Of a stretch of DNA of 36,406 nucleotides, positions 1 to 36,406 are shown in pieces. The position numbers and the translations under genes were made by a program. Each line of letters starts with the position of its first letter. The stretch's first letter is position 1. The DNA is from Candidatus Omnitrophota bacterium (lineage in GTDB: Bacteria; Omnitrophota; Gorgyraeia; Duberdicusellales; Duberdicusellaceae), in NCBI GenBank assembly GCA_021159015.1, contig JAGGSQ010000067.1:1-36406 (forward strand), given 5' to 3'. Under the pieces are notes generated by a model that had not been told where the DNA came from, ran no database searches, and was given only the letters and a program-made list of their open reading frames with translations.

Positions 1-290
1 TCATTATATATCTTTCTTAACACCTTTGCCCTCATCATTGATTTTCGTTCACTATATTCTGGATGATTTTCTCTAATAGCTCTTACGAGATGTTGAAGAG
101 ACTTCCCCTCTGGATTCACAAAACTACCATCCTGCTTCCGTAAACTATTACTCCCTAAACCTATTGCATTGTTCATTTTATCATATTCCCACACAGAATA
201 AAAACTTCTACCTTCACTATTTAAATAAGTCTCAGGACTATATAGTTCAGAGGGATTACCATACGGCGAAACCACCCAAATTTTGCTCAT
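1..290 (-). CDS. Unidentified protein, 3' end cut by window edge
   Basis: An open frame starts at the ATG at 290-288 and runs without a stop for 96 codons to the left edge of the window. A strong AGGAGG ribosome binding site lies six bases upstream (in 291-303), so the start is well supported. The protein begins MSKIWVVSPYGNPSEL and is polar, with no membrane segment or signal peptide. I do not recognise the family. It is the last visible gene of the defence island, 31 bp after the DUF2971 remnant, so an accessory or defence role is plausible by position only. Confidence 0.6.
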   Translation of the reverse strand, partial: MSKIWVVSPYGNPSELYSPETYLNSEGRSFYSVWEYDKMNNAIGLGSNSLRKQDGSFVNPEGKSLQHLVRAIRENHPEYSERKSMMRAKVLRKIYN

Positions 291-321
291 AATAAGCCTC
301 CTAATTAATATCTATCTTTAA

Positions 322-563
322 TTATCTATAAGGTATCTTTGACCTTTTAACTTCTACATTTTTAAATCCGTTACTTTCCAAAAACGATTTAACAGCCCAC
401 TCTGGGCTTTTATTTTTAGCTCCCAAAATAACCTCCACTAAAGGTAATATGCTTAAATCTGACAAAGAAACTTTAACGCAAGGAACTATCTTCCTTTTTA
501 TATATCTAAACAAAAACTTTCCGTAGAACAGTAATGATAAAGAATAGAAGGGCTCTCATCCAT
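322..563 (-). pseudogene. Remnant of a DUF2971 family gene with internal deletion
   Basis: Two pieces in different frames resemble the two ends of DUF2971 proteins. From the ATG at 563 the frame reads MDESPSILYHYCSTESF and stops after 21 codons; the 'LYHY.S.E.F' pattern is typical of DUF2971 N-termini. The adjacent frame, ending at 322, reads ...PCVKVSLSDLS, VEVILGAKNK and finishes VEVKRSKIPYR, which matches the family's C-terminal pattern. The usual 150 or more middle residues are missing, so this is most simply an internal deletion that also shifted the frame. No good ribosome binding site precedes the ATG. It sits 15 bp after the SIR2-like gene, at the tail of the island operon. DUF2971 proteins are common in defence islands; their activity is not established. 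The family call rests on motif memory, not alignment. Confidence 0.55.
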
Positions 564-578
564 ATTTATTCTATATAA

Positions 579-1811
579 TTAATCTAACGAGGATATATAT
601 TCTTCAAGACTCCTTCTGTATTCTGGCTTTATACCAGTCACTTTCTCCACTATACTACATACATCCTTATTCTTATCAACAACTTCAATCTTATGGCTAT
701 CAGGATCTAATTTAAATTTTCGTAATGCAGACTTAAAAAGCCATTTTAAGTAATAGTCAGATTCAGCAAAAGATACACCAATAATTACAATTTTACGTGC
801 TTCCTCAAGTTCTTTTCTCGCTAATGCCCATATAAATCCTAATTTAGGAAATCTCTCAAATGCTTTATACATAGTAGGTAAAACAATTGCCGGCCTGGTA
901 GCTGTCCCACATACTCTACAACTTGGAAAACTTCTAGATTGCTCTATAAATTCTTTTATCTCCACAGGAAAAAAACTAAAATGGTGCCTGCAATCTTCAT
1001 TCGGGCAATAAACCCAATTAATACTTCCATGTAGTTTTAAAAACACCCCTCTTTTACCTTCCTGTGAAGTATAATAAATCCATTCCGGCCGCGTCCAGGA
1101 TAATGGTTGGTTTATCAAAATTTGCTCCAATTTCTCAAGTAAAGGATGCGATTTACCTGAAATATTTTCCTTTTTGATAAATTCTTCCTTTTCTTTTTCA
1201 GATTTCTCTTCCCATAATCTTTGAAGTGTATCCTCAATTATAATATCGTAATTTAAAGTTATAACAGAATCTTGCGGCGTCAAATTCTGAAACAAAATTT
1301 TGTATTTTTCACTAGGATACAACTTATTTACTTTCTCCCGATGATATAGCAATAGTCTATTACTAATATATTTTATAAGTTCTCTCTGGGCTTCTTCTAA
1401 ATAATAAAATTTACTTTCTCCTAATTCGCCAAATTTGCTAACTGCCAAATCTAAAAAGGTAACTACTTGTTCCAAATTAAACTTTACTCCTTTTAATTTT
1501 TTCTCTCTTCTCTCCATAGCTTTCTCTAACTCTTCTGTTATTCTAATTATTGAAATATTCTCCGGATCATCCTTAAATTCATCACTTATTCCTTCGATAA
1601 TATCTTCCTTCTCTTCTAAAAATTTCTCTATTCTTTCCGGAAATATATCAAAATAATTTTCATAAGAAAAAGGTAAAAAATACTCTTCTAGAAATTTACT
1701 CAAGGATGGGAATTCTTTCACAGAAAGCTTATCGAAAAAATTACTCATCGTAGGTAATTGATATTCTGTTGCAAAAGATGCTCCAGCACCCAAGAAATAT
1801 ACTGTCCTCAT
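579..1811 (-). CDS. SIR2-like (sirtuin-fold) NAD-binding protein, probable defence effector
   Basis: This 410-residue protein has the SIR2-like fold signature. The N-terminal nucleotide-binding motif FLGAGAS covers residues 6-12. Asn-Tyr-Asp is at 187-189, KLHGS with the candidate catalytic His is at 259-263, and the late Rossmann motif GVSFAESD is at 345-352. Cys269, Cys274, Cys298 and Cys301 form a zinc-ribbon-like insert. SIR2-like proteins in bacterial defence systems cleave NAD+ to stop infected cells; that activity is inferred from the family. The ATG overlaps the stop of the DUF499 C-terminal frame by four bases (ATGA), so translation is coupled to that gene. A helical, Lys/Glu-rich stretch (60-110) separates the first motif from the core. 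It is the only island gene, with the methyltransferase, that looks intact. Confidence 0.8.
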   Translation of the reverse strand: MRTVYFLGAGASFATEYQLPTMSNFFDKLSVKEFPSLSKFLEEYFLPFSYENYFDIFPERIEKFLEEKEDIIEGISDEFKDDPENISIIRITEELEKAMERREKKLKGVKFNLEQVVTFLDLAVSKFGELGESKFYYLEEAQRELIKYISNRLLLYHREKVNKLYPSEKYKILFQNLTPQDSVITLNYDIIIEDTLQRLWEEKSEKEKEEFIKKENISGKSHPLLEKLEQILINQPLSWTRPEWIYYTSQEGKRGVFLKLHGSINWVYCPNEDCRHHFSFFPVEIKEFIEQSRSFPSCRVCGTATRPAIVLPTMYKAFERFPKLGFIWALARKELEEARKIVIIGVSFAESDYYLKWLFKSALRKFKLDPDSHKIEVVDKNKDVCSIVEKVTGIKPEYRRSLEEYISSLD

Positions 1812-2944
1812 TCCTCCACCTCAATCCCTAACTGCCTAAAGGTTTCTTTTATTTTATCCTCATAATCCTGTTCAGAGATTGCGCCTTCTTCGGCAGTAAT
1901 TTCAACATTTAATTTTTCAAATTTGCTTTGAAGCAAGTGCATCACCCCCATAATCCCGGAAACCTTGCCTTTAGGAAGATTAAACTTTAAATGCACTATC
2001 GTAAGTGCTTTGCTTGGCTCTGGTGTAGTTGTGATATTGTCCGTATCAATTTCTATCTCTTGTCCAGAAGCATCTTCCAAGGAGCCAGAAGAAACTGGCT
2101 CTTTTTTAGACTCCTGTTCTTCTTTGCATATTTTCTCATCAATAATAACCTCTTTATCAGAAAAACTAACCGTTGGTTTTTCTTTAAAATAGCGGCAAAT
2201 AGGTTCATCTTTCTCTAACTCCCCCAAGCCAAACAGCCCTTTATAAACCCCCTCTATAATGCCTTCTTCAAATACATTTTTATTCAATACTCTTGTCTCG
2301 CCGGGGGTCCTAAAAGAACTCTGGTAAATCTGGTTAGTGGGGCAATAAGTTTTCCCGGAAAGATACTTCTCGCGGATAACCAAAGGCGCTATTTTCTCAA
2401 GTATCTCGCCCTCAGCCCGCAGGGTTTCATATACGTCCTGGTCAATGTCCTTTTCCTCGCCATAAGTGGGAATTCCCAAATCAAGCTCTTTTAACCCTTC
2501 TTTCCCCGGCAAAATTATTAACCGGTATAATCTGCGTATATATTCGTTCAATTCTGAGTCTGCCTTCTTTATCTCTCTTAATACCTCTTGCTCCTGATCA
2601 GAAGTAAGCCTAAGATTTCCATCCTTTTTAATATACTCAAACCCCAATCTGCGCCTTAAAGCTTCGGCAAACGCCCCTCTTTCTGACTCTAACGGGCACA
2701 AAAAGACCAAGGTGTTTACATATACCCTGGGCGTCTTACCTTTATTTTTTAATATATTACTCATCAAACCATCATCACGCCGGCTTAAAATAACCAGTTT
2801 TAACTCTTCCGAATCAGAAATATTATTGCTTTTCTCTTCCCAAATAAAAACCTTTAAGGGGTGGCCTTTGATGTTATCTTCCAAAATCTCTTTTTCAAAA
2901 TCAGACACTTCATCCTTCTTAATATTCTCCATCTTAGTAAGCAA
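1808..2944 (-). CDS. DUF499 ATPase, C-terminal part downstream of an in-frame amber codon
   Basis: This frame is the direct continuation of the DUF499 gene that stops at 2963-2965. Only one codon, TAG, separates them, and the reading phase is the same. The sequence right after the stop (PNLYRILLTKMEN) fits the family's usual '..QPNL..' region following the 'LFYLHSSADKYFFN' motif, so the ancestral codon was probably CAG (Gln). Later it holds EELKLVIL, a Glu/Lys-rich linker near 270-300, and a C-terminal domain with HLKFNLPKGKVSGI. A separate start is possible at TTG 2944 or ATG 2932 but has no convincing ribosome binding site, so independent expression is doubtful. Joined with the upstream part, the gene would encode about 845 residues, within the family range. 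It overlaps the SIR2-like gene by 4 bp. Confidence 0.7.
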   Translation of the reverse strand: MLTKMENIKKDEVSDFEKEILEDNIKGHPLKVFIWEEKSNNISDSEELKLVILSRRDDGLMSNILKNKGKTPRVYVNTLVFLCPLESERGAFAEALRRRLGFEYIKKDGNLRLTSDQEQEVLREIKKADSELNEYIRRLYRLIILPGKEGLKELDLGIPTYGEEKDIDQDVYETLRAEGEILEKIAPLVIREKYLSGKTYCPTNQIYQSSFRTPGETRVLNKNVFEEGIIEGVYKGLFGLGELEKDEPICRYFKEKPTVSFSDKEVIIDEKICKEEQESKKEPVSSGSLEDASGQEIEIDTDNITTTPEPSKALTIVHLKFNLPKGKVSGIMGVMHLLQSKFEKLNVEITAEEGAISEQDYEDKIKETFRQLGIEVEE

Positions 2945-2962
2945 AATTCTGTAAAGATTAGG

Positions 2963-4345
2963 CTAATTATTGAAAAAATACTTATCCGCAGAAGAGTGCA
3001 GGTAAAACAATTTGCCTCTTAACTGCTCTACCGCTTCAGCCACCACAGAGGCGGGATTTCCTATGGTAGTAGCCAATCTTTTAATATCAAGCATAGTTAC
3101 GCCGTGTTCCTGCCCGCCGGAGAAAGAATGCATAAATATAGTAGTTGATGCGCGCCGGCCAAGGCCTAACCCCTGATAGGCGTCTCCCAATGACATATCT
3201 ACTTTCTTAGAGCCGCTGGTTTTTCCTGTAATATCTGACGCTATTACTCCGTTAAATTCGGCCCCGATATGCTTTAGAAGTTCCTGGCGGATTTCTTGAT
3301 TGCCAAGGTCAAAATCAGCCAAGCTGATATAAGGATTATGGCTTTGCTTTAAAGAGTAAACCACCAGAGAAAGAAGCCGCAAAACTCCTCTTGTCCTCTG
3401 AAAGGTAGGAAACGTCCCCCAGTAATGATATAAAACATCTATTACTTCCGGCAAAAACGGATAGGAGTCAAGAAATCTCTTTTTATACTCGTTTGGCTCA
3501 ATACCAAGAGGAAAAAGTTTTTCTCTCTCTGCATAATCAAAAAAACCTGAGACAACCTCTTTGGCTTCATTTTCGTCTATACGGCTGAATAACCTTCTTC
3601 TAATAATATTGGAGATTTCATATTCCTGCACCGGCGTATAGATTTTCTCAAGCCGGCCGGACACCTTTTGCAACTGCTGATAGAGTTTTTCTGCGCTGGC
3701 ATCATAATGCTCAATAATACTGGAAGGCAAAGTCACCACCAAACAGGCTTTCTCCAAAGCAGAAACAATCTCTGTAAGTTCCTGTATAAAAGCAATAGTT
3801 TGAGAAGCCAATGTGCTTTTGCCCACGCTTACACCTGCGGCTTTGGTAGCGTATTCCAATACCTCATCCATTAAAATAAGAACCGGCTGGTTAGAATAAA
3901 GAAGTTCTCTAATTGCTTCTTTCCCCGGGCTTGTATCGCCCGATAATTTCTCTATTTTTCCTGTTAACTGCTTCTCCAAAATTCCCCACAGCGTATCTTT
4001 AGCGCTCAGGCCTGTGCCGACAATCACCGCCCTTTTTGCGCCCCATTCTTTTGCCTTATGATACATTGCAATCAAAGAATGCGTTTTTCCGCCGCCAAAA
4101 GGAGTTTGTATCTGAATAATAGGGTCTGCGCCCTGGCCGGCTAATCGCTTTTTGATAACTGATAAAAGATTGCTCAACCCTTCGGTTAAATAAGTCTTAG
4201 AAAAGAATATATCAGCATCCTTATATTCCGCCGGGCCTCTTTGCTTATGCACTTCCCACAAATCTGCGGCAAAAACATCCATTGTCAGCCGGCCTTCTAA
4301 AATATCCTTATGAGGAATAGCTATAGTATGAAATGCTTTCATCAT
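2963..4345 (-). CDS. DUF499 family AAA-type ATPase, N-terminal part (ends at TAG)
   Basis: The 460-residue frame carries the ATPase half of a DUF499 protein. It has a Walker A motif TPFGGGKTHS at 81-90, a Walker B-like LILMDE at 156-161, and VVTLPSS as a likely sensor motif near 204-210. AGGAGG sits just ahead of the paired ATG ATG at 4345, which supports the start. DUF499 ATPases occur beside DUF1156 methyltransferases and SNF2-type helicases in archaeal and bacterial defence islands; their exact step is unknown to me. The frame stops at a TAG at 2963-2965 exactly where the family continues, and the following codons stay in frame with the next feature. TAG ends other genes here normally (AbiEi, FmdB, oppA), so this looks like a nonsense mutation rather than a recoded codon. 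The methyltransferase ends 25 bp upstream. Confidence 0.8.
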   Translation of the reverse strand: MMKAFHTIAIPHKDILEGRLTMDVFAADLWEVHKQRGPAEYKDADIFFSKTYLTEGLSNLLSVIKKRLAGQGADPIIQIQTPFGGGKTHSLIAMYHKAKEWGAKRAVIVGTGLSAKDTLWGILEKQLTGKIEKLSGDTSPGKEAIRELLYSNQPVLILMDEVLEYATKAAGVSVGKSTLASQTIAFIQELTEIVSALEKACLVVTLPSSIIEHYDASAEKLYQQLQKVSGRLEKIYTPVQEYEISNIIRRRLFSRIDENEAKEVVSGFFDYAEREKLFPLGIEPNEYKKRFLDSYPFLPEVIDVLYHYWGTFPTFQRTRGVLRLLSLVVYSLKQSHNPYISLADFDLGNQEIRQELLKHIGAEFNGVIASDITGKTSGSKKVDMSLGDAYQGLGLGRRASTTIFMHSFSGGQEHGVTMLDIKRLATTIGNPASVVAEAVEQLRGKLFYLHSSADKYFFNN

Positions 4346-4370
4346 TTACCTCCTACAATAGTTCTTTCTC

Positions 4371-7300
4371 CTAAAAAAATGTCTGTTGACCTATATCCTT
4401 TCCTGCAGAATCTGCTTTTAATCTTTCTCTTCCTGCCAAAAACCCGTCCAACAGCTTTTTTTCTTTATCCTCTTTCGGCAAGGTCTCAGATATTGCCTGT
4501 GCCACCCGCCAAAACGCCTCTTTTGCGCCAAAACCAGAAACCTTAAGCAAACTAACTAAATCCTGCTTTTGGCTCTTCTCCCACAAAAGAAGGCCTTTGT
4601 GTAAAACATCTATAAGTTCAGTCTCGCCAATATCGTCTATCTTTCTCTCCTGCGGGCCTAATACCTTTATAAACTCAGACTGCTTTTTGATAAAAGTCTT
4701 TTTATTCCACAGATTAGCCAGCTCTATCCCACAGCTATGGGCAATCCTATTTGCCTCGTCAAAGTGCACTTTGGCTGCTCCATAATTCCATCTAAATAAT
4801 ACATAAAATCTGGTTAAATCAGAAATCTCACCCGCAAATCCATTGTGCAAAATCTGGCGCACCGCATAATCAGTGGCAATCTTGCGCACATCCTCCAATA
4901 ATCTGTCTGCCCTTATAATATTTCCCTCATAATCCATAACTTTTTCGTATTTGCCAAACACCTCAATTGCCGAGCCAATGGCTGAGATAAAAAAGTCTGC
5001 CCCGCCTATTCCCTCAGACCAGAGTTTTTCCAGTTTTTCATTAAGGTATTTTTTTAATTCTTCTTTTACTTCATTGTAAAAGGCAGTCTTCTCTCTTTTC
5101 ATCTTTCGGGCAATAATGTAAATTGACGACATTAAAGACGCTGTTCCCTGAGCATTTAGTTTTTCTTTCATTTCAGTATTTATCGGCCAAGCGCCGGTCA
5201 TAACTAATCCTGAATCAAGTAAAGAATTTATAAGCGTCTCCCAGCCGGAAGTGGACTTATGGGCATAAACTATTATGGCAATTCCGTTTGATTTTAAAAC
5301 CCGCCTAATTTCCTGAAAGGATTTTTTTAGCATATTTTCAAAAAAAACTTTAGCTTTATTCTTTCCGTTTTGCCTTACTGTATCAGAGATAATCTCTTGA
5401 GATTTGGGGGTTAAAGGAGTAGAAAATAAATCAGAATGAACATTTCCCAAGCTTCGTTTCAGCCAAACATAAAAAAAATCTGATAAAACTGCATATGAAA
5501 TATTATCATAATACGGCGGGTCAGTAAAAACCGCATCAAAGAAGTTGTCCTCATAGGGAAGTTGCGTGGCGCTTGCCTGCGTCACGGTAGTGACAGGCAG
5601 GGAGGAGTGGGAGAGAGTAGCTGAATTTCTTATCCCATTTAGAATTTTAAAGGAAGTTTCTGCCACTCCCATAAGATTTGACCAACTTGTGCTAATCCCT
5701 GATATAGGATTGAGTTCAAAATAATCCCATGTCATTTGTATGGCTTGCCTTCCAACAAAAGCATTTATGACCTGAGTAGTATCCACTTTCCACGTGCAAT
5801 TTGAACTTGTAAACATCGCTAGTTTATCTAATGTCAACCCCAAATAACTCACCACAACCTTTGCATATTCAGAATCTAAACCTTCTCCTATCATCTTCTT
5901 ATACGCAAGGCGGACCTTCTCCACAAAAGTAATCAATGCCAGTTTCTGGCGGGAATTGAATAAGTCTCCCCATCTATTAATTCCATATCCCCTTCCTGCA
6001 ACTGTAGTAGGATCATTTTTATCCATTTCCTCATCCGGCACAGGCTCTATTCCCCATTCATTTCTTAATTTTTCTTGTTTCTCTTTTAGATATTCCTCTG
6101 CCTGCCTGAAAATTTCTAAATCTTCTTCTTTTGCCAACCTGTATTTTTTGCCGCTTTGTCCAGATTTATGCAAAACAACTGCTATCATTCGCTGGCCGGA
6201 CTTTCCTTCCTGAAAAAGCCTTCTTGTGGTTTTAGCATCTATTACTGCTCCACATACAGGGCAGGTTACAACCGCGCGCGCAATTGTGCCCTGCTCTGGG
6301 TTAAAATCTTTTGGCATTTTTTCATACCTGCCTGCCGCGATATCTGAAGTGCAGGTAGAACCTGCGCCTACTATTTTAAATTTAATCTCCTTCCCTTCTA
6401 CATAAGGAAATAACGCAACCTTTTTATTTGCCTTTTTTGCCAGCCAGAATTGCCGCATTAAAGGAATTTCTGCCCCGCAGGAGGGATTCTGGCAAGGTAA
6501 AGTGCGCGCCCAAATGTATCCAACAGGAATTGAGCCGCCTGCCTGCCGCGCCGCAAGTTGACCGGCATTATATTCGCGTTTTAACCGTTTACACCCAAAT
6601 CCTGTTTTTAAATCTTGCTCTCTTTTTACAGCCTTTTCTCTTGTCTTAAATTCTTCAAAATGAATCAGTTCTACTGGTAATCTTGATTTAGTCCAAGATA
6701 CTTCTCCTTTGTTATGTTCACCTAACCTACGCGGTATATTATCTGTTTGTCCGATATAAAAACTATTGTCCTTACACTTTAAAACATAAACCCAATAAGC
6801 ATTTGGGCGCGGCGCAGGCAGGTCTTTATCCTCAGGATAAAATTTGCCTATTTCCTTTTTTGCCTCTTCCAAAACCCAACTTCCCCATTTTTTAACATCC
6901 TCCAAAAGAGGATTTACCTCCTCTTCTACTTCTAAAAAACTTCCCTCAATTTTTTTCTTTCTTTTTACCTTTTTGCCGTATTTCTGCGGATATTCCAAAG
7001 TGCATTTTTGAATTAGCACTGCCACAGGATTATAATCATTAGAATAAACCTCACACCCAAGCCTTAACGCCTCTAAGGGAATTGCCCCGCCTCCGCCAAA
7101 AGGGTCTAATACGCGCGGCGGCTTTCCGTTATTTGCCTTTAGAATATTTTTACGCGCTTTTTCTATCATTGCAGGATTAAGAGAATTTTCCCACTTAGAA
7201 AAAACAATAATAAAATTACGTTCTTTATTCCACTCTTCTTTATTTTTTGGCGCAGGTATAAGGGCAGCGTAATTGGTTGCCCGTGATGAGGCAAGCGGCC

Positions 7301-7424
7301 GGCGCGCCCACCAGATATGAAGGGTCGAAATATGCCCGTGCCTGATATTCTTCTCCCGCGCAGATTCAACACTTACCTCTTTTACCGGAAAACTTACTTC
7401 AATGAAACGTTTGTCTGTAGTCAT
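4371..7424 (-). CDS. DUF1156 DNA methyltransferase with an in-frame GIY-YIG domain insertion
   Basis: The product (1017 aa from ATG 7424) is an adenine- or cytosine-specific DNA methyltransferase of the DUF1156 family. The N-terminal [12 protein letters not shown] and HIWWARRPL motifs mark DUF1156. The SAM-binding motif DPFGGGG is at 107-113 and the catalytic DPPYYDN at 635-641. Cys pairs at CQNPSC and CPVCG suggest a zinc site. Residues about 205-298 interrupt the family and form a GIY-YIG nuclease domain (separate entry). I chose ATG 7424 over TTG 7442 because AAAGGTG lies eight bases before it. The gene shares the operon with the DUF499 ATPase (25 bp on) and a DUF3883 helicase (upstream), a set seen in DISARM-like defence loci. 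It probably marks host DNA as self or acts in interference; whether it still folds around the insert is unknown. Confidence 0.88.
5574..5599. repeat. Palindromic hairpin inside the methyltransferase gene
   Basis: TGCCT-GC-GTCAC-GGTA-GTGAC-AGGCA forms a ten-pair stem with a two-base bulge and a four-base loop. It encodes the stretch [11 protein letters not shown] just before the [21 protein letters not shown] motif. The flanking GCAGGCAAG/CAGGCAGG bases recall the cassette ends at 6539 and 6821. It may be a short palindromic element inserted in frame. Confidence 0.45.
6327..6339. repeat. Solo copy of the GIY-YIG cassette end sequence
   Basis: The 13 bases CCTGCCTGCCGCG are identical to the downstream terminus of the GIY-YIG cassette (6538-6550). 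They lie 200 bp away in the same gene, where they encode part of [10 protein letters not shown] 13-base identity inside one gene is unlikely by chance, so this may be a remnant of an earlier insertion or a target-like sequence. Confidence 0.4.
6539..6821 (-). mobile_element. GIY-YIG nuclease cassette with inverted-repeat ends, inserted in the methyltransferase
   Basis: Inside the DUF1156 frame lies a complete GIY-YIG domain: VYVL at residues 212-215, YIG at 223-225, the Arg at 232/233, EHN at 236-238, and the likely metal-binding Glu at 269 in the KREQDLK segment. Its ends carry imperfect inverted repeats. On the minus strand it opens CTGCCTGCGCCGCGCC (6821-6806) and closes GGCGCGGCAGGCAG (6552-6539). 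The two ends are complementary apart from a two-base gap. Removing about 282 bp (94 codons) would rejoin ...PEDKD with [12 protein letters not shown], which is the expected continuous family sequence. The unit thus reads through in frame, ends included. This looks like a small mobile cassette whose nuclease may drive its own spread; mobility is inferred. Confidence 0.7.
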
Positions 7425-7440
7425 AAATTCCGCACCTTTC
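7418..7440. repeat. Leader copy B flanking the AbiE module
   Basis: The minus-strand sequence GAAAGGTGCGGAATTTATGACTA just before the methyltransferase closely matches that before the AbiEi gene (9233-9256). The match runs beyond the ribosome binding site and start codon, including TGCGGAA and TGACTA. The pair flanks exactly the two AbiE genes. Confidence 0.4.
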
Positions 7441-7442
7441 AA

Positions 7443-8021
7443 TCAGTCAATTAGCATAGCCTGGAGCCAGTAAAAATAGCTTTGCGGGTTTGCCTTTTTT
7501 AAGCCCTCAAGGAGCTGATATTTGCCCGAAAGAGGCTTTCCTTTAATTAAGTTATAATCTACAGTTTTTGATATCCTCTTCTGGGCTGTAGCAAGCAGTC
7601 TACATATATAAGCAATTTTAGAGAAAGCGACTTTCAAATCTGACTGAGTGTATTTTAACATCAAATGATTGCTGACTCTTTTCAGGCCGCTGTTAATATG
7701 CTCGATTTCCTTATAAGTGTTATTTGCCCCTTTTAGCAAATACTGGCAGTATTTAAAGGATATATCTAGAATATTTTCTACTATTTCTTCTGAAGAATAC
7801 CGGGTTTTTCTGAAAGTATTTTCCAGTTTAACAGTATTTTTAAATGTTTCTCGTATATCTTCAATATTGTCTATATATTCAAATAATGCCCCCAAATCAA
7901 CAACCTGTTTAACAAATTCCATTTCTCTTTTAGCATTTAAGGAAATCCCTATGCTATTAGAAGCTATGGCTGTTAATTTATCTCCCAATAAACCTTCAAT
8001 AGTGGGAATCTTAACTTTCAT
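7443..8021 (-). CDS. AbiEii-type nucleotidyltransferase toxin, C-terminal part (frameshifted)
   Basis: This 192-residue frame is the C-terminal helical half of an AbiEii/AbiGii nucleotidyltransferase; KIPTIEGLLGDKLTAIAS is the family's mid-protein signature. The frame is open upstream of the ATG at 8021 and reads ...YILLDIIFCKPPYFKLVKK, which is the expected continuation of the N-terminal part encoded at 8096-8488 in another frame. Adding one base near 8112-8117 (AACAATATATCC to AACAATTATATCC) would restore a 348-residue protein. The half beginning at 8021 has no ribosome binding site of note and lacks the catalytic domain. It ends 18 bp before the methyltransferase start. In the AbiE system this protein is the toxin; here it is probably inactive, unless the missing base is an assembly error. 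Confidence 0.75.
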   Translation of the reverse strand: MKVKIPTIEGLLGDKLTAIASNSIGISLNAKREMEFVKQVVDLGALFEYIDNIEDIRETFKNTVKLENTFRKTRYSSEEIVENILDISFKYCQYLLKGANNTYKEIEHINSGLKRVSNHLMLKYTQSDLKVAFSKIAYICRLLATAQKRISKTVDYNLIKGKPLSGKYQLLEGLKKANPQSYFYWLQAMLID

Positions 8022-8095
8022 AGATGATTTTAAAGAAAGAGGGCAGGCTGACAGGCTTTTTTTAACCAGCTTAAAATAAGGGGGTTTACAGAAGA

Positions 8096-8488
8096 TTATA
8101 TCCAGAAGGATATATTGTTTAGCCCGGGCATAATGAGATTTATAATAAAATTTAAAATGTTTTTAGGTATGTTTTTCTTATTATCGCGCATATCCTCTGC
8201 CACATCATAAAATCCTGATTCAGAAGCCGCCTTTTTTAGATTACCTTCAAGCGAATATTTATCTTTGGGATTTAGAATGATATCAATATCTATAGAAAAA
8301 CGGATGGGAGGAAATATATGCAGAAGAATAGATGTTCCGCCTTTAAAAATCAAATCGGGGTAGTGTTTTAACATTCCATCAAGCAGATTAAAAGCATAAA
8401 CTGCCTTTTCAAAAATACCCCGATCGCGGAATTTTACTTTTTTACGAAGTTCTTCTAATGTTTCTTTTTTAATAATTGTTTCTTGCAT
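8096..8488 (-). CDS. AbiEii-type nucleotidyltransferase toxin, N-terminal catalytic part (frameshifted)
   Basis: The 130-residue frame holds the nucleotidyltransferase core: FKGGTSILLH at 48-57 is the GG[S/T] nucleotide-binding motif, followed by RFSIDIDI with the metal-binding Asp-x-Asp pair. AbiEii enzymes add nucleotides to RNA, notably tRNA ends, and block translation in infected cells. The start lies one base after the stop of the AbiEi gene, so the pair is co-translated in antitoxin-toxin order. After residue about 123 the reading frame is lost, giving the aberrant tail ISFWI and a TAA. The correct continuation is present in the next frame (see 7443-8021), pointing to a single missing base. 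Confidence 0.78.
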   Translation of the reverse strand: MQETIIKKETLEELRKKVKFRDRGIFEKAVYAFNLLDGMLKHYPDLIFKGGTSILLHIFPPIRFSIDIDIILNPKDKYSLEGNLKKAASESGFYDVAEDMRDNKKNIPKNILNFIINLIMPGLNNISFWI

Positions 8489-8489
8489 A

Positions 8490-9239
8490 CTATTGTTTCT
8501 TTATGACTTTTGCCACTTCATCAAAGTAAGCGCCAAAGGTCATATCAGTAAGTATGTCATTTTCAATAAGTTGCAAAAACAGCGCTTTAAAACATTTTCG
8601 CCTTCTACTATAGCCGGCAACTGTGCCAATATTAATTTTATATTGCAAACAAAGCTCTCTCCAGATTTGCCAGTAGTCAGCCTCAGACATATACCTGTAT
8701 AAATTCAAATCTACAAACATATCTACTAAAATCTTTTCCAAAGAGGCCATTATCCCCTTATGAGGAGAACGCCTTACCATCTTGCGCACCACCACAGGGT
8801 TAGAAGAAATGGACAGCTTCTTAAAGAAATTTCTGCTACGCTTCTCTATAAAAACATCCCGATAATTCTTAGAGACAGCTTCAGAAAAGGGGTAAAGCAG
8901 TTCTTTTCCTGTTTCTATAAAAGTCAAATAATGAGCCTGCGTATGATGATATAAAGATTGCAATTGGCGCGTATCCCAGATTATAAAATCGGCAAAAGGG
9001 AAATCTTTCTTAAGCAATCTTGCTATTGTTTCGACTCTGCTTACAGAAAAAATCTGAAATTCTCTCTTTAGGGTAGTGTAAACACCGCGGCCTGCCTCAA
9101 AAATAATGCCTTGTTTTTTAAAGGTTAAAAGATAATTTTTAGCGAGTCGGATATCAATTTTCTTGTTTTTTACAAGAGAACGTAGAGAAAAATATTTGTT
9201 TTTCTTTATATAATCAAGAATACTCTCTTTGATAGTCAC
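8490..9239 (-). CDS. AbiEi-like antitoxin / transcriptional regulator with winged helix
   Basis: The 249-residue protein starts with a winged-helix DNA-binding domain (residues about 1-65, ILDYIKKNKYFSLRSLVKNK through GIIFEAGRGVYTT). It continues with a domain containing DFIIWDTRQLQSLYHH, as in the AbiEi-like proteins that pair with AbiEii nucleotidyltransferases. It directly precedes the toxin gene with one base between, the standard arrangement. AbiEi proteins repress their own operon by binding inverted repeats and counter the toxin. The start is GTG at 9239 with AAAAGGA about ten bases upstream. The stop is TAG, which shows that TAG terminates translation in this island. It appears intact although its toxin is broken, which is the tolerable combination for the cell. 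Confidence 0.75.
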   Translation of the reverse strand: MTIKESILDYIKKNKYFSLRSLVKNKKIDIRLAKNYLLTFKKQGIIFEAGRGVYTTLKREFQIFSVSRVETIARLLKKDFPFADFIIWDTRQLQSLYHHTQAHYLTFIETGKELLYPFSEAVSKNYRDVFIEKRSRNFFKKLSISSNPVVVRKMVRRSPHKGIMASLEKILVDMFVDLNLYRYMSEADYWQIWRELCLQYKINIGTVAGYSRRRKCFKALFLQLIENDILTDMTFGAYFDEVAKVIKKQ

Positions 9240-9256
9240 TATTTCCGCATCCTTTT
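9233..9256. repeat. Leader copy A flanking the AbiE module
   Basis: The minus-strand sequence AAAAGGATGCGGAAATAGTG followed by ACTA spans the helicase stop and the AbiEi start. About 18 of 22 aligned positions equal copy B at 7418-7440. This suggests the AbiE pair was inserted between helicase and methyltransferase with duplication of the junction. Confidence 0.4.
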
Positions 9257-11669
9257 AAACCTGCTTTTCTCCCATTCTTAAAATATCCTCGCCATTAATT
9301 AAATAACGTACTATCTCTATTCTTTCCTGAGCCTTAAGATTACGAGCAGGATTCTGCACTATGAGCAATTGGAGATTTTCTGAAGCATTGAAAACCACAT
9401 AAAGATAATAATCATCGCCGAATCTCTGGGCCTTAAACCATTCGTTTTGAGTCAAGGCAATATCTCCTGTCTTTGCGCGCGCCTTTACTTCAATATAGCG
9501 GATATTGCCCTGAGTATCTTTAGAGCGGATATCAAAGCCCAAATTCTCTAAAGAAACATCTTCGGGGAATCTCCCCTGTTTCTTTTCGTATTCAAAGGCA
9601 GCCTGCATACCGATTTTTTCTATTTCTTCATCACTTGCCATAAAATCTTTCTTTTCCCTGGGCGGCTCTACCCTAATAATGCCTACAAACCTAGGCATAT
9701 TCATAGTAAGATTTTTCTCTTTTTGTATCTGGTCTTGTAAATCCGCCTTGGCCTTTTCGTATTTAGACTTGCGCTCCTGTTTATTGTATATGGCAAGGTC
9801 AACGTTTTCTCCCTTCTCCTTGCGAAAATTCAATTTTATCAATTCCCCGTCTAATTTCATTATAAAATGCTCTAAAGATTTAATTCCGTATTTTTGTTTA
9901 ATCTCAGCCTGGCGCTTGCGTTCTTTTAGAATCTCCTCTTTATATTCTTCAAGTTTATTGATAGCCGAATTTAGGCTCTTGTTTTTTAATAAATCAACAT
10001 CTACCGGCTCCGAAGTATTAGGAGAACCTTCTGCAAAATCCCATATAATAGAAGGGTCAACTGGCATTATTTTATCTGTATCAGTTAAAGGAATATAAAA
10101 CGCAAAAAGCCTCCTGCCGGCAATTTTGCCGCTTCCGTCCTGCAATTGGCCTTCATAAAAAATAATATAACCGTCTTTTCTGCCGTCGGGATCAATAAAA
10201 ACTGCGCCTTCCAAAAGGCTCCGGGAAAATTCGCCTTCTATCCATCTCATAACTGCCTCAAAAAGAGGGTGCCCAAAAGAGACGAACTCTACATCTTGAT
10301 TCTTAAAAGCAACATCCTTATCAAATGTTGCTCTGGAATATTTCTTATAAACTGGCCCGAGAGATTTCTTGAACACGTCGTTATCTGCAATCTTGCGAAT
10401 GTCATAAGGAACAGAATCTATCGCTAACAAGTTGTTTTTCAACTCCCTTACTTTCCCGCCGGCTTTTGTAAATGCTTTTTTGAAAAAACTTTCCGTATAC
10501 TCAGGAATAAGGCGGTATTCTTTTGCCTGCTGCTGCATTTCCTTTATTCGTGTATAATCAATAAAGCGCGTAGCAAGGCTTTCATCTAAATTGTCTCTCA
10601 CTTTGGCAATATATTCTTCGTCAACACTGATTTCTATCTCTTTCAATATCTCATCAACATTGCGGGCACTGGCAGCAGCTTCTAATAAAAGCTGACTAAG
10701 GTTTTTATCTGAAAAAACTTCTCCCAAACAATCAAAAACCTTATCTGAGCCTAAAGCCTTTCTGATTTCTTCTATTTTCTTAAATAGTTTATTGAATACT
10801 TTCCCTTCGCGCGTATCTTCAGCCACAAGGTTAAATATAAATACTTCCTTATCCTGCCCATAACGATGAATTCTGCCCATTCTTTGTTCAAGCCTATTGG
10901 GATTCCAGGGAATATCGTAATTAATCATAAGATGGCAGAACTGAAGATTTATACCTTCGCCGGCGGCCTCAGTAGCGATAAGAATTTGCGCTTTTTCCTT
11001 AAAAATATGCTCTGCTTTTATTCTATCTGCAAGCGTCATACCGCCATAAATAGTAACAGTGGAATATCCCCATTGCTTAATCTTTTTCTCAAGATAAAAC
11101 AAGGTATCCTTTGATTCTGTAAAAACAATTATTTTTTTATCCCCGGGTTCTGTATATTTCTGGCTTAATTCTTCCAGCGAATCTTTTAAGCTTTTTAACT
11201 TTATTTCATCTTCATCTTCAATAATGCTTTCTGCCTTAGTAATAAGTGCGGAGATGGTTTCTATTTCTAACTTTAATTCTTCCTTAGTCTCGGCAACACT
11301 TAATGTCTCCCAAATTTCTTCCTGTTTCCATCTGTTTTCCTCATTTAAATCTTCTATCTCGTCCATATCTAACAATTTAAGTTTTTCGTCATGAATCTTC
11401 TCGCTTTTCTCTATTAAATCCTGAAGTCGTTTTTTTCGTCTCTCTAAAGACCTTAAAAGGGCATAAATACTAGAAGCCATTCTTCGCTGTAAAATCACCA
11501 GAGCAAAGGCAATGTTGCGTTTTTTATCTTTGCTTAAAGCCAGATTGTATTGCGAACTAACATAGCGCGATAACTCATTATAAAGGTCTTTTTCCTGCGG
11601 CGAATTAGTCCCCAAATTAAAAGTTTTGGTTATTACATACCGTGGAAGAAAAAGCGGTTTTTCCCTCAA
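9255..11669 (-). CDS. SNF2-family helicase, C-terminal part with DUF3883 domain (frameshifted)
   Basis: This frame continues the helicase begun at 12606. It contains a helicase C-terminal domain: KKIIVFTESKDTL (178-190), ILIATEAAGEGINLQ (229-243) and NRLEQRMGRIHRYGQ (258-272, motif VI). A Lys/Glu-rich coiled region (75-175) lies between the two ATPase halves. The last 120 residues, with LGFDIRSKDTQGNIRYIEVK, are a DUF3883 domain, a nuclease-fold-like module often fused to defence helicases. The family sequence FEGKPLFLPRYV is recovered only by dropping one A from the A5 run at 11658-11662, so this part is not translated from the true start as the sequence stands. The full gene would encode about 1116 residues. 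It resembles DrmD of class 1 DISARM in layout, but I would not assign that name without alignment. Confidence 0.8.
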   Translation of the reverse strand: MREKPLFLPRYVITKTFNLGTNSPQEKDLYNELSRYVSSQYNLALSKDKKRNIAFALVILQRRMASSIYALLRSLERRKKRLQDLIEKSEKIHDEKLKLLDMDEIEDLNEENRWKQEEIWETLSVAETKEELKLEIETISALITKAESIIEDEDEIKLKSLKDSLEELSQKYTEPGDKKIIVFTESKDTLFYLEKKIKQWGYSTVTIYGGMTLADRIKAEHIFKEKAQILIATEAAGEGINLQFCHLMINYDIPWNPNRLEQRMGRIHRYGQDKEVFIFNLVAEDTREGKVFNKLFKKIEEIRKALGSDKVFDCLGEVFSDKNLSQLLLEAAASARNVDEILKEIEISVDEEYIAKVRDNLDESLATRFIDYTRIKEMQQQAKEYRLIPEYTESFFKKAFTKAGGKVRELKNNLLAIDSVPYDIRKIADNDVFKKSLGPVYKKYSRATFDKDVAFKNQDVEFVSFGHPLFEAVMRWIEGEFSRSLLEGAVFIDPDGRKDGYIIFYEGQLQDGSGKIAGRRLFAFYIPLTDTDKIMPVDPSIIWDFAEGSPNTSEPVDVDLLKNKSLNSAINKLEEYKEEILKERKRQAEIKQKYGIKSLEHFIMKLDGELIKLNFRKEKGENVDLAIYNKQERKSKYEKAKADLQDQIQKEKNLTMNMPRFVGIIRVEPPREKKDFMASDEEIEKIGMQAAFEYEKKQGRFPEDVSLENLGFDIRSKDTQGNIRYIEVKARAKTGDIALTQNEWFKAQRFGDDYYLYVVFNASENLQLLIVQNPARNLKAQERIEIVRYLINGEDILRMGEKQV

Positions 11670-12606
11670 AATCTTTCAAATCTTCTTTAACTCGCCTGAT
11701 AAACAAAGGGTTATCTTTATTCTTGATTGATTCCTGAACCATTTTTGCCGTAGCAAAAAATCCCGGTTCTAACAAATCAAGAAATAGCCTGAAATTTTCC
11801 GAATCGCCCTTATGAGGAATGGCGGTTAAAAACAACAAATGGTCGCTTATTTTTGACAATACCTCTCCCAGTTTATATCGGGCAGTCTTGTCCAATTGTC
11901 CTCCATAACGATAAGCACTCATTTTATGCGCCTCATCAACAACAATAAGGTCAAAATGCACCGCAGATATAGAAGGCAGAATATCGTCTTGTTTTAAGAA
12001 ATCAATAGAGGTAATTATTTGATTTTCTCTTTGCCATACATTCTCGGCATAAAAAGAATGCAAGATTCCTCTGTCAACAGCAATAAAAGATTCCTCAAAT
12101 TTATCAGACAATTCCCTTATCCATTGGTCTCTTATATGGCCGGGGGTAACTATTAATACCCTATTTACAAGATGGCGCAGTTTAAGTTCTTTAATAATTA
12201 ATCCTGCCATTATTGTTTTCCCGGCACCAGGGTCATCGGCAATAAGAAATCTTATTCTGGGCAATTTCAACACCCGCCCGTAGACTGCCTCTATTTGATG
12301 AGGAAGGGGGTCTATTTTTGATACATTCATCGCCAAAAGCGGGTCATACAAAGAAGCAAAACGGTAGCGTATATTTTCTAAAGCCAAGAAAACCTGCCAA
12401 GCCTCCTGCGAGAATTTGGTATTTTGTATTTTAATAAAAGATTCGTTTAATTCTCTTTTGGGAACTAGCTGGTCAACAGAATTGTGCGAATTCAGCATTA
12501 TCCCAATTATATGAAGATAATCCCCAACTTCTTCAACATGTTTTATCTCCACAGGTTCCGGCCAACGATAACTTTTAACAATATCGCCTTTTTCCATACT
12601 ATACAT
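11617..12606 (-). CDS. SNF2-family helicase, N-terminal ATPase part (frameshifted)
   Basis: Residues 123-131 (ADDPGAGKT) are Walker A, DEAH at 224-227 is the Walker B/motif II box, and LTAIPHKGD at 260-268 is motif III. Earlier, residues 96-105 (SKIDPLPHQIEA) form the Q-motif region. These mark a SNF2/RapA-like DNA translocase. The frame goes wrong after RRVKEDLKDFEGK, where five A residues (11662-11658 on the minus strand) replace the expected four. The product then ends in an unrelated 12-residue tail. Thus the ATPase lobe lacks its second half. It is the first gene of the island operon; the start may be ATG 12606 or 12597, and neither has a strong ribosome binding site. Motor proteins of this kind in restriction-like systems translocate along non-self DNA. 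Confidence 0.8.
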   Translation of the reverse strand: MYSMEKGDIVKSYRWPEPVEIKHVEEVGDYLHIIGIMLNSHNSVDQLVPKRELNESFIKIQNTKFSQEAWQVFLALENIRYRFASLYDPLLAMNVSKIDPLPHQIEAVYGRVLKLPRIRFLIADDPGAGKTIMAGLIIKELKLRHLVNRVLIVTPGHIRDQWIRELSDKFEESFIAVDRGILHSFYAENVWQRENQIITSIDFLKQDDILPSISAVHFDLIVVDEAHKMSAYRYGGQLDKTARYKLGEVLSKISDHLLFLTAIPHKGDSENFRLFLDLLEPGFFATAKMVQESIKNKDNPLFIRRVKEDLKDFEGKTAFSSTVCNNQNF

Positions 12607-12732
12607 ATCACAATCTTACTGCTAGGACCCCTAAGCTCATTAATGTTTTTATTTTACCTCTCTTCCTTCAGACTTTCCAGCCATTTTCCCGCCTCTTTTA
12701 CATCCTAAGTTTATATACCAGATTATTCTCTC

Positions 12733-12769
12733 ATTCGTGCGAATGTGCGAATATTAAATCTATTAAATC
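12733..12769. promoter_or_regulatory. Operator-like palindrome and tandem repeats upstream of the island
   Basis: ATTCGTGCGAAT (12733-12744) is a perfect 12-base palindrome. Its right half is repeated as a tandem octamer GTGCGAAT-GTGCGAAT (12737-12752). It is followed by ATTAAATC-T-ATTAAATC (12753-12769). Such clustered symmetric repeats ahead of a first gene suit a repressor site, for example for the AbiEi-like regulator encoded downstream; the assignment is inference. Confidence 0.3.
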
Positions 12770-12785
12770 CGCCCCTTTCTGCCAA

Positions 12786-12855
12786 CTGCAACATTTAAGG
12801 ACGTACCTATTTGGTTGCAGATGCAACATATAAGGACGTACCTGTATGGTTGCAG
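12786..12855. repeat. Two exactly tandem 35-bp hairpin repeats
   Basis: Copies at 12786-12820 and 12821-12855 abut without a spacer and agree at 31 of 35 positions. Each is bounded by TGCAAC and GTTGCA inverted ends and shares the core AAGGACGTACCT, whose AGG/CCT can pair around ACGTA. Mismatches fall mainly in the arms. The symmetry and boundaries suit REP-type elements mobilised by a Y1 (RAYT) transposase, none of which is in the window. Confidence 0.7.
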
Positions 12856-12900
12856 TTTAAACCTTTTTTGTCCACGCGGCAGGTGGGCAAGGTTGGTGGG

Positions 12901-13413
12901 TTATATAACGCCGCTTAAGAATAAAGCGACAAGGGTTTTAGAATCTAAAATTTCTCCGCGGCGCGCCTTTCTTTTAACCTCTCTAAGAGTCAAAACCTTT
13001 ACTTCTATAAGCTCGTCTTTGTCGCCCTGCGGCTTATGCTCAAGCTTTCTAAGACAGCTGGCCTTATAGACAGTCATTTTTTCCGTGCTGTAGCCGCAGG
13101 CAAGATAGATAAGGCCGAGTTTTTCAAAACTGCGGGCAGAAAATCCTATCTCTTCTTTTATCTCCCGCCGCACACAGCTAAGAGGTTTTTCGCCTTTTTC
13201 TAAGGTGCCGGCGGGGATTTCCCATACATATTCTCCTACTACGGGGCGGAACTGGCGGATAAAAATAATCTGAGAGGCAGACAAAAAAGGCAGGACAGCT
13301 ACTGAGCCGGGATGTTTTACATACTCTACTTTTGCCTTATAGCCGTTAGGGTAAAGGCTTTCTTTTCCGTAAACCCTAAGGAATCTGCCCGAAAACAAAA
13401 GTTTACTCTTCAT
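12901..13413 (-). CDS. NUDIX hydrolase, ADP-ribose pyrophosphatase type
   Basis: The 170-residue protein carries a full NUDIX box, GTLEKGEKPLSCVRREIKEE plus IGF, with the metal-binding REIKEE core. EYVWEIPAGTLE just before it is the usual signature of ADP-sugar pyrophosphatases (ADP-ribose or GDP-mannose to sugar phosphate plus nucleotide). KHPGSVAVLPF and QFRPVVGEYVWEIP complete the family pattern. Its start overlaps the last ABC ATPase gene by 11 bp, so it is translationally coupled as the final gene of the long metabolic operon. The exact substrate cannot be told from the sequence; given the GalT-like genes in the same operon, a sugar nucleotide is possible. Confidence 0.88.
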   Translation of the reverse strand: MKSKLLFSGRFLRVYGKESLYPNGYKAKVEYVKHPGSVAVLPFLSASQIIFIRQFRPVVGEYVWEIPAGTLEKGEKPLSCVRREIKEEIGFSARSFEKLGLIYLACGYSTEKMTVYKASCLRKLEHKPQGDKDELIEVKVLTLREVKRKARRGEILDSKTLVALFLSGVI

Positions 13414-14317
13414 TTTTACTCCAATCTTTATAAAGCCAGCAGGCTACCTGCCGGCCGGACCGCCGGAATAAAGGAGGAGAAGTACGGCAAAGAGTCTCCT
13501 GATAAGGGCAGCGGGCTCTAAAAACGCACCCCTTCTCCTCTTCGTCTTTTTTGCTAATTTCTCCCTGCGGCAAAAGCCGACGGGCACACTGCACTAAAAG
13601 CCGGCTGTAGGGATGAAGCGGCTCCTTAATTAACTCGGAAGCAGGAGAAACTTCTACTATCCTGCCCCGGTAAATAACACTAATCTTATCAGCCAAAGCC
13701 CCCAGCATTAATAAATTATGAGAGATAACTATAAAACTTAATTTTTTCTTCTTACGCAAGTCTAAAATAAGCCCTCTTATAGCCGCAGCGGCGATAACAT
13801 CTAAACTGGAGGTCGGCTCGTCGGCAACAATAACTTTTGCCTCTACCGCCAGAGCCCTGGCTAAAGCTACTCTTTGAATCTGGCCGCCCGAAAGCTGATG
13901 AGGAAATCTCTTAAATATCTCTTCCTCTAAGCCTACCTCTTTCAATAAAACATAAGCCTTCTCCTTTGCTTCAGCCTGAGGATACCTCAAACTTAAGACT
14001 TCCTTTAATAAATCTCCCGTGCGGTAATTAGGGCTGAGGGAAGAAAAAGGGTCTTGAAATACCATCTGGATATCAGGAGGAAGCTTAAGATGAGAGGCAT
14101 AACGGACCTCTCCCTCTGTAGGCTTCTCTATCCCGGCAATAATTTTGGCTAAAGTGGTTTTGCCGCAGGAGCTCTCGCCGGCCAGGCCGGCTATTTCAGA
14201 CTCTTCAAGAGAAAAATCGGCGCCTTTAAGGGCAGTTATATAATGGCGGCGGGAGAAATAGCCGCCTCCCTGGTAAACTTTGGTAATCCCTTTTGCCTCT
14301 ATCAAAACTTCATTCAT
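13403..14317 (-). CDS. oppF: Peptide/nickel ABC importer ATP-binding protein (OppF/DppF type)
   Basis: This is one of two ATPases that power oligopeptide import at the inner membrane. Residues 49-56 include Walker A GESSCGKTT (Cys in place of the more common Gly/Ala, which is tolerated). The Q-loop VFQDPF is near 91-96, the signature LSGGQIQRVALARAL near 147-161, Walker B VIVADEP near 167-173, and a switch His follows in VISHNL. The C-terminal oligopeptide-transporter extension is present with CVFRARCPYQETLC. It overlaps oppD by 8 bp and the NUDIX gene by 11 bp. At 304 residues it is near normal length. Substrate could be peptides, nickel or opines; neighbours do not decide. Confidence 0.88.
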   Translation of the reverse strand: MNEVLIEAKGITKVYQGGGYFSRRHYITALKGADFSLEESEIAGLAGESSCGKTTLAKIIAGIEKPTEGEVRYASHLKLPPDIQMVFQDPFSSLSPNYRTGDLLKEVLSLRYPQAEAKEKAYVLLKEVGLEEEIFKRFPHQLSGGQIQRVALARALAVEAKVIVADEPTSSLDVIAAAAIRGLILDLRKKKKLSFIVISHNLLMLGALADKISVIYRGRIVEVSPASELIKEPLHPYSRLLVQCARRLLPQGEISKKDEEEKGCVFRARCPYQETLCRTSPPLFRRSGRQVACWLYKDWSKNEE

Positions 14318-15104
14318 AATCCTGCAGAGCTTCTGCTGCCTCCAGCAAGCTTTGAACGTAAGGATTAGCTGTATCTTTAAGATGAGCTGTATCTGACTCT
14401 TCTACAATCCTGCCTGCTTTTAAAAATACTACCCGCTGAGAAAAATACCTAACCAGGCTTAAATCGTGGGTTATAAATAGAACGGCAAAGCCAAAGCGCT
14501 GCTGCATATTTTTAATTAAACTTAAGATTTCCATCTCAATCGTTACATCCAAATTAGAAGTGGGCTCATCGGCAATGAGTAATTTCGGCCTCTGAGCCAG
14601 GGCCATAGCAATCATTACCCGCTGTGCCTCTCCTCCTGAAAGCTGGTGGGGAAAACTGTAAAGTTTTTTCTCCGCCTCCTTAATCCCTACCAGCTCCAGC
14701 AGGCCGCGGCTTAAATCCAGAGCTTGAGGGTAAGCTTTCTTCTGATTATAAATAAATACCTCTGTCAATTGGGCAGCGATATTAAGAGTAGGATTAAGAA
14801 AACTCGAGGGCTCCTGAAAAATATAGGAAATCTGCCCGTGCAGCATCCTAGAAGACAGAGTATCTTTGCGCAGGGCGGCTAAATCAAACCTTCTCTTCTG
14901 CCAGATTATTTCTCCTCCCAGCTTTAAAGAAGCAGGAAGCAGGCCGGTTAAAGCTAAAGCGAGAGTAGACTTACCCGAACCACTCTCACCTGCCAATGAC
15001 AGGACTTCTCCTGAGAAAATCTGTAAATTTATCCCTTTAAGAATAAATTTCTTTGCCGCAGTCAGAACTTCTATATTTTTTGCACTTAAAATCTCTTCTT
15101 TCAT
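14310..15104 (-). CDS. oppD: Peptide/nickel ABC importer ATP-binding protein (OppD/DppD type)
   Basis: The protein has Walker A GESGSGKSTLALALTG near 37-52, Q-loop IFQEPSSFLNP, signature LSGGEAQRVMIAMALAQ, Walker B LLIADEPTS and the switch His in FITHDL. It pairs with the OppF-type subunit. At 264 residues it is shorter than usual (about 320). It stops right after NPYVQSLLEAAEAL, so the Cys-containing C-terminal extension found in typical OppD, and in its partner here, is missing. The start overlaps the oppC stop in an ATGA, and its end overlaps oppF by 8 bp; the five genes form one operon. Confidence 0.87.
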   Translation of the reverse strand: MKEEILSAKNIEVLTAAKKFILKGINLQIFSGEVLSLAGESGSGKSTLALALTGLLPASLKLGGEIIWQKRRFDLAALRKDTLSSRMLHGQISYIFQEPSSFLNPTLNIAAQLTEVFIYNQKKAYPQALDLSRGLLELVGIKEAEKKLYSFPHQLSGGEAQRVMIAMALAQRPKLLIADEPTSNLDVTIEMEILSLIKNMQQRFGFAVLFITHDLSLVRYFSQRVVFLKAGRIVEESDTAHLKDTANPYVQSLLEAAEALQDYE

Positions 15105-15922
15105 TTATGCAGGCTCTCTCTTATTCCTTCCCCTATTAAGTTAAGCCCCAAAACCGTAAAAAATATGGCCAGCCCCGGAAAAACACTCATCCACCACCCT
15201 ACCCCTAAACATTCTTTTGCCTCCAGAAGAATATTGCCCCAGGAAGCCTGCGGCGGCTGGACTCCCAGCCCTAAAAAGCTCAAAGAACTCTCAATCAGTA
15301 CCGCCACGGCCATAGAAAGAGTAGCATTTACCATTACCGGCCCCCAGGCATTGGGGATAATATGGCGCATAATTACCCGCCGCTGTGAGAGGCCGCAGCT
15401 CAAGGCTGCTATTACAAAATTACGCTGGCGCAGAGAAAGAATCTCAGCTCGAATCAAGCGGGCGGGAGACATCCAGCTGGTAAAGCCGATAATCGCCATA
15501 ATAATATATAACGAAGGATGCCTCGCCAATGCCACCAAGCTTAAAATAAGAAAAAAGGAAGGAAAGCAAAGCATAATATCAATAAAGCGAGAAATAATCT
15601 CATCAATTACCCCTCCGTAGAAACCTGCTATCGAGCCTAAGGCTACTCCTATTAATACAGAAATCCCCACGGCTACAAAACCTACCGCCAAACTCACCCT
15701 CCCCCCGTAAAGCAGGCGCGCCAGAAGGTCTCTTCCTAAAGTATCCGTACCTAAAAGATGGCGGGAAGAAGGAGAAAGAAGAGCCTCTTTTAAGTTTATG
15801 GCATTGGGATTGTAAGAAGTTATAAAGGGGGCAAAAACGCATACAAAGGCTATAAAGAAGATAATAAAAAAACCACTGAGAAAAATGGGGTTTCTAAACA
15901 AATGCTTCATTCCTTGCGCCAT
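15101..15922 (-). CDS. oppC: Peptide/nickel ABC importer permease (OppC/DppC type)
   Basis: An inner-membrane permease with an N-terminal membrane segment (about FFIIFFIAFVCVFAPFI), followed by the ...HLLGTDTLGRDLLARLLYGG motif diagnostic of the OppC family. Later come several membrane helices, and the EAA-like loop near ALSCGLSQRRVIMRHIIPN that contacts the ATPases. The open frame extends back to a TTG at 15946, but those first codons lie within the hairpin repeat at 15939-15971, so I prefer ATG 15922 (MAQGMKHLF); ATG 15910 is also possible. It follows oppB and overlaps oppD by 4 bp. Confidence 0.85.
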   Translation of the reverse strand: MAQGMKHLFRNPIFLSGFFIIFFIAFVCVFAPFITSYNPNAINLKEALLSPSSRHLLGTDTLGRDLLARLLYGGRVSLAVGFVAVGISVLIGVALGSIAGFYGGVIDEIISRFIDIMLCFPSFFLILSLVALARHPSLYIIMAIIGFTSWMSPARLIRAEILSLRQRNFVIAALSCGLSQRRVIMRHIIPNAWGPVMVNATLSMAVAVLIESSLSFLGLGVQPPQASWGNILLEAKECLGVGWWMSVFPGLAIFFTVLGLNLIGEGIRESLHK

Positions 15923-15938
15923 TTTATGTTTATACAAA

Positions 15939-15971
15939 TGCAACAAAATGCTTCGTAAGCGAAATGTTGCA
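15939..15971. repeat. Hairpin repeat with TGCAAC ends between oppB and oppC
   Basis: TGCAACA-aaat-GCTT-cgt-AAGC-gaaa-TGTTGCA is symmetric: a 7-bp outer stem, a 4+4 internal loop and a 4-bp inner stem. The outer ends match those of the tandem repeats at 12786-12855, while the core differs. It lies between the oppB stop and the probable oppC start and could also tune mRNA stability of the two halves of the operon. Confidence 0.6.
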
Positions 15972-15979
15972 CAATTCTT

Positions 15980-16960
15980 TTACTTTTCTTCTGCTTCATA
16001 CCTAATGCGCGGGTCAGCCAAAGCATAACCGATGTCCGCCAGGAGATTACCCAGAAGCGTAAGCACCGCCCCGATAACTAAAAGCCCCATAATTAAAGGG
16101 TAGTCTCTGGCCATAACTCCTTCGTAAAAAAGCCTTCCCATGCCGGGAAGGGAAAAAATTGTCTCAAATATTACGCTTCCTCCCAGAAGCCCCGGCACCG
16201 AAAGCCCCAAAATTGTGATTACGGGAAGAAGCGCATTCCTTAGGGCATGGCGCAATAGAATCAGCCGCTGCGGCAGGCCTTTAGCCCGGGCCAAGATGAT
16301 AAATTTAGACGAAAGGGCGGTATGCATCTCCTCCCGCACATAACGGGAAATTCCCGCCAGCGCCCCAAAAGTAGAAACAAAAATCGGCAGGACCAAATGG
16401 CGCGCCAAATCCCACACTTTGCCCGCCCAGGAATAATAAGGAAAATCGACCGAAACCAGTCCTGATACCGGCACAATCTGCCAATGAACCGCCAGAGTTT
16501 GCATAAGTAAGAGGGCCAGCCAAAAAGAAGGGAAAGAAAAACCTACAAAGACAAAAACCGTTATCGCCCTATCCAGGCCGCTGCCCTTCTTCAAAGCACC
16601 TATTATGCCTAAAGGCAGGGCTATAAGAAAAATAATGAAGAGAGAGATAAGGTTGATAAAAAGCGTAAGGGGAATCCGCTCTTTAATTTTATCAATCACC
16701 CGCCGCCCGTCTAAAAGAGATACGCCAAAATCAAACCGCACTATTCTCCTTAGCCAGTCTAAATACTGCTGAATAAGCGGTTTGTCCAGGCCGTAGATTT
16801 TAGTAAGCTTGGCTTTTACCTCTAAACTTACCTTAGGATTAAACACCACCCCTCCTAAAGGAGAGCCGGGCGAAAGATGGATAACCAAGAAAGAAACCAG
16901 ACTGATACCTACGAGAAGAAAAACTATATTGAAGAGGCGCCTAATGATAAATCTTAACAT
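15980..16960 (-). CDS. oppB: Peptide/nickel ABC importer permease (OppB/DppB type)
   Basis: The 326-residue membrane protein begins with [20 protein letters not shown], the standard N-terminal helix of OppB permeases, followed by [12 protein letters not shown]. Six membrane segments are evident. The conserved cytoplasmic loop [20 protein letters not shown]-like segment (about 208-227) is the EAA motif that docks on the ATPases. The C-terminus [18 protein letters not shown] and DYPLIMG is highly typical. It follows the binding-protein gene by 12 bp and is separated from oppC by a hairpin repeat. Confidence 0.9.
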
Positions 16961-16972
16961 AAGACTTTAAGA

Positions 16973-18580
16973 CTAAAACATATATTTACGCTCTTGCTTC
17001 TCTACCCACCAGTCAATAAAGTTATAAAAATAGCCGCTGCGAGCCGGCTTTACTCCCCGAAAGCGGCGGTGCAGGCAACTAAGGCTGTAAGGCACGGCAA
17101 TAAACATATAAGGCTGGTCCTCGTAAATAAGCCGGGCCACCTGAGTATAAATGGCTTTGCGTTTTTCTCTATCAAAAGTTCTGCGCCCGGCAAGAAGCAG
17201 TTTGTCCACCTCGGGGTTATTGTAGCCTACAAAGTTAAACTCGCCGGGGGCGGTTTTTTTCGAATAAAATATATCATAAAGGTCCGGGTCGAAAGACAAA
17301 GACCATCCTAAGAGTACGGCGTCAAAATTGCGCTGGTTTATCACCCTTTCTATAAATACCGACCATTCCACTACTTTTATATCTACTCCGATTCCCACTT
17401 TTTTCAATTGGTGCTGAATTATCTCAGCTATCTTCTGGCGCAGGAAAGAACCCTGGTTGGTAGTTATGGTAAAACGAAACTTTTTCCCTTCCTTTTCCAG
17501 AATACCATCGCCATCCCTGTCCTGCCAGCCAGCCTCCTCCAGCAGGCGGCGGGCCTTCTCAAGGCTGTAAGAAGCCGGCTTGAGGCTTTCACTATAAGCC
17601 CAGCTTTGAGGCGTAAAAGGGCCGTTAGAAACCAGAGCTTGAGAGTGATAAATGGATTTTACTATTTCTTTTTTGTCCACGGCAAAATTCAATGCCCGGC
17701 GCACTTTCTTATCAGAGAAAAGAGGGTTTTCGAGATTATAGCCTAAGTAAATAAAACTATGGGAAGGCAGACGGAATTTGAGAAAGTTTTTTCTAAAAAG
17801 AGCGCTTTTAGCATTAACTACATACTGCAGGGGTGTAAGCGAGGCGTTGTCTACTGCCTGCGAGAGTACTTCTAAGAAAAGGGTAGCAGAATCGGGAATA
17901 ATCCTGAAAATAACTCTTTCTATAAAGGGAGGATACTCAAAATAATTTTTATTCGCCCGCAGTTCTATCAGCTGCTGATGTTTCCAGCGCACAAGCTCAT
18001 AAGGACCTGTGCCTATAGGGTTTTCCCAGAAACGCAGTTTAGATAAATCTTTATCTTCGAGGAGGTGTTTAGGAATAATAGACATAGTCCAGCTGGCCAG
18101 AGCCGGCGCAAAGGGGTGGGTATATTTTACTTCTACGGTGTATTTGTCCAGAGCCTTAATAGCGCTTATTCTTTTAAAATCGCCGCTGTAAGGAGTGGGG
18201 ACTCTGGGGTCAACTAGTTTTTGGTAGGTAAAAATAACGTCTTGAGCGCTAAATTCTACCCCATCCTGCCACTTAACCCTGCGGCGCAGATGAAAAATAA
18301 GAGTCCTGCCTCCATCTTTTATTTCCCAGCTCTCGGCTAAGTCTCCTTTAAGCTTTAAGTCTTTATCGTATTTGAGAAGGCCGTTAAAAATAAAAGAGCA
18401 CACCTCGGCGGAAGCAGAATCGGAAGCTAAGATAGGAATTAGAGTCCTTACGCCTGCCCCCATACCAATAACTAATGTCCCGCCTCTTTCTTTAGAAAAA
18501 GCGCTAAGGTTAGAAAGGATGAGACTGAGAAAAAAGAAAATATTGACTACCAGTTTAAGATTGCGGCTTGGAAGCCTCAC
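16973..18580 (-). CDS. oppA: Periplasmic solute-binding protein of peptide ABC importer
   Basis: The 535-residue SBP_bac_5 family protein has a Sec signal peptide (MRLPSRNLKLVVNIFFFLSL to about residue 29, then KERGGTLVIG). It has the family core: DLAESWEIKDGGRTLIFHLR with KWQDG and DVIFTYQKL, then FWENPIGTGPY, KVRRALNFAVDKKEIV and a C-terminal FNFVGYNNPEVDKLL. No lipobox Cys is apparent at the signal end, so it is likely soluble in the periplasm. It ends in TAG. Its start overlaps the secG gene by 26 bp in another frame, which links transporter expression to the glycolytic/secG block. It captures substrate and delivers it to the OppBC channel. Confidence 0.9.
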   Translation of the reverse strand: MRLPSRNLKLVVNIFFFLSLILSNLSAFSKERGGTLVIGMGAGVRTLIPILASDSASAEVCSFIFNGLLKYDKDLKLKGDLAESWEIKDGGRTLIFHLRRRVKWQDGVEFSAQDVIFTYQKLVDPRVPTPYSGDFKRISAIKALDKYTVEVKYTHPFAPALASWTMSIIPKHLLEDKDLSKLRFWENPIGTGPYELVRWKHQQLIELRANKNYFEYPPFIERVIFRIIPDSATLFLEVLSQAVDNASLTPLQYVVNAKSALFRKNFLKFRLPSHSFIYLGYNLENPLFSDKKVRRALNFAVDKKEIVKSIYHSQALVSNGPFTPQSWAYSESLKPASYSLEKARRLLEEAGWQDRDGDGILEKEGKKFRFTITTNQGSFLRQKIAEIIQHQLKKVGIGVDIKVVEWSVFIERVINQRNFDAVLLGWSLSFDPDLYDIFYSKKTAPGEFNFVGYNNPEVDKLLLAGRRTFDREKRKAIYTQVARLIYEDQPYMFIAVPYSLSCLHRRFRGVKPARSGYFYNFIDWWVEKQERKYMF

Positions 18581-18899
18581 TTTTCTGGCCGGGTTTAGCA
18601 GCAGGATTAGTATTAGATTTTGGAGAAGAAGTTTTCTTTTCCTCTAATAAAGCCTTACGCTGCAAGATAGAACCGCCTCTTCTTTTAGAAAGAAGAGCCA
18701 AAGAAGTAGAGGTAACAAAGAAAAGTACAGCTAAGACAGTAGTGGTTTTTACCAGGAAACTGCTGGTTTTGGTACCGAACAAAGACTCAGCTCCCGCTAA
18801 AGCTTCCACCAGCCCCCCGCCGCGGCCGCGCTGGAGAAGTATTATTACTATCAGCAGTAAACAAACAATAATATGCAGAGTTAAAACCAAATTATACAT
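18555..18899 (-). CDS. secG: Protein translocase subunit SecG
   Basis: SecG is the small accessory subunit of the SecYEG channel. The 114-residue protein has two membrane helices: LVLTLHIIVCLLLIVIILLQ at 4-23 and a second at about 50-68 (VKTTTVLAVLFFVTSTSLAL). Between them is the family loop QRGRGGGLVEALAGAESLFG with TKTSSF. After the second helix comes a Ser/Lys-rich tail of about 40 residues, longer than in enteric SecG. The start overlaps the tpiA stop by 8 bp, and gap-pgk-tpiA-secG is a widespread gene order. Confidence 0.93.
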   Translation of the reverse strand: MYNLVLTLHIIVCLLLIVIILLQRGRGGGLVEALAGAESLFGTKTSSFLVKTTTVLAVLFFVTSTSLALLSKRRGGSILQRKALLEEKKTSSPKSNTNPAAKPGQKSEASKPQS

Positions 18900-19659
18900 C
18901 CAGGACGGCTCCTTCTATAATTTTAATAAACTTATCACTTTCTAAAGAAGCGCCTCCTACGAGAGCCCCGTCAATATCTTCCTCCTTAATAAGGAAAGTT
19001 ATATTTTCCGGCTTTACGCTTCCGCCGTAAATAACAAGTATATCAGAAGAGGTATCTTCAGTGTAAAGCTTTCCTATGGTTTCTCTTATAAATTTATGCA
19101 CTTCCTCTGCCTGATTGGGAGCGGCGGTTTTTCCCGTCCCAATAGCCCATACCGGCTCATAGGCAATAACTATTTTTCTTGCCTCTTCTTCCTTAATTTC
19201 TTCCAAAGCCCCTCTTAACTGCCGCTCTACCACTTCTATAGTCTTGCCCGCTTCTCTTTCTTCCAGTCTTTCTCCCACGCAAACAATAGGCAAGATTCCT
19301 TCCCTTAAAGCTGCTTTTATCTTTTTGTTGACATTTTCATCGCTTTCGCAGAAATAAGCCCTTCTTTCCGAATGCCCCAAAATTACATAACTGCATCCGG
19401 CGTCTTTAAGCATAAGCGGAGAAACTTCACCGGTAAAAGCCCCTTCTTTTTCCCAGAACATATTCTGGGCGGCAAGTTTGACAGGAGTAGAAGCAATAAT
19501 ATCTGCTACCGCGGCCAGAGCGGTAAAAGGAGGCGCCAGGACTATTTCAGCTCTGTCAAAGTCATAGAAACGCCGCTTAATTTCATTAGCTAGTTCGGCC
19601 GCTTCTTTAATACTTTTATGCATTTTCCAATTGCCGGCAATAAAAGGTTTTCTCTTCAT
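18892..19659 (-). CDS. tpiA: Triosephosphate isomerase
   Basis: TpiA interconverts glyceraldehyde 3-phosphate and dihydroxyacetone phosphate in glycolysis. The 255-residue protein shows all active-site motifs: GNWKMHKS (Lys at 12), the electrophilic His in ILGHSERR, and catalytic Glu in AYEPVWAIGTG. The phosphate-binding loop YGGSVKPEN and GALVGGASL close the barrel. It starts 2 bp after the pgk stop and overlaps secG. Confidence 0.97.
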   Translation of the reverse strand: MKRKPFIAGNWKMHKSIKEAAELANEIKRRFYDFDRAEIVLAPPFTALAAVADIIASTPVKLAAQNMFWEKEGAFTGEVSPLMLKDAGCSYVILGHSERRAYFCESDENVNKKIKAALREGILPIVCVGERLEEREAGKTIEVVERQLRGALEEIKEEEARKIVIAYEPVWAIGTGKTAAPNQAEEVHKFIRETIGKLYTEDTSSDILVIYGGSVKPENITFLIKEEDIDGALVGGASLESDKFIKIIEGAVLDV

Positions 19660-19661
19660 TA

Positions 19662-20843
19662 CTACTTATCCTTTATTATACTTAGGCCGGGAAGTTCCTT
19701 TCCCTCTAAAAACTCCAGAGAAGCTCCCCCGCCGGTAGAAACCCAGGTGACTTTATCTTTAATGCCAAACTTTTTAGCCGCACTGGCCGAATCTCCCCCT
19801 CCTACTACTACTACCGCCGAAATCTCAGCCAGAAAAAGAGCTATTTCTTTAGTGCCGCGGGCATACTCGTCTTTTTCAAATATTCCCAGCGGCCCGTTCC
19901 AGAGAACTGTTTTCGCCCCCCTAAGCTCTTCTTTAAACCTTTCTATACTTTTAGGCCCCACATCTACCCCCAGAAAACCCTCAGGAATCTCTTCCCTATC
20001 TGTGACTCTGGCAGAAGCAGGATTATCTAAGCTCTCTACTACTAAATGGTCCAGAGGCAAAATAATCTTCACTCCCTTTTCCTCTGCCTTCTTTAAAATG
20101 TCTCCCGCCAACGTGAGCCTGTCTTCTTCCAAACGGGAGGAGCCGATATTTTTGCCCTGTGCCTTTAAAAATGTGTAGCTCATTGCCCCGCCAATAATAA
20201 TAACATCAACTTTATCCAGCAGGTTTTCAATAACGCCGATTTTATCAGAAACTTTCGCCCCTCCTAAGATAGCCACAAAAGGCTTATCAGGATGGTAAGC
20301 TACTTTGCCTAAGTTCTCAATTTCTTTCTCCATTAAGAAACCTATAGCAGCGGGAAGGAACCTGGCAATAATAGTAGTAGAAGCGTGGGCTCTGTGAGCG
20401 GTGCCAAAGGCATCATTAATATAAACATCGGCCAGCTCGGCCAGTTTCTTAGCAAATTCTTCCTCTCCTTTTGTCTCCTCGGGATGAAAACGCAGATTTT
20501 CCAGAAGCACAACCCTGGCCGCAAAAGAATCTATTTCTTTTTTAACTGCTTCACCTACACAGTCGTCTAATTTCAGAACTTCCTCCCCCAGAAGCTCCTG
20601 AAGGCGCTTCGCTACCGGGTTCATACGCAGTTCATCTACCACTTTTCCTTTGGGCCGTCCCAGATGACTCATAAGAATAAGTTTACGGGGATTCTGACTC
20701 AGGATATATTTTATTGTCGGTAAAGCTGCCTGGATGCGCGCATCGTCGCTTATTTTACCTTCTTTCAGAGGAACGTTGAAATCTACCCTTACCATAACCT
20801 TCTTGCCTTTAAGTTCTAAATCTTTAACGCTGAGTTTGGCCAT
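19662..20843 (-). CDS. pgk: Phosphoglycerate kinase
   Basis: Phosphoglycerate kinase makes ATP from 1,3-bisphosphoglycerate. The 393-residue protein starts with KVMVRVDFNVPL (signature 1), then RKLILMSHLGRPKG and VVLLENLRFHPEE. The C-terminal nucleotide domain has FVAILGGAKVSDKI, VLWNGPLGIFE and VVVGGGDSASAAKK, then STGGGASLEFLEG. Length and motifs are standard for monomeric bacterial Pgk. It lies 12 bp after gap and 2 bp before tpiA. Confidence 0.97.
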   Translation of the reverse strand: MAKLSVKDLELKGKKVMVRVDFNVPLKEGKISDDARIQAALPTIKYILSQNPRKLILMSHLGRPKGKVVDELRMNPVAKRLQELLGEEVLKLDDCVGEAVKKEIDSFAARVVLLENLRFHPEETKGEEEFAKKLAELADVYINDAFGTAHRAHASTTIIARFLPAAIGFLMEKEIENLGKVAYHPDKPFVAILGGAKVSDKIGVIENLLDKVDVIIIGGAMSYTFLKAQGKNIGSSRLEEDRLTLAGDILKKAEEKGVKIILPLDHLVVESLDNPASARVTDREEIPEGFLGVDVGPKSIERFKEELRGAKTVLWNGPLGIFEKDEYARGTKEIALFLAEISAVVVVGGGDSASAAKKFGIKDKVTWVSTGGGASLEFLEGKELPGLSIIKDK

Positions 20844-20855
20844 GTTGTCTCCTTT

Positions 20856-23569
<2,714 letters not shown>

Positions 23570-23584
23570 AATCCCCTTCCTTTC

Positions 23585-24592
23585 TTAGACACTTAATTCT
23601 TTCCTGAGATATTTCGCTGCTTCTTCCGGGGGTGTCTGCACCACGTAAAAACCGCTCCCCCACTCAAAACCCGCTACGCGGTTGAGTTTAGGCATAATCT
23701 CTATATGCCAATGATAACCGCCAGGCATTTCTATAATATTTACAGGACAAGTATGAATTATATAATTATAAGGCGGATTGTCCAGAACTTCTTTTATCCG
23801 CCCCATAGTTTGCTTTAGAATAGAGGCAAGATAAGGCTTTTCTTCCTGGGGCATAAAGCCAAAATCACAATTGTGATTAACAGGGATAATCCACACTTCA
23901 AAAGGAAAACGCCCAAACAAAGGACAAAAAGCTATGAAATAGCGGTTCTGAAAGATAATCCTTTCCCCGTTTCCTCTTTCCTGAGAAATGATATCACAAA
24001 ATATACAGCGCTCATGATATCCTATATAACGCGCCGCGCCTTTAAGTTCCTCCCGCACATTTTTAGGCACCATAGGCAGAGCAATAAGCTGAGAGTGCCC
24101 ATGTTCCAGAGAAGAGCCGGCAATAGAGCCAAAGTTTTTAAATATAAGAATATAGCGAAAACGCCTGTCTTTTCTTAAATCCAGACTGCGGGAAAGATAC
24201 GTGTCAATAACAAACTGAATTTCTTCCTCTTCCAGCTCTGAAAGCCCTTTGTAGTGATGGGGGCTGTCAATTATTACTTCGTGCGCTCCGATACCGCGCG
24301 ATTTGTCATATACGCCCTCGCCTCTTTTGTCTAATTCTCCCTCTATCTTAAGCGCAGGAAATTTATTGGGCACCACTCTTACTTTCCATCCAGGGCTGTT
24401 CGGCGCGCCGCCCTCAGGCCTTATAGCTTCAATTTCCGGAGGAGTCATATGCTCATGGCCGTAGCAAAAAGGACAGTTTTCTTCCCCCTTAAACTCATCG
24501 TGAACCACCTCAAAATCTTTAGGAGTAAAAGGAGCTTCTTTGTTAACAATAACCCAGCGTCCCGTAATGGGGTCTCTTCTTAATTCCGGCAT
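23585..24592 (-). CDS. galT: Galactose-1-phosphate uridylyltransferase (active-type paralogue)
   Basis: GalT of the HIT superfamily swaps UMP between UDP-glucose and galactose 1-phosphate in the Leloir pathway. The 335-residue protein has zinc ligands CPFC at 40-43 and CIFC at 196-199. The active-site EHGHSQ is at 163-168, so His166 would be the uridylylated nucleophile. WKVRVVPNKFPAL is the conserved substrate strand, and YHWHIEIMPKL the C-terminal HIT-like motif. It is the downstream member of a tandem pair, starting 1 bp after the paralogue's stop, and precedes the DUF4139 gene by 15 bp. The family also contains ADP-glucose phosphorylases, so the exact sugar phosphate is uncertain. Confidence 0.85.
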   Translation of the reverse strand: MPELRRDPITGRWVIVNKEAPFTPKDFEVVHDEFKGEENCPFCYGHEHMTPPEIEAIRPEGGAPNSPGWKVRVVPNKFPALKIEGELDKRGEGVYDKSRGIGAHEVIIDSPHHYKGLSELEEEEIQFVIDTYLSRSLDLRKDRRFRYILIFKNFGSIAGSSLEHGHSQLIALPMVPKNVREELKGAARYIGYHERCIFCDIISQERGNGERIIFQNRYFIAFCPLFGRFPFEVWIIPVNHNCDFGFMPQEEKPYLASILKQTMGRIKEVLDNPPYNYIIHTCPVNIIEMPGGYHWHIEIMPKLNRVAGFEWGSGFYVVQTPPEEAAKYLRKELSV

Positions 24593-24593
24593 A

Positions 24594-25613
24594 TTATTTT
24601 TCCTCTCTTAAATATTTAGCTGCCTCCTCGGATGGCACAGGACAAATATAGAACCCTGTCCCCCATTCAAAACCCGCTACCTGCGTAAGACGGGGAATAA
24701 TCTCAATATGCCAATGATAATCATCTTCGATAGTAGTCCAATAGCCTTTATGTTCTCTTCGGAAAGGGGCGGTATGAAATACATAATTATAAGGCGGATC
24801 ATTAAGAAGACTCTTCAGTTTAGTAAGAATCTTCTTTAGAACTACGGCTAGATTTTTCTTTTCCTCCTCATCAATACGAGAAAAATCCGGCCGGTGTTTT
24901 TTGGGCAGAATCCATACCTCAAAAGGAAAACGCGGCGCAAAAGGCGTTATAGCTACTATGCCGTCTTCTTCCAACACCACCCGCCGGCCGTCTTCCAGCT
25001 CCTGTCTGATTATATCGCAAAAGATGCAACGCTCATGATAATCATAATAACGACGTGCCCCTTCCAATTCTTCTTTTACTCGTTTTAGGTTTACCGGCGT
25101 AGCAATAATCTGAGAACGCGAATGCCTTATTTTGCTTCCTCCTGCCTTGTAGCCGTAATTTTTAAAGATTAAAACATACTTTATTGCCTCATCCTTTTCC
25201 AGTTCCTTGGTTCTTTGAATGTAAGCAGAAAACACTGCTTCTATCTGGCTTGAGTCCAAATCAGCCATATTGGCAATATGCTGGGGCGTCTCTATAACTA
25301 CATCATGGCTGCCCCTGGCTCCAATTAAATCAAACAGCCCTATGCCTTTCCGCCATAGTTCAGCGTCTCTCTTTAAAAAAGGACTAATACTGGGGATAAC
25401 TCTTACCTGCCAACCAGGACCATTAGGCTTCCCCTGAGAACGAAGAGCAAGTATTTCCGGCGGTGTAGAATCTTCTCTGCCAGCACAAAAAGGACATTCG
25501 GCAGGATTTTCGGCTGGTTCTTCTACTTTTTTAAAATCATGCGGACGCTTGCCTCTTTCGGTAGAAATAATTACCCAGCGGCCAATTATAGGGTCTTTCC
25601 TTAACTCCGGCAT
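24594..25613 (-). CDS. GalT-like paralogue lacking the nucleophilic histidine
   Basis: The 339-residue protein is colinear with its neighbour: both start MPELR, both have zinc pairs CPFC (40-43) and CIFC, and both end with a HWHIEI...GFEWGTGFY segment. But the active-site loop is RHSRSQ instead of EHGHSQ, so Arg166 replaces the nucleophilic His. The substrate strand has changed from VPNKFPAL to IPSISPFL. It therefore should not form the usual uridylyl-His intermediate. It may be a phosphorylase-like or other nucleotidyl-transfer enzyme, or a partner of the active copy. It is the first gene behind the promoter at 25641-25668. Confidence 0.78.
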   Translation of the reverse strand: MPELRKDPIIGRWVIISTERGKRPHDFKKVEEPAENPAECPFCAGREDSTPPEILALRSQGKPNGPGWQVRVIPSISPFLKRDAELWRKGIGLFDLIGARGSHDVVIETPQHIANMADLDSSQIEAVFSAYIQRTKELEKDEAIKYVLIFKNYGYKAGGSKIRHSRSQIIATPVNLKRVKEELEGARRYYDYHERCIFCDIIRQELEDGRRVVLEEDGIVAITPFAPRFPFEVWILPKKHRPDFSRIDEEEKKNLAVVLKKILTKLKSLLNDPPYNYVFHTAPFRREHKGYWTTIEDDYHWHIEIIPRLTQVAGFEWGTGFYICPVPSEEAAKYLREEK

Positions 25614-25640
25614 ATTAATTTTTGCTAGATTTAGCTAACT

Positions 25641-25668
25641 ATTATAACAAACCCCTCTAGAATTACAA
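25641..25668 (-). promoter_or_regulatory. Sigma-70-type promoter of the long metabolic operon
   Basis: On the minus strand TTGTAA (25668-25663), a 16-base spacer and TATAAT (25646-25641) lie 28 bases before the first GalT-like start. The 86-bp gap is otherwise empty. From here genes run without a clear break to the NUDIX stop at 12901. Confidence 0.7.
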
Positions 25669-25699
25669 TGTTTAAAATAAATTTCTTGCCTGGACAGCT

Positions 25700-26542
25700 T
25701 TACTTAAAATAGCTGAGAATCTTTACCAGCTGTGGCCGCAAATCACACCGGTGTAAAACCATATCTACCAGGCCATGCTGCAAGGAAAATTCTGCTCTTT
25801 GAAAGCCTTCGGGAAGTTTCTGCCTTATAGTCTGCTCAATCACCCGCGGACCAGTAAAACCAATCAAGGCCCCCTTCTCGGCAATAGTGATATCGCCCAG
25901 GCCGGCAAAAGAAGCTAAGACTCCGGCCATAGTAGGATGGGTTAAAACCGCAATATAAGGAAAAGGGAGGGCTTTAAATTTTCCTAAAGCCAGAGAGGTT
26001 TTGGCCATCTGCATAAGAGAAAACATTCCCTCCTGCATTCTCGCTCCACCCCCCGAACCCGAGACAATTACTAAGGGACGCCGGAGTTCTACGGCCAGCT
26101 CTACGGCCCGCGTTATTTTTTCTCCCACCACCGAACCCATAGAACCCATAAAAAAACGCGAGTCCGTGGCTGCGAAAACAATGGGGCAACCTCCTAAAAC
26201 TGCTTCTCCATAGATAGCAGCAGAATTAAGCTGGGTTTTCTCCTTTTCTTTCTTAAGTTTATCCTCATAAGAAACCGGCTGCCTAAATTCCAAAGGATCG
26301 TCAGAAGTCATCTCTTTGTCCCGTTCCTGAAAACTGTCTTCATCTAAAAGCATTTTAACTCTTTCATATACCCCCAGGGTAAAATGCCAGTCACATTTAG
26401 GACATACTTTCAGATTATCTTCCAAGCTCTTGCTGAATATAGCTTGAGCGCACCCGGGACACTTAAGCCACAAGCCAGCCGGTATATCCTTTTTAGATTT
26501 TATGGTACGGTATTTGTTTTTCTTACGAAAAAAATTTATCAT
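25700..26542 (-). CDS. accD: Acetyl-CoA carboxylase carboxyltransferase subunit beta
   Basis: AccD forms malonyl-CoA, the first step of fatty-acid synthesis, with AccA. The 280-residue protein has the N-terminal zinc ribbon (Cys28, Cys31, Cys47, Cys50: CPGC and CPKC), then the carboxyltransferase core with IVSGSGGGARMQEGMFSLMQ, PTMAGVLASFAGLGD and IGFTGPRVIEQT (oxyanion region). Its start overlaps the DUF1015 gene by 4 bp. It lies in the chaperone operon's downstream extension; accA is not in the window. Confidence 0.95.
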   Translation of the reverse strand: MINFFRKKNKYRTIKSKKDIPAGLWLKCPGCAQAIFSKSLEDNLKVCPKCDWHFTLGVYERVKMLLDEDSFQERDKEMTSDDPLEFRQPVSYEDKLKKEKEKTQLNSAAIYGEAVLGGCPIVFAATDSRFFMGSMGSVVGEKITRAVELAVELRRPLVIVSGSGGGARMQEGMFSLMQMAKTSLALGKFKALPFPYIAVLTHPTMAGVLASFAGLGDITIAEKGALIGFTGPRVIEQTIRQKLPEGFQRAEFSLQHGLVDMVLHRCDLRPQLVKILSYFK

Positions 26543-27783
26543 AATTTACGCCCTACCAGTCCTGAGATAAATTTAGGATAAAAATAAGTACTCTTTTGCG
26601 GCAGTATCTTCCCTCCCAAGGCTATATTCATAATATCTTCTTTTTTACAAGGACGCAAGATAAAAGCTGTCTTCTTTTTCTCCCTGGCCAGCTTGACTGC
26701 TGCCCTGGCATCGTTATTCACGTAGATAATATCTTTTTCCTCCGGTTCTACCTTCAGTATACCTCTCAGAACCATCTGATGAAAGAGGTAAACATCCAAT
26801 TTACAGTATACAGAATTAGAACTTGAGGTGAGAAAATGGAAAATAGTTTTTTTGTCCTTCAAAGAAAAAAGCAGTGCTTTTCCTCCGGAGTAAACAATAA
26901 AAGAAAAAGTCTTTGCGCGGAGCAACTTACCATAAAGCCTCTTAAAATTTTTCGTTTTACTAATACGAAAATGCTCCTTTAATTTAGCCATTAACTCTCC
27001 AACTGTTATGTCAAGATTAATTACTCTGTGAATAGGCAAAAGAAGCAGGTTGTCATCGGCAGGGCTAATATAAGAAAGTATATAGTTTATGTCGGAATAA
27101 GTGCGGTTTTTTTTATGCTGAAGATAGAAATTTCTTGCTACCTCAAAACGATGATGGCCATCCGCAATAAGCAGGCGGCGCCTCTCGAAGTAATTCTGTA
27201 TATTTTTGATATCTTTTTTATTAGTCAGGCGCCAAAGGCGGTAATTTATTTTCTCACGGTCATTAAATTCAACCAGGGGCAGACGGTTCCTGTATTTTTT
27301 AGCCAGAAGTTTAATCAAATCTTTCTGAGCTGGCTTATAAATTACAAATACGGGGCTGAGGTTGGCTTCTACCTTCTCTAATAAATTTGTACGGTCTTCT
27401 TTGGCACGACGGTGGGTTCTCTCGTGGGGAAATATTTTGTTTTTAGCATTGAGGCGCAAAAGGCCCAGCATGCCCCAGCGGCAATAAGTCCTGCCGGAAA
27501 ACTTAAATCTCTGCTCACAGAGGTAAAAAGCCTCTTTTCTGTCTTCTTGCAAGACTCCTTCCTTAAGCCAGCGGTAAAACCTGCGTCCCAGTGCCTCATA
27601 AGTCTGATGCGGTCCTTTAAGAAGAATATTGCAAAAATTATAAGGAGAACTCTTCTTTAGATTTCTTTCCTGCTGAGGACTAATGATATCATAAGGAGGA
27701 CAACTTAAGCGGCCGATTTGTCCTAAAAGTCTTTCGTTATAAAGAAGGCCGCGAAAGGGTTTGACGGTGGTTCTACTTAGCAT
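26539..27783 (-). CDS. DUF1015 family protein
   Basis: The 414-residue protein matches DUF1015: N-terminal VKPFRGLLYN, then SCPPYDIISPQQ, the middle IFPHERTHRRAKEDRTNLL and the conserved LLIADGHHRFEVARN near 204-218. The family resembles SerC-linked serine kinases (SerK/SbnI type) and ParB-like folds; whether this copy phosphorylates serine is unknown. It starts inside the FmdB gene (overlap 11 bp) and ends with a 4-bp overlap on accD, so it belongs to the same transcript. Confidence 0.85.
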   Translation of the reverse strand: MLSRTTVKPFRGLLYNERLLGQIGRLSCPPYDIISPQQERNLKKSSPYNFCNILLKGPHQTYEALGRRFYRWLKEGVLQEDRKEAFYLCEQRFKFSGRTYCRWGMLGLLRLNAKNKIFPHERTHRRAKEDRTNLLEKVEANLSPVFVIYKPAQKDLIKLLAKKYRNRLPLVEFNDREKINYRLWRLTNKKDIKNIQNYFERRRLLIADGHHRFEVARNFYLQHKKNRTYSDINYILSYISPADDNLLLLPIHRVINLDITVGELMAKLKEHFRISKTKNFKRLYGKLLRAKTFSFIVYSGGKALLFSLKDKKTIFHFLTSSSNSVYCKLDVYLFHQMVLRGILKVEPEEKDIIYVNNDARAAVKLAREKKKTAFILRPCKKEDIMNIALGGKILPQKSTYFYPKFISGLVGRKL

Positions 27784-28072
27784 TATTATTTTTAGAAGTC
27801 TTCTCTGAGGAAGAACGGGGTGAATCTTTCTTCTGAGAACTCTGAGGCTGAGAAGCAGATGTCTTATTACTACTCTCTTTATTTTGGCTGTTTCTTTTGT
27901 AATCAGTAATATAAAACCCGCTTCCCTTAAAAATAAGGCCGGCTCCCGACCCGATTAATTTCTTTACTTCTCCTCCGCACCGCGGGCACTTTTTTACCGG
28001 CTTGTCTGTCATTTTCTGAAAAACTTCAAATATATAACCGCAAGTTTGACATTCATAATCATAATGGGGCAT
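27773..28072 (-). CDS. FmdB-type zinc ribbon protein
   Basis: A 99-residue protein with the FmdB/CxxC-CxxC zinc ribbon: MPHYDYECQTCGYIFEVFQK with the second knuckle KKCPRCGG and LIGSGAGLIFKGSGFYITDY, which is the family's fixed tail. The last 35 residues are Ser/Lys/Gln-rich and probably disordered. The family is often called a putative regulatory protein; no function is proven. It follows dnaJ by 21 bp. Its stop codon is TAG. Confidence 0.88.
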   Translation of the reverse strand: MPHYDYECQTCGYIFEVFQKMTDKPVKKCPRCGGEVKKLIGSGAGLIFKGSGFYITDYKRNSQNKESSNKTSASQPQSSQKKDSPRSSSEKTSKNNNAK

Positions 28073-28093
28073 AACAGTCCTCCCTTCTAAAGA

Positions 28094-29248
28094 TTAGCGA
28101 AAAGCCTTGCGAATCTTTTCCCGCAAGCCTCCTGCCGAAGAAATACTTTCACCTTTGAGCTTAGCCAGTTTCTCCCAGAATTCTCTTTCTGCATTGCTGA
28201 GACGGCGGGGAACTTCAATATTAACCTTTACCAATTCGTCTCCTCTTTTTTGACTGCGGCTGTGGATATCCGGCAAACCTTTTCCTTTAAGCCGAAAAAC
28301 CGTCCCCGGCTGAGTCCCGGCAGGTATCTGCATTTCTACTTTCCCCTCTAAGGTTTCCACTTCTACTTCTCCTCCCAAAACCGCCTTAAGTACACTAATT
28401 TTAATAGTATAAAGAATGTTTACGCCGTCTCTTTCAAATAAAGGATGCCTCCTGATGCTTATCTTTACATAAAGATCTCCCTTGCCTCCTTCCGCCTCTT
28501 CTCCTTCACCCCGCAGACGCAAGGATGAACCTTCGGTGATTCCGGCAGGAATATTTACTTTGAGGGTGCGGCGGACTTTAACCACACCTCTTCCCTGACA
28601 CTGCGGGCAGGGTCTGTCTATAATCTTTCCTTCTCCGCCGCAGCGCGGGCAGGTGCTTCCCAGCCGGACAAAACCGGCTGAAGTATACACTGTCCCTGTG
28701 CCGCGGCATTGAGGGCAAATTCTCTTGCCAGAACCAGCGGCGGCCCCTCCTCCGCCACAAGAAGGGCAAAGCTGCAGACGCGAGAAGGAAATTGTTTTTT
28801 GCGTTCCCCGCAGGACTTCTTCCAGGCCTACTTCAACCTTTACCTGAAGGTCTCTGCCGCGTCTGGCCCGGCGGCGGCTGGAGCGCGATGAGCCAAAGAA
28901 ATCAAAACCAAAATCAGAAAACAAATCTTCAAAGATTGAACCAAACCCGCTCGAGCCAAAAATGTCGCTGAAATTGGCACTCCTGAATATATCTTCCGTA
29001 GAGAACTGAGAATCAATCCCGGCATGCCCGTACTGGTCATAAAGGCGGCGCTTATTTTCATCCGACAACACCGCATATGCCTCAGATATTTCCTTAAATT
29101 TCTCCTCCGCTTCTTTCTTCTTGCTCTCCGGGACCCTATCGGGATGAAATTGCATAGCTAGCTTACGATAAGCTCTTTTGATATCATCTAAAGTTGCGTT
29201 TCTGTCTAACCCTAATATCTCGTAATAATCACGCTTAGTTCCCATCAT
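28094..29248 (-). CDS. dnaJ: Chaperone protein DnaJ
   Basis: DnaJ stimulates the DnaK ATPase and delivers unfolded substrates. The J domain has RDYYEILGLDRNATLDDIKR and the HPD motif in QFHPDRVPE. A Gly/Phe linker rich in Ser follows (SDIFGSSGFGSIF). Four zinc repeats are present: CPSCGGGG, CPQCRGTG, CPRCGGEG and CPQCQGRG. The C-terminal substrate domain has the usual IPAGTQPGTVFRLKGKG. The open frame begins at 29293 inside dnaK, but the family start matches ATG ATG GGA at 29248/29245. No ideal ribosome binding site is near, so coupling with dnaK is likely. Confidence 0.95.
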   Translation of the reverse strand: MMGTKRDYYEILGLDRNATLDDIKRAYRKLAMQFHPDRVPESKKKEAEEKFKEISEAYAVLSDENKRRLYDQYGHAGIDSQFSTEDIFRSANFSDIFGSSGFGSIFEDLFSDFGFDFFGSSRSSRRRARRGRDLQVKVEVGLEEVLRGTQKTISFSRLQLCPSCGGGGAAAGSGKRICPQCRGTGTVYTSAGFVRLGSTCPRCGGEGKIIDRPCPQCQGRGVVKVRRTLKVNIPAGITEGSSLRLRGEGEEAEGGKGDLYVKISIRRHPLFERDGVNILYTIKISVLKAVLGGEVEVETLEGKVEMQIPAGTQPGTVFRLKGKGLPDIHSRSQKRGDELVKVNIEVPRRLSNAEREFWEKLAKLKGESISSAGGLREKIRKAFR

Positions 29249-29261
29249 GCTATTTAATTGT

Positions 29262-31166
29262 TTACTTGTTGCCTTCCTCCTTGAAATCGGCATCTACTAC
29301 TTCGGCATCTTTTACTTCTTCGGCTGCTTCCTTGCCTCCAGAAGCTGATGCCCCTCCCGAAGTATTAGTCGTATCAGTCGATGCTCCCTGTGCACCGCCC
29401 TGTGCCTGATTCTTAGCTGTAGCTTTATAAACTTCCTCAGCTAATTTGTGGGAAGCTTTAGCCAGTTCATCTATAGCTGCCTTAATCTTTTCTTTATCAT
29501 CCGTCTTTTTAGCATCTTTCAAGGCGTTAAGTTTTCCCTCGATATTTTTCTTCTCCTGAGCTGAGACTTTATCACCATAATCTTTAAGAGATTTCTCCGT
29601 AGTATAGATAAGATTGTCCGCCTGGTTCCTTATCTCCGCCAGTTCTTTGCGCTTTTTATCCTCTTCGGCATATTTCTCAGCATCTTTAACCATTCTTTCT
29701 ATTTCTTCCTGAGAAAGCTTGTGCGGTGCGGTAATTCTAATAGACTGCTCTTTTCCTGTACCTAAATCTTTGGCGGAGACATGCACAATGCCATTAGCGT
29801 CAATATCAAAAGTAACTTCTATTTTAGGCACGCCGCGGGGAGCGGGAGGAATCCCTACCAAATCAAACCTGCCTAATTCGGTATTATCATTAGCCATTTG
29901 ACGCTCACCCTGCAAGACTCTGATGGTCACCGCATTCTGATTGTCTTCGGCCGTGGTAAAAATCTGGGATTTCTTGGTAGGAATAGTTGTATTTCTCTCA
30001 ATTAGTTTGGTAAACACACCTCCTAAAGTCTCAATCCCCAAAGAAAGAGGCGTAACATCCAGAAGCAGCACATCTTTTACGTCACCCTTAATAATAGCCG
30101 CCTGAATGGCTGCGCCCATAGCGACGCATTCCATAGGGTCAACCCCTCTCTCAATTTTCTTCCCAATATAATCCTCTAAGGTTTTCTGAACTATTGGCAT
30201 GCGGGTAGGACCTCCTACCATTACAATGCGGTTGATATCAGAAGCCGAAAGTTTTGCATCCTGGAGAGCCCGGTTGATAGATTCTTTGGTCTTCTCGACA
30301 ATCGGCCTTACCAACTCCTCCAACTTTGCCCGGGTAATATTCATTACCAGATGTTTCGGCCCCGACTTATCCGCCGTAATAAAGGGAAGATTAATATCCG
30401 TGGTAATAGTGGAAGAAAGCTCAATCTTGGCTTTTTCCGCTGCTTCTCTCAGACGCTGCATAGCCATAGAGTCATTTCTCAAATCTATGCCGTTTTCTTT
30501 CTTGAACTCTTCAATAATATAATTCATTAATGCCTCGTCCATATCCCTGCCGCCCAGTTTGGTATCGCCGGAAGTAGACTTTACTTCAAACACACCCTGG
30601 GCCATTTCCATAATGGTAACATCCAGGGTGCCGCCGCCGAAGTCAAACACCAAAATCTTCTGTTCTTTTTCTTCTTTCCCCAGGCCATAAGCCAGACAGG
30701 CGGCGGTGGGTTCGTTGATAATACGCAACACTTTAAACCCGGCTATCTCACCGGCATCTTTAGTAGCCTGGCGCTGATTATCATTAAAATAGGCAGGACA
30801 AGTTATAACTGCTTCCTTTATCTCCTCGCCTAAATAGGCTTCGGCATCTTTCTTTATTTTCTGCAGGACAAAAGCTGAAAGCTGCTGGGGCGTAAATTCC
30901 TTGTCGAATATTTTGTATTTATAATCTTCGCCCATGCGGCGTTTGAAGCCGCTCACAGTACCTTCAGGATTAATGGAGGCCTGACGGCGGGCCGGCTCGC
31001 CTACCAGAAGCTGGCCTTCCTTAGTAAAAGCCACATAGGAAGGAAAAGCTTTGCCTCCTCCTACAGTTGTGCCTTCGGCTGAAGGAATGATTACCGGCCT
31101 GTCGCCTTCCATTACGCTACAGGCAGAATTGGAAGTCCCTAAATCAATACCTATTACTTTCGCCAT
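29262..31166 (-). CDS. dnaK: Chaperone protein DnaK (Hsp70)
   Basis: The 634-residue Hsp70 has [16 protein letters not shown] at the N-terminus, [16 protein letters not shown] and [16 protein letters not shown] in the nucleotide domain, and the [18 protein letters not shown] linker to the substrate domain. The Ala/Gly/Ser-rich tail ends in ...[16 protein letters not shown], the canonical bacterial C-terminus. AGGAGG lies just ahead of the ATG. It follows grpE by 12 bp. It works with DnaJ and GrpE in folding and, through HrcA and CIRCE upstream, belongs to the heat-shock regulon. Confidence 0.98.
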
Positions 31167-31178
31167 AACATCCTCCTT

Positions 31179-31832
31179 TTAATCAGTACTTGTATCTGTT
31201 TCTTGAGATTTATCTGTTACTATTTCCTCCTTTTTGTTTTCTTCCTGTTCCTTCTGCGCAGAGTCGCCCTCCTCCCTGAGCGGCCGCCGGCTCACTTTTA
31301 CTTTGGCCGGCCGCAAGACTTTCCCTTCATAAACATAACCTTCCTGAAGCACCTCCAGAACCACATTTTCTTCACAATCATCTCTTTCCTCAAAACCCAT
31401 AACTTCATGCTGAAAGGGGTCAAATCTTTTCCCTTTTGCCTCGATTGGCTCCACATTTTCTTTCTCCAGGATGTTCTGCATGCGTTTCTCAATCATCTCA
31501 ATTCCTTTGCGGTGCTCAGTATCAATATTTACCAGAGAAGCAAAAGCCATTTTTATTTCGTCATAAAGACTCACCAGTTCCCTCAAGAGACGAAAGTTGC
31601 TAAACTTTAGAAGCTCTTCCTTCTGTTTCTGCCAGAGTTTTTTGGCATTTTCATATTCAGCATAGAGGCGCACATATTTTTCCCACACTTTTTTCTTCTC
31701 TTCCGCTTCTTTTTTCAACTCCTGATACTCCTTTTCATCCAGTCTAATTTCTTTAGACTCCTTCTGATTCTGATGCGCCTCTTTTTTCCGGCCCGTTATT
31801 TGCTCTTTCTCTTTCTTTTTCTCTTCTGACAT
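31179..31832 (-). CDS. grpE: Nucleotide exchange factor GrpE
   Basis: GrpE releases ADP from DnaK. The 217-residue protein has a long charged N-terminal coiled coil (to about residue 75), the core YAEYENAKKLWQKQKEEL and LRELVSLYDEI, and the beta domain PFQHEVMGFEE...EEVLQEGYVYEGKVLRPAKV with VKVSR. Unlike many GrpEs it has a trailing Lys/Glu tail of about 30 residues. It sits between hrcA (15 bp) and dnaK (12 bp). Confidence 0.93.
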   Translation of the reverse strand: MSEEKKKEKEQITGRKKEAHQNQKESKEIRLDEKEYQELKKEAEEKKKVWEKYVRLYAEYENAKKLWQKQKEELLKFSNFRLLRELVSLYDEIKMAFASLVNIDTEHRKGIEMIEKRMQNILEKENVEPIEAKGKRFDPFQHEVMGFEERDDCEENVVLEVLQEGYVYEGKVLRPAKVKVSRRPLREEGDSAQKEQEENKKEEIVTDKSQETDTSTD

Positions 31833-31847
31833 TCCTCACCGGCCTCC

Positions 31848-32603
31848 TTAAGTTAATATTTCCTTCTCCAAATAATTCTTCAAAGCCCGCAAGCGAGAAA
31901 GTGTCAGAGAATAATTCATTCTTATCGGCCCCAGCGTGCCCAAAAGAATTCTTTTATCTGTTTCCACATTCAAAGAAGAAATTATTAAAGAACAGTTACT
32001 TATCTCCTGCAGCGATATTTCATCGCCAATCAATACCTTCAAATCTTCGTCTTCTGCCAGGAAGTTTTCCTCTAAAAAATGAGCAAAAGAAGAAGTCTTT
32101 TCTTCCAAAAGGTCAAAAATCTGCTTTATGCTTTTTAGATCGGAGAAATCTGGCTGCTGCAGGATATAACTAGTACCCCAGAAAAATATTTTGTCCTCCT
32201 CCTCAGCGATTTTAGCCAGACCAGCATAATGAGTAAGACGAGAAACCAGGCGCGAGATATCTTCCAGGAGTAAGTTCAAATTACGCCGACGAATATCCTC
32301 TTTGAGAGTGGCAAAATAGCTGTAATAATCTTCCTCCTCTTCCTTTTTCTCCATAAGAAAATCAACATAGTAGCGAAAACCGCGCGGGGTAGGAATACGA
32401 CCGGAAGAAGTATAAGGATGAACCAATAAACCTTCCTTCCCCAGCTCCGCCATAATATTTCTAATGGTGGCCGAGGAAGCAGGGAGTTGATATTTACGGC
32501 AGAGGTATTCCGAACTTATGGGACGGCATTCCTCAATATATGATTCTACCACTCGCCTCAAAACTGCGTCTTTTCTTTCTTTACTATGAATTCTCCACAC
32601 CAT
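31848..32603 (-). CDS. hrcA: Heat-inducible repressor HrcA, short form
   Basis: HrcA binds CIRCE elements to repress chaperone genes. The N-terminal winged-helix domain is complete: VVESYIEECRPISSEYLCRK, SSATIRNIMAELGKEGLL and SSGRIPTPRGFRYYVDFL. The C-terminus keeps IGDEISLQEISNCSLI and LGPIRMNYS, the GAF-like end of the family. At 251 residues it is about 90 short of the usual 340, the missing part lying around the inserted dimerisation domain (between LTHYAGLAK and the KSIKQIFDLLEEK region). The frame is open and shows no lesion. It is autoregulated, because its promoter overlaps a CIRCE. Confidence 0.9.
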   Translation of the reverse strand: MVWRIHSKERKDAVLRRVVESYIEECRPISSEYLCRKYQLPASSATIRNIMAELGKEGLLVHPYTSSGRIPTPRGFRYYVDFLMEKKEEEEDYYSYFATLKEDIRRRNLNLLLEDISRLVSRLTHYAGLAKIAEEEDKIFFWGTSYILQQPDFSDLKSIKQIFDLLEEKTSSFAHFLEENFLAEDEDLKVLIGDEISLQEISNCSLIISSLNVETDKRILLGTLGPIRMNYSLTLSRLRALKNYLEKEILT

Positions 32604-32615
32604 TTTTCTTCCCTT

Positions 32616-32642
32616 TTAGCAAACCAGTAAATAGAGTGCTAA
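32616..32642. promoter_or_regulatory. CIRCE operator of the hrcA-grpE-dnaK-dnaJ operon
   Basis: TTAGCAAAC-N9-GAGTGCTAA matches the CIRCE inverted repeat (TTAGCACTC-N9-GAGTGCTAA). One arm is perfect and the other has two to three changes. It starts at the -10 box and precedes the hrcA start by 13 bp. Confidence 0.88.
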
Positions 32643-32669
32643 TTATATAACTTCAGCTTATTTTGTCAA
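32642..32669 (-). promoter_or_regulatory. Sigma-70 promoter of the chaperone operon
   Basis: On the minus strand TTGACA (32669-32664), 16 bases and TATAAT (32647-32642) match the consensus exactly. The -35 lies within the last codons of the HPF-type gene (stop at 32658), and the CIRCE begins one base into the -10, so HrcA would block polymerase. Confidence 0.85.
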
Positions 32670-32996
32670 GAAAGTTCTCTTTTTATCTAAGTGCCTCTCC
32701 AACATATGCTTATATTTATCTATTTGCTTAACCAGAGCGGCAAAAGCTCCATTGAAAGCCTTAGCCAGGTTTTTGTTCTCCTCCTCTACCTTAATCGTCT
32801 TGTGAGGTAAAAAAAGTTTAAGGGAAACTGAAAACAACTCTTTATGGGGATTTTTCTCCCCGCTGATAATCAGATGTAAAGCCTCATCTTTCTTAAGCAT
32901 ACGCACACGGCGCTTAACCTTCGAAATGTCTTTTTCTAAAATATCCTGCAAAACTTTAGTAGAAGCTATGTTTTTAAGAGAAATATCAATGCGCAT
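32658..32996 (-). CDS. Ribosome hibernation factor-like protein (HPF/RaiA family)
   Basis: The 112-residue protein has the S30EA/HPF layout. It begins MRIDISLKNIASTKVLQD with a beta-alpha start, then SKVKRRVRMLKKDEALHLII, SVSLKLFLPHKTIKVEEENK and AALVKQIDKYKHMLERH. It is short-form (no C-terminal dimerisation domain). Such proteins bind the 30S decoding site and silence ribosomes under stress. It sits between clpB (14 bp upstream) and hrcA, so it is probably co-transcribed with clpB as a heat-shock gene. Sequence resemblance is moderate. Confidence 0.75.
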   Translation of the reverse strand: MRIDISLKNIASTKVLQDILEKDISKVKRRVRMLKKDEALHLIISGEKNPHKELFSVSLKLFLPHKTIKVEEENKNLAKAFNGAFAALVKQIDKYKHMLERHLDKKRTFLTK

Positions 32997-33010
32997 TATG
33001 TCTCCTTTCT

Positions 33011-35578
33011 TTAATGAGTCTCAAATACAACCTCCCCATCTTTAAGTTTGGCTTTTACTTCTGCCGGCGGCATAATTTTCCCTGCCAGCATCTGGCGGCT
33101 TAAGCTGTCTACCAGATATTTATTAATTACCCGCTTTAAGGGACGGGCACCATAATCAGGACTATACCCTTTAGCAGCCAGGAAATGACGCAGGCCTGAA
33201 TCTATCTCTAAATCTATGTTGCGCTGTGCAAGGCGTCTTTTGACTTTCGCCACTTGAATATCCACTATTCTTTCAATCACTTCCTTACCTAACTTGTTAA
33301 ATATGATTATTTCATCCAAACGGTTAAGAAACTCCGGCCGAAAATGCTGGCAAAGCAACTCTAATATTTTATTTCTTATTTCTTCTTTGCGCAAGGAATC
33401 TTGTTGAAAATATTGACTGCCCAAATTAGAAGTCATAATAATTAAGGTATTTCTAAAGTTAACTACTCTGCCTTGAGAATCAGTAAGCCTTCCCTCATCC
33501 AGAACCTGCAGGAGCAGGTTGAATACTTCAGGATGCGCCTTTTCTATCTCATCCAGAAGCACTACCGCATAAGGCCTTCTTCTTACTGCCTCTGTTAACT
33601 GTCCGCCTTCTTCATAGCCAACATAACCAGGAGGTGCGCCAATGAGGCGGGAAGTAGAAAACTTCTCCATATATTCAGACATATCTATACGTACAATCGC
33701 CTGCTCGTCGTTAAACAAAAACCAAGCCAAAGCCTTAGCTAACTCAGTTTTTCCTACTCCTGTGGGGCCCAGAAATAAAAATGAACCTAAAGGCTTGTTG
33801 GGATCAGAAAGCCCGGCCCGACTGCGCCGAATGCAGTCAGCAATCAGGCCTACTGCTTCATCTTGCCCTACTACTCTGGTTTTAATCTCTTCCTCCATAC
33901 GCAAGAGTTTTTGCATTTCCTCTTCCATAAGTTTAGCTACCGGAATACCGGTCCATTTGGAAACAATCTCAGCAATATCTTCCTCATCGACTTCTTCCTT
34001 AAGCATCATATGGTTATGTTTTTGATATTGCTGCAGTTTGTTCTGGTATTCCTCCAGTTCTTTCTGCAGGCGGGGAATTTCTCCGTAGGTAATCTCTGCT
34101 ACCCTGTCCAGGCTTGCCTGACGCTGAAAATTCCGGGCTTGTGTCTTTAAAGATTCTATTTTCTCTTTTATTCTTCTTATGTTTTCTATTACCTCTTTTT
34201 CTTCCTGCCAGCGCTGTGTTATAGCCTCAAGTTCTTTCTTCAATTTGTTTATCTCTTCTTCCAGCTTCTGGCGCCTCTTTTTTGCTTCTTCATCCTTTTC
34301 TTTAGCTAAAGCCTGACGCTGTATCTCCAGCTGTAAAATTTCCCTTTCCCGCCGGTCTATTTCTTCCGGCTTGGAGTCTATCTCAATACGCAGACGGCTG
34401 GCGGCCTCGTCAATTAAATCAATAGCCTTATCGGGAAGAAATCTTCCGGAAATATAGCGGTCAGATAAAACCGCGGCAGCAATTAAAGCCGCGTCTTTAA
34501 TTCTCACGCCATGATGAACCTCGTACTTTTCTTTCAGGCCCCTCAAAATAGCAATAGTCTGTTCAACCGTAGGAGGAGAAATAAATACCGGCTGAAAACG
34601 TCTCTCTAAAGCGGCGTCTTTTTCTATATACTTGCGGTATTCATCTAAAGTAGTTGCGCCAATACAACGCAGGAGCCCTCTGGCTAAAGCGGGTTTAAGC
34701 ATATTAGAGGCATCAATTGCGCCTTCGGCCGAGCCCGCCCCTACCAACGTATGCAGCTCATCGATAAAAAGAATTATTTCCCCTTCTCTGGCCTCTATTT
34801 CTTTCAAAATAGCTTTCATTCTTTCTTCGAATTCTCCCCGGAACTTTGCCCCCGCCAGCATACTGGCTAAATCCAGAGCAATAATCTTTTTCTCTTTTAA
34901 GCCTTCCGGCACATCCCCTCCGGCGATGCGCTGAGCCAGGCCTTCTACGATTGCTGTTTTCCCTACTCCCGGCTCACCGATAAGCACAGGATTATTTTTC
35001 GTGCGGCGGGAAAGGACCTGAATCACCCTTCTTACTTCCTCATCCCTGCCGATTACTGGATCAAGCCTGTTTCTCCTGGCCAGAGCCGTAAGGTCACGCC
35101 CGTATTTCTCCAGAGCCTTATATTTTTCTTCTGCTTCGGCAGAATCAACGCGGTAACTTCCTCTTAATTCCCTAATTACTCTTTTTAAGTCCTGGCTGTT
35201 TATGCCGCGGCGGGAAAAATATCCTTTTAAAAACTCATCTTCAGCTAGCGCCAGCAAGATGTGTTCGGCAGCGACAAAATCATCTTTAAATTCTTTAGCA
35301 AAATCAAAAGCCCGCTGCAGCACTTTATTAAGACGGTTTGATGCATACAGTTGGCTGTTTTCTACCACTGGCTGCTCCTTGAGCTTCTCCTCTGTTTCTT
35401 TCTTAAGCTGGGCTATATTAATCCCCAGCTTGCTCAAGGCATCTTTAACTATTTCCTCCTCTAAAATTACGGAAACTAAATGCTCCGGCAGAAGCTGCTG
35501 GTGCTGCTTCTCACCAGCCACTATGCCGGCCTGGTTAAGTATCTCCTGAGCTCTATGGGTAAATTTGTGATAATTCAT
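33011..35578 (-). CDS. clpB: Disaggregase ClpB (Hsp100)
   Basis: ClpB pulls proteins out of aggregates together with DnaK. The 855-residue protein has two Clp N repeats (1-145), NBD1 with Walker [11 protein letters not shown] at 201-210 and [19 protein letters not shown], a ClpB middle coiled coil (about 400-525), and NBD2 with [17 protein letters not shown] and [20 protein letters not shown]. The arginine-finger and sensor region [14 protein letters not shown] is present. Full length and full ClpB coiled coil distinguish it from ClpA/C. A CIRCE half-site precedes it and AGAGGGA serves as its ribosome binding site. Confidence 0.97.
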
Positions 35579-35602
35579 TTTCCCTCTTTAAAAATCCCCC
35601 TC

Positions 35603-35611
35603 GAGTGCTAA
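35603..35611. promoter_or_regulatory. CIRCE half-site ahead of clpB
   Basis: GAGTGCTAA is an exact CIRCE half. The opposite arm (35585-35593) does not match, but the flank GCGGATTTAGCACTC is shared with the CIRCE before hsp20. It may be a weakened HrcA site. Confidence 0.4.
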
Positions 35612-35629
35612 ATCCGCCCCCTTACTTTT

Positions 35630-36070
35630 TTATGCCACATCAATTTTGATCTCCTCTCCCTTGTCCTCTTCTTTTTTAGGAAGAGTAATCTTTAAAACTC
35701 CATTCTTATAAACTGCTTTTACCTTAGAAGATTCAACTCTGGCCGGCAGAAGCACTTCCCGATAGAAACTACCACGGGTGCGCTCTAAGCGGTAATAATT
35801 TTTCTTTTTCTCTTCTTTTTTCTCATCCTTTTTGGCGGAAATAGTAAGTGTATCCCCTTTAAGATTAAGATGAACGTCCTTCTGCTCGAATCCCGGCAAA
35901 TCAGCTTCAACATAAACATTAGTCTCATCTTCAGAGACATCTACTAAAGGAGCAAAAATATCACTAGCAGCTTTGCGCAGAGGCGAGAAGTCAAACAGTC
36001 TGTCAATCTCATTATGCAGCTCCTCTAAAGCCTTCCAGGGGTCATCTCTTCTGAATTTCATAAGGGCCAT
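35630..36070 (-). CDS. hsp20: Small heat shock protein Hsp20
   Basis: A small ATP-independent holdase of the alpha-crystallin family. The product (146 aa) has the N-terminal DPWKALEELHNEIDRLFDF, the crystallin domain DVSEDETNVYVEADLPGFEQ through TRGSFYREVLLP, and the closing YKNGVLKITLPKKEED, which holds the conserved G-x-L and an I-x-[L/V]-like tail (IKID). I chose ATG 36070 because AAGGAGGTGAT, a near-perfect anti-SD match, sits eight bases upstream; the open frame extends to a GTG at 36079. A CIRCE lies 36 bases upstream of the start. It precedes clpB by 51 bp. Confidence 0.94.
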   Translation of the reverse strand: MALMKFRRDDPWKALEELHNEIDRLFDFSPLRKAASDIFAPLVDVSEDETNVYVEADLPGFEQKDVHLNLKGDTLTISAKKDEKKEEKKKNYYRLERTRGSFYREVLLPARVESSKVKAVYKNGVLKITLPKKEEDKGEEIKIDVA

Positions 36071-36105
36071 AACCATCACCTCCTTCTTTTAAATTGGCTG
36101 CGGAT

Positions 36106-36132
36106 TTAGCACTCTGGGAGTAAGACTGCTAA
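36106..36132. promoter_or_regulatory. CIRCE operator ahead of hsp20
   Basis: TTAGCACTC-N9-GACTGCTAA differs from the full CIRCE by one base in the right arm. It lies between the HspR-like gene and hsp20 and should place hsp20 (and perhaps clpB and the HPF gene) under HrcA. I could not identify matching -35/-10 boxes. Confidence 0.85.
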
Positions 36133-36150
36133 AAAAACAGCAAAAAAATT

Positions 36151-36406
36151 TTAAAAACCTTCTATTTCCATAATAAACTTAACTCCTTTAATATTTATTC
36201 CTTCTTTCTTCATTAAGATATTTACAAACTCAATCTTCTTAATATCCTCCAGAGAAAAAAGCATCTTTTTTCTTCCCACCTTGCGCGGCTTAACTATACC
36301 CTCTTTGAGAAAAGAGCGCAATTTCCAATATTGCAAATGAGCCATCTTGCAGACAATCTCAATAGGAAAAAGCGGCTCGTCTTCATCAATGTTGATATCT
36401 ATCTCC
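36151..36406 (-). CDS. hspR: MerR-family regulator, HspR-like, 5' end cut by window edge
   Basis: The frame is open from the right edge: ...NIDEDEPLFPIEIVCKMAHL followed by QYWKLRSFLKEGIV and KVGRKKMLFSLEDIKKIEF. 'EPLFPIEIVCKM' with the helix-turn-helix and 'GINIKGVKFIME' fits HspR-type MerR proteins, which repress chaperone genes. The open frame would begin outside the window; ATG 36345 is internal to the helix-turn-helix and not a real start. HspR usually binds HAIR palindromes; none (CTTGAGT-N7-ACTCAAG) is visible nearby, and the adjacent hsp20 carries a CIRCE instead. The call is moderate. Confidence 0.7.
   Translation of the reverse strand, partial: EIDINIDEDEPLFPIEIVCKMAHLQYWKLRSFLKEGIVKPRKVGRKKMLFSLEDIKKIEFVNILMKKEGINIKGVKFIMEIEGF

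Follow-up and report, generated by a model that had tools for sequence, protein, structure and literature searches.

A head-to-tail pair of REP-like hairpins beside a defence island in an Omnitrophota genome, and an HTH-tailed Y1 transposase as its probable cognate enzyme

The window, a stretch of 36,406 nt, is contig 9 (C9) of a Candidatus Omnitrophota genome of 1.18 Mb in 70 contigs. It contains a pair of 33-nt imperfect palindromes at 12787-12854, arranged head to tail on the plus strand with 2 nt between them. Unit 1 (12787-12819) consists of a TGCAAC/GTTGCA outer stem, an AT-rich internal loop and an AGG/CCT inner stem. The spacer (12820-12821) is GA, in the place of which the other six pairs of the genome have GG, CC or GC. 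Unit 2 (12822-12854) has the same orientation as unit 1 and carries the variant arms ATATA/GTATG, which are common to all three pairs of its type and therefore count as one inherited variant and not as independent evidence. The trinucleotide GTT adjoining unit 2 (12855-12857, plus strand) is seen at 13 of the 16 clusters described below; read on the strand of transposase sense, it is an AAC foot at the 5' side. Alignment as a direct repeat (12787-12821 and 12822-12856, period 35) bears out the 35-bp repeat with 31/35 identical positions (89%) that had been described in an earlier note on this DNA. For its statement that a spacer is lacking to be right, the two bases GA between the 33-nt palindromes proper have to be included in the unit.

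The pair follows a Nudix gene (12901-13413, minus strand), whose stop codon is 46 nt away, and 180 nt beyond the pair is the start codon of the N-terminal part of an HmaA/DrmD-like defence helicase (11617-12606, minus strand). The placement between a metabolic operon and a defence island proved correct, with glycolysis, ABC-transporter and Nudix genes on one side and the defence island on the other. Two further palindromic repeats occupy the same intergenic stretch. One, ATTCTC..GAGAAT (ATTCTCTCATTCGTGCGAATGAGAGAAT, 12725-12752), is found at 7 places in the genome, also at L026 23 and 401 and at L039 1370. The other (TGTCCACCCGGCGGGTGGACAAGG, 12869-12892) is present as a diverged copy with 3 mismatches and occurs at 8 places in the genome, one of which adjoins the third Y1 transposase of this organism. 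The intergenic stretch is thus a mosaic of three palindromic repeat families.

The defence island itself (window 1808-12606, minus strand) comprises an Hma-like system, recognized by HmaA, HmaB and HmaC profiles, together with AbiEi and AbiEii genes, and is followed by a SIR2-like gene at 579-1811. Three of its genes are broken into two reading frames apiece, the two matching consecutive portions of a single profile: HmaA (11617-12606 and 9255-11669), HmaC (2963-4345 and 1808-2944) and AbiEii (8096-8488 and 7443-8021). Decay, assembly errors or something else may be responsible. Residues 215-279 of the HmaB-like methylase (4371-7442) form a GIY-YIG domain, seemingly an endonuclease module that has been inserted.

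As single-stranded DNA, unit 1 is predicted to fold with -6.5 kcal/mol (z -3.7; none of 200 shuffles equal) and unit 2 with -6.4 kcal/mol (z -2.7; 2 of 200 equal), while the pair as a whole can form a single, longer structure at -16.3 kcal/mol (z -3.8; none of 200 equal). The further pairing of ATA with TAT in the arms of unit 2, noticed earlier, is real and adds three base pairs with a 1-nt bulge, but it leaves the energy unchanged. The units do not belong to a known RNA family at the gathering threshold of Rfam, at which the window gave no match; on 14 other loci only tRNAs and one tmRNA were found at this threshold.

When the genome was searched with the pattern TGCAACATNTAAGGNNNNNCCTNTNTGGTTGCA, allowing up to 3 mismatches, the 33-nt unit was found at 23 places, and the reversed pattern, used as a control, at none. 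Likewise, the exact 12-nt core has 15 copies versus 0 for the reversed pattern. The genome-wide count proposed earlier therefore reveals a dispersed unit, be it of modest copy number. The core is AGGACGTACCT in 15 of the 23 units, AGGACAGTCCT in seven and AGGTCTGTCCT in one. The units are grouped in 16 clusters, nine singles and seven pairs, and all seven pairs are built head to tail with a 35-nt period and a spacer of exactly 2 nt (GG in three, CC in two, GA and GC in one each). No unit of opposite orientation was present in the retrieved stretches around the 16 clusters. The dimers at C4, in the window and at C15 are identical at 68/68 or 67/68 positions, and their right flanks differ, which suggests that the pair spreads as one piece. 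Fourteen of the 16 clusters lie outside any open reading frame of at least 80 aa; the exceptions are a unit over the stop codon of a transposase gene at C17 and the pair at C4, which lies under a 95-aa frame. An imperfect palindrome of 20-40 nt that is multi-copy and mostly intergenic answers to the description of a REP, and the present unit, with 33 nt and 23 copies, does so.

The surroundings of these copies are themselves repetitive. Within 150 nt, 12 of the 16 clusters have a flanking repeat in common with another cluster; four share nothing, among them the unit over the C17 transposase stop codon. The left flanks of the window pair and of C15 are each 98.6% identical to that of C38 over 69-70 nt, matches that stop a single base short of the unit. 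On the right, the flanks of C3 are 98% identical to those of C14 over 50 nt starting at the unit, and those of the C17 pair and C46 87.5% over 32 nt. For none of the 16 clusters does another match on both sides all the way to the unit; the match of C3 with C14 does extend to both sides, but its left part is shifted by 12 nt. We read these flanks as a mosaic of short repeats, to which the copying of longer stretches must have contributed. Composite elements are known for REPs, and the mosaic flanks can be likened to them. The single units at L021, L024, L034 and L038 (C5, C14, C34 and C3), loci with tRNA or tmRNA genes, adjoin a longer repeat with a CCAGAC..GTCTGG hairpin, which they abut at differing points. 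At C4, a genome assigned to another family has the dimer and a small ORF downstream of it in common with this one, with 92.7% identity over 260 nt (L019 1569-1827; L047, reverse strand). This is more than expected at that distance and points to either horizontal transfer or misplacement. No orthologous empty site was found in the flank comparisons. The only other genome found with a unit beside shared flanks, G019 from the same order, has an occupied site, so that the insertion boundaries rest on comparison within the genome.

Outside its own genome the repeat is scarce. The unit pattern was found in 4 of 58 genomes, own included, and in two of these (G012 and G054) only as variants with 2 mismatches. 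Among the genome contigs searched, from which records of the own genome may have been excluded, the exact pattern occurs in one named contig, that of Ca. Omnitrophica bacterium 4484_171; viral contigs gave no exact match.

The enzyme that is likely to be connected with the unit is encoded on C17. It is a Y1 (HUH) transposase of 297 aa, consisting of a Y1_Tnp domain and a C-terminal HTH (HTH_38/HTH_23 at residues 262-289), and its translation contains the HUH motif NHLH and the motif YIHLNP. Its best NCBIfam match is REP_Tyr_transpos, with 67.8 bits and thus below the cut-off of 80, and compared by sequence with solved structures, its Y1 part weakly matches 4er8 (TnpAREP; E 0.0048). One unit (21355-21387) spans the stop codon of the gene and a pair (22351-22383 and 22386-22418) lies upstream of its start; the three units, one 3' and two 5', have one and the same orientation. 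Here the unit flanks a low-copy Y1/HUH transposase gene, as is characteristic of REPs. The earlier note had pointed to an adjacent Y1/RAYT transposase: a Y1 gene bordered on both sides by the unit does exist, though on another contig and not beside the window copy. Together with the dispersal of the unit, it supports the REP/RAYT reading put forward in that note. The gap between the C17 transposase and the gene after it, a DUF5674 gene (L016 642-1061, a 140-aa frame), is so short that the hairpin unit takes up all of it. The unit also falls within the DUF5674 frame; as the Pfam match begins only at residue 31, the true start may lie just past the unit.

Three genes of the genome are recognized by Pfam as Y1_Tnp, and a protein search of the genome with this transposase gave four matches, with C17 and C2 among the matches listed. 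The C2 transposase, the next best own match to C17 among them (44% identical), goes with a different hairpin: the perfect palindrome TGCAACATTTTGCTTCGTAAGCAAAATGTTGCA is present on both sides of the gene and at 5 places in the genome. The third Y1 gene (C26; 221 aa, L018 about 1268-1993) has no HTH match and is bordered, as seen by eye, by the GC-rich palindromes CACCTGGCAGGTG and GTCCACCCGGCGGGTGGAC. The latter repeat is the one found at 8 genome places, including window 12869-12892 with 3 mismatches.

Homologues of the C17 transposase are present in 116 of 147 genomes of the class at E <= 0.001, and in 23 of 285 genomes of the phylum at E <= 1e-40, all 23 belonging to the same class. As far as these searches reach, the transposase is broader in spread than the repeat, which is narrow. 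The 5' and 3' flanks were compared for the best 30 homologue loci and the own C2 gene (L017), with L060 and L061 included and L064 and L070, at contig ends, left out; the 99% level of 580 shuffles, a score of 19.0, served as threshold. All 20 testable close homologues, out of 21, have a matching, lineage-specific hairpin on both sides (joint score 21.0-52.5), while among the nine testable distant homologues only L073 (27.5) and L075 (20.5) exceed the shuffle level. A held-out test used 17 of 18 new loci, as the remaining one (L101) is once more the C2 gene of the own genome; 12 of 14 close homologues passed and none of 3 distant ones did. L100, L102 and L103 represent additional copies in genomes already used. 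The two held-out loci without a hairpin pair have a stop inside the gene (L088) and a 5' flank of only 179 nt (L097). When flanks of other genomes serve as the comparison, the separation becomes less clear and several close homologues are not distinct (p up to 0.42), because hairpins are similar from one lineage to the next. In an unrooted tree, which carries a long-branch warning, the 21 close homologues form one side of a branch with support 100/100; the group label had been set by similarity rank, before the hairpin test.

The orientation of the flanking hairpins is variable. For 17 close homologues compared, the better alignment was direct in 10 and inverted in 7, so the direct arrangement of the own genome is not a rule. 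In five of six other genomes searched, cognate hairpins are found at places other than the transposase locus as well: counting the flanking two, there are 12 places in G051, 9 in G129, 10 in G135, 5 in G054 and 4 in G056, and none in G087, for which the pattern did not fit that genome's hairpin. More distant Y1 homologues (L069, L071, L076, L089 and L091) have short inverted repeats instead, for example AGGGGACGGTTCT, GTGTCAGTCCTCGAC and GGGGTCAGGTCTC, i.e. TIR-type ends.

A further argument comes from the arms of the hairpins. Twenty-seven hairpins of 33 nt from 15 loci can be aligned without gaps as 15 base pairs and a 3-nt loop. This set contains only 33-nt hairpins and often both sides of one gene, so that its rows are not independent. 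Outside it fall L050, L051, L052, L055, L056 and L066, the 3' hairpin of L054 and the other hairpins of L049; six close homologues are left out of the covariation count, their hairpins being weaker or of other lengths. Columns 5-7 (ACA) and 27-29 (TGT) are fixed or nearly so, and the arm tips and inner stem vary in a compensated manner. The covariation score is 0.652 versus 0.189 in shuffled alignments, none of 500 being as high, and at most 0.160 when the partners are slid. Cells changed on both sides number 105 versus 34.7 in shuffles. Taken alone, the 12 pairs in which both sides have changed do not stand out, as 99 of 500 shuffles reach that number. The idea that the structure is kept despite sequence change is therefore weakly borne out within the window's genome and strongly between lineages. 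The family of the window keeps the 33-nt plan, but its stem is broken by the AT-rich internal loop, which is partly closed in the three copies of unit-2 type. This loop may be likened to the bulge retained in the E. coli REP, which according to PMC8266576 is needed by its enzyme.

Taken together, it is highly probable that the two units in the window, a head-to-tail dimer of 33-nt hairpins, represent a mobile repeat of REP type that is non-autonomous, with the HTH-tailed Y1 (HUH) transposase of C17 as its putative cognate enzyme. Hairpins of one kind accompany one gene, their arms covary, and near-identical copies lie in different settings; that the hairpin is bound, cleaved and moved by the Y1 transposase is inferred from the IS200/IS605 and TnpAREP families. 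In these, a hairpin of single-stranded DNA is bound, nicked and moved by the Y1 enzyme (compare PMC6006769 and PMC8266576). By analogy, the hairpin would fold when its strand becomes single-stranded, for example as lagging-strand template. The Y1 transposase would then bind the folded hairpin and nick beside it, and the hairpin or dimer would be transferred to a new site that is likewise single-stranded. No dedicated host function is expected at the window locus; at most, the pair would stabilize the 3' end of the Nudix transcript.

A role in RNA is the starting point of one alternative, in which the hairpins are kept because they act as a transcription terminator or 3'-end stabilizer in the transcript of the Nudix/transporter operon. 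Their position 46 nt downstream of the Nudix stop codon and a strong RNA fold on the minus strand (-30.3 kcal/mol, z -5.3) are in line with it. However, the region 12780-12860 contains no intrinsic terminator (a GC-rich stem followed by a T run) on either strand, so that this candidate was rejected and the terminator alternative of the earlier note finds no support. Since the same dimer also occurs in other contexts, and the hairpins around the transposases would be left unexplained, this alternative is very improbable.

The mosaic flanks count against mobility. With 12 of 16 clusters sharing flanks, part of the spread may be due to mosaic copying, and it could be argued that all units were carried along passively inside larger composite repeats that were recombined or copied without a transposase. 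The matches of the window pair and C15 with C38 on the left, of C3 with C14 and of C17 with C46 on the right, and the 260 nt downstream of C4 with 92.7% identity to a relative, are what such a process could leave behind. Against it, no cluster pair matches up to the unit on both sides, even C3 and C14 being 12 nt off on the left, and four clusters, including the unit over the transposase stop codon, share nothing. The hairpins around the transposases and the covariation would moreover need another cause, and passive spread as a full explanation is considered unlikely. To the same degree unlikely is that the hairpins flanking the transposase serve solely to regulate it, for example by repression through the HTH, the dispersed copies being relics. 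The enzyme does have an HTH, and the positions of the hairpins, on or close to the stop codon on the 3' side and upstream of the start on the 5' side, would suit regulatory sites, but the near-identical dispersed copies and dimers argue for recent spread. Regulatory and mobile roles of the hairpins could also coexist. The reading of the pair as a REP-type mobile repeat tied to the C17 enzyme is preferred.

With this reading, a REP/transposase lineage is added beyond the well-studied proteobacterial ones. For the interpretation of genomes it means that intergenic palindromes, here beside a defence island, can be explained as transposase-linked repeats rather than as terminators. Some thirty natural enzyme-hairpin pairs (32 loci passing) are available, and because they differ mainly in arm tips and inner stem, a recognition code that works without a GTAG guide could be tested by hairpin swaps. 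No paper on REP-type repeats in Omnitrophota was among the matches listed in searches of the open literature, and a word search did not find Omnitrophota named in the main text of RepRanger (PMC12306157).

Three known systems come close to the present one. Elements of the IS200/IS605 type (IS608, ISDra2) also have hairpins at both gene ends, which in the own genome are of the same orientation, and the Y1 HUH chemistry may be expected to be the same. They occur, however, as near-identical copies of the whole element, whereas the next best own match to C17 is 44% identical among the matches listed. The C17 enzyme also differs by its long C-terminal extension. TnpB was not matched in any of the three frames neighbouring the C17 transposase; the two with Pfam matches are Glyco_transf_9 and DUF5674, and one has no match.

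With REP/REPIN sequences and their RAYT (TnpAREP) enzymes of groups 2 and 3 (subclasses 2.2 and 2.5) and of subclass 2.4, the window family has in common that its members are short intergenic palindromes and that each repeat family is tied to the low-copy Y1 gene it flanks; bulged or perfect stems and several families per genome are seen in both. The differences are the length of 33 nt, the C-terminal HTH of the transposase, and the foot. Canonical REPs carry a GT[AG]G foot. The window family has AAC instead, and other lineages often TAA or AA; when abutting positions are counted, GT[AG]G stands next to none of the 16 clusters on either side.

The TIRYT/TIRtron group (Y1 subclass 2.1; Di Nocera 2013, Quentin 2018) shares the C-terminal HTH and repeats near both gene ends. 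According to PMC3733652, TIR families, for example in Stenotrophomonas maltophilia, can have self-complementary members, dimers and clusters. Their TIRs are inverted and many read GGGGWSAS, whereas the own C17 gene is flanked by hairpins in direct orientation without GGGGWSAS, and most of the clade is set apart by the constant 33-nt plan and covarying arms. As set against Table 1 of PMC6006769, C17 has the C-terminal HTH and the Y[IV]HLNP motif of subclass 2.1, but its HUH motif is NHLH where NHVH or NH[YF]H is given. The resemblance of the C17 clade to this subclass in Y motif and HTH is taken as a lead only. According to the same 2018 survey (PMC6006769), neither automatic nor manual search found REP-like sequences with Y1 subclasses 2.1 and 2.3. 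We lean slightly towards regarding the large HTH-tailed Y1 clade of Omnitrophota as a separate type of REPtron, in which each enzyme would have its own coevolving hairpin, mostly of 33 nt and without GTAG guide, the mobile unit in the genome of the window being the head-to-tail dimer. If this is true, it fills the gap reported for subclass 2.1 and reveals a passage between TIR-type and REP-type elements inside one transposase family.
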